Counted from the first letter of the stretch, positions 1 to 59,912 are shown. The stretch: 59,912 nt of DNA from a virus (IMGVR_UViG_3300034092_003926:1-59912); one strand, 5' to 3'. Notes: generated by a model from the letters alone, not told the origin. Translations and numbers: made by a program.

Positions 1-2
1 AT

Positions 3-242
3 AAGCCATCAGCACCAAAGTATAAAAATAAGTTTGAAAGTATGCCAGAGTTTAATATGTGCAAAGAAGATCTTGAGTTTGATAGAAAGGTAAAAAAACC
101 TGCGCCATCGGCAAGATTAAGAGATTGCGAACCAATAAAAGTCAGATGTCGAGTTTGTGGAAAAAATGAAAAAGTTGCACCTGATCTTGTCGAGTCTATA
201 GAAAGATACAAGTGTAACAAATGTTCGACAGGAGCCGGTTGA
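3..242 (+). CDS. Zinc-ribbon protein, 5' end outside window
   Basis: The frame is open to the left edge, so the gene starts upstream; the first internal ATG is at 42 but in-frame coding continues before it. The C-terminal half holds a four-cysteine zinc ribbon, CRVCG followed about 20 residues later by CNKC, with a Lys/Arg-rich stretch before it. The protein ends at a TGA (240-242) overlapping the helicase ATG by one base, so the two are translationally coupled. Small zinc ribbons next to phage helicase genes are common, but I cannot name a function; nucleic-acid or protein binding is an inference. Confidence 0.6.
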   Translation, partial: KPSAPKYKNKFESMPEFNMCKEDLEFDRKVKKPAPSARLRDCEPIKVRCRVCGKNEKVAPDLVESIERYKCNKCSTGAG

Positions 243-1696
243 TGATTCTTTGTGATCCCGCCGCAGAAAGAGCGGTTTTAGCTGGTATATGCACCTATGG
301 TGAAAATGCCTATCTTGATGTTGCTGATATTATTCAAGAAACTTCTTTCACTGTAGACAGCAATAGCATTATTTTCAAGTGCATTAAAACGCTATTTAAC
401 AACGAACAAAAAACAAAAATAGACGTAGCATCTATATATTCTATTGCTCAAGAGTTGGGCGTTAGCAATATTCTTAACAAAAAAGAAGAAGCTCAACATC
501 TTAAAGCTATTATGGATTTTCCTGTTAGTGAGGAAAATGTTAGAAAATTTGCAGCAAAAATTCGTAAGCTTGAGATAGCAAGATTACTTCGAAAGCAACT
601 TGAAACAACTCAAGACAAGATTTTAGAAGTTACTGGCAATGAGCCGATATCATCTATTATCGGTATTGCAGAAGACAGCATTTTTAATTTTACTTCTTTA
701 TTAAATGATAGTGATAGTGGGCCAGAAAAAATTGGATCCAATATTGAAGATTATGTCAAAGATCTAGAACTCAATAAAATTGATCAGGTTGGTATTCCAA
801 CAGGATTTCCAATATATGATCAGGCTATCGGTGGTGGCTTAAGAAAAGGAACTATTAATGTTATTGGGGCAAGACCAAAAACTGGCAAAACATTATTATC
901 AGATAATATGGGATATAATGTTGCTAAATTAGGTATTCCTGTTTTGAATATGGATACAGAAATGAATAAAGAAGATCATATCCATAGACTACTAGCAATG
1001 ATTGCAGAGGTTGAAATTAATAATATTGAAACAGGAAAATTTTCAGAAAATCCAGAAAAGAAAAACAAGATCAACAGCGCCGTTCAACAATTAAAAGAAT
1101 CAAAACTTTATCATAAAAGCATTGCTGGTAAGCCATTTGAAGATCAGCTAGCGATCATGAGAAGATGGTTAGTTAAAGAAGTAGGATTAAATGATGATGG
1201 AACGGCCAAAGACTGTGTTATATTTTATGACTATTTAAAACTTATGGATAGTGCTGGTATCAGCCAAGATCTAAAAGAATATCAGGTTCTTGGATTTATG
1301 ATGACCAGCCTTCATAATTTTGCAGTTAGGTATAAGGTTCCAATTGTTGCTTTTATTCAGCTCAACAGGGATGGTATAACAAAAGAAAGTACTGACTCTG
1401 CAAGCGGATCCGATAGAATTATTTGGCTATGTAGCAATTTCAGTATATTTAAAAGAAAGAGCGACGAAGAAATTGCAGAAGACGGTCCAGATAATGGCAA
1501 CCGTAAACTAGTGCCTCTTGTTAGTCGTCATGGTGGAGGTCTAGACGATAATGATTATATTAATTGTTATATGAAAGGCTGGTGCGCCAAGATTACTGAA
1601 GGACGAACAAGGTTAGAAATTATGAATAATATTAATATAAAGAGCGAGGGGTTCGTAGTAGATGACAATGACGATGACCAAATCCCATTTGAATGA
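242..1696 (+). CDS. dnaB: Replicative DNA helicase, DnaB/RecA-like family
   Basis: Unwinds DNA at the replication fork. The start is ATG 242: AGGAG lies 7 nt upstream, and the N-terminus then reads MILCDPAAERAVLAGI, the usual DnaB beginning; an ATG at 221 lies upstream of that SD. The N-terminal helical domain takes residues 1-150. The RecA core carries Walker A GARPKTGKT near residue 209, the NMDTEM segment after it, Walker B CVIFYDYLKLM near 326, the IQLNRDG sensor-like strand, and SRHGGG near the end. At 484 aa its length is normal for the family. The primase gene begins inside its last 35 bases in another frame, so helicase and primase are co-translated. No separate loader gene is seen in the window. 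Confidence 0.93.
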   Translation: MILCDPAAERAVLAGICTYGENAYLDVADIIQETSFTVDSNSIIFKCIKTLFNNEQKTKIDVASIYSIAQELGVSNILNKKEEAQHLKAIMDFPVSEENVRKFAAKIRKLEIARLLRKQLETTQDKILEVTGNEPISSIIGIAEDSIFNFTSLLNDSDSGPEKIGSNIEDYVKDLELNKIDQVGIPTGFPIYDQAIGGGLRKGTINVIGARPKTGKTLLSDNMGYNVAKLGIPVLNMDTEMNKEDHIHRLLAMIAEVEINNIETGKFSENPEKKNKINSAVQQLKESKLYHKSIAGKPFEDQLAIMRRWLVKEVGLNDDGTAKDCVIFYDYLKLMDSAGISQDLKEYQVLGFMMTSLHNFAVRYKVPIVAFIQLNRDGITKESTDSASGSDRIIWLCSNFSIFKRKSDEEIAEDGPDNGNRKLVPLVSRHGGGLDDNDYINCYMKGWCAKITEGRTRLEIMNNINIKSEGFVVDDNDDDQIPFE

Positions 1697-2816
1697 TCAA
1701 GCCAAACTAAAAATAGTTTGCGATGAAGTATGTGATAATATTGAATCGTTATTACAGACATTTGATATTGATTACAAATTTAATCAAAAAATGATAACTA
1801 TGTGTTGTCCAATCCATGGCGGAGATAATCCATCCGCAGTAAATCTATATCCAGAAGGTGAATCATATAGAGGAAACTGGAAGTGTAGAACACATAATTG
1901 TGAGAAAATTTTTAAAGGATCAGTTATTGGTTTTATAAGAGGGATCATATCTAGCCAAAAATATGGATGGAGAAAAAATGGAGACGATACCTGTTCTTTT
2001 AAAGAGGCTGTAGAATTTGCCACAGGATTCATTAATAAAGATCTTAGTAGCATAAAAATTTCTCGCTCTGACAGAGAAAAGAAACAATTTACTGCTATTG
2101 TTAATTATTTGAATAATGATACTACTCCTCAAAAGTCACAAATAACAAGACAAAGCATTACACAAACGCTAGAGATTCCTGCACAATATTATCTAGATAG
2201 AGGATATTCTAAGGAGATTTTAGTTAAATATGATGTTGGAACATGTAATAATCCATTTAAAGAAATGCATAATAGAATTGTTGTTCCTATTTATGATAAT
2301 GAATATAAATATATGATAGGATGCACAGGGCGTAGTATTTACGAGAAATGCACAGAATGTAAATCTCATCATGACCCTAATCAATCTTGCCCAGACACTG
2401 AAATAAGATGGAAAAACTGTAAGTGGAAACACAATGCTGATTTTAAGAGTCAAAATCATCTTTACAACTTTTGGTTTGCTAAAGAACATATTCTAAAGAG
2501 CGGTGTAGCAATTATTGTAGAAAGTCCAGGAAATGTTTGGAGACTCGAAGAGAATGGAATACATAATAGTGTTGCTATATTTGGATCATCTTTAAGTGAT
2601 CGTCAAAAAATTCTTTTAGATTCATCAGGAGCAATGAGTTTAATTATCTTAACAGATAATGATGAAGCCGGAATAAAAGCAGCAGAACAAATTAAAAATA
2701 AATGCAAAAATACTTATCGCGTCTTTATTCCAACAATTAGTAAGCCAGATGTTGGAGAAATGAACAGCGAAGAGATCAACCTTGAAATAAAAACATATTT
2801 AGAAAGAATAGTATGA
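1662..2816 (+). CDS. dnaG: DNA primase, CHC2 zinc finger plus Toprim
   Basis: Makes RNA primers for the phage fork. The zinc-binding motif is visible as C49-P-I-H52 and C75-x4-C80, wider than the usual C-x2-C second pair. A Toprim domain follows, with the Glu motif IIVESPG near residue 285 and the DNDEAG metal-binding motif near 332. The 384 aa length fits a minimal phage primase without a helicase-binding domain, in keeping with the separate DnaB-like helicase just upstream. Three in-frame ATGs (1662, 1668, 1674) are possible starts; a GAGG lies about 11 nt before the first. The stop overlaps the kinase ATG (ATGA). The unusual C-x4-C pair is odd but surrounding residues match the family. Confidence 0.88.
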   Translation: MTMTMTKSHLNDQAKLKIVCDEVCDNIESLLQTFDIDYKFNQKMITMCCPIHGGDNPSAVNLYPEGESYRGNWKCRTHNCEKIFKGSVIGFIRGIISSQKYGWRKNGDDTCSFKEAVEFATGFINKDLSSIKISRSDREKKQFTAIVNYLNNDTTPQKSQITRQSITQTLEIPAQYYLDRGYSKEILVKYDVGTCNNPFKEMHNRIVVPIYDNEYKYMIGCTGRSIYEKCTECKSHHDPNQSCPDTEIRWKNCKWKHNADFKSQNHLYNFWFAKEHILKSGVAIIVESPGNVWRLEENGIHNSVAIFGSSLSDRQKILLDSSGAMSLIILTDNDEAGIKAAEQIKNKCKNTYRVFIPTISKPDVGEMNSEEINLEIKTYLERIV

Positions 2817-3406
2817 TACGCATTATTGCTTTTGCTGGAACCAAACAATCAGGTAAGACTACTTGTGCTACAAATATCTTAAATCATTGGAAAAGCACAA
2901 CAGTAAATCAAAAGGTTAAAATATATAATTTTGCAGATCCTTTGAAGAGGGATATCTGTATGAATATTTTAGGTTTAACAGAACAGCAATGTTATGGCGA
3001 AGATTGTTTTAAAAATACTCTTACTGATATTGTATGGGATAATAAACAACTTACCGCCAGAGAAGTGATGCAATTCGTAGGGACTGATATATTTCGCAAG
3101 ATGAAGAACAATGTTTGGGCGGACGCTACTTTAATAAAAATAAATAATGAAAAACCATCCTTAGCTGTCATTGCGGATTGTCGTTTTCCCAATGAGGTAG
3201 AGTCTGTAAAAAAGGCTGGAGGAATAGTAGTCAGACTAACGAGGAAGCCCTTTAGCTCTGATCATGCTAGTGAAGTAGCGCTTGAGCAAATTAATTATGA
3301 CTGGAATAATTTTGATATTATACTAGATAATAAAAATATGGATTTACAAACCCAAAATAATGCATTAATATCTGTATTAAAGCAGAAAGGAATACTACCA
3401 TTATAA
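2813..3406 (+). CDS. Deoxynucleoside monophosphate kinase
   Basis: Phosphorylates dNMPs to dNDPs for phage DNA synthesis. The P-loop is FAGTKQSGKTT at residues 7-17; downstream is YNFADPLKRDI, typical of phage dNMP kinases, and IADCRFPNEVE with VRLTR in the nucleotide-binding core. The length of 197 aa is slightly below the T4 gp1 class. The start ATG overlaps the primase stop. It belongs to the replication operon. The next gene probably initiates just before this stop codon. The T4 gp1-like family is the best match; substrate choice (dGMP, dTMP, hm-dCMP) cannot be read from the sequence. Confidence 0.8.
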   Translation: MIRIIAFAGTKQSGKTTCATNILNHWKSTTVNQKVKIYNFADPLKRDICMNILGLTEQQCYGEDCFKNTLTDIVWDNKQLTAREVMQFVGTDIFRKMKNNVWADATLIKINNEKPSLAVIADCRFPNEVESVKKAGGIVVRLTRKPFSSDHASEVALEQINYDWNNFDIILDNKNMDLQTQNNALISVLKQKGILPL

Positions 3407-4443
3407 TCACATATCTTAGAAGTAGTTCATATGGAACCCATTCTTTTTGTCCTATGCAGTATTTTATTGAATATAATTTAGGCATTAGAAGTCCATCAAA
3501 TAAAAAGGCCGATAAAGGTAGTATAGTTCATAAAGTGCTAGAAATTTTAGCCTATATTAAACTTACCGAACAAAATAAAGAAAAAATCTATATAGACGAT
3601 ATTGTTGGTGAAGTTAATATTAATGATTATAATTTGAACGATATTATAGAGAAAGTCTATAATCATTATTCATCTCGGTTTAAACACCACCAGTGGGAGG
3701 TCAAAGACTATAAAGACTGCCATCTATGGGTAAACAAAGCGCTCACGCAGCACAATGGAGAGTTCGACCCTAGGAAAAGTAACATACTACAACCAGAACA
3801 ACACTTTGATATTTTAATAGACAAACCTTGGGCAGATTATGGGTATACGACCAAAGACGGATTTTTGGAGGGCAGATTGGCCATTAAGGGTACAATTGAT
3901 CTCATCACTAAAGTTGATGATAACACAATAGAAATAGTTGATTATAAAACCGGCAGAAGATTGGATTGGGCAACAGGAGAAGAAAAAACACTAGCTAAAC
4001 TTCAGAACGATCCACAACTGAGAATTTATCATTATGCTGTTAGTCAACTGTATTCTCATATCGAGCATATTATTTTTACTATTTATTTTATAAATGATGG
4101 TGGAGCGTTCAGTATTTGTTACGATAAGTCTGATTTGCCTAAAACAGAAGACATGATTCGTCAAAAATTTGAGACCATAAAAAATACGCAGGTTCCCCAA
4201 TTAAACAAAAGCTGGAAATGTACAAAGTTATGTCATTTTGGCAAAACCACATTCGAAAACTCTCACGTGTTGCCTATAATAGAGTATAGAGATGGTCAAC
4301 TATGCAAAGTCGATCAAGCCATGACCAAGTGTGAACAAATAAAGCATGACATAGAGTTGATCGGTATCAATAAGGTCATTGACACCTACACTTTTCCAGA
4401 CTATAGTATAGGGTTTTACAAGGCTCCTGGTTCGGTGGAATAA
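3400..4443 (+). CDS. RecB/Cas4-like PD-(D/E)XK nuclease, probable ATT start
   Basis: Exonuclease-like protein of the RecB/Cas4 group. The core motif is GTIDLI near residue 164 and EIVDYKTG near 177-184, giving the D...D-x-K metal site. The helix GSIVHKVLEIL supplies the usual G..vH motif. Conserved-looking N-terminal residues SSSYGTHSFCPMQYFIEYNLG lie upstream of the first ATG (3454), which would delete part of them and the Cys. The frame is open back to 3361 without ATG, GTG or TTG; AAGGA at 3387-3391 sits 8 nt before ATT 3400, so ATT (or ATA/ATC next to it) is the likely start. Cys residues in FCPM, CTKLC and MTKC could hold an Fe-S cluster as in Cas4/AddB, but the spacing is not canonical. 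It lies in the replication operon and overlaps the kinase stop. Confidence 0.72.
   Translation: MIITYLRSSSYGTHSFCPMQYFIEYNLGIRSPSNKKADKGSIVHKVLEILAYIKLTEQNKEKIYIDDIVGEVNINDYNLNDIIEKVYNHYSSRFKHHQWEVKDYKDCHLWVNKALTQHNGEFDPRKSNILQPEQHFDILIDKPWADYGYTTKDGFLEGRLAIKGTIDLITKVDDNTIEIVDYKTGRRLDWATGEEKTLAKLQNDPQLRIYHYAVSQLYSHIEHIIFTIYFINDGGAFSICYDKSDLPKTEDMIRQKFETIKNTQVPQLNKSWKCTKLCHFGKTTFENSHVLPIIEYRDGQLCKVDQAMTKCEQIKHDIELIGINKVIDTYTFPDYSIGFYKAPGSVE
4379..4407 (+). promoter_or_regulatory. Candidate sigma70 promoter inside nuclease gene
   Basis: TTGACA at 4379-4384 and TATAGT at 4402-4407 are separated by 17 bases: a perfect -35 and a 5/6 -10 box. Transcription would start near 4414 and cover the HNH gene and the polymerase. 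It lies inside the 3' end of a coding sequence, so chance matching is possible. Confidence 0.5.
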
Positions 4444-4463
4444 TTCTATGTCCACACTATTTT

Positions 4464-4521
4464 TCTCTGGTGTGAAAATAAAGTGTGTATTACAATATAT
4501 GTTTATATACCACACCAGAGA
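4464..4521 (+). promoter_or_regulatory. Inverted repeat in HNH gene leader
   Basis: TCTCTGGTGTG (4464-4474) and CACACCAGAGA (4511-4521) form a perfect 11-bp inverted repeat around a 36-base AT-rich loop, 8 bases before the HNH start at 4530. In RNA the right arm would occupy the ribosome landing zone. Leader hairpins that hold back translation of homing endonucleases are known in T-even phages; here that role is an inference. It could also mark the left limit of the mobile HNH segment. Confidence 0.5.
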
Positions 4522-4529
4522 TTATTATT

Positions 4530-5246
4530 ATGGGTAGATCTATAAAAAACGGACGCTATACAAAGTGCTATAATAAAAAGCTCACCAAAAAATTTCTAGA
4601 AAAACAATATCCTAAATATGGAGCTTATAAAATAGCAAAAGACTTGGGCATGAATGTTAAAACCATATACAATTATCTAGAATATTATAATATACCTAGA
4701 GATAGAGAAAAAAATAATCAAGTTAAAAAAGGAGATGTGTTTGGATATTTGACCTTAATAAAGCCTGTAGGTAAATTAAAAAACGGAACAATAACATGGG
4801 AATGCAAATGTGAATGTGGTAAAAAAACAATCGTTCCATCATCAAGAATTAAGGCTGGAGGAGTAAAAAGCTGTGGATGCTTCTTAAAAATGAAAGGTCA
4901 AAAAAGATGGAATTGGAAGGGGTATTGCGGGATAAGTGGCGCTAGATTTACAGAAATAAGATGGAGAGCAAACAAGAAAGGATTCGATTTTGATTTAACA
5001 CCTGAATTTTTGTGGAAGCTTTATATACAAACTCAGAATAAAAAGTGTGCCATCACAGGCGAAGAAATCGATCTTGACAAAGACGGGTCATTAGATAGAA
5101 TTGATAGTTCTAAAGGATACGTCAAAAATAATGTTTGGTGGGTAAAAAAAGATATTAATAAAATGAAACTAGACTTTCCTTTACATATATTTATTAAGTT
5201 GTGTGAAAAGGTCGTAGCCAATAAGGAGAAAATTAGATGGACATGA
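4530..5246 (+). CDS. Free-standing HNH homing-type endonuclease
   Basis: An HNH endonuclease of the phage homing type. The start is taken at ATG 4530 (MGRSIKNGRYTKC); ATG 4485 would add 15 hydrophobic residues and place the leader hairpin inside the gene. Residues 15-55 form a helix-turn-helix (YGAYKIAKDLGMNVKTIYN). A zinc-ribbon-like module follows, WECKCECGKK...GGVKSCGC, common in phage HNH/AP2 endonucleases. The C-terminal HNH part reads KCAITGEEI, then SLDRIDSSKGYVKNNV, with the Asp-Arg-Ile-Asp stretch and the Asn of the HNH core. The gene sits between nuclease and polymerase and its stop overlaps the polymerase reading frame. The likely target lies in the polymerase start region just downstream. 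Confidence 0.82.
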   Translation: MGRSIKNGRYTKCYNKKLTKKFLEKQYPKYGAYKIAKDLGMNVKTIYNYLEYYNIPRDREKNNQVKKGDVFGYLTLIKPVGKLKNGTITWECKCECGKKTIVPSSRIKAGGVKSCGCFLKMKGQKRWNWKGYCGISGARFTEIRWRANKKGFDFDLTPEFLWKLYIQTQNKKCAITGEEIDLDKDGSLDRIDSSKGYVKNNVWWVKKDINKMKLDFPLHIFIKLCEKVVANKEKIRWT

Positions 5247-7127
5247 GCAACTATATACCGCTTCATGTCCATTCTTAAGTGGGCTATGTTCTCACTTTTG
5301 GATGGACTATCAAAACCAGAACAAATCGCTGAAAGATGCAAAGAAATTGGTGCAACTGCTTGTGCTTTAACAGACCATGGTAATATAGCGGGTGCGGTTA
5401 AGTTTTATCTGGCAATGAAAGCTGCCGGAATAAAACCGATTTTAGGCTGTGAACTATATATCTGCAAAAATAATCCTTCTATTAGAGAAAAAGAAAATAA
5501 AGAACTAAGTCATCTTTTAGTTTTAGCAAAAAATTATGATGGATGGAAAACTCTTATTAAAATAGTTTCAGAATCCAACAGAGAAGATTATTATTATCAT
5601 AAGCCTCGTCTAGATATCAATGCTCTTGCTTCGTTGAATGATGGTAATTTGATTATGATTACTGGACATCTTGGTTCGACATTAGCAGATGAATTAATTG
5701 AGAATAATCAATTAAAAACAAACTGGAAAGAACTTGGTATTAGCCATATCAATACTTTGAAAGAAAAATTTGAATACGTATTTTTAGAAGCTCAATTGAT
5801 GGACTCTAATAACTTAACTATACAAGTTCAACTTACGGATGCCATCAGAACCTTGGGTAAATTAACAAATACAAAAGTTGTTTGTACTCCAGATGCTCAT
5901 TATGCTCGAAAAGAAGATGCTGCCGATCAAAGAATATTGCTATGTAATAATTTAAAAGTGACATTTACAGACATTAGTCGAAAAATTAGCAACGACGAAG
6001 ATGTTCCTATGGGCTGTTTCTTTACGTCTGATAACTATCATATTCTATCTCAAGAAGAAATGAAAGAGTTACATACTGTAGAAGAAATAGAAAATACAAA
6101 TTATGTGAATAGCCTAATTGAAGAATACGACATTCTTAGTAAACCAAAACTTCCTCCTTTTAGTTGTCCTCCTGGATATGATGATGCAGAATATTTGAGA
6201 GAACTTTGTCGAAAAGGATGGAAAGAAAAAATAGCAAACATAATTCCTAAAGAAGAACATAGTATTTATGTTGATCGTATTAAATACGAATTAGATGTTT
6301 TGCAAGGAGCTAATCTTAGCAGCTACTTTTTAATTGTTCAAGATATTGTTAATGAAGTAAGAAAAAATGGGTGGTTACCCGGACCCGGAAGAGGTAGTGC
6401 TGCGGGATGTTTAGTTTCTTATTTAATTGGTATTACTAGTATAGATCCTATCAAATATAATCTATTTTTTGATAGATTTTATAATTCTGGTAGAAATACT
6501 AAAGACCGTATATCTATGCCAGATATTGATGTGGATGTTCCTATTAATAAAAGAGAATATATAATTAATTATATTAAACAAAAATATGGAGAAAATAAAG
6601 TTTCTCAAATGATTACATTTAATACTATTAAGGGTCGAGGCGCTCTTAAGGACGTATTGAGGGTATATGGCAATGTTAGTTTTGAAGAAATGAATAGAAT
6701 TACAAAGAATATTCCTGACGAAGCTAAAATTGCAGATGAATTGCAAGAAATGAAAGAAGAAACTGGTGAAGCATCTATTATCCGATGGGCATTAGAAAAT
6801 AATGCAGATAAACTCAAAGAGTGGTGTTATATAGATGAAAACGGAGAATTACAGGGACCACTAGCCAAAAGATTTGAACAGGCTATAAGATTAGAAGGAA
6901 CGAAATCAAATCAATCAAAACACGCCGCCGGAATCGCTATTAGTTCTGAACCATTAAAAGATATTTGTCCTATGGTATATGATAGCAAAAATGACCAATA
7001 TATTGCTGGTATGGAAATGCAAGACCTAGAAAATATTGGTATCATTAAGTTTGATATTCTTGGCGTAGCAATGTTAGATAAAATTATGACCATACAAGAT
7101 CTTTTACAGCAAGGAGTGGAATTGTGA
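5237..7127 (+). CDS. dnaE: DNA polymerase III alpha, N-terminal part (PHP + palm), +1 frameshift needed
   Basis: N-terminal half of a bacterial-type replicative polymerase. AAGGAG at 5223-5228 lies 8 nt before ATG 5237, which encodes MDMSNYIPLHVHS and then TAA (5276-5278). The sequence resumes one frame over as FSLLDGLSK, the next part of the same PHP motif, and runs to 7127. Reading +1 at TCT-TAA-G gives HS-KWAM-FSLLDG and 629 aa. The only ATG in the main frame nearby (5265) has no SD and would remove the HxH metal ligands. Other PHP motifs are present: TDHGN, GCELY, SHLLVLA, PDAHYAR. The palm has GPGRGSAAG, PDIDVD near residue 427 and IKFDILG near 605, so all three catalytic aspartates are here. 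The fingers are encoded separately at 7988-9604. Confidence 0.85.
5273..5288 (+). promoter_or_regulatory. Candidate +1 frameshift or 10-nt bypass site
   Basis: TCT (5273-5275) ends the PLHVHS frame, TAA follows, and AAG (5277-5279) begins the polymerase frame after skipping one base. The Ser codon before a stop with a +1 shift resembles the antizyme and prfB type of programmed shift. Alternatively, removing the ten bases 5276-5285 restores HS-M-FSLLDG exactly, so the segment can be seen as a 10-bp insertion. A disabling mutation is also possible. Confidence 0.6.
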
Positions 7128-7303
7128 TCAAAAAATTTAATGACGTAGAAAACAATACTGTGTTTAAAATAAATGGCATGGAATATACAAAAGTACCAAC
7201 AGTAAAAGTTAGTTGTTGCAAAAGTATAAATGCCATTCAAGTTGATAATACTAATAATAGAACATTTATTCAACCCTCAACAGATGTAGAAGTGAATGAT
7301 TAA
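7124..7303 (+). CDS. Small unknown protein, GTG start
   Basis: A 59-codon frame beginning with GTG 7124, which overlaps the stop of the polymerase N-part (TTGTGA) and ends inside the start of the exonuclease gene. The product begins VIKKFNDVENNTVFKINGMEYTK on translation (Met at initiation), with a Cys-Cys pair in VSCCKSINA and an acidic C-terminus. It looks like a small beta-rich domain. Both overlaps and the lack of spare bases argue that it is translated by coupling. I do not recognise it; a role in holding the split polymerase together would be speculation. Confidence 0.55.
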   Translation: MIKKFNDVENNTVFKINGMEYTKVPTVKVSCCKSINAIQVDNTNNRTFIQPSTDVEVND

Positions 7304-7985
7304 TTATAATAAAATATGTGTTTTTGATTTTGAAACAGATGGATCCGATCCTAAACAATGCAGCCCTGTTCAAATAGCAGCTATTATTATTGATCCTATA
7401 CAATTAGAAATTGTTGACGGTTCAGAATTTAATATTAATTTCAAACCAGAAGTATTAGAACAATCTGAAGACTATCAATACGAAACAGATATTCTTGATT
7501 TTCATTCCAAAGTAAAGGGGTGTAGTAAAGACGATATCTTAAATGAATGGAAAAAATATCCAAAACAGGAACATTCATGGAAGATGTTTACTAACTATCT
7601 GGATAAATATCATACTAGAAGTTCAAAAAAAAGTCAGTTCAGCGCACCAATTGCAGCAGGGTATAACATACATAGATTTGACTTGCATATTGTAAATCGT
7701 CTTAGTAAAAAATATGGAAACTTAAACAAAGAAGGTAATACGGATTTATTTTTTCCAAGAGATATAGCAGATGTGATGAATTTAGTTTTTTATTGGTTTG
7801 AACACAATAATGAACTAAAAAGTTACACTCTCGATACCGTAAGAGATTATTTTGGTATTGATAAAACTGGTGCTCATGATGCTCTAAAAGACGTAAAAGA
7901 TACCGCGGATATATTGATACGTTTCATGAAGTTACATCGTAATCTAAGTAGTAAAATAAAGTTTAAGGATTCATTCTTAAAATAA
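7296..7985 (+). CDS. DnaQ-like 3'-5' exonuclease (DEDDh)
   Basis: Proofreading-type exonuclease. Exo I is CVFDFETDGSD near residue 8-16, Exo II lies in GYNIHRFDLHIV near 122-133, and Exo III is GAHDALKDVKDTADI near 189-203 with the His-x4-Asp arrangement of the DEDDh class. The length is 229 aa. The gene sits between the two parts of the polymerase, so it very likely supplies proofreading to that enzyme; this is inferred from position. It overlaps the small upstream gene by 8 bases and is followed after 2 bases by the polymerase C-part. No clear SD precedes it, which fits coupled translation. Confidence 0.85.
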   Translation: MINYNKICVFDFETDGSDPKQCSPVQIAAIIIDPIQLEIVDGSEFNINFKPEVLEQSEDYQYETDILDFHSKVKGCSKDDILNEWKKYPKQEHSWKMFTNYLDKYHTRSSKKSQFSAPIAAGYNIHRFDLHIVNRLSKKYGNLNKEGNTDLFFPRDIADVMNLVFYWFEHNNELKSYTLDTVRDYFGIDKTGAHDALKDVKDTADILIRFMKLHRNLSSKIKFKDSFLK

Positions 7986-7987
7986 CT

Positions 7988-9604
7988 ATGGTTAAAAAAT
8001 TTGAGTATTCGTGCGGGTGTAGTTTTCCTATATCTCAGGATAATGGAATATCCAAAATATCATTTAATCCTAAAATTGAAAATATTAATCTTGAGTGTCA
8101 AAAAACATGGGATTTAATTTCCAGTGGTAATACAAAAGGTTGTTTTCAATTAGAGAGTCGTCTTGGTCGTAGTATGGCAAAAAAATTGAAGCCAGAAAAT
8201 ATAGAGCAGTTATCTGCTTTAATTAGTATTATGAGGCCGGGATGTTTAGAAGCTGTCAGAGATGGTAAAACAGTCAGTAACCACTATATAGATAAAAAGA
8301 ACGGATTAGAATCTGTTGATTATTTTCATAAAGCTCTTGAACCTGTACTTGGAAATACATATGGCGAAATGGTCTATCAAGAACAGGCGATGGAAATAAC
8401 AAAAGTAATTGCTGGATTTAACCTGCAAGAAGCAGATATGTTAAGAAAGGCTATCGGTAAGAAAAAACCAGAAGAAATGGCCAAGGTCAAAAATAAGTTT
8501 TTAGAGGGTGCAAAAAAGTTGTCTATTGTTAGTGATTCTGAGGCAGAACAAATTTTCGGATGGATAGAAAAAAGTCAAAGATACTCTTTTAATAAAAGTC
8601 ATTCTGTTAGTTATGCGATTAATGCTTATCTATCAGCATATACCAAATCGCACTTCCCTAAAATATTTTTTGCTTCATACTTGAGATTTGCTAAAGACAA
8701 AATAGACCCTCAAGCAGAAATCAAAGAATTAATACAAAATGCCAACGAGATGGATGTTAATATTAACACGCCTGATATTAGAAACTTAAATGAGTTTTTT
8801 GTAATTAAGAATAATAAGATATATTTTGGTCTTACGGATATTAAAGGTGTTGGAAAGTCAGTTTTTGATAAAATTATATCTTTGACCAAAGATATTGATA
8901 TGACCAGCCCCAGCTGGATAGAATTACTTCTTAAAGTTCTTAATAATATAAACTCCATAGCAGCTAAAGCGATAATACAAAGCGGTGCAACGAATTTTTG
9001 CAATAAAACCAGAAATAGTATGTTGTATGAATACAATTTAATTAGTGGTTTAACCAAAAAAGAATCAGAGTTCATACTAAATAATATTAACAAGATTAAA
9101 ACAATTAAAGAAGGATTAGAACTTCTGCTAACTGCACCAAGGATAACAAAAAATAGAAAACAAATCATTCAAGATATGATCTATTCTTTAGTGAATCCAC
9201 CATATTCTTTAGAAGATACTGCTGAATGGCTTGCTGATTCAGAAGATTCTCTTCTAGGATGCTCCATAACATGCTCAAAAATTGATATGTATGATATTAG
9301 TATGACTAATATGAATTGCAGAGAATTCAAAACTAGTCATATAAAAGAGAATATTATTATTGGTGGAGAAATTGATTTTATCAGTGTAACAAAAACAAAA
9401 AATGGTAAAAATCCTGGAGCAGAAATGGCTTTTGTTACGTTGACAGATTCTTATGGATCGATAGATTCTGTAGTATTTTTCCCTGAAAAGTACAAAGAAT
9501 ACAAAAATTTATTGTTTCCTAATAATGTTATAATTGTCAAAGGAAACAAGTCAAAGTCTGGTGATGGGCTAATCGTGGAAAAGGCTTATATAGCTAAAAC
9601 TTGA
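7988..9604 (+). CDS. dnaE: DNA polymerase III alpha, C-terminal part (fingers, HhH, OB)
   Basis: Second half of the replicative polymerase. After a 30-residue N-terminal extension with a CxC pair (SCGCSFP), the protein continues where DnaE would after the palm: TKGCFQLESRLGR, ALISIMRPG, VYQEQAMEI, ADMLRKAIGKKKPEEM and FNKSHSVSYAI, which are fingers motifs. LTDIKGVGKSVFDKI is the helix-hairpin-helix of the clamp-binding region, and the last 90 residues form an OB fold (GGEIDFISVTKTKNG...AFVTLTDSYGSIDSVVF). It has no start of its own kind of PHP or palm, so it must assemble with the product of 5237-7127. It does not break at the cyanobacterial split-intein site and has no intein sequence. The stop overlaps a promoter for ssb. 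Confidence 0.87.
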   Translation: MVKKFEYSCGCSFPISQDNGISKISFNPKIENINLECQKTWDLISSGNTKGCFQLESRLGRSMAKKLKPENIEQLSALISIMRPGCLEAVRDGKTVSNHYIDKKNGLESVDYFHKALEPVLGNTYGEMVYQEQAMEITKVIAGFNLQEADMLRKAIGKKKPEEMAKVKNKFLEGAKKLSIVSDSEAEQIFGWIEKSQRYSFNKSHSVSYAINAYLSAYTKSHFPKIFFASYLRFAKDKIDPQAEIKELIQNANEMDVNINTPDIRNLNEFFVIKNNKIYFGLTDIKGVGKSVFDKIISLTKDIDMTSPSWIELLLKVLNNINSIAAKAIIQSGATNFCNKTRNSMLYEYNLISGLTKKESEFILNNINKIKTIKEGLELLLTAPRITKNRKQIIQDMIYSLVNPPYSLEDTAEWLADSEDSLLGCSITCSKIDMYDISMTNMNCREFKTSHIKENIIIGGEIDFISVTKTKNGKNPGAEMAFVTLTDSYGSIDSVVFFPEKYKEYKNLLFPNNVIIVKGNKSKSGDGLIVEKAYIAKT

Positions 9605-9629
9605 CACCCGTAGCGGATAAACATACAAT
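9601..9629 (+). promoter_or_regulatory. Sigma70 promoter for ssb
   Basis: TTGACA at 9601-9606, a 17-base spacer and TACAAT at 9624-9629. The -35 box overlaps the polymerase stop codon, and the start site would fall near 9636, about 46 bases before the ssb ATG. This is the best promoter match noted in the window and gives ssb its own transcription, as expected for a protein needed in large amounts. Confidence 0.7.
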
Positions 9630-9681
9630 ACAGTACGTTGGTTTTTGGTTAATTTACTTTATTTTTATAGGAGATCGAAAT

Positions 9682-10050
9682 ATGAATATTGTTATGCTTC
9701 GTGGTAATCTTGCTCGTGATCCAGAACTACGATCAGTAGGGTCTGGCGACAGAAAGACATCTGTTGTAAATTTTACCATTGCTACTTCTAGAGAGTTTAC
9801 TAAAGCAAATGGTGAACAGGATAAGATTACTTCATTCATTCAGTGCGAGGCATGGGATAGTGGAGCGGAGACAATTGCCTCTTCGTTTAAGAAGGGCGAT
9901 TTAGTTATTGTTGAAGGATCGCTTAGGAACGATAGTTGGGAAAAGGACGGAGTAAAACATTCTACCTTAAAGGTAAGGGTGAATAACTTCGCTAAGATTA
10001 TCAAAACTAAGAGATCAGAAAAGACAGACTCAGAAACAGTAGCTTTCTGA
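9682..10050 (+). CDS. ssb: Single-stranded DNA-binding protein
   Basis: Coats single-stranded DNA during replication and recombination. The start is ATG 9682, with AGGAG 8 nt upstream; an upstream in-frame ATG at 9601 would add residues without SSB similarity. The OB fold is clear: MNIVMLRGNLARDPELR, VVNFTIATSREFT, TSFIQCEAWDSGAETIA, KKGDLVIVEGSLRNDSWEKDG. At 122 aa it is short, and the usual long Gly/Gln linker is missing. The tail ends DSETVAF, acidic with a final Phe but without the classical DDDIPF. The gene is flanked by its own promoter and by a terminator-like hairpin, so it forms a single-gene unit inside the operon. Confidence 0.92.
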   Translation: MNIVMLRGNLARDPELRSVGSGDRKTSVVNFTIATSREFTKANGEQDKITSFIQCEAWDSGAETIASSFKKGDLVIVEGSLRNDSWEKDGVKHSTLKVRVNNFAKIIKTKRSEKTDSETVAF

Positions 10051-10070
10051 ATTCAATAAATTTATTAGAG

Positions 10071-10098
10071 TCTCTAGGACTAACACTCCTAGAGATTT
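10071..10098 (+). terminator. Terminator-like hairpin after ssb
   Basis: TCTCTAGGA (10071-10079) and TCCTAGAGA (10087-10095) form a perfect 9-bp stem with a 7-base loop, followed by TTTCTAATAATAT. The T-run is short, so it may be a weak terminator or an mRNA-stabilising end. Confidence 0.5.
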
Positions 10099-10132
10099 CT
10101 AATAATATATCACAAAAGGACTTATCGATTGC

Positions 10133-11779
10133 ATGACAACCAAAAAAAGAATCTTCATAGCTAATGACGCTAGTATATTAGATACTGGCTACGGCGTGTA
10201 TGGCAAGGAATTGCTAACAAGACTTCACAATAGTGGAAAGTATGAAGTTGCAGAATTAGGCTGCTATTCCCACGTTGGACAAGAGCAGATTAAAAATATT
10301 CCTTGGAAATTTTATCCAAACGCTGTTGTTGGCGACGATGCTAGATTTAATACTTATAGATCAAATCCTGTCAACCAATTTGGAGCATGGAGATTCGTTA
10401 GATCTATTTTGGACTTTAAGCCACACATAGTATTCGATGTAAGAGATTATTGGATGTATGCTTATCAAGAGACTACAACATTAAAGAAATATTTTAGTTG
10501 GATAATAATGCCAACAACAGACTCTGCTCCACAAAAAACAGATTGGCTATATACTTTTGCTAATGCCGATGTTGTTGTGCCGTACACAGATTGGGCCAAA
10601 AAAGTTCTTGCCGATTCATGCGGTAAACTTATCAATCTTTATCCTAAAATTGCTAATGCTGGCATTAATCCTGAAGAATTTTATCCAGTAGAAAATAAAA
10701 CACAACATAAGATCAATTTTTTTGGAAGAGATCATCATGTTATTGGGTTGGTAATGAGAAATCAGAAGCGTAAGCTTATGCCAGATATGATGTTAGCATT
10801 TAGAAAATATTTAGATAGGCTAAAATCAGATAATCTGCATGAAGACTATGAAAAAAGTATTCTATATTTTCATACATCTTTTCCAGAAGAAAATGGGTGG
10901 GATCTTCCAGCATTATTATTAGAATATGGAATAGCAGATAAAACATATTTCACCTATGTTTGTAAAAGTTGCAATACGTTTTTTCCATCTAAATTCCAAG
11001 GATCATGTACTAATTGTAAGAAATGCGGAAATAGAATTGCTATATTCTCTAGTCCTTCCAATGGAATATCTACTGACCAATTAAATCAGATATATAATTT
11101 ATTTGATATATTTGTTCAGTGTGCTATCTGTGAAGGATTCGGTATGCCTCAGATTGAAGCAGCTTCTTGCGGCGTACAATTAGCGTCTGTAGACTACAGT
11201 GCTATGACCGAGATTGTCGAAAAATTAGACGGTTTTAAGATACCGGTTGCTAGACTATTTCGAGAAATGGAAACAAATGCAGATAGAGCAAATCCAGATA
11301 TTAATGAATTAAGTAATATACTATATAACTTTTTTATTAATACTAGTAACGAAAGTAAAATAGAAAAAAGCAAAATTATTCGACAAAAATGTATTGATAT
11401 ATATTCTTGGGATAATGTTTATAAAGTCTGGGATGAGTGCTTTGAATCTGTGGATATAACAAAAAAACTGCCGTGGGAAACTTTAACTCCTTCATCAGTA
11501 GACCATAATCAATCTGTTCCACCAAACTTGAATCCAAAAGAATTTGTTGAGTACATTTGTTTAAATATTATCAAAGAACCAGACTTATTAAAAACATGTA
11601 ATCTTCAAACTTTAATCAGGGATTTCTCTTCTGGTTTGTGCTTCAGCAATGGTGGAATCAGACAGCTAAATTATGAACAAGTTGCTAAAATGTTAGAGAC
11701 ATACTTAACTAATAAAATAGCAGAAGAACAAGCAAGAACAAATCCATCATTATTAGTGAAAGACGACTTTGTATTATGA
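10133..11779 (+). CDS. GT-B glycosyltransferase (GT4-like) with inserted zinc ribbon
   Basis: Transfers a sugar from a nucleotide sugar; acceptor unknown (phage DNA, virion protein or host glycan). The N-terminal Rossmann half begins KKRIFIANDASILDTGYGVYGKELL, with the glycine-rich donor-side loop. The C-terminal half carries CEGFGMPQIEAASCG near residue 333, the E-x7-E type motif of GT4 enzymes, and VDYSAMTEIV. Unusual is a four-cysteine ribbon (CKSC...CTNCKKCGN) near 280-305, inserted in the second half just before the donor-binding helix. A roughly 150-residue helical C-terminus follows. AAAAGGA lies 12 nt before the start. It heads a run of genes coupled by ATGA overlaps (11776, 12519, 13130), suggesting one pathway. 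Confidence 0.8.
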   Translation: MTTKKRIFIANDASILDTGYGVYGKELLTRLHNSGKYEVAELGCYSHVGQEQIKNIPWKFYPNAVVGDDARFNTYRSNPVNQFGAWRFVRSILDFKPHIVFDVRDYWMYAYQETTTLKKYFSWIIMPTTDSAPQKTDWLYTFANADVVVPYTDWAKKVLADSCGKLINLYPKIANAGINPEEFYPVENKTQHKINFFGRDHHVIGLVMRNQKRKLMPDMMLAFRKYLDRLKSDNLHEDYEKSILYFHTSFPEENGWDLPALLLEYGIADKTYFTYVCKSCNTFFPSKFQGSCTNCKKCGNRIAIFSSPSNGISTDQLNQIYNLFDIFVQCAICEGFGMPQIEAASCGVQLASVDYSAMTEIVEKLDGFKIPVARLFREMETNADRANPDINELSNILYNFFINTSNESKIEKSKIIRQKCIDIYSWDNVYKVWDECFESVDITKKLPWETLTPSSVDHNQSVPPNLNPKEFVEYICLNIIKEPDLLKTCNLQTLIRDFSSGLCFSNGGIRQLNYEQVAKMLETYLTNKIAEEQARTNPSLLVKDDFVL

Positions 11780-12522
11780 CACAAATTTCTCAAGTTCATA
11801 CTCCTTGTAAAAATTGCAGCTTTGCTATATATAAAGATAATACTCAAATAGATTGTGCTCTAAAATATCTAGATATTTATAAAAGCAAAAATATTGAGGT
11901 ATTAGAAGTTTATGATGAAGAAAAGGAGTTTTATGTTGTAAACGATAAAAAATGTATAGGATATCGTAATGATTCTTGGTTAAAAGATCACGATCTAATA
12001 AACTCTTCTATAGAAGAAAAAATTCTACAATACAATAAATCAAACCATCTTTCATATACGTGTGTTGTAAATACTAAAGATGCAAAATTTAATGATTTAA
12101 TAGATATAATACATAATATAGAGTCAAGCAAAATCTTACCAAAAAAATTACATATTGTAAGATATAATAATAATAATGAATTCGATTTCAATAAACTTAA
12201 TGCAATTTTATCTAAACTGTCTTATCCGTGGAAGATCCACACTTGTGTGGATGATTCTGCTTTTGAATTTTTTATACATAATGTTACAATAAATGATCAA
12301 GATGCTAGATTTATTTTATGTATTAATAATCTTTCTGAATTAGCAGCGAATACAGTTATAGAGAAAGCGAATGAAATTACTCACAAAAATTTGGATCAAT
12401 TTATAGCAATATCTTTAAAAAATAACTATAATATAAGAATATTCAATAAAAATGTTTATAAATTTGATAAGTTAAATGGCTTCGTATTATTAAGCGATGA
12501 AAAAAATTATATATTAGTATGA
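11776..12522 (+). CDS. Unknown protein with N-terminal four-Cys motif
   Basis: Residues 11-50 hold CKNC, then C about 12 residues later and KKCIGYRND, a likely zinc or Fe-S site. The rest alternates short strands and helices (LSYTCVVNTKD, KKLHIVRYNN, ARFILCINN, LDQFIAISLKNNYNIRIF), reminiscent of a degenerate GT-A/Rossmann fold, but no catalytic DxD is visible. Its start overlaps the glycosyltransferase stop and its stop overlaps the next gene. Base composition is very AT-rich compared with the replication genes. Membership of the glycosyl cluster is the only functional clue. Confidence 0.6.
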   Translation: MTQISQVHTPCKNCSFAIYKDNTQIDCALKYLDIYKSKNIEVLEVYDEEKEFYVVNDKKCIGYRNDSWLKDHDLINSSIEEKILQYNKSNHLSYTCVVNTKDAKFNDLIDIIHNIESSKILPKKLHIVRYNNNNEFDFNKLNAILSKLSYPWKIHTCVDDSAFEFFIHNVTINDQDARFILCINNLSELAANTVIEKANEITHKNLDQFIAISLKNNYNIRIFNKNVYKFDKLNGFVLLSDEKNYILV

Positions 12523-13133
12523 ACTTTATTATCTTAGGCGATAAATTTCAAAAAAGAATGAAGTCAAAAGGGTGTGTGGGTCTAATAAAAATAAAAAATA
12601 AACCTATAATAGACCATCAATATTCTATTATAAAAAAGTTTTTTCCATCAGCAAAAATTATTTATGTAGCTGGATTTGAATATAAAAAAATATCTTCTTT
12701 TTTAGACAAAAACGATAACTATAAAGATATAATTTTATTGAATAATAAAAACTATGAAAAATATAATAATGTTCATTCTTTATCATTAGCAGAAAATTAT
12801 TTAGATGACGAATGTTTTATTATGTTTGGAGATAAAATTTTAACAAAACCAATACTTAAAAAATTTGATACCAATAATGGCTGTCAAATATTTATTGATA
12901 ACAGTAAAAAAGAAAGTCTCGGATGCATTATACAAAAGTCTATTATAGAAACAATATCTTACGATATAAATAACTATTTATTAGATATGTATTATATTTC
13001 AGCTCCATGTGCCCAAAAGATAAAATCACTTATTCAAACTCAAAAATACAATAATTTTTTTATATTTGAAATTATTAATAAACTGATTAATAGCAATACT
13101 ATTTTTAAACCTTTTTATGTAGGTGAATCATGA
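12519..13133 (+). CDS. Nucleotidyltransferase-like / GT-A-fold protein
   Basis: The N-terminus MNFIILGDKFQKRMKSKGCVGLIKIKNKPIIDHQ resembles sugar nucleotidyltransferases: a strand, a loop with basic residues, then a K-P-I-I-D step and a helix, followed by a second strand IIYVAGFEYKKI. CFIMFGDKIL near residue 100 occupies the position where active enzymes have an x-G-D metal site. The GxGxR signature loop is not intact, so activity is uncertain. The length of 204 aa is short for a full enzyme. DNA here is by eye about 22% G+C, the lowest in the window. Overlapping starts and stops link it to its neighbours; supply or transfer of a sugar is an inference. Confidence 0.5.
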   Translation: MNFIILGDKFQKRMKSKGCVGLIKIKNKPIIDHQYSIIKKFFPSAKIIYVAGFEYKKISSFLDKNDNYKDIILLNNKNYEKYNNVHSLSLAENYLDDECFIMFGDKILTKPILKKFDTNNGCQIFIDNSKKESLGCIIQKSIIETISYDINNYLLDMYYISAPCAQKIKSLIQTQKYNNFFIFEIINKLINSNTIFKPFYVGES

Positions 13134-13393
13134 AGTCATCATTAGGTATTCTAATACAAGATTTTTCTAATATTTCTGAAAAACTGAACCAAATAAAATC
13201 ATCTTTTAAAACATATGATGATTTTGTAATATTTACAGATTTTTTCATTAATAATAACAAAATTTATAACTATAGTATTTTTTCTACTTTCTACATGAAA
13301 TTTTTTCAAGGAAATGTTTTATTTTTAGATGAAAAGAGCTACGAAGAACACAAAGATAATATTGTTGGCCAGGCCATTTTATATAGGAATTAA
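13130..13393 (+). CDS. Small unknown protein of the AT-rich cluster
   Basis: An 87-aa protein whose ATG overlaps the previous stop. The sequence is rich in Phe, Tyr, Ile and Asn (FVIFTDFFINNNKIYNYSIFSTFYMKFFQGN) with no membrane-length segment, Cys motif or known signature. The style and base composition match the two genes before it. FVIFTDFFI might be the strand and loop of a truncated GT-A domain, but that is weak. Function unknown. Confidence 0.55.
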   Translation: MKSSLGILIQDFSNISEKLNQIKSSFKTYDDFVIFTDFFINNNKIYNYSIFSTFYMKFFQGNVLFLDEKSYEEHKDNIVGQAILYRN

Positions 13394-13395
13394 AT

Positions 13396-14190
13396 ATGAA
13401 TTACGATAAACTCACCGAGTCTGCTAAAAAGACATTATTAGTAAAAGAATATGAAGATAATAAAAAATCATTTAAAGATATAGCCAATGAATATGGAACA
13501 TATCCTAACAAAGTAAGACGAGATGCCATAAAACTAAAAATTAAAATTAGAGATAAAAGCGAAGCACAGAAAAATGTTTTGGCTCTTGGTAAGGCTGAAC
13601 ATCCTACTCAGGGCAAAGAAAGATCAGAAAGTATCAAGAAAAAAATAGGTCAAAGTGTTATGGAAGCATGGGATAATCTTGATAATGATGAACTAGAAAA
13701 TAGAAAGAAAAAAGCCAGAGACAATTGGAATAAACTACCAGAAGATATAAAAGAAAATATATTGCAAGAGGCGAATAATGCTGTTAGGAAAGCTAGTCGT
13801 GTTGGCTCAAAACTGGAACATCATTTGTTAAATAGTCTGGTGAACGACGGTTTCAAGGTTGACTTTCACAAAGAACAAAATCTATTGAACACCAAGTTGC
13901 AAATAGATCTGTTTTTACCTAAAATGAATGTAGCAATAGAAGTTGACGGCGTTAGTCATTTTGAACCAGTGTGGGGAGAAGATAGTCTAAAAAGAAATAA
14001 AAAATACGATAATAAGAAAACGGGTCTTATTCTTGGAAAGGGCATGGTATTGATTAGAGTTTTACAAAAAAAGGATTATTCTAAATCTCGTGGTGATTGT
14101 ATGTATCAAGAATTAAAAGCTGTTCTTGAAAAAATCAAAAATAAATTTCCAGAACCAGATAATAGGATTATAATAATAGGAGATAAATAA
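13396..14190 (+). CDS. Vsr/DUF559-like PD-(D/E)XK endonuclease with HTH
   Basis: Residues 1-60 form a helix-turn-helix (FKDIANEYGTYPNKVRRDAIKLKI). A charged helical linker (60-135) leads to the nuclease part: SKLEHHLLNSLVNDGFKVDFHKE, LQIDLFLPKMNVAIEVDGVSHFEP near 170-190, and GKGMVLIRVLQKKDYS. The Asp, Glu and the E-V-D-G-x-S-H step match Vsr-like nucleases, including the EDxHD homing endonucleases known from phages. It may be a homing nuclease or a repair/processing enzyme; its place between sugar genes and a recombination-type gene does not decide. AGGA lies 7 nt upstream. The G+C content returns to the normal level here. Confidence 0.72.
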   Translation: MNYDKLTESAKKTLLVKEYEDNKKSFKDIANEYGTYPNKVRRDAIKLKIKIRDKSEAQKNVLALGKAEHPTQGKERSESIKKKIGQSVMEAWDNLDNDELENRKKKARDNWNKLPEDIKENILQEANNAVRKASRVGSKLEHHLLNSLVNDGFKVDFHKEQNLLNTKLQIDLFLPKMNVAIEVDGVSHFEPVWGEDSLKRNKKYDNKKTGLILGKGMVLIRVLQKKDYSKSRGDCMYQELKAVLEKIKNKFPEPDNRIIIIGDK

Positions 14191-14192
14191 AA

Positions 14193-14900
14193 ATGGTCAA
14201 GAAAAAAGAAGTTATTGAGAATGAAACGCAACCAGCATCTGTAACACCCAATGATCTGGAGTGGACTGATTACGTTTTAGGATTATTAAGCGAAGACGAA
14301 AAAATAGCCGGTAATCCTACAACAGACGGATTAAGAAGAATATTTGAAACTGCGCTAAATTGTACGGTTATTCGTGCAGAATCCTCTGTGGCTCAATCTC
14401 CTTCTATAGATAACGAGCGTAGGGCCACTGTGGTTCATTCTCTGACCTACATTTTAAATAATGGAGACATTGATGATGGAACTAAATTCCGCACGATCAG
14501 TGGAGCGGCAGACGTTTATTGGGGCAACTGCGATAAGATTTATAGAAATCATCCTGTGGCCGTTGCTGAAACACGAGCAGAAGGAAGAGCTTTACGAAGA
14601 GCACTTAAATTACGCAAAGTAGTAGCCGCTGAAGAAATAGCAAAAGAAATAGATACTGAGCACTTAGAAGAAAATAATATTGGTAAAATTAATAGTACTC
14701 AAATAAATTTCTTTGATGTCTTTGGTAAAAGATTAGATATTAACGTTCATAAACTTTTAAATAAACTTGCTATTGACAGTAAAAATATCTATAATATATC
14801 ATACGATGATGCTGTAAAAACCATTACAACATTATCAGGTTATCAACAAAACAACGATGTGCCTCAAGATATTCTTGGGTATGATCCTAACTGGAAATAA
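14193..14900 (+). CDS. Possible single-strand annealing / recombination protein
   Basis: The central region (residues 45-150) reads FETALNCTVIRAESSVAQSP, RATVVHSLTYILNNGD, FRTISGAADVYWGNC and HPVAVAETRAEGRALRRALKL. The AETRAxGRALRxAL step is of the kind seen in phage annealing proteins of the ERF/Rad52-like group, where strands lead to a helix ending in R-A-L. The C-terminal 80 residues are acidic and helical and may bind partners such as SSB. AGGAGA lies 12 nt upstream. Its neighbours, a Vsr-like nuclease and a zinc ribbon protein, would suit recombination. The family call is tentative; no catalytic signature exists to confirm it. Confidence 0.42.
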   Translation: MVKKKEVIENETQPASVTPNDLEWTDYVLGLLSEDEKIAGNPTTDGLRRIFETALNCTVIRAESSVAQSPSIDNERRATVVHSLTYILNNGDIDDGTKFRTISGAADVYWGNCDKIYRNHPVAVAETRAEGRALRRALKLRKVVAAEEIAKEIDTEHLEENNIGKINSTQINFFDVFGKRLDINVHKLLNKLAIDSKNIYNISYDDAVKTITTLSGYQQNNDVPQDILGYDPNWK

Positions 14901-14909
14901 GGGTGAAAC

Positions 14910-15233
14910 ATGAAGGTAAAGTATAAGGTCGGTGATAAATTAGAATTTGAACTTGAAGGATCAGGTCAAAAAGAAATTTTTAAGGAACTGGCTCTTATAC
15001 AAGAAATCTTCGCAGAAGAAAAGTGTGGATTGTGCGGAAGCACCAATCTTCGCTTTGTTGTTCGTAGCGTAGAAGGAAATGACTACTATGAACTTCGTTG
15101 TGCTGATTGTGGAGCTGTATTAGCTTTTGGACAACACAAAAAGGGCGGAACATTATTTCCAAAACGAAAAGATGACGAAGGTAATTATTTACCCAACAAG
15201 GGATGGCACAAGTGGAATAAGGATACCAAATGA
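14910..15233 (+). CDS. Small zinc-ribbon protein
   Basis: A 107-aa protein with a charged N-terminal 35 residues and a clear four-Cys ribbon, CGLCG and 24 residues later CADCG, followed by a basic Gly/Lys/Trp-rich tail (KKGGTLFPKRKDDEGNYLP, GWHKWNK). AAGGGTGA stands directly before the ATG. The stop overlaps the next ATG. Such ribbons with basic tails often bind single-stranded DNA or RNA, which would fit its position after the possible annealing protein, but no family name can be assigned. Confidence 0.65.
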   Translation: MKVKYKVGDKLEFELEGSGQKEIFKELALIQEIFAEEKCGLCGSTNLRFVVRSVEGNDYYELRCADCGAVLAFGQHKKGGTLFPKRKDDEGNYLPNKGWHKWNKDTK

Positions 15234-15781
15234 TATCATTAAATGAACCAATAGAAATTAAGCTACCAAATAAAAACTTAGTTTTAACGGAGCTTGAAAT
15301 CGTTTTTCATGATGATGAAAAGAATAGAACCTTATCTGCTACAGTCAAAAATATACCGGGATATATAATCCTATACAAAGATGATCAATACGAGCTGATT
15401 GGAAACTGGACAAAAGAACAAGCTAAATCTAAACTTGTAGAAAGTTTAGGTCCAACAGAAGAAATGACAAAAAAATTAAGAGCAATGTTTCCTAAAACAT
15501 TAGAAGATCATCCTTATGGACCTGGTACTATGCTATCTCAAATGCTAAGTACAATTGGGATAACATCATCTCCAACGTGCAAATGTAAGCAAAGAGCGAT
15601 AGAAATGAATGAAAAGGGTAGCGATTGGTGTGAACAAAATATTGACACTATTTTAGAATGGATGAAAGAAGAAAGTGTTAAAAGAGGAATACCATTTGTA
15701 AGCACCGCCGCAAAACTTATGGTAAATAGAGCCATAGCTAAATCGCGTAAACTTTTAGCAGATACGGCAGCGGGTGTATAA
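15230..15781 (+). CDS. Unknown protein with C-terminal CxC...WC domain
   Basis: The N-terminal 75 residues look beta-rich. The C-terminal 85 residues form a defined module: GPGTMLSQMLSTIGI, then CKCKQRAIEMNEKGSDWCEQN, ILEWMKEESVKRGIPF and a basic helix AKLMVNRAIAKSRK. The same module ends the minus-strand gene at 17294-17710 (VGDILKELLDKIHI, CSCNSK, EWCQKN, IIKWMEEES). The CxC...WC residues suggest a metal site or a structural pair. I recall similar short modules in planctomycete and aquatic phage proteins, but cannot confirm this here. Function unknown. Confidence 0.6.
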   Translation: MISLNEPIEIKLPNKNLVLTELEIVFHDDEKNRTLSATVKNIPGYIILYKDDQYELIGNWTKEQAKSKLVESLGPTEEMTKKLRAMFPKTLEDHPYGPGTMLSQMLSTIGITSSPTCKCKQRAIEMNEKGSDWCEQNIDTILEWMKEESVKRGIPFVSTAAKLMVNRAIAKSRKLLADTAAGV

Positions 15782-15799
15782 GAGTACTAGAGGTACTCT
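15781..15799 (+). promoter_or_regulatory. Hairpin abutting the protease start codon
   Basis: AGAGTAC (15781-15787) and GTACTCT (15793-15799) pair perfectly over 7 bp around the loop TAGAG; the ATG begins at 15800. The SD-like AGAGG spans the loop and the first paired base. This would make protease translation depend on melting of the hairpin. Confidence 0.55.
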
Positions 15800-17305
15800 A
15801 TGCAAAATAAAGAAACTAATTTAGATCGTATTTATACAAAAATTAATGGAGTAAATAAATTTGGCCGTAAAACACAAATACGATCAATCGGTATAGACTA
15901 TAAAAGGATTAATGGTAATCTTACGGATATTCGTTCAGCAGTATTTTATGTGAACGAAAAAAAACCAATATCTCAACTTAATGCTGACAAAATAATTCCA
16001 TCAACTGTTATTGTAAATGGGATAGAATACCCAACAGATGTTGTTGAACAAAAAATAAGATATACTGTATTAACAGACGGTTGTTGGGGAACTAATATAG
16101 CTTCGTGGAGTTCTGAGCATAAAAAAAGATTAAGACAATATACTGCCTATGATCCACAAGGAAATTCACAAAACACTACTCCTCCGTCTGGCACAGTAAA
16201 TAAACCTGTGCAGGGAGGCGTTTCTGCTGGCCAGCAGTATGGTGGAACAGGGACTCTCGGATGTATAGTTCAAGATGATACAAATAGTACAATATGTGGA
16301 CTGAGTAATTTACACGTATTTGTTGGTGATGGATTTTTAGCATCAGAAAAAAAGATTTTAAAAGATCTAGGTTATCCTAATAAGATATTTAATCTATTTA
16401 AGAAGGGCACTGTACAATCTGGTGAGCCTAAAGGCGGAACCAGACCAAGTCCATACAATAAAGAACAAGGTATCGGATTTGTTAAAAGATATACGCCTCT
16501 ATATTTTTGGAATTGGGATGAAAGCAATAACTTAGTTTATCATAATTATGTAGATTGTGCTATAACATCGTTACAGCTTTTATCTGAAGATTCAAACAAA
16601 ATACCAGGAAGCCAATTAACACAAAATGCTGTTATTTGGTCTGATTCTACTAAACAATTAAACATGTTTTTTACTGACGGCAGTAATCCTTCCAATTATC
16701 CTTTTGCTACTACAGAGGAAATAGACAGTTTACAACCAGGAGCAAGAGTGTGGAAAAGCGGAAGAACAACAGGCTTCGTTGGAAAGGATGAATGTATATT
16801 AGAATTTAAAGGAGAAGTACCATTTATAAATGTTTATGGATATAACTTTTCTATTTTTAGTGTAGAAGTATTATTTGAAGATGTACTAAAATTTGGCTAT
16901 CGACTAGTAGGTAGCGAAACAATTCCTAGACCAGCAGCCATCTTAGGCGGAGATAGCGGTTCTGTTTTAATTAGCGATTTTAATGGTACAAAAAAAATTA
17001 TTGGATTAAATTTTGCTGGTGGTCCTGATTCATCAAGAGCTGGCCCTGGTAGTGCTGGTTTTGCATGTAGAATAGATAGAGTGGCTCAGTCGTTGGAAAT
17101 ATCTTCTTTCTCTACTGAGAATATGTTTTGGGATGCTAATGCCTTTGCAAGTCCTGGTCAATGGGAGTATGCAAATGCATATTTTGATAATCCTCAACAA
17201 TGGGATTATTTAATAGAAAGTGGATACAGCGATCAAAGAAAAATTGAGAAATCTATTAATGGTGGGCCAATTAAAACATATTATCAATTTGGATTATATA
17301 AGTGA
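15800..17305 (+). CDS. Trypsin-like serine protease
   Basis: A chymotrypsin-fold protease with all three catalytic residues visible: His172 in GLSNLHVFV, Asp252 in NYVDCAIT and Ser386 in LGGDSGSVL. WKSGRTTGFVG near 318 is the second-barrel strand typical of bacterial trypsin-like proteins of the GRTTG type. The N-terminal 100 residues form an extra domain (SAVFYVNEKKPISQL, IPSTVIVNGIEYPTDVVE) that accompanies such proteases. No signal peptide is seen, so it acts in the host cell or the virion. The last 65 residues, with two similar QWEYANAYFDNPQQWDY segments, are an add-on. It is the last plus-strand gene, overlapping the opposing gene by 12 bases; its place next to the tail block suggests virion protein processing, which is an inference. 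Confidence 0.82.
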   Translation: MQNKETNLDRIYTKINGVNKFGRKTQIRSIGIDYKRINGNLTDIRSAVFYVNEKKPISQLNADKIIPSTVIVNGIEYPTDVVEQKIRYTVLTDGCWGTNIASWSSEHKKRLRQYTAYDPQGNSQNTTPPSGTVNKPVQGGVSAGQQYGGTGTLGCIVQDDTNSTICGLSNLHVFVGDGFLASEKKILKDLGYPNKIFNLFKKGTVQSGEPKGGTRPSPYNKEQGIGFVKRYTPLYFWNWDESNNLVYHNYVDCAITSLQLLSEDSNKIPGSQLTQNAVIWSDSTKQLNMFFTDGSNPSNYPFATTEEIDSLQPGARVWKSGRTTGFVGKDECILEFKGEVPFINVYGYNFSIFSVEVLFEDVLKFGYRLVGSETIPRPAAILGGDSGSVLISDFNGTKKIIGLNFAGGPDSSRAGPGSAGFACRIDRVAQSLEISSFSTENMFWDANAFASPGQWEYANAYFDNPQQWDYLIESGYSDQRKIEKSINGGPIKTYYQFGLYK

Positions 17306-17710
17306 ATTTACTAATTTATGTTTTTTAATTGCTAATTTTAGTAGAGCTTTTGCTGAACGTTTAGCAAATATTATGTTTTGTTCTTTGGATTCTTCTTCCA
17401 TCCATTTAATAATAGTTTGTATATTTTTTTGACACCATTCGGGACCCTTTCTATTTAAAACAGAAAGTTTTGAATTACAAGAACATCCAACATCGTACTT
17501 AATATGTATTTTATCTAAAAGCTCTTTTAAAATATCTCCGACCCCAATAGATATATCTAATTTAGGAATAATAGGATTATTTCTTTTAATCAATTTACTT
17601 GGTATACGACATTTAGCAGAAATTCCATTGTTATTGCTGTATGGTATTTTTCTACCACAATTTTCACAAATCAGTTGTTTATTATTGATATTAATAAATG
17701 AGCATAGCAT
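17294..17710 (-). CDS. Small zinc protein with CxC...WC domain
   Basis: A 138-aa protein that begins with a zinc-finger-like CENCGRKIPYSNNNGISAKC (residues 16-35) and ends with the module shared with the 15230-15781 protein: ILKELLDKIHI, GCSCNSK, GPEWCQKN, IIKWMEEESKEQNIIFAKRSAK. AAGGA lies 8 nt upstream on the minus strand. It is the last gene of the minus-strand block, and its stop lies inside the end of the protease gene. No terminator separates the converging units. Function unknown; the two copies either side of the strand switch suggest duplication and inversion. Confidence 0.6.
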   Translation of the reverse strand: MLCSFININNKQLICENCGRKIPYSNNNGISAKCRIPSKLIKRNNPIIPKLDISIGVGDILKELLDKIHIKYDVGCSCNSKLSVLNRKGPEWCQKNIQTIIKWMEEESKEQNIIFAKRSAKALLKLAIKKHKLVNSLI

Positions 17711-17724
17711 TTTTATATTCCTTA

Positions 17725-20700
17725 TTAATCATAAATAGGGGAGATTGTCATTGTAATGTTTTGTCCACCCATTCTATATATTCTGTGTAGACCTTTAAGA
17801 AGCGTATATTCATTGTTACCATTACAGCTATCAGCAGCATTTCCTCTACCTCCATCTATAACAGAATCTGATCCTCCGCAAGGAATTCCATTCTGTCCAC
17901 CCTCTGTTCTGATATCACAACCGTCTATAGCATTAAACCTTCCAGCTTTACCGCCTAAACCAAGTCTATTTAATAATCTCATAGTTTCTGCCCAATCATC
18001 GCCTGTTGTGCCGAATGGTGCGTCAGTGTCTCCATTTCCGCCTTCAATATTTACAATATTAAATGCGTCTCCATAAAATCCTGTAAATCTATTACATAAT
18101 AAATGATCGGCAACAAATTCTTCACATTCTGGCGTACCTGGGGCACTCAAACACTCTAGATATTGATCCCATGATTGTTTAATAGCTTGACATTCACTAC
18201 CATTACAATAAGCTGGCATCAAATCTACACCCTCTGTTAATGCCATATAGTATGTTCTTTTCATAAGATCTACTGGACAATTACCGCTATATATTACCGT
18301 GTTCCAGGATTTTACTTTATCCGACCATTTGATAACATTTCCTCCATTCATAGTCATTGGTGGATTCACATACCTGTTTCCTATCAGGTCTATAAATCCG
18401 ATACCACTGATCACAGGATCATTCGGGTCTGCTACATTAACATCATATTTGCACGGATCAACCAAATGATCTAACTGCATATGTTGAAAATTACTATTAA
18501 TTACCCAATATTTACCATTTAAAAAATAATCCATACCACTATTGGTTATTTTTACATCAACTATACTTCCATAAGCAGGATTTGGAATCAATACTTGTGT
18601 TGGTATGCCATCAATTTCTTTTGTTATATAGCTACTTGGCTTAACATCTACTATTGGCTTTAACTCTAGATGCTTTCCGAGACCAACAGCTCCATCAGGA
18701 CCCTCCCAATAGTTATTAATATTTATACTTATTGGATAGGCTCTATGCTCTCCGGTTTTAATCCATTTATAATATTCTCCACTATTAATAATTTGAGTCT
18801 CTGTTATTTGTCCAGAGATATTTACATTGGTAACTTCTAAAGTTGGATAGGATAAATATCCTACACCATCTCTTATCGCATCTGTATCATTAAATAATAA
18901 TGGTATAGTTTGTCCAATTTCATATCCTATTCCGCTATGAGTGAGTGTATAATCTGATAAAGACCATGTTTCTGATTTTCTCTTTTTATTTTTACGACTA
19001 GATTCTATTGTTATCATCATATCCTGTGGATTGATTATTCCAGTAGGGGCATATCTTTCCTCAACTTCAAAAGCATATCCATTTCCAGGATTAAGAATGG
19101 AGACAGACTTGACCGAACCCCCTAATCCATTAGAAGTTAACCCTTCTCCAAATTGGTAATTTATAAAATCCTGCTCATTTGCAATACCTCCGATTGCATC
19201 ACAATCAGTGTACATGGCCATGTCACATATATTAAATAATACTCTTATTTTTGCAACACCTTCCACCTCAAACATTTTACTGAAAAACATACTTAAATTA
19301 TTATCAACAGGATAATTGTCAGGCTCTGCATCATATAATGCTCTCCAACCAGGAAGACCAGGTCTACCAATACTAGCATATCTGGCCTCCCATATACTTA
19401 AATATTCATCAGCTTTAGCCTTTAACTGATTAATATCAGCATCCTGCGAGCCATAAGCAAAAATAGTAAATACATTTTCTTTATTTTCATTAAGATTACC
19501 ATATGTTGCACATTCTAGTCCATAGGGATCTGCATTGCCGTATATATCAAGCCCTATATTAGTACCAGTCAAAACAATTCTATGAGAATATGCGACAGAA
19601 CCATAACATTTAGTATCAAAAGAACTATTTCCATCAGTTATTAAATTATTAGAGTTTGGACAGCCTGTATCTTGTTCTATTTCTTTTATAGCAATTATAG
19701 CTGATGTATTTTGAAACATACAGAATGGATCACACTTGTCCACCGTTTCTGTTTCATTTTGGCTAATATTAACATCATTACATATTAATTCACCATTTTC
19801 ATCTACATAACATTCTGGTGGTACTTCTTTAAAGTCTTCATTCATAACTTTCTTGCAGTCCATTTCCCACGGATATCCACAAGAATCTCTAAAATTAGTT
19901 CTCCACCCTTGTCTATTATTGCCTAAAACATCTATATAATTATATTCTTTATATTCATTATAGTAACAATCCCATCCAGTAAAAAATCCGAACTCATCAA
20001 AAGCTGGATTGCAGAATTCATCACAGTCATATTCTAAAACATTTGCTTCATAATATTTTCTTAAATTAATTTCGCAATTATTCCTCGGGTCTGGAAAATT
20101 GATATTTGGATTTTTAAGTTGCCATTTTTCTACCGACCCATGATAATATGGAAAATATGATTCAACCAGTCCATCAGAATCAGGCTCTGGCAAATACTCT
20201 GGCATAATATAGTCTTGATTAACTGGAGCAGCTATTGTGATATCTGTTTTTGCTTCTTTTCTTTCAAAAGAAATATCTATAAGACCAATTTTAGGCTCGC
20301 ACCCCGCACTATATCCGAGACCATCATGAGATCTCATTATATATTCGCCTTGATATCTTAAAGAACAATCATATTGTTTTTGCTGGTAAAATCCATAAAC
20401 CCTACAATAATTATCTAATGTTCTGGTGTTTTGTCCTGAGTTTTCTGGCTCAATATTACCATCTCCATCAGCGTATGAAACAAATAATGTATTTGCGTCG
20501 CCAAAATTATCTGATTTCCTACATGGGTTTGGAACAAAATTATAGTCATTAAATCTTGTTTTGATCTCATAGCCCTGAGTAATTTCGTTTCTGTAAATTT
20601 TAACTAATGGACTACATGCTGAAAAAAGCTCTCCATTGAAATTATAACCATATGAAAAATATGTATTATCATATGCTAAATATTCTAAAAAGTTGGGCTC

Positions 20701-23052
20701 TATTCCTAAAAAACATTCAGGTTCTGGTAGCCATGAATAATAATATTTTGCTGCTTTTGCGGGAATTGTTGCATTATTTTCTAATCTAGCTTGTTGACCA
20801 GCCACAGCAAGTCCCGAACAAGAACTTTTACCATAATACCCTGGACTACTTAATTCCCATGATCTTTGATGTGGCCAACAATTACCCGGTACATATATAA
20901 TATCACCAAGATCGCATTCAGAACCTTCAGTAAGTTGTTCGCAAACCGGCTCTCCTTGATAGCAAAATCCACCATCGATAAATTCGGAAGAGTTTAATCC
21001 ATCTTCAGTATTAGGATGATCTTCTGGATAACAAGCAGATGATAAATATCCACAATATTCATCACGAGCACAAGGACAATCTCCTGCTATTGGTGTTCCA
21101 GAAAATTCATACCATAGTATACCACCTTCTGAATTTACTTCGGTAACAACACCAGAAGCAATTACTACTTCTCTGAATATCTCGTCATTGGCTGGATCAA
21201 AATCTCCGTCTAAAGTTTGCCAGAATCTAAATTCTATTTTATCTCCAACTTTGTAATTTTTACCAGCAAGAAATATTGGAAAATTATAATCAGTTTTCCA
21301 AATAGGATCATCAATAAATGGATACATAATACCATAGCCACGAGCCTTTGGTCTATAATATTTTCGACACTGGTCTGGATTGTCCGGGTTGGGATGTTCT
21401 AATGATATTAATTGATCATCGTCCACATCATAAGCAACTGGCCAAGTTTGAAACGCTACTTGTCCACCAACACCACTCTCGCTATGAATAATAGCAATAA
21501 TCTCTGGCTCTATATCAGAACCTAAATCTTGGAATGTTTGATTAATGAATGGTTGAACAGTTACGCCGGGGCGACCCTTTTTATCTTCCTCCTCCCATAT
21601 TGCATCAGAAGCATTTGTAAAGGGCTTAACCCTATCTAAAATTATAGTTTGGTTACTTATATCTCCAGTGTTAACAGCTCCACCAGGATTACGACTTTGG
21701 CGTCTTAAACAAGTGGGTTGTCTTACCTCGGTATTGAATCCAGTATAGAGTCCTTTAGCATTAAATATAAATGGTATATTACTTTGTGCTTCTCTTTTAG
21801 CGCAATCTGTAGGGAAAATAGTATCTAAGTCTCTTGCAGCTTCATAGGGAATGGTTATTTCAATATCACTACAAGATATTGCCGTAATATTATGTGGTAA
21901 ACCAAACAAAGCCATCAATTGATTTGCATTAGAAAGTCCTTCCATACCAGGCATAGGATATGTAAAATATTCATTCGGCATATCACATTCAACTCTGTAT
22001 TTTAAATCTTGATTAGAGCATCTTAACGTACCACATTCGTGACATGCAACTAAAGGAATAGCTTCATTACATTTTGTGCAGCCGCTTGCGCCGCCTATCT
22101 CTGCGTTTTCAGAACCAGTGCAATTTATATAATCGTTTGAATAGCATATCGGCCAAGTTTGACATTCTCTTTTATCTTTTGGTGGTAGGTCACATCTAGG
22201 TCCAAGGTTATCAATACCGTAATTTAATGGAGCCCAAAATTCTGCTGGAGCATTATAAAAATCAATATTTGGTGAATTAAATTCTGGTGTTTCTGTGCAT
22301 TTTTTAACACACTTAAACCAATTACATAAACCAGCATATTTACAAATCTCCCAATTTAAAATTTCTCCCGTTATTGGATCACTCTCACAACCAGGATATT
22401 GTTCATCCCACGCCAGATATTCTTCTTCTGAACACTCACAAGCCTTCCATGCACCATCTACCCAATTATATATCCATTCATTACATGCGCATGAATAGCC
22501 TATGTTTCTATTATTACAACAGGTAACTCCGACCTGTCCTAAATCTTCATCTCCATAAGAAATACAATCAGTAGGAGAAAAACTAGATAATTGTTGTTGA
22601 CAACAAGCTTTTTTAACATGTTTAATTGCACTACGAGATCCTAAAACACCTAAAATACCATTTATTCCAATACTTAATTGTCTAGGAATTTTGCATGGAT
22701 ATTCATCTCCTTGAGACTGTTGCTCGTCTGGCAAAGGATAAAGAACATTTTTGCTCACTCCGGATTTTGGTATTTCACAACAATTATAATCACTAACGCC
22801 ACCAGGAATAGTAGTAACATTAGCATCTATTAAAAAAGATGGTATATTACCTTCGTATATTACATAAGTAAACCATTCATTTAATTCATCGTAGAAAGGA
22901 TAGACCAAATGGCCATTTCCACATAGCCAAAGAGGCAAGCCCGGAGTATTACCCCACAGACCCAGATATCTTAATTTTTTATCTCCACACTGACTACATT
23001 TTTTTATATGCCTATAGTCTTCATGCTTGTATTTGTCTGCTCCTAAAAACAT
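17725..23052 (-). CDS. Giant Cys-rich virion-type protein (1775 aa)
   Basis: Starts with a zinc-ribbon-like KKCSQCGDKK...LCGNGH (residues 18-50), then hundreds of residues with dense cysteines, including CC pairs and repeated short CxxC-type steps (for example CACNEWIYNWVDGAWKACECSEEEY, CHECGTLRCSN). Acidic and aromatic residues dominate and no coiled coil is seen. The final part is rich in Gly and Asp (GGSDSVIDGGRGNAAD). Its place after the hub-like gene and in the tail operon makes it a tail-tip or baseplate-associated protein. Dense cysteines suggest disulfides in the particle or metal sites; this cannot be decided from sequence. No enzymatic motif was recognised. Confidence 0.6.
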   Translation of the reverse strand: MFLGADKYKHEDYRHIKKCSQCGDKKLRYLGLWGNTPGLPLWLCGNGHLVYPFYDELNEWFTYVIYEGNIPSFLIDANVTTIPGGVSDYNCCEIPKSGVSKNVLYPLPDEQQSQGDEYPCKIPRQLSIGINGILGVLGSRSAIKHVKKACCQQQLSSFSPTDCISYGDEDLGQVGVTCCNNRNIGYSCACNEWIYNWVDGAWKACECSEEEYLAWDEQYPGCESDPITGEILNWEICKYAGLCNWFKCVKKCTETPEFNSPNIDFYNAPAEFWAPLNYGIDNLGPRCDLPPKDKRECQTWPICYSNDYINCTGSENAEIGGASGCTKCNEAIPLVACHECGTLRCSNQDLKYRVECDMPNEYFTYPMPGMEGLSNANQLMALFGLPHNITAISCSDIEITIPYEAARDLDTIFPTDCAKREAQSNIPFIFNAKGLYTGFNTEVRQPTCLRRQSRNPGGAVNTGDISNQTIILDRVKPFTNASDAIWEEEDKKGRPGVTVQPFINQTFQDLGSDIEPEIIAIIHSESGVGGQVAFQTWPVAYDVDDDQLISLEHPNPDNPDQCRKYYRPKARGYGIMYPFIDDPIWKTDYNFPIFLAGKNYKVGDKIEFRFWQTLDGDFDPANDEIFREVVIASGVVTEVNSEGGILWYEFSGTPIAGDCPCARDEYCGYLSSACYPEDHPNTEDGLNSSEFIDGGFCYQGEPVCEQLTEGSECDLGDIIYVPGNCWPHQRSWELSSPGYYGKSSCSGLAVAGQQARLENNATIPAKAAKYYYSWLPEPECFLGIEPNFLEYLAYDNTYFSYGYNFNGELFSACSPLVKIYRNEITQGYEIKTRFNDYNFVPNPCRKSDNFGDANTLFVSYADGDGNIEPENSGQNTRTLDNYCRVYGFYQQKQYDCSLRYQGEYIMRSHDGLGYSAGCEPKIGLIDISFERKEAKTDITIAAPVNQDYIMPEYLPEPDSDGLVESYFPYYHGSVEKWQLKNPNINFPDPRNNCEINLRKYYEANVLEYDCDEFCNPAFDEFGFFTGWDCYYNEYKEYNYIDVLGNNRQGWRTNFRDSCGYPWEMDCKKVMNEDFKEVPPECYVDENGELICNDVNISQNETETVDKCDPFCMFQNTSAIIAIKEIEQDTGCPNSNNLITDGNSSFDTKCYGSVAYSHRIVLTGTNIGLDIYGNADPYGLECATYGNLNENKENVFTIFAYGSQDADINQLKAKADEYLSIWEARYASIGRPGLPGWRALYDAEPDNYPVDNNLSMFFSKMFEVEGVAKIRVLFNICDMAMYTDCDAIGGIANEQDFINYQFGEGLTSNGLGGSVKSVSILNPGNGYAFEVEERYAPTGIINPQDMMITIESSRKNKKRKSETWSLSDYTLTHSGIGYEIGQTIPLLFNDTDAIRDGVGYLSYPTLEVTNVNISGQITETQIINSGEYYKWIKTGEHRAYPISININNYWEGPDGAVGLGKHLELKPIVDVKPSSYITKEIDGIPTQVLIPNPAYGSIVDVKITNSGMDYFLNGKYWVINSNFQHMQLDHLVDPCKYDVNVADPNDPVISGIGFIDLIGNRYVNPPMTMNGGNVIKWSDKVKSWNTVIYSGNCPVDLMKRTYYMALTEGVDLMPAYCNGSECQAIKQSWDQYLECLSAPGTPECEEFVADHLLCNRFTGFYGDAFNIVNIEGGNGDTDAPFGTTGDDWAETMRLLNRLGLGGKAGRFNAIDGCDIRTEGGQNGIPCGGSDSVIDGGRGNAADSCNGNNEYTLLKGLHRIYRMGGQNITMTISPIYD

Positions 23053-23053
23053 T

Positions 23054-26000
23054 TTAACACTCCGCTGCTAAAAGATAATAATTGTCATCGATCTTGGTAA
23101 GCATGCACCATTTTGCCTGATACTCGGCTGCTGCAACATTAGCCAAAATATTTATAGCTTTTACCACTTTAGGAACCATTGTGCCACTTTCATTTGGTTC
23201 CATTACAGGTTGTAAAACCCAAGGACAATAGTCTTTGTTATCATAGTTCTCAACTGCAATATCTGGACAAACTTTTGCTGATTGATATATATATACATCT
23301 TTTACAGCATTCATAGGTTCGGTAACATTATTTAACGAAGGCCACTGATTCATAAATCTACCTATTTTAATAGTAGATCCACCACCTCCGCCAAGTAATA
23401 AATATTTACTACTAAAAGTATCGAAATAAGCATATGCTTTATCTCCTTCGCTAATAGTATTACCAATTCTATCTTCAATCTGTATTTTGGCCTGGCTGAG
23501 TTGATCATTTGCAGCAACTAAATTACCATCAGCATCATAAATTTTTTGACCATATTCATTTCCATCATATTCATTTACAAGAATACCACTACCACTACCA
23601 TAAGGTTCTATATTTTGGGTGGCTTGAGCAACTACAATTTTGTGTTGTGGAGGACTTACCCAAACGCCGCGCTCTCTATCAAATCTTAAATCTACAGGAG
23701 CAACAGGCCACGTTGATGGCTTGTGCAGCCAATCTTGCATAAACTGGTTTTTTAATCCACTACTAGCAAAAATTCCACTATCTTTAATATCGTCCTCAGA
23801 GTCAATAGCATTTGGAATAGGCTTACCCTGAGTATCATAACCCCACGCATGTAAAACTAGTGGACCTTTTAATCCTAAAAATCTATAATCTTCACAGTAC
23901 CTATTATTCCAATCTTGTTGACTATAAAAATTCATAATCATGCCAGTACCAGGAACACCACTATCTCTTCCTACAATATCTATAACGTGTCCTGCTCCGG
24001 CGCCATCATGATGATGAGCTTGATCTTCAAAATTATTTGTTAGAGGATTTAAATATTGTTGATTAATTTTAATATCTATTATTCCTGTTTGGCCACTAAT
24101 GACCACATTAACAGGAGGCATAGGAGATATTGGTGCAGATTTAATTGCGGTAGAGTATCCTGTATATTTTACAGAAAACATTGGCAAGTCACCGTCGCCA
24201 CTAATTGACACCGGACTTAATAAGCCGTCCCAGCTCATAAATGCTTTTTTGTTATAGTCTACTCTCATCTCTAGAGAAGTTTTTTCCAACGTATCTGTAC
24301 CAACTACGGTTCTTTGACCAGATCCTCTTATATTACCACTACCGTTATCTTCTCTAAGAACACTAAAATCATAAATCTCACCAATTACAACTCTTTGAAG
24401 AGTGCCTTTCTCTCTTAATTTATCTTCTGTATTGTCTCCTGCTGAGGATCCTGCTCCTCCTTTTCTTACTAATTTTCTATCTATTTTATTTTCTCTAATA
24501 ATTCTATCTTTAATTATTCTTTGTGCTCGTTGTCTATTTTTTAAAGATTCTTTAAGTTGTTGATTTTGTAGATTTTTTAAAGCTCCAAATCTAGGAGTAT
24601 AAGTTTGAAAATTATAGTTGCTAGTAATACCTCCTCCACCAAAACTAACATTAACATTAGTTAAATTCGGACCATTATCTAAAAATCCTAGACTTAAAAC
24701 TGGCATACCAGGATGAGTAATAGACCCCGTTTCAATTTCTGATAAGCTAACCTGTGCTTCCTTTACCAGTCCTTCTGCTATATTATTCATGATAACTTTA
24801 GATCCATAATTCCATGGAGCTAATTCATTATCTTTTTCGACGCTAATTCCTCCTGCGCTAGTGCCAAAATTAGGACTATACCAAGGACCATAAACAGAAA
24901 TATTACTTCTTAAAGGAATACAAACCGCTGTTGGTACATCAGCAGCAGGACAATATCCTTTATTATTAAGACTAGATAGATCAATAGCGGATCGTGGTAT
25001 TACAGAACCACTTTCTATAGGAATTCCACACAAAGTTGGCGCCGGTTTACTTCTAACTTTGGTTTGTTGACTTTGATCAACATCATTTTCATCAGGAGGC
25101 TCTCTAAGATTACTATTAGCAGCAATAGCTTGAGCATATGCTTCAAATACTGAGTAAAAATCTGCTTCTGACAAATTGCACGATTTCTTTAAGCAGGGGT
25201 CGCTAAACTTGATAATAGCTTTAGTAACCTTAGAACAAGCAACTGGAGGAGATTCCACACCAACCTCAAATGTCGGTTCTCCATTAGAATAACAATTTAT
25301 ATTTTGTTTATCCGTAAGAATATAAATTTTTTCATCAACTTCAGCTTTTAACCAAACACTTAATGGTATATCTCCAGTAGTTGATACTGATTCTACAACC
25401 TTAAACCCGCTAGCGAATATGGGATAGTTGCTACCAGCATCTTTTGGTAGATCGCAAACTCCACCATCTCCACTTGTCCTAATTAATAGATAGTCATCAA
25501 TAGAAAGTTTGCCAATATCTAATTCACCGCAAACCCCCTTAATAACAGTTTCTGCTACAGTTATTTCTGGATCTTCTGTCGGCTTAGTTTGACCGTGTTG
25601 ATCTTCAAAATCAAATATACCGATAGAAGCAGGATTAGTACTTACAGCAGGTTTGGGTGGTGCATTAGGATATAGGGGTTTTTCATCAGGATCGAAAACA
25701 AACCCAGTATTATATCTTATCTTAACATCTCTAGTATCAAATCTTGCAAATGGTTGAACTCTAAAGTCTTCTGCTTTAAAGAATGAAAGTTCTGGTTCGT
25801 ACAAACCAAGAACCGGAACGCAAGGTTCTGCCCAGCCACCAGCATTGGTCGGAATATGACTATATAAACGTTCTCTATATATTTTACCTTCTACTTGAGA
25901 CGGATCTGTTATTTCACCAGAGCATTTTGGAGGTACATAAACTCCGCTATAAGAATCAGCAATTGTTCCAGAACCGATGCCAAAATAATTTTCATCATAT

Positions 26001-27805
26001 AGTCCTGCTGGAATTGTACAAACTCCTGGCGGTAAAGATACTAAATATTGCTTACCGTAATATGTATTACCAATATTTTGAATAAAATCATAAATAGCAT
26101 CCAAGTCTAATGCTCTATTATTTTTTAAACTATTAATATATATTCCATTAGCGCTATGAGCCGCATCCACCATACCCTTTGGACCATTAACTGTAAAATT
26201 ATTCTGACGCGCCAAAGCTTCTAATGAAGCAACGCCAATTCCCCACTGGGCGCATGTTTCTGCAACCTGGGAGGTAATCATATCTTTAAAGTTATAGCCG
26301 ATAACAGTATTAAAATCTATGGTATCTGGATTAATAGTAGGATATTTTGTCTTCATAGCAGCGTTATTTGGGGCATTAACTGCCCCTACACGAGCTTTCC
26401 ACAGTTCACTAGAAGACAATGCTGCTCTAATATCTGCTTCTGAAACTACTACTTTACGTTTTAATACTTTATCATCTAGTGATATGCCTTCAGCGCTATG
26501 AAGATCAGGATCAAAAAGAGGACAATGTAAAATACTATTAAGTTGATTAATTTCTAATACAATTTCAAAACCACACTCTGTTTGCATAACAGGAACTATA
26601 GGATCTCCATTGCTATCTTCTCCAAAATAAAATTGGATTTCGGTAGACTCAATAAGATTATGTTCTTGTTCTCCTAAGAGCATAGTTCTATTTTTGTCTA
26701 TACGAATTTCTTCTCCAAAATTTAACTCTGTAGATCTACCATTAAAACTTAATATAGTTTTTTTAATATCTTCTGGATTAATATCTTCAGCAATGAGTTT
26801 TGTTTGTATTCTAATAATAGGCGGATCACCAGGATCTCCTTCTTCTAGCCAAACAATAAATTCTCTTCCTGTAACTTCACATATTTCTGTTAATAGTTGA
26901 AGAATACTAATTGATGGACCAGAGACTCGATAGTATGGTGGAGGTTCAGGAAATCCGCTCATATCTAATTCAAATACATTAAACTCATGATTAAATTTTC
27001 CAGCAGCAACCAGAACATCTTTTCCTGTCAAAACCGGTCTATATGGTTCACCATAATTTGGTCCATAAAGAAGAGGTTTCATGTCCTTTAGCGCTTGCAA
27101 TACTTTTCTTCCTGTCATACCTCTATCATTTTTGTCTGCTGTTCCAAAAACAGAACAATCAGAATCTTCAAAATCACCAGCTGGAAAAAATTTGGCTCCA
27201 TTTGATGCTCCACTAATTTGTGGAGTAACATCGTCTGTTCTATATGGTTCTTTTGTTAGTCCAGTAGGTACAGGATATGTAGACTTAATTCCTGTTGGTA
27301 ATATATTATATTCATAAAAAGAATAAGCATTAAAATAATTTCTATGTTTAATAGGACCTTGTAAAAAACTATCAACAATAATTACTGCATTATCTAATAT
27401 ACTTCTTGGATCAACTACTTTAGCATTAAAAGTTAATCCAGCAGAACTTTGTTGAGCAGTATAACTCTGTAGTATTCCTCCAAAGTGAAAACATCCGGAG
27501 GATCCTGATGGAGATCCTATAGCGTCACAAGTATCAAAAAATACTGGGCCTCCAAGTTTAGCTGCTCCATAAAAATGATCGCCGTTAGGAAAATGATTAG
27601 GATCTTCGGAATTAGGAATTTTGCAGTCTTCTACGAGTTCTACATTTAAGGTGCTTTCTTGCGTAGGTCCGATACCCAAACTAGCATTAAATGATAATAC
27701 AGTTGCGCCTAAAAATACAACAGGCTTGACCACAATTTCGTCATTTAGTCCCGGCCCAGGTTGGCAACCTGTTAATCTATTTTCTGCATCATTACTTTTA
27801 ACCAT
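23054..27805 (-). CDS. Large tail hub/baseplate-type protein (1583 aa)
   Basis: The N-terminus, VKPVVFLGATVLSFNASLGIGPTQESTLNVELVED, and the following beta-rich region up to about residue 450 (VSGPSISILQLLTEICEVTGREFIVWLEEGDPG) resemble hub proteins that sit under the tail tube; the similarity is of layout more than of exact motif. A middle part has scattered Cys and a basic helical stretch (LKESLKNRQRAQRIIKDRIIRENKIDRKLVRKG near 1080). The C-terminal 350 residues contain PVDLRFDRERGVWVSPP, DRIGNTISEGDKAYAYFD and a Gly5 run. The gene lies between the duplicated tail proteins and the Cys-rich protein and starts 18 bases after the former. Baseplate assignment rests mainly on position downstream of the tape measure gene. 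Confidence 0.5.
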   Translation of the reverse strand: MVKSNDAENRLTGCQPGPGLNDEIVVKPVVFLGATVLSFNASLGIGPTQESTLNVELVEDCKIPNSEDPNHFPNGDHFYGAAKLGGPVFFDTCDAIGSPSGSSGCFHFGGILQSYTAQQSSAGLTFNAKVVDPRSILDNAVIIVDSFLQGPIKHRNYFNAYSFYEYNILPTGIKSTYPVPTGLTKEPYRTDDVTPQISGASNGAKFFPAGDFEDSDCSVFGTADKNDRGMTGRKVLQALKDMKPLLYGPNYGEPYRPVLTGKDVLVAAGKFNHEFNVFELDMSGFPEPPPYYRVSGPSISILQLLTEICEVTGREFIVWLEEGDPGDPPIIRIQTKLIAEDINPEDIKKTILSFNGRSTELNFGEEIRIDKNRTMLLGEQEHNLIESTEIQFYFGEDSNGDPIVPVMQTECGFEIVLEINQLNSILHCPLFDPDLHSAEGISLDDKVLKRKVVVSEADIRAALSSSELWKARVGAVNAPNNAAMKTKYPTINPDTIDFNTVIGYNFKDMITSQVAETCAQWGIGVASLEALARQNNFTVNGPKGMVDAAHSANGIYINSLKNNRALDLDAIYDFIQNIGNTYYGKQYLVSLPPGVCTIPAGLYDENYFGIGSGTIADSYSGVYVPPKCSGEITDPSQVEGKIYRERLYSHIPTNAGGWAEPCVPVLGLYEPELSFFKAEDFRVQPFARFDTRDVKIRYNTGFVFDPDEKPLYPNAPPKPAVSTNPASIGIFDFEDQHGQTKPTEDPEITVAETVIKGVCGELDIGKLSIDDYLLIRTSGDGGVCDLPKDAGSNYPIFASGFKVVESVSTTGDIPLSVWLKAEVDEKIYILTDKQNINCYSNGEPTFEVGVESPPVACSKVTKAIIKFSDPCLKKSCNLSEADFYSVFEAYAQAIAANSNLREPPDENDVDQSQQTKVRSKPAPTLCGIPIESGSVIPRSAIDLSSLNNKGYCPAADVPTAVCIPLRSNISVYGPWYSPNFGTSAGGISVEKDNELAPWNYGSKVIMNNIAEGLVKEAQVSLSEIETGSITHPGMPVLSLGFLDNGPNLTNVNVSFGGGGITSNYNFQTYTPRFGALKNLQNQQLKESLKNRQRAQRIIKDRIIRENKIDRKLVRKGGAGSSAGDNTEDKLREKGTLQRVVIGEIYDFSVLREDNGSGNIRGSGQRTVVGTDTLEKTSLEMRVDYNKKAFMSWDGLLSPVSISGDGDLPMFSVKYTGYSTAIKSAPISPMPPVNVVISGQTGIIDIKINQQYLNPLTNNFEDQAHHHDGAGAGHVIDIVGRDSGVPGTGMIMNFYSQQDWNNRYCEDYRFLGLKGPLVLHAWGYDTQGKPIPNAIDSEDDIKDSGIFASSGLKNQFMQDWLHKPSTWPVAPVDLRFDRERGVWVSPPQHKIVVAQATQNIEPYGSGSGILVNEYDGNEYGQKIYDADGNLVAANDQLSQAKIQIEDRIGNTISEGDKAYAYFDTFSSKYLLLGGGGGSTIKIGRFMNQWPSLNNVTEPMNAVKDVYIYQSAKVCPDIAVENYDNKDYCPWVLQPVMEPNESGTMVPKVVKAINILANVAAAEYQAKWCMLTKIDDNYYLLAAEC

Positions 27806-27823
27806 ATTTAATTTTCCTAATTA

Positions 27824-29728
27824 TTATGTTCTTTTTTCAAAATAATCAACTTCGCAAACATCCGCACAAATATAATCCAATGTGATTGAAAAATCCCCTT
27901 TTGGAAAGGTGGTAGATTTTTGTTTATTTACTAGAACGTAATTATTTCCTGTAATTTCATTTCCTATAATTGGTATAACAACTCCTGAAGGAATTATAAA
28001 ATCCTGTGTTGAAAAATAATTTAAGTCTAATAAGTCTAAACTTTCGTCGCATGATCCAGCTTCTAATCTTTGACTTCCTAAACAGCACTTGCCAAGATCA
28101 AAACCAAGATTACCATTAATACTTACACTAATTTTTTTAGCTGTTTGTGTTCCTAATTTTTGAATAACACTATATCCGCTAGCACAAACAGTATCATTTA
28201 ATAATTCAACATTATTATTAGGTATAACAAATTCAGCTATTACTGGTGTTGGCATTTCTACAGATAGTTGTACCTCATAATGGCTCGTTGAACAATTATA
28301 TTTATTATTATATTCAGCATTATAATTAATTGTACCTTCAAGATAATTTCTTGTCAAGGTCATTTTACTTGGTCTTAATATAGTATTAGGATTAACAGCT
28401 AATAAATCCGGTGTAATTCCTAGTGCTAATTTATATTGTTCTGTAAGATCATAACTAATAGGATCAAAAATGCCAACGACTCCAGCAACAGAATTACCAG
28501 TTAAGAGTTGTTGAGCGTAATCATTTTTATCATAAAGTGTATTTTGTTTTAATAAAAATGTTCCTTTATAAGGCCCATCAGGATTGGCTATAACGAAAGG
28601 CGCTAATGTATATGAACCACGACCAGGAACCAAGCCCTTTATTTCGCCATTGACACTAACTGTAATTTCTTGATTTTCTAAATTGGTTTCTTCATTAGCA
28701 CTGAAGGTTCTATTTATTTGTTTAGTTACTGTATGTAAAGTATTATTAGAGCAACCTATATTAAACTCATAAACTGGGCAATTTCTTTTAACAATAGCAT
28801 TATATTGTACAGAAAACGTGCCATCTGATTCTGAAACATCAAAAGTTAAGTTTTCATTATATATGCCAAAAGCTGGAACACCACCAAGCGGATCCGTCAA
28901 GTCCAATAAACCATTACCAGTGTTGGCATGTATATTGGCGAGTGTTCCTTGACCACCTATACTTAAAAATGACCCAAACATACTATCAATTTGATAAATG
29001 AGTCTTCTATGAACATATCTTTTAGCGTGTTCCCAAGCTGGTAGTGTAGTTTTATTCTCACCAACATCATATATATCGTGCTTACCTGTTGCCGATAAAG
29101 TATATGATATACTAAAATAATTATTAGTAATTTTACTAGACACTTGACCAAATGCATTAATTAAATTAATTTGATTAAATATTTCGTTGTCATTAATATC
29201 CATACTAAAATTTTCACTAAAATCTTTTATTTTATGATTTTCTATATTCAGTATGTTTGGAGAATGAAACCTATCAGCTAAATCAGGGTCATCTGCACCA
29301 TTCAATATTTCATTGGAAAGTGTTTCTTCAAGATCCTCGCCCATGTGTAAATGATTAAAGTCTATTTCTATATCAAAAGGAATATATTTACTCCAATTAT
29401 TTGGCGATTCTGCAAAATTGATTGATTTGATCTTGCTGTCTACTGCAAAAAATATGAGCTTTTCTCCAGCATAAACTTTTAATTTAGCTCCATTAGTACT
29501 AAATATGCCTTTAATAGAAGATACATCTGACATCATATTTATAATGCCATAATTATTTTGCTCTGGTTCAGCAGGTTGTGGCGACACTATGTATCCATTC
29601 AAACTCACAGTATAATAATAATTAGCAACCAAATCATTTTTATAATCCATATTAGTCGCATAGGAAATATTTTCTATTGCTTTAATTAATACATCATTAT
29701 AATAAACTGTAATTAATTCTTGTGACAT
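27824..29728 (-). CDS. Tail protein, copy 2 of a tandem paralogous pair
   Basis: A 634-aa beta-rich protein clearly related to the next gene upstream (29734-31617). Shared blocks are ISYTLSATGKHDIYD / PAWEHAKRYVHRRLIYQI, IYNENLTFDVSESDGTFSVQY, EITVSVNGEIKGLVPG and AEFVIPNN. The C-terminal region has several Cys (KCCLGSQRLEAGSC, CADVCEVDYF). Lying just after the tape measure gene in transcription order, it is probably a distal tail or baseplate protein. Divergence of the copies suggests an old duplication with separate roles, perhaps a hetero-oligomeric ring. Confidence 0.6.
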   Translation of the reverse strand: MSQELITVYYNDVLIKAIENISYATNMDYKNDLVANYYYTVSLNGYIVSPQPAEPEQNNYGIINMMSDVSSIKGIFSTNGAKLKVYAGEKLIFFAVDSKIKSINFAESPNNWSKYIPFDIEIDFNHLHMGEDLEETLSNEILNGADDPDLADRFHSPNILNIENHKIKDFSENFSMDINDNEIFNQINLINAFGQVSSKITNNYFSISYTLSATGKHDIYDVGENKTTLPAWEHAKRYVHRRLIYQIDSMFGSFLSIGGQGTLANIHANTGNGLLDLTDPLGGVPAFGIYNENLTFDVSESDGTFSVQYNAIVKRNCPVYEFNIGCSNNTLHTVTKQINRTFSANEETNLENQEITVSVNGEIKGLVPGRGSYTLAPFVIANPDGPYKGTFLLKQNTLYDKNDYAQQLLTGNSVAGVVGIFDPISYDLTEQYKLALGITPDLLAVNPNTILRPSKMTLTRNYLEGTINYNAEYNNKYNCSTSHYEVQLSVEMPTPVIAEFVIPNNNVELLNDTVCASGYSVIQKLGTQTAKKISVSINGNLGFDLGKCCLGSQRLEAGSCDESLDLLDLNYFSTQDFIIPSGVVIPIIGNEITGNNYVLVNKQKSTTFPKGDFSITLDYICADVCEVDYFEKRT

Positions 29729-29733
29729 AAGTT

Positions 29734-31617
29734 TTACTCCTCACATCCTTCCAGACTATCTGCTCTGCATATCAAATATGTTTTAGATAGTCTAAAAGAT
29801 CCATCAATAGGATTATATGATATCGAATATGTTTCTGGTATTAATTCAGGATGTCTAAGCTCAGTATCATGTATCATGCAATATACATTTTGAGGAATAT
29901 TAAGATAATCGTCTGTGCTACAAACATCAGCAAAGATTCCACTATAATCCACAGAAAAAGGTGTTCCGGTAACACACCCCTTTTTTGTTGTGCCTTGAAA
30001 ATCAAAAGTTATTTTTTTAGCATTGTTTGTATTTAGATCTTGTATTAATGGGCCTTGTGATCTGCCGGGTATTGTAAATTCAGCATATGTGGGCACTGAA
30101 TCACTTTCTGTAACTGTAAATGTTTCAAAACCTCTTTCCATAGCACATGATCGTTCTGTACTATATTGTGCTGTATAACTTATGCTTCCTTCAGAATAAT
30201 TATGGTCAACACTAAAAGATTGAGGAAGTGCAAGAATAGAAGAAAGAGTTGCTGATCCGTCTACACAATTAAGTAGAGCTTGAGGATTTGTGTCAGGAAA
30301 TAGAGCAGCATAATTAATAGCTAAAACTCTTTTAAATGCATCACTTAAATCGTCAGCACTATAAAAATTGTACGTGGACCTTTTTGCAATATATCCTATA
30401 AAGTCTCTTAAGGCATATGTATATTTTGTAACATCTGAAGTATTAAAAGTGTCTAAAAAATATCCATTATATGGTAAAGAAAATACCTGGCCTGTACTTT
30501 CAGTGGTCAAACCACCAGCCGACGCGGCAGATAGTATGTTTGTAGGGATCATGCCTTCAACAGTGCCGTTTACAGAAATTACTCTATCAAGATTTTGAAA
30601 ATCTCTTGTTTGATCATACGAAACAGTAAAAGTATGTATTGAATCCTGGGGAAAATTACTTATTGTAGAGTATTTTTTTAACACACATTTATATGTAGCT
30701 GTAAAAGTACCGTCACTCTCTGATGTGGCACACGTAATTGTTTCATTATATATTTTGTATTGTTGGCCAATACTTTGATGCAATATTGGTAATATGGTGG
30801 GTGTATATGATGCTTGTAATGTAGATGATAAAGCTTTATCTAAGGTGTTGCTAGCATGATTAGGAACATCTTTACTATTATAAGATGTTGTATTGAATAT
30901 GGCGGCTCCAAGTGGTCCATTAGTTCTGAATATAGCTATTTGGCTATATAATTTTTCTTGAACAAAGATTTTAGCTTTTTCCCATGCTGGTATTAACACG
31001 CCATTTGCGTCATAAAAATGTTTTCCTGTTGAGCTAATAGTATATTGAACATTAATTCTAGTATAATCTTCTGTATTTAATATTCCTTCTGGTGTTATTC
31101 TAGAATAATATGCAAACATATCTTCTTCTGAAATAGCAAAATTCCAATTGTCATTATATGTTTTGATTCCTAATAAATCATTTGCAAATTGTCCACTAGT
31201 GCTAGAATCAAGAGATATTTCTGTATTAAAGCCTGTTCCAAAAAAGACATTACTAAATTCTATTGATGCTGAAAATTTAGCATAATTAATCCATTTATTG
31301 TCTGTTGGCTCCACATTAAAAGACCTTAGTTGACCACCTTGTGCATCTATTAATAGATTATTGTCACATGTTACAATAAGTCTTTTACCATTTCTATGTA
31401 AAGTATCCTGAATATCTTTTAAAGAGACAATAGTATTAGTTAAATTGCTTTCTTCATTATTAAATTTATGATTGACAGATGATGCAAAACCGTTTAAAGT
31501 AATAACATATGTATATCCAATAATAGCATCATTTGCATATATGAACTCTTTACTTATGCTCAATATCGGAGATGGTACTATGGTTCTTCCATCATATGTT
31601 AAAACTATATTAGACAT
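29734..31617 (-). CDS. Tail protein, copy 1 of a tandem paralogous pair
   Basis: A 627-aa protein that starts 7 bases after the tape measure stop. It shares with the following gene the blocks VQYTISSTGKHFYD / PAWEKAKIFVQEKLYSQI, IYNETITCATSESDGTFTATY, RVISVNGTVEGMIP and AEFTIPGR, in the same order. The N-terminal 150 residues (TYDGRTIVPSPILSISKEF, YTYVITLNGFASS) match the copy less well. Distal tail proteins are usually encoded right after the tape measure in long-tailed phages, so this copy is the better candidate for that role; the assignment is positional. Confidence 0.6.
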   Translation of the reverse strand: MSNIVLTYDGRTIVPSPILSISKEFIYANDAIIGYTYVITLNGFASSVNHKFNNEESNLTNTIVSLKDIQDTLHRNGKRLIVTCDNNLLIDAQGGQLRSFNVEPTDNKWINYAKFSASIEFSNVFFGTGFNTEISLDSSTSGQFANDLLGIKTYNDNWNFAISEEDMFAYYSRITPEGILNTEDYTRINVQYTISSTGKHFYDANGVLIPAWEKAKIFVQEKLYSQIAIFRTNGPLGAAIFNTTSYNSKDVPNHASNTLDKALSSTLQASYTPTILPILHQSIGQQYKIYNETITCATSESDGTFTATYKCVLKKYSTISNFPQDSIHTFTVSYDQTRDFQNLDRVISVNGTVEGMIPTNILSAASAGGLTTESTGQVFSLPYNGYFLDTFNTSDVTKYTYALRDFIGYIAKRSTYNFYSADDLSDAFKRVLAINYAALFPDTNPQALLNCVDGSATLSSILALPQSFSVDHNYSEGSISYTAQYSTERSCAMERGFETFTVTESDSVPTYAEFTIPGRSQGPLIQDLNTNNAKKITFDFQGTTKKGCVTGTPFSVDYSGIFADVCSTDDYLNIPQNVYCMIHDTELRHPELIPETYSISYNPIDGSFRLSKTYLICRADSLEGCEE

Positions 31618-31623
31618 AAATTA

Positions 31624-34600
31624 CTATACTGGATAGGCTCCGTAAGTTGATCTTCCTCCTGCACCAGACGAACCAAGCTCACCACCACTTCTATTCCATT
31701 CTTTTGCCATCTTATTATTTACTTCTTTTTGAATCAACTCTACCATACGAGGTTCTAATGTGCTCCAGATTTTGTCTCCAGTGATTGTAACTTGTACTGT
31801 GTGTCTTCCTTGCATCTCTATTCTTTCTGGTATTTTTGGTAGTTTATTTGCAATATTTTCCATACGAGTTACATAAGAACCAAAACTATCCATACTAGAT
31901 TTAAATTGTGTCAAAAATGATTTGGTATTTTCATCCAAAGTTAATAGATTAACAGATGCTGTTCCGGTATTTGGCGGAGATGTTGTATCTGTTGTTGCTG
32001 TTCTTGCTGGTATTGGGGGTGCGCCGTTAGGAGTTGTAGCTTGTTGTTTTTGTTGTAATGCTTTTAAATCATTCAAGTATTCTGACAAAAATTGCTGTTG
32101 CTGTTGCGGCATATCTTCAATAGGTCGAGTTTGCGTTGATGCAACAGGATATCTCTGTCCTCTGCCTTCACGAGCTGCTTCTGCCCTGCGAGCCAAATCT
32201 TCTGATAATTTCATTTGACCTTGATCCCAATCATCTCCAAAATCAGGTAATGAGCCAAAAGTATTTTTATACTCTTCTTTGATTTTGTTCAATTCAACAA
32301 CTGCTGTTTCGTAGTCATCTTTTTCAAAGGGGTGCAGTTGATCAGAAGATGCTTTTGCAAATAAATGACGTTTATTGTATATTTTTTGTAGTCTATCTTT
32401 GAAACTTTTTACAACAAAGGGATTAGCTTCTGGACCAAGCCTAAATTCTGTAGCGTCAGTGGGCAAAGTCCCTGACGCAGCAGCTGACGCGGCGGCAGAA
32501 GGCAGAGCACTAGACGCTGGCGTACCTGTTACAGCATTAAGCTGCTTGGTTAGATCTTGCAATGCAGTAATCAATTTTATGTTTTGATCAGAGTATGACT
32601 TAATAATTGTTTTTTGAACTTCTCCTAATTTATCTATTGTCTCAATTCTTCGTTCTTCTTCTTCTTTGATCTTTGACGCAAAAGCATCTGCCATCTCATT
32701 GCTAAGAATTTTCTCCCAACTTTGTTTTTCGCCATCAAACATTCCTGCTGTTAATTTCATTATCTCTTCGGAATTAGGTAACGATCCCATCATACCTTTA
32801 ATAAGTATGCTTTCAATCTTTACGAGTTCCTGTTCTGGTAAACCTAATGATCCTTTCATTGTATCCCAGCCAGCAAAAGCCTTTGCAAAAAATTCTGGAT
32901 CCATCATACTAGCTTGACTAATAGCTTCGATATTACCGCCTTTTATAGCATCGGCAACTAATGTAGCAGCTTGTAGCTCTTGCTTTATTTGTACTCTTTC
33001 TTCAGGGTTAGCTGTTAATACTCTACGTGCAAATGATTTAGAATTAGCCGCCGTTCCTTGATAGCGTTGGAAGTCATTCATAATTTGAGCTGTTCGCTCG
33101 CTATTATTCGCTAGTTCTTCTAATGCTTGACTAAGATTATTAGCCTGCCTACCCAAAGCTGCTTCTTCTTCCATAAGTTTGGTAGCTTCTTGGAAACTAG
33201 CAGTTTCTTGTGCTTTTCTTTTTTGGGCTATTTCTTTATTAACTTTAGTTAATTCAGCATATATTGTTGTTGGATCAAGTGTTTGTCCAGCCCCACCAGC
33301 TTCGGCCAGTCTTCTAATTCTACTATCGGCAATATCTGCTCTATTAGCTGTTGGTGATCTTCCATAGATCTCATCAAGCATCATTGCTGATTCTAATCTA
33401 ATTTCATCTCCCTTGATAGTTAGCTCCAAACTTTTTTGCATAGCTTCGTTAATTTTATCTAAATTATTACCATATTGTGATAATTGGTCATTAGCGGCTT
33501 TAACTATATCTGATGCAGCTTTATTTGCAGTTTCAAATGTTTTCATAGCGGCTTGTAGTGCTGGAAATTCTTGAGCTAGTTCTTCAAAGCTTTTTCCTTG
33601 GCGACTTGTTGTTTCATTAACAAGAGAATCTTCAATTTCTTTTAACAAGCTATCTTTTGCCGATCCTGATAATCCTGCTTTTTTAAATAAATCTTCTAGT
33701 TGTGCAGTAACGCCCTTAATGTCTTCTTTACTAGTATTTCTTAATATAGCTGGTAAATTTTGTTCTACTATTCTTTGCCCTTGCAGTGACTGCGTAAGTT
33801 TAGATGCATTATCGCCGCCACCAACAAGTCCAGAAATCCTATCCAAAACATTTTTAAATTCTGTATCAGAATAAGCTGATGAATTACCCAGTATGGCCTC
33901 GTCTCTCCTATTTACACTTCCAATTCTAAAATTACCGCTCATAGCTTCTGCTAATTCATTTACAACTATTTGAGATGCTTCCATTTCAATATTAAATCTC
34001 TCAGTAAGAGCGATCATTTTGTCAAAAATTTCGATCATGCTTTCTGTTTGTAAATTAACTTCTTTCATTACTGCTGTCATACGAGTTTGCAAATTAATTT
34101 GATTTTCTTGTTCTGCTGCTAGTTCTAAACCTCTTCTATATAGCTTTTCTTGGTCTTTTAATTCTTCTCTAATACGGTCGGTATCTCCGGCAAAATTTCT
34201 ATTGATCTCTGTAGTAGCTAAATTAATAGCAGCCGCTCTCTTGGCTGCATTTACTACATCAGCACCACCAGAAGTTGCAACAAAATCTGAAACTCTTTGA
34301 TTGCCCTTTATATCAAAACCAGAGTTGATCAAAGCTGATCTTTGTGCCTCTTCAATAAATTTAGTTCTTTCTCCTAATGCTTGTTTAGCAGCAGGGTTCT
34401 TTGCTGCTTCTTCAAACTTTTTGATACTATCATTAATTTCTTCTATTGAAGATAGTTTAATTTTTCTTTCAGCTAATTGTGAAACCGATTTGACATAATT
34501 CTCAACAGCCTTAAGCTGTCCTTCCAAAGCTTGATTGTCTATATCTTTTGTCCCTTGAACGAATCTATATATGCCGTATCCTAGAGCAGCTACACCAGCA

Positions 34601-37600
34601 GCAACTAAAATAGTTCCACCACTAAGAACCACAGCAGAAAATCCGGTAATAGATGCGGCTAAAGCTGTTATGCCTGTTGTTGCGGCTGTTGCTGCAATTC
34701 CGGCTCCAGCGGCTGCTCCAACAGCAGCACCTGTTGCCAATCCAGCACCACCAGAGGCTGCTTTCTCTCCAAAAGTACTTTGTGCCTGAATTGATAAATC
34801 ATCAATATTATTTTGTATACCTCCTACTGCCTTTAAAGCATTTTTATAGTTGGCCTCATTATCATATTTACTAAGATTATCAAGAGCCTTGCTAGCAACA
34901 TCTATACTTTCATTAAGCCTACCCATAGAATTTTCTAATTTTTGTGTTTGAACACCAGTTAAAAATCCTTCTATAGCTCCCGCTATTGTTCCCCCTATTA
35001 CTCCTATAACCCCACCTATTTCTCCACCAAGTTGTTGGCCTAATGTACCTAATGATAAAGCCTGAGAGCCTGCCCCTCCTATAGCCCCAATAACCCCCGC
35101 TCCTGTTTCACTGGTACCAAACAATTTATTTTCTTTAATAGTATCTGATAGAATACTTAATCCACCCGCTATAATAGCTGGAGCACCACCTATAGCTTTT
35201 GCTGCGTCTCCTAAAGGACCAGGAAGTTTACCAAGAGCATCGTTAAGTCCATCAATACCAAGATTTTTAAATGCTTGTGCTCCTCCAAAAATATTAGCTC
35301 CTATTGCTGATTTTTTAAATTCTAAAGCTAATGAAGGAGCTAAATCTCCAACCAGCCCAAAGTCTTGAGCAGCTCGCCCTGATTGTTTGTATTCTGCTAT
35401 TTCTAAGTCTTTTGTCGTTGCCTTTACAGCGTCTGTTAGTCCACCAAATTCGCTAGACAATTGTTCTTGTGCTTGTTTTAATGCTTCTGTTTCATCTATA
35501 GTATTATTAAAAGCCTCTTTTAGAGGCCCTAATGATGCTGTTGTTGCTTTAAGCATATCATCCAGTGAATTGCCAGCTTTAATTCCTTTAATAATTTCAC
35601 CAATTGCTTTATTAACATCTGTTGCTTTAGCTGTTGGATTAAGTTCTTTTATTCTTTCTGATAATCTATTAGCAAATGCTTTACGAGATTCTCTATCTCC
35701 TAAACCTTTTGCTGATGTTCTCAAAATATCAGTTCTAAGATTAGCTCTTGTTTCTTTTCTTTCTTGTGTTATTTTTAAAGCATTGTTTATTGTTTGTGCT
35801 TTGAGTTGAGCTTCAAAAGCTTTTAAGCTAATGCCAGCTCTTTTTGCTGCATCTTCAAAAGCCGCTATAACTTCTGGGGTTGCTGTTCCACCACTAGCTA
35901 ATCTTTGAACATATCCTACTGGACCACCCTTATTGTATCCTTGTATTTTATCCGCCCTATTCATCTTATGAAGTTTAGCATAACCAATTTTTTGAGCAGC
36001 TTTTTTATTGATAACAAATTCGCCCGGAGTTAACAAAGCAGGCACAGTATCTTGTGGCGATCCTCCGTTGGCAAATTTTTTTCTTTTCTTTAACAGCGAA
36101 GGGTCGATATTTGGACCATAATCATACATTAGAGATGAAGCCATAGAGTCGGCCATCTCTTGTAATTGAACTAGATTACCAGCCTGCTTGAAATCTGCAT
36201 AATTACCAACATTATTTCCTTCTTGTTTTAAGCCACCTAATATATTATAACCAAAACCTCTTTTACGTTTACTTATTCTAAAATTCATTTCTGGATATTT
36301 ATCTAAAATTTCTTTTTTAATTTTTTCAAACTCTGACTCTCCAACTTTTCCTCCAAAAGCAAATTTTTCAATAAAATATCTTTGTGCTTCACCCCAAAGT
36401 CTGGTTAGTGCGCTACTATCATTTGTTCGTTTAGTATCTGTGGGTAATGTTGATTTAATTCCCCATTTGCTAGCACTGGGACCTAGACCTTTCGGAAAAT
36501 CTATTGGTCTATTAGGATCAGCATCGTCTGAAGAAACATTCACCCCTAAAGATTTAACAAGTTCTTCAAGAGCATACCCTTGCATAACAGCCATACTTTT
36601 AGATGATGATGCGTTACCTGTATCTATGCCTTTTGGTTCAGAGTACAGATATCCTTTCTTTCCCGCGCCCATAATAGCTTCAATATTTTGTAAATTATCA
36701 TCTATGAGTGTCTCCATCTCTGATAGATTGTTAACTTTATTTAATCCACCAGTAACACCAGTAATTTTGCTTTCTGGTATTGGGAGTTGAAGTTCTGCTA
36801 ATTTAGCTGCTAATAATGGAGCATTACTCGGCGGTCGCGCTGTAAGAACTCTAATACTATCCATTAATTGTGGATAATCTGTAATTCTGTTTGATAATTC
36901 TTTACCTAGCAAAGTCAATTCTGCATTAGCTAAAGCCTCTTTTACTTTTTCCAGATCATTATATGCTCTTATATCAATTCCACCATTAGGAGCAAAAATA
37001 TCTGCTCCTTTGACAAGAGTGTCATCAAAATCAAATGCTAATGGTCCACCAGTACCAAAAATATCAGTATATTGAAATTTTTCTGCTCCTCTGACCGAGA
37101 CTCCAGCAAGATCTTCTTGAATAGATTTAATAGCATCAGCATATCTTGTTGGTAAACTTTTTCTAACAACTTGTGTAAGAAATTTTTCTCCATTCTTACC
37201 TGTTAATTCTCTGGCATCACTAATGCTCTCATATCCTAACTGACCATTAGGGCCAAATAAACTAACTAAACCAAACTGATAGGCTCCACCGGCTGCCGCT
37301 CTCATATTTCTATCAAGTTGATTTCTTGCTGCCCCTTCTTTACCTTTTTTAACGCCTTCTGCTTCTCTTAATACCTTTTCTAAAAATGGAGCTAATCTTC
37401 CAGAGTTGGAATCTGCTCTTAAAGATCTGCTATCTAATAATTTACTACTTGTTCTAACGCCAGAAGCCTTGACAGCTTCAGCTACTGCTGCTGGCGCTAA
37501 ATCTTTAACACTAGTAGGACCACCAAGAGCTCTAATTCTTTCCAAAATACTATCATCAATTCTACTGGTTGTAGAAACTCCACCCTCAACAAATTTTTGC

Positions 37601-40497
37601 ACAATACCGCCGATAGCCATTTTTTTAGCAGCAAAATTACTAATTAGAGTATCTAAATTTTTACCAGAATAATCAAAGTCATCATATTCTTCTAATGCTT
37701 TATTAACAGATTGCCTTAGTCTTGTATTGTGGAAAGTTTTAGACAACGATCCTCCTGCTCTTACTGTTTTATAGTCAGAAAGTACAGGATCTTGTAGGGC
37801 GCTTAATAAATAATTATCTATGGCGGAGCCGTCTGTAATACTTGTCCATTGTTGCTCTCTTGCTGCTACCTCGTCAGCTTGTTTTGACATTTGTGCGGCT
37901 AGTGCAGCTTCTCTACCAAGTCTGGATGTTGCTCTTGCTGATTGTTTTTTGGGGGTTCCAAATGGCGCTACTATTTCTTTCCAGAACCCTCTTTTACCCA
38001 TATAGTTCACTAGTTCACTGTCTAGTTCTGGAATTATTCTTTCTTTTGGAACCTCAATAAATTCATTTCCTATGGCCATTCCTGCTCCACCAGTACTGAA
38101 AATATCAAAAGCTTGCTTTTTAGCATATGCTATTAATTGATCAGTACTTAGTTGAGCTAGTTCACTATCATCTAATTCTTTGATTTTGCTACGAGCACCA
38201 AGTTTTTTACCCATTCCACCATTTTTAAATTTTTGTATTAATCCACCACGATTTTTATTAATTGCATATAATACAGCAGTATTTTCTGGTGTATATTGAC
38301 TATTAAAGTCTGCATCTATACCGGATCTATATTTTAATTCAGCGGCTTTAAAGTCTCTACCAGTTTGTGCTTTAGTTAATCCTAATTTTTCTTTGAGACC
38401 TTTTCTAGCATTAAGATTTGGTATATCTGGAAATTTATTTTCTGGAGCATCAACACCGAATTCTTTATTTACAAAATTTTCAAAGAAATATCCTCTTATA
38501 GCTCCTTTACCACTGTTATTTATTTTTAATTTAGATATATCTCCATAGGCTATTGGCGGAGACTCTTTCATACCGGTTAAAGCGCCAGGTATTTTTTTCT
38601 TAAATACACTTCCTCCATCAGCATACTTATTCATTCTATGCAAATTACCAGTACCAATAGTTTCAACCGCTTTCTTTCGTATTACAAATTCCCCAGGGGT
38701 TAACATTGCTGGAACAGTATCTCTATTACCGCTTCCTGGAACAACACCACCAGTAGCAAAACCAGCAACTTTGCCACCACTATTAAATGTGGTTCCTTTA
38801 CGACTAATAGTACTATTAAGATTTTCTATAGCTTTAGTTAAAGTAGATAATGCTGATGTATTATTTTTAAGAGTTTCTGATGCTCTGCTTGTTGCTTCTG
38901 CGGTATCTCTGGTTCCAGAACCAGTTAAAGAAGCACCAAGATTACTTCCAACTGCTTTAGATCCACCTCCTTTACCAAACGAACCTAAAAAACCACCAGC
39001 AAATTCTGTAAGAGCCTTACCACCCTTAATAGTTCCTAAAATAGCTAGTGCTGGTAAGATTGGTTTAAATGCACCAGCTAATTTTATTAAAGCGCTACTT
39101 AAACCTATAACTATTTTAAAAAACGCCTGAAAGGTATCGCTTTGTCCTACTGTTTTGATCAAACCTAAAAATTCTTCTCTAACTTTAGCTAATTGAACAA
39201 CTAATGATTTTTGTGCTGTAGCCTGTGCTTCGCTTAAACTAGATGTTCCTCTTTGTGCAACTCCTAATGCTTTTTCAGCTTCGGCGAATTGTTGAATTAA
39301 TGGAATAACTTTACTGATCTGTCGGAACCCGCCCAGCTCTTCTACAATTTGTGCAAATCGCAAATCTCGCGGATCTAACTTATTAAGTTCTGCACTTAAT
39401 CTCTTAATAGCTTCAAATGGACCAACGAATTTACCATCTAGATCGGTAAGTTCAACACCAAATTCTCTTAAAAATTCTATAGTTTGTGGTCTTTGAATAC
39501 GCGTAAAAATGGTTCTTAAACCAGTAGCAATAGTTTCTGCGCTTTCACGTGTGGTTGCTCTTACGCTGGTAAAAACAGCAATAAATTCGTTTAAGGCATC
39601 TGTCCCTTGTGAAACACCAGTACTTGAAGCAGCAAATGCGCCACCAGCACGTTGTATAGCAGTAATAATATCTGATGATTCTACTGCGAACCCGGCAGCA
39701 ACAGCATTTATACTACCTAGAGCACTTTCTAAGTCTTTGGTTTGAATACCGAACTGTCTAATAGCAGCAATTGCACCTTCTGTAGTTTCAATAATATTAT
39801 CGAATGATGGTGCTAATTCTGTTTTCGCCAATGCCCCTAATGCTTGTTCGGTTTCTTTAGCACTAAGACCGGCCTGAGCTAATGTAACAGCAACTTCTGT
39901 TAATTTTTCACTACTAACACCAAGTGTAATAGATAGTCTAGTAATTTCTTTAGATAATCCTGATAGAGCAATAGCGCCATCTCCAGTAACTTGTCCTAGT
40001 CTTACCAATTGTTTATCAAATTCCAAAAACGATCTTAAGCCACTACTAACAGCTCCAATTAAAGCATAGATTCCTGTTGTAACAACACTGAAAGCAGCAA
40101 ATCGTTTAATCGCTAAAAACGATTGTTTTCCAAACTCTTCCATACTCGATGATGCAACTTTGAGATTTTTGGACGTTACAGCAGCATTTTTAGCAACGTT
40201 CTGTAATGATGATCCTGCTTGAGAAGATCCTCCTTTAACAGAAGATAGTGCTGTAGACAAACTTCTTAGAGAAACATTTAATTGATTGGTATTAGCTTTA
40301 GCATTAACTAAGACCCTATTCATTGCAATTAGTTTATTTTTAACATCATCAATAGACTTTGCTGCTTTTGGATCTAGTTTAAAGTTAACGTCAGCTTTAA
40401 CAGAACCAAGCTCTTTTTTAATTTTTGAAACAATAGGCTTAAGATTATTAGGCCCAGCTAAATTAATTTGTGCAGTAAGATTAAATGCTTTAGCCAT
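31624..40497 (-). CDS. Tape measure protein with embedded enzyme-like modules (2957 aa)
   Basis: Sets tail length and passes through the tail at infection. Residues 110-480 are the conserved tape measure core (EFGKQSFLAIKRFAAFSVVTTG, FIAVFTSVRATTRESAETIATGL, FLREFGVEL...IVEELGGFRQISKV), followed by a hydrophobic segment at 461-493. The motif VPAMLTPGEFVIRKKA at 594-609 returns as VPALLTPGEFVINKKA at 1485-1500. Between them lie modules separated by GG-x-[VI]-x-K-F-x-x-GG spacers: a PD-(D/E)XK-like domain (660-745), unknown modules (770-960, 980-1140) and a HAD-like domain (1150-1290). From 1540 on it is helical, with Ala/Gly-rich membrane-type segments near 1790-1880 and 1910-1980, then long coiled coils. 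It is much longer than most tape measures (often 700-2000 aa). GAGG precedes the start; a hairpin lies upstream. Confidence 0.88.
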   Translation of the reverse strand: MAKAFNLTAQINLAGPNNLKPIVSKIKKELGSVKADVNFKLDPKAAKSIDDVKNKLIAMNRVLVNAKANTNQLNVSLRSLSTALSSVKGGSSQAGSSLQNVAKNAAVTSKNLKVASSSMEEFGKQSFLAIKRFAAFSVVTTGIYALIGAVSSGLRSFLEFDKQLVRLGQVTGDGAIALSGLSKEITRLSITLGVSSEKLTEVAVTLAQAGLSAKETEQALGALAKTELAPSFDNIIETTEGAIAAIRQFGIQTKDLESALGSINAVAAGFAVESSDIITAIQRAGGAFAASSTGVSQGTDALNEFIAVFTSVRATTRESAETIATGLRTIFTRIQRPQTIEFLREFGVELTDLDGKFVGPFEAIKRLSAELNKLDPRDLRFAQIVEELGGFRQISKVIPLIQQFAEAEKALGVAQRGTSSLSEAQATAQKSLVVQLAKVREEFLGLIKTVGQSDTFQAFFKIVIGLSSALIKLAGAFKPILPALAILGTIKGGKALTEFAGGFLGSFGKGGGSKAVGSNLGASLTGSGTRDTAEATSRASETLKNNTSALSTLTKAIENLNSTISRKGTTFNSGGKVAGFATGGVVPGSGNRDTVPAMLTPGEFVIRKKAVETIGTGNLHRMNKYADGGSVFKKKIPGALTGMKESPPIAYGDISKLKINNSGKGAIRGYFFENFVNKEFGVDAPENKFPDIPNLNARKGLKEKLGLTKAQTGRDFKAAELKYRSGIDADFNSQYTPENTAVLYAINKNRGGLIQKFKNGGMGKKLGARSKIKELDDSELAQLSTDQLIAYAKKQAFDIFSTGGAGMAIGNEFIEVPKERIIPELDSELVNYMGKRGFWKEIVAPFGTPKKQSARATSRLGREAALAAQMSKQADEVAAREQQWTSITDGSAIDNYLLSALQDPVLSDYKTVRAGGSLSKTFHNTRLRQSVNKALEEYDDFDYSGKNLDTLISNFAAKKMAIGGIVQKFVEGGVSTTSRIDDSILERIRALGGPTSVKDLAPAAVAEAVKASGVRTSSKLLDSRSLRADSNSGRLAPFLEKVLREAEGVKKGKEGAARNQLDRNMRAAAGGAYQFGLVSLFGPNGQLGYESISDARELTGKNGEKFLTQVVRKSLPTRYADAIKSIQEDLAGVSVRGAEKFQYTDIFGTGGPLAFDFDDTLVKGADIFAPNGGIDIRAYNDLEKVKEALANAELTLLGKELSNRITDYPQLMDSIRVLTARPPSNAPLLAAKLAELQLPIPESKITGVTGGLNKVNNLSEMETLIDDNLQNIEAIMGAGKKGYLYSEPKGIDTGNASSSKSMAVMQGYALEELVKSLGVNVSSDDADPNRPIDFPKGLGPSASKWGIKSTLPTDTKRTNDSSALTRLWGEAQRYFIEKFAFGGKVGESEFEKIKKEILDKYPEMNFRISKRKRGFGYNILGGLKQEGNNVGNYADFKQAGNLVQLQEMADSMASSLMYDYGPNIDPSLLKKRKKFANGGSPQDTVPALLTPGEFVINKKAAQKIGYAKLHKMNRADKIQGYNKGGPVGYVQRLASGGTATPEVIAAFEDAAKRAGISLKAFEAQLKAQTINNALKITQERKETRANLRTDILRTSAKGLGDRESRKAFANRLSERIKELNPTAKATDVNKAIGEIIKGIKAGNSLDDMLKATTASLGPLKEAFNNTIDETEALKQAQEQLSSEFGGLTDAVKATTKDLEIAEYKQSGRAAQDFGLVGDLAPSLALEFKKSAIGANIFGGAQAFKNLGIDGLNDALGKLPGPLGDAAKAIGGAPAIIAGGLSILSDTIKENKLFGTSETGAGVIGAIGGAGSQALSLGTLGQQLGGEIGGVIGVIGGTIAGAIEGFLTGVQTQKLENSMGRLNESIDVASKALDNLSKYDNEANYKNALKAVGGIQNNIDDLSIQAQSTFGEKAASGGAGLATGAAVGAAAGAGIAATAATTGITALAASITGFSAVVLSGGTILVAAGVAALGYGIYRFVQGTKDIDNQALEGQLKAVENYVKSVSQLAERKIKLSSIEEINDSIKKFEEAAKNPAAKQALGERTKFIEEAQRSALINSGFDIKGNQRVSDFVATSGGADVVNAAKRAAAINLATTEINRNFAGDTDRIREELKDQEKLYRRGLELAAEQENQINLQTRMTAVMKEVNLQTESMIEIFDKMIALTERFNIEMEASQIVVNELAEAMSGNFRIGSVNRRDEAILGNSSAYSDTEFKNVLDRISGLVGGGDNASKLTQSLQGQRIVEQNLPAILRNTSKEDIKGVTAQLEDLFKKAGLSGSAKDSLLKEIEDSLVNETTSRQGKSFEELAQEFPALQAAMKTFETANKAASDIVKAANDQLSQYGNNLDKINEAMQKSLELTIKGDEIRLESAMMLDEIYGRSPTANRADIADSRIRRLAEAGGAGQTLDPTTIYAELTKVNKEIAQKRKAQETASFQEATKLMEEEAALGRQANNLSQALEELANNSERTAQIMNDFQRYQGTAANSKSFARRVLTANPEERVQIKQELQAATLVADAIKGGNIEAISQASMMDPEFFAKAFAGWDTMKGSLGLPEQELVKIESILIKGMMGSLPNSEEIMKLTAGMFDGEKQSWEKILSNEMADAFASKIKEEEERRIETIDKLGEVQKTIIKSYSDQNIKLITALQDLTKQLNAVTGTPASSALPSAAASAAASGTLPTDATEFRLGPEANPFVVKSFKDRLQKIYNKRHLFAKASSDQLHPFEKDDYETAVVELNKIKEEYKNTFGSLPDFGDDWDQGQMKLSEDLARRAEAAREGRGQRYPVASTQTRPIEDMPQQQQQFLSEYLNDLKALQQKQQATTPNGAPPIPARTATTDTTSPPNTGTASVNLLTLDENTKSFLTQFKSSMDSFGSYVTRMENIANKLPKIPERIEMQGRHTVQVTITGDKIWSTLEPRMVELIQKEVNNKMAKEWNRSGGELGSSGAGGRSTYGAYPV
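36045..38628 (-). other. Cargo-like modular block inside tape measure gene
   Basis: Encodes residues about 624-1484, lying between the two copies of the VPA[ML]LTPGEFVI linker. It contains the PD-(D/E)XK-like module (codons at about 38262-38517), two unrecognised modules and the HAD-like module (about 36627-37047), separated by glycine-rich spacers such as GGLIQKFKNGG, GGIVQKFVEGG and FAFGGKV. The spacers look like flexible hinges. The base composition matches the rest of the gene, so the block is not a recent import. Confidence 0.6.
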
Positions 40498-40520
40498 ACG
40501 TATAAAACCTCATTAAATTA

Positions 40521-40562
40521 AAAATCCCCATATGGAGCGCACGGCAACCATATGAGGATTTA
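40521..40562 (-). terminator. Intrinsic terminator-like hairpin before tape measure gene
   Basis: The arms at 40521-40535 and 40548-40562 are complementary apart from one mismatch, with a 12-base loop. Read on the minus strand the stem ends GGGGATTTTTAATTT, giving a T-run after the stem. It lies between the 286-aa gene and the tape measure gene and would lower transcription into the latter. Confidence 0.65.
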
Positions 40563-40585
40563 CTAAAAAGTTATATGTTATCTTA

Positions 40586-41446
40586 TCACGAAGCTGGTGG
40601 GGTGATTTGTTTTGGTGCATTATCTGTCTTTTCCTTTTCTATACTCTTATTATCCAAGACGACAGGATTACCATCATCATCAATAAATGGTTTGAATTCA
40701 AATACATAATCACCAGCAGAATCTACAACATTACCATCTTTATCAACAAATTGACCATTCTCATTAATAAATCGACCATTTTCATCAATCAATCGACCGT
40801 TTTCATCAACCAACTTACCTTCTTTATTTATTAACCTTAATTTTGTATCAACAAATTTATAATCCAATAAAAATTTATTTTCTGGTAACTTTTCTTCATA
40901 ATCACTATCTAGACCATATAACAAACCAGCTAAATTTTGTGCAGCTAATATAGCTATTAATTCAGACGATTTATTAATATAGTCTTCATAACTAGCAAAA
41001 TACTTTTGATTATTATCCTTATACACCGTACAAGCTGAAACAAGATAGTTAAATCGGGCATTATCTGCTTGTCCTTCGGCTGTATGGGTGTCTAAATTGG
41101 TCTTTACACTAATTAGATCTCTGAGTTTTTCTCTATCTCTTCTCATCTCAACAGCAATTGTTTTGGCCTGATTTAATGAGATTCCACCCTTTGCTAAAGA
41201 TCTTTCGCCTTCCAATATCTTGCTTTGTAATTCATTAAATTGTTGTTGTTTTTTGTCATCCCATAAACCCTGATCTATTAAAAGATCATCAAGTTTAGCT
41301 CTAACAACCGCTTTGGCTTTTAGTGCTTCGCTGAAAGCTTGATTATAAACCTTTGTGGCCTCTTTTTGATCGTTTAAAGAAGGAGAACGAACTAAAAACT
41401 CAACGTTCTTACCGTCTACCTCTGCCTTGAAAGATCTTGTTAACAT
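40586..41446 (-). CDS. Protein in tail assembly chaperone position, with DENGR repeats
   Basis: A 286-aa protein encoded just before the tape measure gene, where tail assembly chaperones usually lie. Residues 1-20 form a small beta start (MLTRSFKAEVDGKNVEFLVRSP); residues 25-175 are helical and charged (LNEL-type coiled stretches, EGERSLAKGG, VEMRRDREKLRDLI). Residues about 207-245 are a run of 7-residue repeats, KEGKLVD ENGRLID ENGRFIN and so on. The tail is acidic and ends KQITPPAS. GGAGAA lies 7 nt before the start. No frameshift linking it to the upstream gene is evident. A chaperone or tail-tube-associated role is inferred from position. Confidence 0.5.
   Translation of the reverse strand: MLTRSFKAEVDGKNVEFLVRSPSLNDQKEATKVYNQAFSEALKAKAVVRAKLDDLLIDQGLWDDKKQQQFNELQSKILEGERSLAKGGISLNQAKTIAVEMRRDREKLRDLISVKTNLDTHTAEGQADNARFNYLVSACTVYKDNNQKYFASYEDYINKSSELIAILAAQNLAGLLYGLDSDYEEKLPENKFLLDYKFVDTKLRLINKEGKLVDENGRLIDENGRFINENGQFVDKDGNVVDSAGDYVFEFKPFIDDDGNPVVLDNKSIEKEKTDNAPKQITPPAS
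40730..40850 (-). repeat. 21-bp in-frame tandem repeats (x-ENG-x-hydrophobic)
   Basis: About five to six imperfect 21-bp units encode NKEGKLV, DENGRLI, DENGRFI, NENGQFV and DKDGNVV-type heptads in the 286-aa protein. Pattern: acidic/Asn, x, Asn/Asp-Gly, x, two hydrophobics. DNA copies are close enough to suggest recent slippage. Confidence 0.75.
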
Positions 41447-41448
41447 AC

Positions 41449-41727
41449 TTATTCTCCTTGTTTGTAAAATTTATAGTTATATTTAATATTATTTGATCTA
41501 GACAAATCCGCAATTGTTTTTCTTAATTGATTATTTCCGTTATTAAGTATTTTATTTCTCACATTATCCCAAATATCACCAAATTTTATTTCTTGTTCAG
41601 TTAGTGGTTCATTTTCATCTTTATGATGGCCCCATAAATAACCAAAAGCATTTTCAAATTCAAAAATAGCGCCTATCATAGTTGTTTGAAATCTTTTGGA
41701 TATTAGTGATTTATCTTCTTCTTTCAT
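41449..41727 (-). CDS. Small conserved-looking tail-region protein
   Basis: A 92-aa protein with the compact, well-ordered sequence FQTTMIGAIFEFENAFGYLWGHHKDENEPLTEQE and VRNKILNNGNNQLRKTIADL. The Trp, Gly, Asn and Arg positions look like a conserved small family, and I recall similar proteins in large phages without a function. The start overlaps the preceding stop (ATGA) and the stop lies 2 bases before the next gene. By position, between tube and tape measure genes, it may serve tail assembly. Confidence 0.6.
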   Translation of the reverse strand: MKEEDKSLISKRFQTTMIGAIFEFENAFGYLWGHHKDENEPLTEQEIKFGDIWDNVRNKILNNGNNQLRKTIADLSRSNNIKYNYKFYKQGE

Positions 41728-42773
41728 TTCTTAAATCTCTCTTTTTGACTCTGGAATTGTTGACTAAGTAACTCTCTTTGAACATCAGGTAACTGCGTTG
41801 TATCAATGGGGTTTTCGCTACTTAATATAGTTTTTTGTCTTTCATTAATAGTATGTCTTGCAGAGTCATCATTCAAGTTATATATCTCTTGGGCTTCTTC
41901 CATAGAGTTTGCCACCAAGAAAACCTCTCCTGCTTTATTTAATTTATCCCCCAATAAACTTTCTGTTCTTTTTTTATTTTTATCTTTTTCATTTTGTTTT
42001 CTTTGCATTATCATCCAACCATCAAAAGCATCGTCATCTTCGATAATACTATCGGACGGACAATCAGGATGCTCATAAGCATTATCATACATTTTAGTTA
42101 AAATAACCAAAGTTTTTTGTTCATCGCTCCAGTTAATTGTAGGCTTATCAAATATTCTTTCTTTATTAGCAGACCAATAATTTCTCCAAATATCGCTTCT
42201 AGCAATTTCTCTGAATGCTTCAGAGGGGATAAGATTTTCATGAATAATATTAGACAACGCATTAAATAATGAAAAATTAACATCATCTATTGATGAAAAA
42301 AGATTTTGATCTTTATTATCATATAAACTATATACTAAAATATATTGATTTTTTAATAAAGAGGAATATCCTTCTGAAGTAAGATGATCTAAAGAATGTC
42401 TTAAATTATACAAAAAATCGTATCTTTTTTTCAATGAAGATAGTTGTCTTTTTAAGGTTTTAAGTTTTGTTTTATTTAAAAAACTTTTATAATACTCAAC
42501 CTTCAGATCATCAATCTTACTATTTATTCCCTTCAATTCTTGCTCCATCGAAGGATTCCATATTCCCATCATCATTAAAATATGTAGAATATCGTCCTGA
42601 TTTATCCAATCATTAAATCTATTATTTATATATTCTTCATTAGCATAAACATCAGCTTCATATTTTATAGTTATGTCTGGATATATTAATTTATATCTAT
42701 TATTTTTATAGACAAAAAGATAATATCCAGATAATATTCTAGATAAATATGTATTTAGGGTTATATTGTCCAT
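41724..42773 (-). CDS. Unknown tail-region protein (349 aa)
   Basis: A largely helical protein. Residues 85-150 form a coiled coil (GINSKIDDLKVEYYKSFLNKTKLKTLKRQLSSLKKRY by position), and the C-terminal 100 residues are charged and Gln/Asn-rich (KQNEKDKNKKRTESLLGDKL, QRELLSQQFQSQKERF). WSDEQKTLVILTKMYDNAYEHPDCP stands in the middle. No enzymatic motif. It follows the tail tube gene and precedes the tape measure with two small genes between, the usual place for tail assembly chaperones. It overlaps the next gene by ATGA. Confidence 0.5.
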   Translation of the reverse strand: MDNITLNTYLSRILSGYYLFVYKNNRYKLIYPDITIKYEADVYANEEYINNRFNDWINQDDILHILMMMGIWNPSMEQELKGINSKIDDLKVEYYKSFLNKTKLKTLKRQLSSLKKRYDFLYNLRHSLDHLTSEGYSSLLKNQYILVYSLYDNKDQNLFSSIDDVNFSLFNALSNIIHENLIPSEAFREIARSDIWRNYWSANKERIFDKPTINWSDEQKTLVILTKMYDNAYEHPDCPSDSIIEDDDAFDGWMIMQRKQNEKDKNKKRTESLLGDKLNKAGEVFLVANSMEEAQEIYNLNDDSARHTINERQKTILSSENPIDTTQLPDVQRELLSQQFQSQKERFKK

Positions 42774-42823
42774 TATCCACTATCAATATCCAGATTCCGA
42801 GGTCTTTATCTTTAAATTATTAC

Positions 42824-43918
42824 TTAGCCAATATTATAGTTAGTAGCAGTTAGGCTGTTATACCAAGCTGTTTGCGAACTACCAGAATGTGCAACAACAA
42901 AGTCGTTGAATGTTGTGTAACTGTATGTAATGGTTACGTTTCCACCACCGGTATCACCACCAGCATAATTCACACTAGTAAGCTTATTCTTGGTTCCAAG
43001 ATGAATCTTGGTACCTTCGCAAGTTTGTAAGAAAATGGTTTGGTCAAGAAGATTATGACGACCAGCACATTTATCTGTATTTTCATTTGCAACAGTTGTG
43101 CCAGATAGGCCAGCATAATAACCATCTTCTGTTGCATTAATCATGTCACCGCTAATAGCAAGAACTTCAAATTCGCTAGTAACTTCTACTGGGAATGTTA
43201 CATATCGATAGTAAGGAGCTAAATTACCAAGTTCGTTAATGGCTTCACGGCCAAAATCGCAACTTACTGAGATATTCTGGAAATGAGCAGCAAATCCGCT
43301 GTTTGTTACAGCAGAGTTAACGCCTTGGGCGCTAATCCCTGGAATTTGTGATGGAAATCGAGAACTAGTCATATCAATAAATTGTCTACGACCAACACCA
43401 GCAGCAGCGGCTGGCTTATCATTATTATCAAAGCCTCCGCTAGCAGTTGTACCCCATAGCTTATTATTTCCGACTAAAGTAACATCTTCTGTAAAATTAC
43501 CATCTACTGGGAATGTATAGCCCACACTACTAACATACATGCCAGAGCATGTAGCAACATTTCGTGGAGTATTACCACTAGCAGCTAATTGAGTATCTGG
43601 GAAAATGGCTAATTCAATATCTGCTCTAGCATTTTGACGGCCAGCAAGAGTAGGATTAACAGATGTTACTGTACCTGTTTCTGTGGCTAATGTATAAACA
43701 AGTGGATATCCATCAAGAACTTTATTTACAGTTACTTCAATATCGGGAACGCCTTCAACGTTTTGATAAATAGATAGCTGTCCAACCTCGAATACTTGTT
43801 CTAGATTAAAGTTAGTGGTTATACCGACACTTTGTAGGCCGTGTACAACTGTTCTAGTACTAGCATTACCGATTTTGACCTGTTGAATTGCATAATAAAT
43901 ACGATTATTTGATGCCAT
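42824..43918 (-). CDS. Probable tail tube (major tail) protein
   Basis: A 364-aa beta-rich protein, MASNNRIYYAIQQVKIGN, with VGITTNFNLEQVFEVGQLSIYQNVEGVPDIEVTVNKVLDGYPLVY, the layout of tube proteins in which an N-terminal strand pair and a long loop precede the barrel. Codon use is less AT-biased than in its neighbours, as expected for an abundant virion protein. A strong SD (GGAG) lies before the start, and a promoter-like sequence precedes the gene. It stands directly upstream of the chaperone-position genes and the tape measure, which supports the assignment. A sheath protein is less likely at this size. Confidence 0.65.
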   Translation of the reverse strand: MASNNRIYYAIQQVKIGNASTRTVVHGLQSVGITTNFNLEQVFEVGQLSIYQNVEGVPDIEVTVNKVLDGYPLVYTLATETGTVTSVNPTLAGRQNARADIELAIFPDTQLAASGNTPRNVATCSGMYVSSVGYTFPVDGNFTEDVTLVGNNKLWGTTASGGFDNNDKPAAAAGVGRRQFIDMTSSRFPSQIPGISAQGVNSAVTNSGFAAHFQNISVSCDFGREAINELGNLAPYYRYVTFPVEVTSEFEVLAISGDMINATEDGYYAGLSGTTVANENTDKCAGRHNLLDQTIFLQTCEGTKIHLGTKNKLTSVNYAGGDTGGGNVTITYSYTTFNDFVVAHSGSSQTAWYNSLTATNYNIG

Positions 43919-43973
43919 TTGGAATCTCCACTGTTCAGAGAATGTAAAATTTTAGAAGATATATGTCTGTAAT

Positions 43974-44001
43974 GATATACACTAAAAAAACAAAAAATCA
44001 A
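43974..44001 (-). promoter_or_regulatory. Candidate promoter for tail tube gene
   Basis: On the minus strand TTGATT (44001-43996) and TATATC (43979-43974) are 16 bases apart in the 102-base gap before the tube gene, the longest non-coding gap in the window. The match is moderate, but the AT-rich gap and the abundant product support it. Confidence 0.4.
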
Positions 44002-44020
44002 AATTAATGAAATAATAGGT

Positions 44021-45229
44021 CTATAAATTAAAGTCTTTTCTAGTTGACCAATTATTATTATAAATCCAATATACTAATTTATATGGTTTGGTAAATGATT
44101 CGAATTTAGCAGTAACGATAGGCTGATATTCGGTCAAATCCATTCTAAAAATAACATTTCCATTTATGTCTTCTATGCCTAGATAAATAAATTGGTATTC
44201 TTCTTCTGGTTGAGGTATATCTAAATTTAGATTATATTTAGTAAGAGATATATTCCACCACTCATTATTATCGTTAATTGGTGGATCTACGCCCTTAATA
44301 GTATCAGGATGTAAGGATCTATTTTTAAAATTAATTCCAGCATATAATTCATAATCATGATGAGATCTTACGTTGCCGAGTCCATAAATTCCTAAGTCTA
44401 TATTATTATCTTCTTCCTGTAGCATATGCCTTAATCTTCGCTTACTATCATTATCCATTTCCCACCATGGTTTTTCTACCAATCCGGACTTTTTATTTTG
44501 TTCATTAAAATCGGTCCAATGTTTGGTTCTTCCTTCTCTAGTATATTCGTGCCAAATAACCGTTTTATGGGGATGGTACAGGTCATATCCTAGCGTGTAT
44601 GATCGTATACTTAGACTAATCTCATCTCCAGCAAAATAAATATTAGGATCATATTTATATTCTTCACAATGTTGTCCTATAGTAAAGAAAAAATGGCCAC
44701 TAACAAAACGCGCTGGTATAGGTTTAGTTAAACTTTCCCAGTTGGTTATTGTATGCGGTCTAAACAAAATAGTTCCGCCAAGGGTAAAATTAGAAGCTAC
44801 CATTTTATAGGGTTCTATATTTAGTATTTTATTTTCTTGCGAAGAATACATTCCAACGTATGATGTGATAATAGGTTTTTCTGAGTCTACCATACTCATC
44901 ATATTTATTAATTCTTCATCCCAGTTCGGTAAAAATCTATGATGAGAATCTAATTGTAGTGTAAAATCTTCTCCATTCCACAGCTTTTGAATTTCGCTTC
45001 TTGCCCAACATAATCCTTTACTATTTTGCCATTGAATATCGATAATTTTAAATCTTGAATCCTTTTTAAAGTCATCAAGATTATCCCATAAATCCTCGTT
45101 GGAGTGCTGCCAACAAATACCAAAAATCAGATTCTCTGGATATTTAGCTTTGCTAATGCAGTCATTGATGGTTGGGATTAGTTCTGGATCACGATAACTA
45201 GCAATTTGTACAAATATTTTAGAATTCAT
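44021..45229 (-). CDS. GlcNAc-transferase-like glycosyltransferase (GT-A)
   Basis: Begins MNSKIFVQIASYRDPELIPTINDCISKAKYP and IFGICWQ, the signature start of the [Skp1-protein]-hydroxyproline GlcNAc-transferase-like family (GlcNAc, GT60-type). The metal-binding DSH motif lies in LQLDSHHRFLPNW at residues 94-96; FAGDEISLSIRSYTLGYDLYHPHKTVIWHEY near 208-230 is the acceptor-side region. The C-terminal 80 residues form an added beta domain. The gene is inserted between the adhesin and the tail tube genes, so the acceptor may be a tail protein or the host surface; this is inferred from position. The start lies 37 bases after the adhesin stop. Confidence 0.75.
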   Translation of the reverse strand: MNSKIFVQIASYRDPELIPTINDCISKAKYPENLIFGICWQHSNEDLWDNLDDFKKDSRFKIIDIQWQNSKGLCWARSEIQKLWNGEDFTLQLDSHHRFLPNWDEELINMMSMVDSEKPIITSYVGMYSSQENKILNIEPYKMVASNFTLGGTILFRPHTITNWESLTKPIPARFVSGHFFFTIGQHCEEYKYDPNIYFAGDEISLSIRSYTLGYDLYHPHKTVIWHEYTREGRTKHWTDFNEQNKKSGLVEKPWWEMDNDSKRRLRHMLQEEDNNIDLGIYGLGNVRSHHDYELYAGINFKNRSLHPDTIKGVDPPINDNNEWWNISLTKYNLNLDIPQPEEEYQFIYLGIEDINGNVIFRMDLTEYQPIVTAKFESFTKPYKLVYWIYNNNWSTRKDFNL

Positions 45230-45265
45230 TTTATACTCTTAAATAATATTTCAAATATATTCTGT

Positions 45266-47992
45266 TCATTCACATAGAGGGAATTGTATGGAAACTGTCG
45301 GACCGGACGTTCCCGCATCGCATGATCCAAGGCCGGAAGGGGTCACCACAGAGACGGGCAACAGCAGTGGCGGCCAGTTGCCAGGCAAAAACTGTCCGCA
45401 GTGCTCATAGCATTCGTACTCGCCAACCCACGTCTTCGTGGTTTGCTCAACTACCTCACGCCCGCCGTTTCCATCGTCGTCCCATGTGGAACACGTCGCG
45501 GAAACTGTCAGCAGCCATTTGTCGGCAACTGTTTCCGGGGTCTCCGATGGCGAGCACGAGATGGTTGCGGATGCGAAGTAGTACGTTTCCGTATAGGACT
45601 CGTTGAAGACTTCAAATGTGATATTGGGAGATGTGCCGGAGTCCGTATACACCCATCGCTGGCTACCCGCACCTCGAATGTCGTTGGGCTCGTTTCCGAC
45701 TGTGAACAACTCGCCGAAAAACTGGAGCTGAACGCCGGCTAGGCTTTGACCGCACCAGCAATCAGTATAGCAGTTTACTGGGATTCTCTCTATATTTGAA
45801 TATACAGATAATGATCCAGCAATTAAAAATCTTGTTCGAACATAGCCACTAGCAGGTAAGTACATACCCATAGGACTATCCTGATCGTCTATCGCCCATA
45901 AACAATCAGCAATAGCATTAGATATAATCTTGGTTCCTGAACCAACTATAGTCTTTGGTAAACCAGTATTACTAACAGTGTAAGTAATTCCTCCATAAAA
46001 ATCAAACCAGTCACATTCTCCACTTGGACTTCCATCAACCTTCGCTTCTCCAAGAATACTTACTTGTGGATCTGGAGAAAAAATAGAATCATAAATGGTA
46101 CCAGAAACTATTACATCAACTAAGCAATTATCGTTTTCGTCTACACGTAAATTATTTAAGCTTAAGTATGGACCATCTGTTAGATTGGTATGACCGTTTC
46201 CACTATCGCACACTAAAGTTAAGATATAATAATTTGAAGTATTGATGTAGGCACATGGATTATATACTACACCAGAAGTCACGCAAACTGATGCACCGCA
46301 GCACTCTGTGCCTGATGGACAACAAGTATAATATTCGGGAGGACAACCAACGCCGCCATCTCCACATGGAACATATGAAGCTTCTGTTATAGTAACACCA
46401 TTAGCTGTTAAATAGCCTTCTCCACTTATTCCGGAAGAAATAGCAGCTATATTATAAATATAAGGATAGTTAGTATCACCAAAAAATATTTTATCATTTA
46501 CTTGAATATCTATGGAGGCATTATTAGTTATATTTAAAACAAGTGTTTGTATACCAGAATATGAATTTGTCCACACATATTGATAAGGGAAAAGATTTAT
46601 ATCCGAGCTTGGCAATGTATCAGCATAATATACACTATTAAAAACTAAGTCGGTGCCATTAACTACGCTATTAGGAATAAAACATCCGGTACCAGTTGGC
46701 GTAGGTGTTGGCGTTGGCGTAACCGTTGGTGTTGGCGTTACCGTTGGTGTTGGTGTTGGCGTTACCGTTGGTGTTGGTGTTGGCGTTACCGTTGGTGTTG
46801 GCGTGGGCGTTACCGTTGGTGTTGGCGTGGGCGTAACCGTTGGTGTTGGTGTTGGCGTAACCGTTGGTGTTGGCGTGGGCGTAACCGTTGGTGTTGGCGT
46901 TGGCGTAACCGTTGGTGTTGGCGTTGGCGTAACCGTTGGTGTTGGCGTTGGCGTAACCGTTGGTGTTGGCGTTGGCGTAACCGTTGGTGTTGGCGTGGGC
47001 GTAACTGTTGGTGCTGCATAGACCGAGTAATTATTATGAGAAACAACCTCTACTGTAGCCCTAGCCATTCCTCTATATAAATTGGGTGTAACAGAATCCA
47101 TTTCATATAAACTAACATTTTTAATAAAGCACTGATTCCAATGATATTTATTAACTATATCTGGATACATTAAAGGATTATTTTTCAGTTCACCATTGTG
47201 ATCTAATGGAAAATCGTCATTTTGTGTTAAACTATTAGTATTGTATAGGTTAATAGTTAAATCTTGTTGCAGACGTAAAATATCTAAGAGTTTATTTCTA
47301 TCGTTTTTATTTTCTGCAAATACATAAAAAGCAATATCCTGTTCTAACCATAAGCTTGTATTACCTAATTCATACGGTCTTGATCTTGATCTTGGAATAC
47401 TCTCAACAACTATTGCTGGTAATTGTATTCTATGGTTGCCTGCTATTGACCATTCTCCTGTACCTAATTGTTTTATATCTTCGTTATTGTTTTGTAAACT
47501 AGGATATTGTAATTGATTAAACCATGGACTATCACTAGCTCTATAAACTTGCACAAAACGATAACTATGATTGATTTTTATAGTGCTAGTTTTGTTAATA
47601 GCTGTATCAAAAACAATACGTCCGTCAGGATAATTAATGATAAAATTACCACTATTATATGGTATATATGAGTTGTTAATAAATAAACCACTAATTTTAA
47701 TTGGACTATTACTGTTATGAATAATACCACTTTCCCAAACCCAGTCTTTTCTAATACCTTGCCACACTTGACCAATATTATATGATGGATCATCGACTAA
47801 TAGCAGTGTGGCTGGTGGATTATAATTACCATAAATAGTTCCACTATTTACTATATTGGCATCAAACCATGCTCCAATATTAAGAAAAGACCAATCAAAA
47901 AACATTTTAAAGTTGCTCTCTAAAATATTTAGTAACAAATCTTCAGATATATTATTGATTCCTTTAAAAACAATATTATGATTACAATTCAT
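45266..47992 (-). CDS. Adhesin-type tail protein with PT-repeat stalk and foreign C-terminus
   Basis: A 908-aa modular protein. Residues 1-325 form a structured N-terminal part that probably docks on the virion ([34 protein letters not shown] by position). Residues 327-433 are a TPTPTPTV stalk. A beta-rich domain and a cysteine cluster ([21 protein letters not shown]) follow near 530-560, then a beta domain to about 740. The last 165 residues are encoded by DNA of quite different composition (G+C-rich) and include [19 protein letters not shown] and [12 protein letters not shown]. The layout suggests a stalked receptor-binding or glycan-binding fibre. The start overlaps the preceding stop (ATGA). 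No enzyme motif was recognised. Confidence 0.65.
45270..45765 (-). other. G+C-rich segment, probable acquired C-terminal domain
   Basis: Between about 45270 and 45765 the DNA changes sharply from AT-rich to G+C-rich (by eye above 55%, against about one third around it), while the reading frame stays open. It encodes the adhesin residues from about 742 to the end. Codons such as GGC, GTC, CGC and GCG replace the usual AT-ending ones. The left limit coincides with the stop codon and the right with [14 protein letters not shown]. Confidence 0.75.
46694..47016 (-). repeat. 24-bp tandem repeat encoding TPTPTPTV
   Basis: About 13 copies of a 24-bp unit (one shortened) in the adhesin gene. The Thr-Pro repeats would form a stiff extended stalk. 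The copies differ by silent changes, so the number is probably unstable by slippage. Confidence 0.9.
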
Positions 47993-48624
47993 AAAAATGC
48001 CTTTTCTAAAAGTTTCTCTATATCTGTTGAAGCATCTTCAATAGCGCGGGTTATCCAATTATTAGAAATAGTACCAGCATATTCTGATGGAACTCTCCAA
48101 CTTGAATTTGAAGATTTCATAATTGCCCCACCAGTTCTAGATCTTATATTAGGACCAAAAAATACTTCATGCTTTTTTACTATGATAGCAGACCCATCTA
48201 ATAATAACCATTTTAGCCACGGCAAGCTATAATTATTTACTGCATCAACAACATTAGCTTCTGGCATCCCTAAAACATCAGCAAAATCTACCTTGATTAA
48301 TTCAGCAGAAAATGAGCTCTTAATTTTTTTTCCTACTATTGCTGGCTCATTATACTGATATACAATATTAGATATCCAACTATCTATTATCGACGACACC
48401 CTCATTCCTGCATCAGGGATACCAAATTCTAATCTTAGTTGACCACTAATAAGACTATTGTATTCTGGTCTAGATGCTATAGCTGTATATACAACATAAG
48501 GAAGCTCTGCTTTAATTTTAGATATACTTGCATTCATAAATTTTTTACTCGATGGTAGCAAAGCTTCTAAAATTGATTTTTGTATTTGAGATTCAGATTC
48601 TAATATTTTTAAAGAAAATTTCAT
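47989..48624 (-). CDS. Neck/tail completion-type protein
   Basis: The start is taken at 48624 ([25 protein letters not shown]), where ATG overlaps the preceding stop; an ATG 18 bases upstream is less likely. The 211-aa protein is helical at first, then mixed, with [31 protein letters not shown] and [20 protein letters not shown]. The RTGGAIM...WRVP step near the C-terminus is like small tail-completion proteins that bind DNA ends or tail tubes. It lies with two other small structural genes between fibre genes and adhesin, a common place for connector proteins. Assignment is positional and by general look. Confidence 0.45.
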
Positions 48625-49130
48625 AAGTCTTGCCACATACAAAGAATATATTTATTATCACCCAATCCGGCATAAGTAGGATCAGCATATAAAGTATATT
48701 TAGGATTATTGCCGCTTTGATTATATATAACCGTCATATCTTTACATTGTTTTAAACTATCATAATATATATTACTACATATTGTTTGTATCATATTATC
48801 AGCTATAGCAATATTGTGAGGTACATTAATCCATTTTTTATTATCAGCTATAATAGCTAAATAAATAGTTTCAGTCTTCTCTTCTCCGCTCCACCCAACT
48901 CCATAACAATAAGGACAGAGTTGACCAAGAGTAAACGGTATTGGGCCGCCATTCTTATATTTATTAGATGATTTTTTTAAGGAAGGATCGTATATGCAAT
49001 TTGGACAAATTTCTTTTTTGGTTACACCATAATTTAATAAACATTTTGTTGTAAGGCCGGTATTACTCAATAGCAAATCCATTTGCTTATTATAAATGCT
49101 TTGTAAATTAGAAAAGTTAGGATATGTCAT
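48621..49130 (-). CDS. Head-tail joining-type protein with zinc motif
   Basis: A 169-aa protein with two Cys pairs, CPNCIYD and CPYCYGVGW, about 28 residues apart around a loop with a GGPIPFTLGQ step: a zinc-ribbon-like site of the kind I associate with head-closure or neck proteins in phages. The C-terminal half is beta-rich (YLAIIADNKKWINVPHN, TVIYNQSGNNPKYTLYADP). The ATGA overlap couples it to the next gene. The family is not certain; the zinc site itself is well supported. Confidence 0.5.
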   Translation of the reverse strand: MTYPNFSNLQSIYNKQMDLLLSNTGLTTKCLLNYGVTKKEICPNCIYDPSLKKSSNKYKNGGPIPFTLGQLCPYCYGVGWSGEEKTETIYLAIIADNKKWINVPHNIAIADNMIQTICSNIYYDSLKQCKDMTVIYNQSGNNPKYTLYADPTYAGLGDNKYILCMWQDL

Positions 49131-49140
49131 AATATATTAC

Positions 49141-49665
49141 TTACGAATAAAAGTCGTTATTCCCTAGATTTCTAAAAGGACCAATATTCATATATCGTGG
49201 ATCAAATTTATTACTAACAAACGGAGATAATACAGCAGCAAAAGCTGTTGCATTTTTAACATCCCAATGACTTGTTAATTCATCATACATGGCACAGGCG
49301 CCGTGGTCTATAATAGACTGCCAGCCTGCTAAACTACCACCAAAACTTAAACTAGCTGGGCCTAGCGCTGTTCTGATGCCTTCCATAGCAGCTTTGGTTC
49401 TTAATGTTCCTTGATCAATAATACACGCAGCCTTTAAGCACATAAGACTTGTAAAAATTTCATCGCCATTATCAACTGGATCAGGAGTAATATTTTTGTA
49501 AACAACATCAACAATATATTTTTGACCTAATTCTACATCAAATTGTACATATTTTGCCGCCACGGCCAATATTTGTTGAATTCTACAATCACTAAATTCA
49601 TATGGTGTATTAAGGTCATTAACTAGCGTTCTGGTAACAATAGTTAACTCATCTTGCCATGCCAT
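49141..49665 (-). CDS. Probable neck/connector protein
   Basis: A 174-aa protein, MAWQDELTIVTRTLVNDLNTPYEFSDCRIQQILAVAAKYVQ by position, then DNGDEIFTSLMCLKAACIIDQGTLRTKAAMEGI and FGGSLAGWQSIIDHGACAMYDEL. The helical pattern with a DELTxxxRxLxND start resembles head-completion connectors (gp6/gp13-like adaptors) which begin with a Leu-rich helix and bind the portal. No enzyme motif. The gene precedes the two other small structural genes; the three probably form the neck. Assignment is by general pattern and position. Confidence 0.5.
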   Translation of the reverse strand: MAWQDELTIVTRTLVNDLNTPYEFSDCRIQQILAVAAKYVQFDVELGQKYIVDVVYKNITPDPVDNGDEIFTSLMCLKAACIIDQGTLRTKAAMEGIRTALGPASLSFGGSLAGWQSIIDHGACAMYDELTSHWDVKNATAFAAVLSPFVSNKFDPRYMNIGPFRNLGNNDFYS

Positions 49666-49728
49666 AAAGAGACCTTTCTGTTTATCTATTAAAAGTATAT
49701 AATAACAAATACACTCAACGGCCTTAAA

Positions 49729-50103
49729 TCACTCTGGCTCTGGTGTTGGCTCTGGTGTTGGCTCTGGTGTTGGCTCTGGTGTTGGCTCTGGTGTTGGCGT
49801 AATAACGGTTACTGTGCCATCTTCATTCATACTAAATTGGCCAATTAAACTCCAACCTTCTGATATAGCTTGTGGCTTAATATTGTCAATAAGTTGACCG
49901 AGGGCATAATGAAGCAAAAAAACCTCTTTAGCGTCAGTTCCTAATGCTGATGCTATTTCTGACGGAGTTGCTCGCGGATTATTCCAAAAAACTTTAGACC
50001 CATTATTAAAAGAATCAACCATGGATTGAAATGTTTGTCTGGCAGTATTCTTTATATTTAATGCTATAATTTCTGAAGCAGGTTTTGCATCTAAAATACT
50101 CAT
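49729..50103 (-). CDS. Small protein with PEPT-repeat tail
   Basis: A 124-aa protein: a helical N-terminal domain (SILDAKPASEIIALNIKNTARQTFQSMVDSF; IASALGTDAKEVFLLHYALGQLIDNIKP by position), a short GQFSMNEDGTVTVI strand pair and a Pro/Glu/Thr tail of four to five PEPT repeats. I recall small proteins of this helical type in large-phage structural blocks, where they may be virion components, without known role. A GGAG-type SD precedes it. The repeat resembles the PT stalk in the adhesin in composition though not in DNA sequence. Confidence 0.55.
   Translation of the reverse strand: MSILDAKPASEIIALNIKNTARQTFQSMVDSFNNGSKVFWNNPRATPSEIASALGTDAKEVFLLHYALGQLIDNIKPQAISEGWSLIGQFSMNEDGTVTVITPTPEPTPEPTPEPTPEPTPEPE
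49736..49797 (-). repeat. 12-bp tandem repeat encoding PEPT
   Basis: Five near-perfect 12-bp units at the 3' end of the 124-aa gene. A low-complexity tail that may vary in length. Confidence 0.85.
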
Positions 50104-50115
50104 AATTTTCTCCTT

Positions 50116-53100
50116 TTATACATAAGTTATTGACATATTAACTGTTGAACTACTGGCTGGAAAACCAGAAGCTTGAACAATTATATTGGTAGAAGATGCA
50201 GTAATAGTTAAAGTAGATGTATTAAACGTGGCATCGTTCCATTTGTCTGTGATATTTGTTCCTACAATAGCAGCATTTCCGGTTCCAACCCTCTTAACTA
50301 ATCCTGTAATATTCCATGATGCTGTGGCTGAATTTGTAGCATTGTATACGCTAGCTTTTAAATTAAAGTGTTTGGCAGAAGAGGGTGGTATAGATATAGT
50401 CCATAGTGTAGTATTGGATGAGGACAATATGGTTGTTGTTGTTACAGTTTGCGTGGAGATAGTGTTAGAGTCTATATCAAATAATAATGTGGCGCCTCCG
50501 GCTATGTTGCTTCCAATTTTTAAAGTAGGAGTGATGATAGCCCCATAGTCACCAAGCAATTCACAGGCGGTTCCGGCAGTTCCTCCAGCATTATTAACTA
50601 TCAATCCATTGGTATCCATTGTTACAGAATTACCAGGGGCATCTAATTTTTCTCCAACTCCAAGAACATTAAATATGGCAGTTCCATTTGTTATCCAGGA
50701 ATAATCGTAACCATTTTCGCTTGGGCCAATTTGTAAATTATTATGACACCATAAAGTACCATTTACAGATAATTTAGCCGTATCTTCTGCTGTATTATTA
50801 ATGAAGTTATAACTAGTAGTATTTATGCCAACATTTCCAACATTATTAATTCTAACTCTTTCTATGCCACTAGTACTAATAGAGAAAACATTTGATGCTG
50901 GACTAAATAATCCGGTATCAGAATCATTAATAAACTCAAATGAAGGAAGCAACGCTGAACCAGATCCGGCTATAAATGATCCACTTGATCTTATATCTCC
51001 GTTAGTACTAATTCCACTACTAAATATTCCACTTCCAATAACGTGAATTTGGGCATTTGGAGTTGTGGTTCCTACGCCAAATCTTCCTCTATTATCAAAA
51101 GTAGCAACTTCTGAGTAATAATTATAAATTTTTAATCTACCAGAAGATGCTACATCTATATACTGATCACCCGGTCCTTTACCCCTATAACCTATAATCA
51201 TTGATCTAGTATTATTATCCAAAGTTATCCAACTAGCAGCGTCATTAAAGGAATAAATTGAAGCATTATTTCCTTCGCCATTATTAGTTGGATTTAATAT
51301 ACTGAAGCCGTTTGGTAAAAACATTTTATTAGCATTATCAACACCAATAACGTCTGTACCATTTCTGGATATAAAAAATTGATTATCATAATTTCCAGGA
51401 CCACCAATTCTAAAATCTATTCTAGGATTATTAGTACTACCTCCGCTATTTAATCTCAATAAAGAACCAAAGGCTCTTTCATTAACATCAGGGAAAAGAC
51501 CGCTAGCGCCACTAATATGAACAAAAGTATGAGGCGTTACGGCTTGGGATATCCAAGTTGGGAAACCACTAATGCCTACTCCTAATCTGCCACTAAAAAG
51601 TCCTGTTCCTATTACATGTAGTTGACCACTAGGAGTGCTTGTTCCTATTCCGACACTCCCTTCGACAAGTAACCCATTTGTAGGAGCAGAGACATTATAA
51701 TTTGCACCAATAGTTGCTGCACCATTGACAGCTAATCTATTTAGTGGGCTAACATGCCCCATGCCAACTCTATCATTACCCTTAAGTATAAATGCAGTAG
51801 AAGAACCGATATAGGTATCTGAAGAAGCGCTAGGTCTTTCTATTCTAACATTATCTGCTGTATCACAACGAATAATATTAAACTCAGAACCTGCGGATGT
51901 AGAACTACGAATTGAAACGTTATTTGGTATAAATAAGCCACTAGTAAATATACCGCTTCCTATTACATGAAGTTGGCTGGCTGGACTTGATGTTCCTATT
52001 CCTAATCTATTACTAGTACTATCCCAAATTAATTGATTACTATCAGCCAGTAAACCACTGGTACTACTCCAGTAGGGAATATGATTGGCAACTCCGGTTC
52101 CAGTAACGGGATTCGTGAGCGTGGCCTGTTTGCTATCTAATTGGGTTTGAATATTACTACTAACACCACTAACATAACTTAATTCTGTTAATGTTGGAGA
52201 AGTTAAAGATACTATATCTTTATCATTATTAAATATTGCAATAGTATCTGCTGTTTCATTGTTTAATCTTAAATAGCCATCTACATGAGTATTATTTTGT
52301 AAAAAAATGGTAATATCATTAATAATCATACCAGCAGTAGATGATGATATAGTTACCGGATCAGTTCCGCTGATTGTAGAAGCAAAAATTGTATCATTAA
52401 AAGTTTTAATACCACTAATAGTTTGATTGCCAGTTGTATATACTAAATTAGTAGGTATTTGGGCCACAACAGCATCATTAAAATCACCAATATCAGTAGA
52501 AACAAGACTTAAATCAGTTTTAAAATTTTCTTTAGTAATATATAATAATGATTGAGAAGAAACGTCAGGAGTATTTGATCCATCAAAAATAGGAATCCAT
52601 CCAAAAGTAGAACTAGAACTAGCAAATAAACTTAATCCTCCACTAAACACAGATTCTGATAAAAATGTTTTAATCCCACTAATAGTTTGATTACCAGTAG
52701 TATAGACCAAAGTTGAGGGAAGAAGTCCACTAACACTGCTAGCAAAATCGGTAATGTTTGATGATGAGTGAGTATGGCCACTAACACTTACCACAGTACC
52801 ATTGACGGTTAATCCATTAGCGAAGTTATGAATTGCATTAACTGTTCGTGCATTATCCACATGTAAATATTGAGAGTGATCATCATCACCTAATCCAAAT
52901 AAATTTCCATGATCATTTTGAGTAACTCCAGCAATAGTACTAATTACGGCTACTCGTATATCAAGAATACTAAGTAAAGTACATTTAGGAACATTTGTAT
53001 AATCACTATCTCCAGCAAATATTAATCGATAAAGAGGTTTAACTTCACTTAATGGAAGATTAGTAAGATTAACATCACTCCAAGAGTTATTGCTTTCAGC

Positions 53101-54195
53101 CGATCCTTGATTGCTATCAATTCTTTGACCCATAATACTAATTATAGGATCATCAATCTGATTAGTTGCGAGAATCCATACTGCAAAGTATCTTGTTTGT
53201 CCACCGGGGCTAACGTAAGGAATTGTCCAAGTTCCATCAGTTAATAAGTTATATTGTGGCCCATTAGCATCATATTTAACAGGATAGTTCGTGGCAGTAT
53301 TCTTAACCCACTGACCAGTAGTTCCTTCATGATAATAAACGGGAATTTGAGCAATCGGACTTAACTCTTGACAGAACGGATCAGCACTAGAACTATCAGT
53401 AATATTTATCTCAATATCTTCTTGATAAAGAGTACCATTACCAATTGATATAGTTGCATGACTATTACTAGACCCATTTCCGCCTAAAACATAATCACTA
53501 ATACTCAAACCATCAACATATTGCACACCAAAAGTATTATGAATCCACTTGTGAGTACTAGTATCCATCACAATACCATGACGCTCTTCAGCAAAGAAAG
53601 TCATTTGTCCACTAGGGCCAACTCCACTATTCCAAGCTACATATGCGATAGGAATATCAATATCAAAATCAAATCTTGTAGTTTTATTTGATATTTGATT
53701 AGTAGCAGTATCAAAATGAATATAATTAATTTGAGTAAGATTTGGTATAGTTAAACTATCACCACTAGTTTTAACAACTTTGACGCCTTTATTATAATAA
53801 CTATATGAACTTCCTGTAGGTTCTATCCTAAATACATTTCCACTAACACTAATTCTACTATCAGTTCTATTAATAAATCCTTGAGGCTGTTGACTATCAG
53901 CATGAGCCAGATTAGTAGAAGCTATTGTATAAATTCCACTATTATTAGTTACTGAAATATCATATCCACCACTAATATTGAAATTAGTTATATCAGAAAT
54001 CAAATGGGTATGGCCGCTGATGCTAACTCCAGTACCATTTACTCGTAAACTATTAATAAAATTTCCACTATTAGCTGTAAAAATGCCACTAAGATTAACA
54101 ATATTACCGCTTGGAATTAGTATAGTATCTCCAATAGCGTTATCGCTAACATTAATAACCTGAGATAATACTGCGTTTTTTCGTGATAGTGTCAT
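50116..54195 (-). CDS. Tail fibre protein with SGHTH and GIGT repeats (1359 aa)
   Basis: A long fibre-type protein built of short repeats. Two SVSGHTH-type motifs (ISGHTHLISDITNF and VSGHTHSSSNITDF) lie near residues 57 and 470; SGHTH stretches in fibres are known as intertwined or metal-binding collar motifs. LVYTTGNQTISGIKTF occurs twice, and GIGTSSPASQLHVIGSGIF, GIGTSTPSGQLHVIGTGLF and GVGTTTPNAQIHVIGSGIF are three copies of a phage fibre/intramolecular-chaperone-associated repeat. No chaperone (peptidase S74) motif was seen at the C-terminus. The start is followed by NAVLSQVINVSDNAIGDTI. A GGAG SD lies upstream. It shares modules with the 463-aa fibre gene. Confidence 0.75.
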   Translation of the reverse strand: MTLSRKNAVLSQVINVSDNAIGDTILIPSGNIVNLSGIFTANSGNFINSLRVNGTGVSISGHTHLISDITNFNISGGYDISVTNNSGIYTIASTNLAHADSQQPQGFINRTDSRISVSGNVFRIEPTGSSYSYYNKGVKVVKTSGDSLTIPNLTQINYIHFDTATNQISNKTTRFDFDIDIPIAYVAWNSGVGPSGQMTFFAEERHGIVMDTSTHKWIHNTFGVQYVDGLSISDYVLGGNGSSNSHATISIGNGTLYQEDIEINITDSSSADPFCQELSPIAQIPVYYHEGTTGQWVKNTATNYPVKYDANGPQYNLLTDGTWTIPYVSPGGQTRYFAVWILATNQIDDPIISIMGQRIDSNQGSAESNNSWSDVNLTNLPLSEVKPLYRLIFAGDSDYTNVPKCTLLSILDIRVAVISTIAGVTQNDHGNLFGLGDDDHSQYLHVDNARTVNAIHNFANGLTVNGTVVSVSGHTHSSSNITDFASSVSGLLPSTLVYTTGNQTISGIKTFLSESVFSGGLSLFASSSSTFGWIPIFDGSNTPDVSSQSLLYITKENFKTDLSLVSTDIGDFNDAVVAQIPTNLVYTTGNQTISGIKTFNDTIFASTISGTDPVTISSSTAGMIINDITIFLQNNTHVDGYLRLNNETADTIAIFNNDKDIVSLTSPTLTELSYVSGVSSNIQTQLDSKQATLTNPVTGTGVANHIPYWSSTSGLLADSNQLIWDSTSNRLGIGTSSPASQLHVIGSGIFTSGLFIPNNVSIRSSTSAGSEFNIIRCDTADNVRIERPSASSDTYIGSSTAFILKGNDRVGMGHVSPLNRLAVNGAATIGANYNVSAPTNGLLVEGSVGIGTSTPSGQLHVIGTGLFSGRLGVGISGFPTWISQAVTPHTFVHISGASGLFPDVNERAFGSLLRLNSGGSTNNPRIDFRIGGPGNYDNQFFISRNGTDVIGVDNANKMFLPNGFSILNPTNNGEGNNASIYSFNDAASWITLDNNTRSMIIGYRGKGPGDQYIDVASSGRLKIYNYYSEVATFDNRGRFGVGTTTPNAQIHVIGSGIFSSGISTNGDIRSSGSFIAGSGSALLPSFEFINDSDTGLFSPASNVFSISTSGIERVRINNVGNVGINTTSYNFINNTAEDTAKLSVNGTLWCHNNLQIGPSENGYDYSWITNGTAIFNVLGVGEKLDAPGNSVTMDTNGLIVNNAGGTAGTACELLGDYGAIITPTLKIGSNIAGGATLLFDIDSNTISTQTVTTTTILSSSNTTLWTISIPPSSAKHFNLKASVYNATNSATASWNITGLVKRVGTGNAAIVGTNITDKWNDATFNTSTLTITASSTNIIVQASGFPASSSTVNMSITYV

Positions 54196-54201
54196 GTAAA
54201 A

Positions 54202-57200
54202 TTAATAAAATAATAAGGTTCTAAAATGTTCAGTATTTCCATGTCTATTAATCCATAGATAGTTTAATCTATCTGTTGTGGTAAAGATTTCCATTTTATT
54301 ACCTATTTGAGCAGTACCTGCCGTATAAGGTACTGTTCCAGCGCCATGAATATATCCCGTATTAACATCTAAACGATAAATACGTTGAGTAATATCTTTA
54401 ATAAAATAAATGTTATTACCACCATCATAAGCATAAAAACTTCCAGTACTTAAAGTTTCTGTGAATGGTGCTGTATGAACATAAGTTATACGATCTGTTG
54501 TTAAATCTATCTTATCAATACCAACAAGACCGCCACCTCTGGCACACCATAAATATCTTCCTCTATTTAATGAATGTATTCCTTCATTACCATAAACCCA
54601 AGATAGTTCATGTCCAACATTCTTAACTGGAGTACTAACAATAGTATAAATAGTATTTGCTGCTGGTGCCACTGCTGTAGCAAATGATATTGTTCCTGTT
54701 AATGGATTTACGCCTGTTATAATTAACTCTTGATTAGCACCATTACCAGTCATTGTTCTAATACGTCTTCCTACTAACCAACTTGATCCACCGCTTGGCC
54801 CAAAAGCACAACAAGTCATTGTTCCGCTTACAGCACCAGATGTTGGTTGACTAAGAGTAAGTGTTGTGGTTCCCTGACCAGCAATAATTCTAGTACCAGT
54901 AGCAATGCCTGTTCCCGTAATGAACCATCCATTAACATTACCCGGAGCAGCAGCACTAAGAGTAATGGTAGTTGCTTGAGCAGAAGCAGAACCTGTAGCA
55001 GTTGCCCACACAGCATTAGCATCAACAAGGGTTGTTGTTGTACCACCAGTTGCAACACCATAAGTATACTGTTGAGCAGCATTGCCTTCTGATTGAGCGC
55101 CAATAATTGGAGCATTTGTTACAATATATCTAGAAACGCTAGGGATAGGTGTTGTTATTGATCCACCTAAAAATCCGATAGTTCCACCAAGAGGAGAAAT
55201 ACCTTGAAATGCTTGGCTAGTTGTGCTACCAGTTGTTAATGCCGGTGCAGATGTGGCAATAATAAATATTTTTCCAGCAACTTCTGGAGGATAAAAAGTA
55301 ATAGTGCCAGTTACTGCTCCAGTACACGCTCTACTTAAAACTATCGCCGTGTTTCCAGCACCACTTATTACATATGTATCTGGAGGAATGTTAGTTCCAG
55401 AAACTAGCCAACCATTAATATTTGCGTTAGTATTGGCGGTCATTGTGATAGTTGCCACACCAGCACCACCGCCAGTAGAAACTGTACTTGTGACAGCGGT
55501 TGTTGGCCCCCAAGGACTAAATGTAATAATACCGGCTGGAGTACCTCCCTGAGTTGGTATAGTAAGAGATGTTGTTCCTGCTCCACTAGTTACTCTAGTA
55601 CCCGGAGTAATATTTGTTCCAGTAACATACCACCCGTTAATATTTGAAGGAGTAGCTCTAGCAAAAGTTAATGTTGTTGTATTTGCCGATGATAGATTAT
55701 CTCTAAAATCTTTGCTAGCATCAGAAAGATTATTTGTCCCTAATGCAGTTAGATAAGAGTATGTTCCAGAACCTGCGGCACTAGGAGCGTATGTAAAAGT
55801 TGTAGTACTCGGTACGCTAGTAACTTGCACTAAACCTGTTACGTTATACTGATCTGCTGCTGCGCTCGTTACTCCACGAATTGAAACCCAATCGCCCACT
55901 TTTAAATTATGAGGCTGAGTAGAAGTGGCGGTTATAGTTGTTGTGCCAGTTAAACTCGTTAATGCTATTGGAAGTTCATCAATTATATTATGAGCAGAAT
56001 CGGAACGTAAAGCCGCTAATACGCAAGCAACTCCAAAATCTCTAGAACGACCAAGGTGCATCATATTTATTCCGCCCATCGTTGAGTATTGGAAATGCTG
56101 TGCTGATCCACCCCATGTTATGTGCATAGTATCGCTATCACCTTGAATACTATATACTGATGTATTATCTGGTAAAACGCTCCACCCTCTATAAAGAGTT
56201 AGGGCTGTTGAAGTATTAGATAAAATTCTACGAACTTGACCAGCACCTTTACCAAAAACAATTCTAACGGCATAATTTCTCCAAGCATTAGTTGTCCAAG
56301 TTTTAGAAGTGTCTATTAAAGTGTTATAATTATTAGAACCTGTTGATGTTCCAGCATCAAATCCTAATAGTTCATATCTGGAGGTAGCGTCGGGGGCTGT
56401 TCCAATAGCAGAGAATGTTAAGGTAGTTGCTGTATTACTTATAACTTCTACTTCTTGACCTCGGCCAGTTCCGCTAAATATAAATAACTCGTAGCCAACC
56501 CATTCGTTTGGTGTCCAATCAGCACTAGAATCTACAAGAGTGGTAGTTGATCCGCCAGTAGCCATACCTCTATACCAGATGCTAGAATTTTCAGTAGTTC
56601 TTTCTAGACTATTATCTGCTGGTAATGCTAGTGTTAAGTTTTGAATAGCCGGTAAAGCATACCATACATCATTAAGAACATCATAGTACTGAATAGTGTG
56701 AAATGGTGTTGCCCCTGCCCCAGAAACAAGTAATATGGCACCAGAACGTATCATAAATTTTGATGTTTGATCTGGCTGAACATCCCAAGCAGTATCTACT
56801 GTTATAACACTACTTTCTATTTGATAGTTAGTTCCGGCGGCTGGACTTGTCCAAGTATTATTACTCAATGGTTCATAAGCATTTATGTTTATATCACCAA
56901 TATTTAAAACTTGATTACTATTATAGATAATTTTTCTCACTTGGTTCGGACCAGTACCAAACGGCGTTGTTCTAACAACATATCCAATCCAACCATTATG
57001 GTTTCCGGTAGAACCAGTATAAGCACCACTGTTGGCAACGTCGGAAGAGATACTAGAACCAAACCAATTTTTTGAAGTATCTGTTAAAGATGTTGTTGCG
57101 CCGCCAGTTGCTATTCCAAAATCTGCAACAACTGGTTCATCAACATTAGTAATGACGCGCTCTTGACCAGCACCGGTGCCAGAAACTATACGAATTTTAA

Positions 57201-57561
57201 ATCCTATAGCAGATTTACCGGTTGGAAGTCCTGTGCGAATAGTGTTAGAAGTTGCTGATAATACTTTACCAGAATAACCCATAGCGCCAGCAAACCTCAT
57301 AGTTGCTGAATCTCTAGGAGGATTTGGTGGAGAAGCCAGCTGCATATAACTATCTGCAATAGTATCATATCTCCAAAATGAGCCAGCGCCTAGTAAATAA
57401 TAGATATATCTACCATTAGATTCGTTAATAATATTGTTGTCAGCAGTGCAACTACACGAAGCATTACTTGTGCTAGCAGCAGCGGGCGCGGCTGGAGAAA
57501 ATCTTGTCCATTCCCAAACTGGTAAGTCAACAACTTTCTTTAAACTATTAACTAATCCCAT
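54202..57561 (-). CDS. Large repetitive virion protein (1119 aa)
   Basis: Contains three or more copies of a roughly 65-residue unit of the form T-x-L-x-D-x4-W...G-x-G-Q-x-R-x-I-x-S-N-T-x-T-x-L-T...P-D-x-T-S-x-Y (near 125-250, 330-400, 410-480, 920-1000) and three copies of a 50-residue unit ending in a G-T-I/M-T-F/C step (ITMTANTNANINGWLVSGT, TLTFARATPSNINGWYVTGT, TITLSAAAPGNVNGWFITGT). The N-terminal region has a short Cys cluster and a kelch-like stretch (YYDVLNDVWYALP). I recall such repeats in large-phage virion proteins of unknown place. It lies among fibre genes. No enzyme motif. Confidence 0.65.
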   Translation of the reverse strand: MGLVNSLKKVVDLPVWEWTRFSPAAPAAASTSNASCSCTADNNIINESNGRYIYYLLGAGSFWRYDTIADSYMQLASPPNPPRDSATMRFAGAMGYSGKVLSATSNTIRTGLPTGKSAIGFKIRIVSGTGAGQERVITNVDEPVVADFGIATGGATTSLTDTSKNWFGSSISSDVANSGAYTGSTGNHNGWIGYVVRTTPFGTGPNQVRKIIYNSNQVLNIGDININAYEPLSNNTWTSPAAGTNYQIESSVITVDTAWDVQPDQTSKFMIRSGAILLVSGAGATPFHTIQYYDVLNDVWYALPAIQNLTLALPADNSLERTTENSSIWYRGMATGGSTTTLVDSSADWTPNEWVGYELFIFSGTGRGQEVEVISNTATTLTFSAIGTAPDATSRYELLGFDAGTSTGSNNYNTLIDTSKTWTTNAWRNYAVRIVFGKGAGQVRRILSNTSTALTLYRGWSVLPDNTSVYSIQGDSDTMHITWGGSAQHFQYSTMGGINMMHLGRSRDFGVACVLAALRSDSAHNIIDELPIALTSLTGTTTITATSTQPHNLKVGDWVSIRGVTSAAADQYNVTGLVQVTSVPSTTTFTYAPSAAGSGTYSYLTALGTNNLSDASKDFRDNLSSANTTTLTFARATPSNINGWYVTGTNITPGTRVTSGAGTTSLTIPTQGGTPAGIITFSPWGPTTAVTSTVSTGGGAGVATITMTANTNANINGWLVSGTNIPPDTYVISGAGNTAIVLSRACTGAVTGTITFYPPEVAGKIFIIATSAPALTTGSTTSQAFQGISPLGGTIGFLGGSITTPIPSVSRYIVTNAPIIGAQSEGNAAQQYTYGVATGGTTTTLVDANAVWATATGSASAQATTITLSAAAPGNVNGWFITGTGIATGTRIIAGQGTTTLTLSQPTSGAVSGTMTCCAFGPSGGSSWLVGRRIRTMTGNGANQELIITGVNPLTGTISFATAVAPAANTIYTIVSTPVKNVGHELSWVYGNEGIHSLNRGRYLWCARGGGLVGIDKIDLTTDRITYVHTAPFTETLSTGSFYAYDGGNNIYFIKDITQRIYRLDVNTGYIHGAGTVPYTAGTAQIGNKMEIFTTTDRLNYLWINRHGNTEHFRTLLFY

Positions 57562-57571
57562 TATTATCTCC

Positions 57572-58135
57572 TTATGAAAATTCTAATTTACTTCTTATTG
57601 AGTTTGCGTATACATTACGCGCAATATTAATATACTGTTCTTGATTCATACCAGCTATTTGAGCAGCATTAGTTATGGCTCCTATAGCATTGTTTCCCGC
57701 TGGTAGTCCATTCGTTATTTGTGTCACGGCAGATACTGTTGGTAAAGTTCCAGCATCAATTGTAACACGCTGACGTTGAGCAGAATCGCAGGCTTGCTGA
57801 TTCTCCATTATTTTAACTAAACGGCTTAATAATTTGATTAAGTCTTGTTGCTCATTATCTGTTATTTTTAATGATCTTGAACTATTATATACTATTTGTA
57901 GTTTGTCGTTAGAGTTATGTGTTGAAGTAGCAAAATTAAGAAAGACTCTTTTGCCAGAAATTGATGAATATGCCTTTTCTACAGATCCCGTAGCATATAT
58001 TATAACTCCCCTAGTTTGATTGATTATAGAAACTAGTCTTGTTATATCAAAATCATCAAGGTTAATAAATTCAACATATCCATTTCCAGATATTCCAGGT
58101 GAAAAAATGTACTCTGTAACTAAAAAATCCTTCAT
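57572..58135 (-). CDS. Small virion-type protein next to fibre genes
   Basis: A 187-aa protein with a beta-rich first 100 residues (VTEYIFSPGISGNGYVEFINLDDFD, GVIIYATGSVEKAY) and a C-terminal helical and Gln/Ala-rich part that includes LIKLLSRLVKIMENQQACDSAQRQRVTI by position and QEQYINIARNVYANSIRSKLEF. The start lies 45 bases after the 463-aa fibre stop and the stop 10 bases before the next gene. Its composition and place suggest a fibre-attachment or assembly partner; no family was recognised. Confidence 0.5.
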   Translation of the reverse strand: MKDFLVTEYIFSPGISGNGYVEFINLDDFDITRLVSIINQTRGVIIYATGSVEKAYSSISGKRVFLNFATSTHNSNDKLQIVYNSSRSLKITDNEQQDLIKLLSRLVKIMENQQACDSAQRQRVTIDAGTLPTVSAVTQITNGLPAGNNAIGAITNAAQIAGMNQEQYINIARNVYANSIRSKLEFS

Positions 58136-58180
58136 ATTTTAGCCTTTTTGTTAGGTTTTCCTATATATAATACTACACCT

Positions 58181-59572
58181 TTAGCCAAAAATCAATGCGT
58201 TTATCACAGATTCGTCAGAAAAAGATTCTCCAATAAACGAACTCGATCTTTTTACAAGAGTTCCGTCTGTTTTTATTAAAAGCAAGTCAGTTTCTATTGT
58301 ATCATTAGGAACGCCAGATATCATAACATTTTGACTAAATATTCCACTTCCCGAGATTCTAAGTTCACCGCTAACATCTAATAATGATCCATTAAAAAGA
58401 AGATTGGGTTGCGCAATAATTCCACTTGTACTACCATCATTAACTAATAATCTATTAGCTCCAGGACTAGAAACAACAACTCCATCACTAGAAAAATTTG
58501 TCCCAGGTACTAAACTTAAATATTCTATAACACTGCCACTGGGAGCAGGAGTTGTTAAAGTAAAAGATGTTCCATTGGACGCTGTATAGTCGCCACTAGC
58601 AAATAATTTAACACCATTTAAAAATACATCTAGCGAACCAACAGTATATCCTCCAGAAACATTAAATGTTCCACTAGAAGATGTTAATAAAAATGCTCCA
58701 CGACTTACTGGATTTACTCCTCCGCCAATATCGCCGCTACTAGAAATAATAAATATTCCACTATTATTAGATACTATTATATTAGCTCCAGCAACTATAT
58801 CTTTTACTGGAATTAAACCACTAACAGTACTGCCAAAATTAGTTATATCCACAGATGCATGTGTGTGACCACTAGTACTAACATTAATATTATTAACGCT
58901 TAAAAATGTAAAATTTCCACTACTACTCGGTAGCCACAACCCACTAGAACTGTTATATTGTAAAAATTGTCCATTCGTCGCTCCTGTTGTAGCAACATTA
59001 TGAAGTTCTTCTAATTCGTATCCATTCTGAATTTTAACCTCAATAACTCCCTCTTGAGCATGACTACGAATGATTGTTCCAACAAAAACCATATGATAAG
59101 GAGCGTATGGCTTAGTAGTGGTAATGCCCCCAGAAACTGTTGGACTAAGCCACAAAGCTGTTCCATTAGTATTAGGATTGAACTGGGTTGTATTTACATT
59201 AACTAACGCGCCGTTAATAATAACACTTCCAGTATCTTGATCTAATATATCTGTAGCAGTAATTCCGTATGTCTTACTAGATGAAGCTTCTCCACTAGCT
59301 AATGCTAGTCCTACTGTTGGCTTGTCTCCGTGACCACCAGTAATATAAACCGCACTCATTTTAGGTATAGTGGATCCAGTATTATTAAATACCACGGTAC
59401 TTAACGAGCTTGCACTAAGATATCTTGTTTCGTCCCACTGAGAGCCTAATCCTATTTTTAATAAATTAGTATCAGTTTCAAATCCTGGTTCTCCACTGGC
59501 CAATACTGGATTAGTATTTGTCCAATCGTCAGCGGTTCCTCTACGTATTTGTATTTGATTTTTTATAGCCAT
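58181..59572 (-). CDS. Tail fibre protein with N-terminal IQIRRGT domain (463 aa)
   Basis: Begins MAIKNQIQIRRGTADDWTNTNPVLASGEPGFETDT and KIGLGSQWDE, the repeated 'IQIRRGT..W...NPVLA.GE.G.ETDT...K.G.G' start typical of phage fibre proteins that attach via this domain. Residues 60-190 form a beta domain with GGHGDKPTVGLALASGEA. SGHTHASVDITNF near 238 and DIVAGANIIVSNNSGIFII match modules of the 1359-aa fibre. The C-terminus ends ESFSDESVINALIFG without an autoproteolysis motif. Together with the 1359-aa and the partial protein it forms the fibre set. Confidence 0.75.
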   Translation of the reverse strand: MAIKNQIQIRRGTADDWTNTNPVLASGEPGFETDTNLLKIGLGSQWDETRYLSASSLSTVVFNNTGSTIPKMSAVYITGGHGDKPTVGLALASGEASSSKTYGITATDILDQDTGSVIINGALVNVNTTQFNPNTNGTALWLSPTVSGGITTTKPYAPYHMVFVGTIIRSHAQEGVIEVKIQNGYELEELHNVATTGATNGQFLQYNSSSGLWLPSSSGNFTFLSVNNINVSTSGHTHASVDITNFGSTVSGLIPVKDIVAGANIIVSNNSGIFIISSSGDIGGGVNPVSRGAFLLTSSSGTFNVSGGYTVGSLDVFLNGVKLFASGDYTASNGTSFTLTTPAPSGSVIEYLSLVPGTNFSSDGVVVSSPGANRLLVNDGSTSGIIAQPNLLFNGSLLDVSGELRISGSGIFSQNVMISGVPNDTIETDLLLIKTDGTLVKRSSSFIGESFSDESVINALIFG

Positions 59573-59628
59573 ATATTACCATATAATCCTAAAATTCATA
59601 TTATAATAATACAAAATCATTATAATGT

Positions 59629-59912
59629 CTAGGGTGTTCCACCATCTAATATAAAATATTCTATTTTTGTAGTTGGTGTAGTAGCATCATCACCAATTAG
59701 TATATTATTAACAGCATTAAATCTTAGGTTACTATTAACACTAGGCTTTAAATTACCATCAGTTCCATTAACAAAAATTAGATGGTTAGTGTTAGAACTG
59801 CTAGTATCAACTTCTATATTTAAAGCATTAGTAGCCGTACCACTTAAACTTGCTGTAATAATATTAGCACTAAAATTTCCACTATTATCACGACTAACTA
59901 TAGTACCAGAAA
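59629..59912 (-). CDS. Fibre-type protein, C-terminal end only (5' end outside window)
   Basis: The frame is open from the right window edge to TAG at 59631-59629. The readable part includes SGTIVSRDNSGNFSANIITASL, then SGTATNALNIEVD, HLIFVNGTDGNLKPSVNSNLRFNAVNN and the end IEYFILDGGTP. The GTIV.RD.SGNFSA.II.ASLSGTAT step is a well-known repeat of phage fibre proteins and of many structural proteins in large phages. The N-terminus and total length cannot be seen. It is separated by 56 bases from the 463-aa fibre gene, an AT-rich gap that may hold a promoter, though no convincing match was found. Confidence 0.7.
   Translation of the reverse strand, partial: SGTIVSRDNSGNFSANIITASLSGTATNALNIEVDTSSSNTNHLIFVNGTDGNLKPSVNSNLRFNAVNNILIGDDATTPTTKIEYFILDGGTP

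Follow-up and report, generated by a model that had tools for sequence, protein, structure and literature searches.

Known systems of translational bypassing

To our knowledge, gene 60 of phage T4 has long been the sole well-established case of translational bypassing in a phage. In this gene, a stop codon follows the take-off codon, accompanied by an A-site hairpin, a 5' stem-loop, and an HNH endonuclease gene upstream (PMC11194080, PMC5009743, PMC7282821, PMC3014915). At the take-off codon, release factor 1 is shut out by the A-site hairpin. EF-G powers the sliding of the ribosome, and closure of the 5' stem-loop behind it exerts a pull on the mRNA (PMC11194080, PMC5009743, PMC7282821).

A related arrangement is found at the start of dnaE, the gene of the DNA polymerase III alpha subunit, in a 59,912-nt stretch of viral DNA (IMGVR_UViG_3300034092_003926), referred to here as the window, and in relatives designated by locus numbers (L001 and so on). 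Very probably, this element makes the ribosome hop over a gap (programmed translational bypassing) and is spread by an HNH homing-endonuclease cassette to which it belongs. As in T4 gene 60 with its neighbor mobA, a phage replication gene contains a gap and an HNH gene lies upstream (PMC5009743, PMC11194080, PMC3014915, PMC2988022). Further similarities are the stop directly 3' of the take-off codon, the small A-site hairpin, a covarying 5' stem-loop, a putative landing codon that at many sites resembles the take-off codon, and the lack of the gap in cassette-free relatives. In contrast to the 50-nt gap of gene 60, the dnaE gap comprises only 3 to 9 nt, and Ser codons are used instead of Gly codons, in a different gene and within the PHP domain of DnaE. 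The take-off codon is already codon 13 or 14, and the dnaE element has no counterpart of the stimulator (KKYK) located ∼25 to 30 residues before take-off; such a nascent-peptide signal cannot be present because the leader has only 13 to 14 codons. The 3' arm of the dnaE hairpin is coding, with the landing codon at the loop. While the gene 60 element has been described as unique to T4, the dnaE element is spread over dozens of lineages, with all three phases represented. By analogy, it may work in part like gene 60, and it is not classified as a gene 60 homologue.

Three other systems are close to the dnaE element in single respects. Stop hops have been obtained in synthetic Escherichia coli constructs (Weiss et al. 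1987, as cited in PMC5009743). The 2016 review that cites them states that natural in-frame stop hopping was not known and that shorter counterparts of the bypass were expected (PMC5009743). At the sequence level, L272 looks like a natural stop hop, with matched codons around a stop (TCT TAA TCT, nine nucleotides for one amino acid), and the other members resemble longer versions of it. Unlike the synthetic constructs, the dnaE element is natural, conserved, and structured. The byp elements from mitochondria of Magnusiomyces capitatus share with it the occurrence of many short, skipped, frame-breaking inserts, take-off and landing codons that are sometimes unmatched, and a proposed mobility (PMC5009743). 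Contrary to byp, the dnaE element resides in phages with bacterial-type translation, is confined to one gene, has a stop at the take-off site, and features a linked endonuclease and covarying hairpins. In the tape-measure gene of mycobacteriophage Corndog, an HNH gene is likewise located just upstream and the normal start is absent; bypassing was proposed by those authors, with ACG initiation also considered (PMC4351075). Here, in contrast to dnaE, gap, take-off, and landing are undefined, and the case is limited to one small cluster.

Frame break at the start of dnaE

All parts of the element in the window are located on the plus strand. The HNH endonuclease gene (4530 to 5246, 238 amino acids), part of the putative mobile cassette, ends with a TGA codon that overlaps the leader of the polymerase. 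This leader, ORF1 (5237 to 5275), is preceded by AAGGAG, opens with ATG (5237 to 5239), and encodes in 13 codons the peptide MDMSNYIPLHVHS with the first PHP motif (HxH). It ends at TAA (5276 to 5278), directly behind the take-off codon TCT for Ser (5273 to 5275); the open frame of the polymerase (MFSLLDGLSKPEQIAERCKEIGATACALTDHGN...) is shifted by one frame relative to it. The coding gap TAAGTGG (5276 to 5282) starts with the stop codon and is followed by the putative landing codon GCT (5283 to 5285). ORF2 (5286 to 7127) resumes in another frame as (M)FSLLDGLSKPEQ..., beginning MFSLLDG, and contains the remainder of the PHP domain and the N-terminal half of the polymerase, with Pfam matches to PHP (E value of 4e-31) and DNA_pol3_alpha (E value of 2e-74).

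In insert-free relatives, both halves of the PHP motif lie in one frame, e.g., MNYIPLHCHSMFSLLDGL, with the spacing HVHS-M-FSLLDG. The window exceeds these relatives by exactly 10 nt between the two halves, TAAGTGGGCT (5276 to 5285). The original prediction, made from this one sequence, that HxH and FSLLDG are encoded in different frames separated by the stop TAA at 5276 is confirmed by translation and by 53 distinct insert-bearing sites. The gene is embedded in a replication module of helicase, primase, dNMP kinase, PD-(D/E)XK nuclease, HNH, DNA polymerase III alpha, and exonuclease genes. The best tblastn matches among cultured relatives are ∼35% identical, and the DNA match to these is limited to a 78-nt stretch of phage G. 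A phage-encoded tRNA or a reassigned stop codon was rejected as an explanation of the break: no tRNA gene was found in the window, and TAA, TGA, and TAG each terminate other ORFs.

Conservation of the insert and of the polymerase

A search by DnaE similarity without any insert criterion returned 80 relatives, 14 of which carry an insert at the same point, each with TAA or TAG right after a TCY Ser codon. Additional pattern scans required a stop after the HxHS codons together with codons of the SLLDG type; start codon, hairpins, landing codon, and length were left free, and inserts well beyond 12 nt could be caught. In total, 53 different dnaE starts with an insert were obtained from 103 fetched, partly overlapping loci; they form 39 clusters at 90% DnaE identity, with DnaE identities as low as 41%, and all members are uncultured phages. 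The insert measures 6 nt at 1 site, 7 nt at 1, 8 nt at 3, 9 nt at 12, 10 nt at 16, 11 nt at 18, and 12 nt at 2, so that phases 0, 1, and 2 (mod 3) are represented by 15, 17, and 21 sites. The stop codon after the take-off codon is TAA at 30 sites, TAG at 21, and TGA at 2. A skip that starts at the stop and includes the codon preceding H/M leads to the insert-free length, HVHS-[H/M]-[F/Y]SLLDG, in all length classes. By sequence comparison, the frame break is thus conserved and the predicted product length is constant in every frame class.

These length classes speak against programmed frameshifting, in which a +1 shift at TCT-TAA-G, as in prfB and antizyme, would operate in the window and other shifts in other lineages. 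A +1 shift would indeed connect the frames of the window as HS-KWAM-FSLLDG, but the 6- to 12-nt inserts of the relatives demand shifts of 0, +1, and +2, which rules out a fixed +1 frameshift. The products would contain variable extra residues inside the metal-site loop, genes of the 6-, 9-, and 12-nt classes require no shift and nevertheless encounter the stop, and the gap is under constraint as one arm of a hairpin (see below). Frameshifting that differs between lineages is therefore highly improbable, and a hop is favored because only a hop yields the same product across inserts of 6 to 12 nt. Of the two routes offered by the original prediction, the skipping of 10 nt stands, and the +1 reading has to be abandoned.

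As judged from its sequence, the polymerase gene is functional; the break is not an artifact of assembly, and the gene is not dead. The conserved Asp, His, and Glu positions of the PHP region are invariant, and both the leader and the resumed frame are conserved with synonymous variation. The residues D19, D43, H44, E69, H89, H141, E181, D186, D216, H218, D224, and D227 are found in 48 of 48 insert-bearing and 51 of 51 insert-free proteins, which extends to these proteins the earlier statement that the other PHP ligands of the window are intact. Among 44 distinct leaders, Tyr is kept in 44, Pro in 43, Leu in 44 (encoded by five synonymous codons), and H-[V/C]-H in 44. The leader has 13 to 14 codons in every member, and past the gap, Ser and Leu are conserved while being encoded by several different codons. 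HNH-free relatives combining the insert with a dead PHP domain, the case named beforehand as contradicting the prediction, are absent: many members lack HNH, and all keep the conserved PHP residues. Faulty sequencing, faulty assembly, or gene decay, for which nothing speaks except the frame break itself, is refuted by the 53 distinct versions from many separately assembled contigs, the compensatory changes, and the intact PHP residues; its probability is next to negligible.

Take-off and landing codons

Each of the 53 sites uses TCT, TCC, or TCG for take-off. The proposed landing codon is TCN at 34 of 53 sites and has a middle C at 52; GCT, GCC, ACT, or TTT occurs at 19 sites, including the window (GCT). 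L150 contains both the sole TCG take-off codon and the sole TCG landing codon. In the window, GCT differs from the take-off codon TCT at position 1, and this base is held in the take-off hairpin. According to the title of a 2004 study by Herr et al., listed among the references of PMC3014915, bypassing reportedly tolerates minimal re-pairing. The mismatch in the window, the lack of TCN at 19 of 53 sites, and the missing nascent-peptide stimulator, which is important in T4 gene 60, are counted as points against bypassing.

Termination followed by reinitiation just downstream would produce a polymerase without the first PHP motif and turn the leader into a regulatory upstream ORF. This is the main rival reading for the window itself because an in-frame ATG (5286) follows right behind the insert. 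Many relatives contain GTG at −6 or TTG at +12 in the resumed frame, and reinitiation, being independent of frame, is compatible with every insert length. However, no start codon is conserved, and L066 and L107 lack any ATG, GTG, or TTG from the insert to codon 44, past TDHG. The codons before the sole available start (H/M, F/Y, S, and L) keep their amino acids under synonymous changes, the conserved PHP residues, HxH included, do not vary, and the likeness between landing and take-off codons is left unexplained. Since L066 and L107 have no start before codon 44, none is conserved elsewhere, and HxH is maintained by selection, reinitiation is unlikely as a general explanation.

Two covarying hairpins

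Two hairpins adjoin the take-off codon in the insert-bearing genes, and sequence comparison reveals compensatory changes in both. They were absent from the original prediction and are added by the present analysis. The 5' stem-loop (5237 to 5272) lies directly 5' of the take-off codon and pairs ATGGACATGA (5237 to 5246) with TCATGTCCAT (5263 to 5272), a perfect 10-bp inverted repeat in the window with a folding energy of −14.9 kcal/mol and a z score of −5.3. The stem measures 9 to 10 bp. Over 44 distinct leaders, 97.5% of cells are paired (9 of 9 pairs in 36 leaders, 8 of 9 in 6, and 7 of 9 in 2), and 4 pairs show double changes, with 21 double-change cells. This covariation is matched in none of 500 shuffles, and sliding of the partner reduces pairing to ≤46%. 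Variants of the pairs include ATGGACATG/CATGTCCAT, ATGGACGTG/CACGTCCAT, ATGGCAA/TTGCCAT, and ATGGCAG/CTGCCAT. In GTGGGCGTG/CACGTCCAC, the start codon itself is altered together with its partner; the GTG start codon of L272 covaries with CAC, and the HCH versions of the leader in L247 and L254 re-pair as well. At the same positions, insert-free genes mostly show 4 to 6 of 9 pairs, with a maximum of 7.

The take-off hairpin (5277 to 5297) is formed by AAGTGGG (5277 to 5283) and CTCACTT (5291 to 5297) with a loop of 7 nt; the partner strand consists of the downstream Tyr/Phe-Ser-Leu codons (Phe-Ser-Leu in the window). Its helix begins within the stop codon, at nucleotide 1 or 2, and the putative landing codon is situated where the 5' arm meets the loop. 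Over 40 distinct sequences, the mean minimum free energy is −5.6 kcal/mol, compared to a mean of −3.7 when insert-bearing genes exchange their partner strands (none of 300 swaps as low, the lowest being −4.4) and a mean of −2.0 with insert-free downstream sequence. Pairs altered on both sides at synonymous positions include TAGCGA/TCGCTA, TAGAGA/TCTCTA, TAACGA/TCGTTA, and GAGTG/CACTC. The third base of the Leu codon is paired as A-U 27 times, U-A 9 times, and G-C and C-G once each, and that of the Ser codon as U-A 27 times, A-U 3 times, and C-G 3 times, in addition to wobble pairs. The hairpin is almost missing in L272 and L150. Gap length correlates with helix length (rho of 0.84). Since the gap covaries and tracks helix length, it represents one arm of the hairpin, the arm that the hop would skip.

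A longer form of the take-off hairpin (5267 to 5307) is possible, with an outer helix between GTCCATTC (5267 to 5274) and GGATGGAC (5300 to 5307) that excludes the 5' stem-loop. It reaches −19.0 kcal/mol in the window, and insert-bearing genes show −18.6, compared to −9.9 for chimeras with insert-free downstream sequence. The evidence for this form is weaker because the outer helix hardly covaries. In an RNAalifold analysis of the full element, the outer helix alone appears; because gaps of different lengths disrupt the inner helix once the sequences are aligned, the inner helix was tested sequence by sequence.

Two adjoining covarying hairpins flanking a short insert would also suit removal of the insert from the mRNA, as a tiny intron or by hairpin-guided excision. 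However, half of the take-off hairpin is coding and has to remain in the message, and no Rfam family matches in the sequences scanned (the window, L214, L247, L248, and L254), which also led to the rejection of a group I intron or other known RNA in these sequences. Bacterial splicing of 6 to 12 nt is not known to us and is counted against this reading, which is very unlikely.

Proposed mechanism

With programmed bypassing as the preferred reading, translation would initiate at ATG 5237 and yield MDMSNYIPLHVHS, after which the ribosome would stall, its P site occupied by the Ser codon TCT and its A site by the stop codon. The hairpin starting inside the stop codon would exclude the release factor from the A site, and the peptidyl-tRNA-Ser would detach from the mRNA. 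The stem between the start-codon region and the HVH codons would then close behind the ribosome and draw the mRNA backwards. When TCT occupies the P site, the ten bases upstream contain this stem's entire 3' arm, so that the stem could presumably close only as the ribosome advances; its 9 to 10 pairs are about the same size as the 6 to 12 nt to be moved. The tRNA would re-pair at the serine-like codon atop the take-off hairpin, 7 nt further on (3 to 9 nt in the relatives), and translation would resume, with the two PHP halves joined as ...PLHVHSMFSLLDG... in a polymerase of normal length. The assignment of GCT as the landing codon follows from the insert-free product length that this position gives in every length class; the hop by the ribosome and this exact codon are deduced from sequence, and the roles of the hairpins are suggested by analogy to gene 60. 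The proposal in the original prediction of a short frame-breaking insert, tied to the upstream HNH gene and overcome by recoding as in T4 gene 60/mobA, is supported in this form.

HNH cassette and its distribution

The HNH gene of the window matches endonuclease and HNH families of PHROGs, with E values from 1e-22 to 1e-13 (best, 1.2e-22), and shows no Pfam match at 1e-3 and no match to solved structures. An intact or relic HNH gene is located directly upstream at 12 of 53 insert-bearing sites, including the window. Full-coverage homologues upstream of dnaE are found in L055, L083, L111, L128, L133, L216, and L233, with 55 to 87% identity to that of the window, and C-terminal relics are found in L001, L004, L088, and L288. 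No HNH relative was detected adjoining the gene at the other 41 of 53 sites; the gap and the hairpins are still there. In most insert-free relatives, a PD-(D/E)XK gene ends at the start codon of the polymerase.

Among 67 insert-free loci, an HNH relic occurs in one allele only, represented by two loci. This 68-residue relic (L013, 34 to 240; L014, 4480 to 4686) directly precedes a polymerase gene that has neither the insert nor the paired leader. It may derive either from a cassette that lost gap and stem or from an HNH lineage without the gap. The relic, together with the lack of a recognizable HNH gene at most sites, is also counted against bypassing as part of a cassette.

Insert-bearing and insert-free genes are interleaved in the DnaE tree, a patchy distribution that requires at least 13 changes, 9 of them forced by the starred branches; gain and loss are indistinguishable by count. 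In the simplest reading, the element would have spread by homing, and the endonuclease would later have been lost with the gap being kept. The gap would stay after this loss because only a precise deletion removes it. A role of the insert as a putative shield against cutting by the endonuclease is plausible. It appears rather probable that these sites represent a new, widespread class of mobile hopping elements, in which the gap is an inverted copy of the downstream codons and the leader is an inverted copy of the HVH codons. The cassette would install a cleavage-resistant break in an essential active-site motif and, at the same time, the RNA structures by which this break is overcome; the hop would outlive the endonuclease, down to a minimal stop hop.

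L288 is the only insert-bearing copy in the genome collection, and its contig is binned to a Chitinophagia metagenome-assembled genome (MAG), which is a weak hint of Bacteroidota hosts.

Further features of the polymerase region

The frame of the PD-(D/E)XK nuclease in the window (3400 to 4443) begins with IIITYLRSSS and overlaps there with the stop codon of the kinase gene in front of it. The start of this gene is ATG (MIITYLRSSS) in relatives and another codon in the window, L001, L038, L043, L045, and L055; the gene of the window may start at ATT/ATA or not before ATG 3454. A second HNH gene family is located ∼1.1 to 2.1 kb upstream of dnaE in L066, L080, L083, and L088, just upstream of the PD-(D/E)XK gene, the start of which looks normal in L066, with the gap absent. 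L247 contains a putative TnpB-like gene, judged by eye (5888 to 7507), upstream of its insert-bearing polymerase gene, at the position of PD-(D/E)XK or HNH in others.

DNA polymerase III alpha of the window is encoded by two ORFs (5286 to 9604), separated by a 59-amino-acid ORF (7124 to 7303) and a DnaQ-like exonuclease gene (7296 to 7985). The order of N-terminal half, exonuclease, and C-terminal half is found in 16 of 16 relatives checked that hold this region. The C-terminal half in L001 contains an in-frame intein-like insert (7990 to 8766) with an HNH-type stretch (RPG|CIAGDTKILVGY...IVHN|CLEA) that the window lacks. Intein-like inserts are also present after DWK in the PD-(D/E)XK nucleases of L248 (1340 to 3328) and L214 (11589 to 13604); these begin with Gly (GLPIETKLPTPNGWTTIGE and GLPLDTPLPTAKGWSTMED), where Cys or Ser is usual.

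Significance

T4 gene 60 is the known example of programmed bypassing linked to a homing endonuclease; the proposed dnaE variant is new, is far more widespread, and combines a minimal gap with several phases. A description of a bypass at the start of dnaE was not found in the open-licence literature. For genome annotation, automatic assignment of the polymerase start (5265 or 5286) silently loses an active-site motif. The dnaE site is compact enough for reporter work in E. coli, and the dozens of natural sites, with a predicted skip of 3 to 9 nt in all phases and without a long nascent peptide, carry covarying signals that mark the important parts. The distribution and structure of these elements support the idea that homing endonucleases exploit translational bypassing to colonize the most conserved sites of essential genes.
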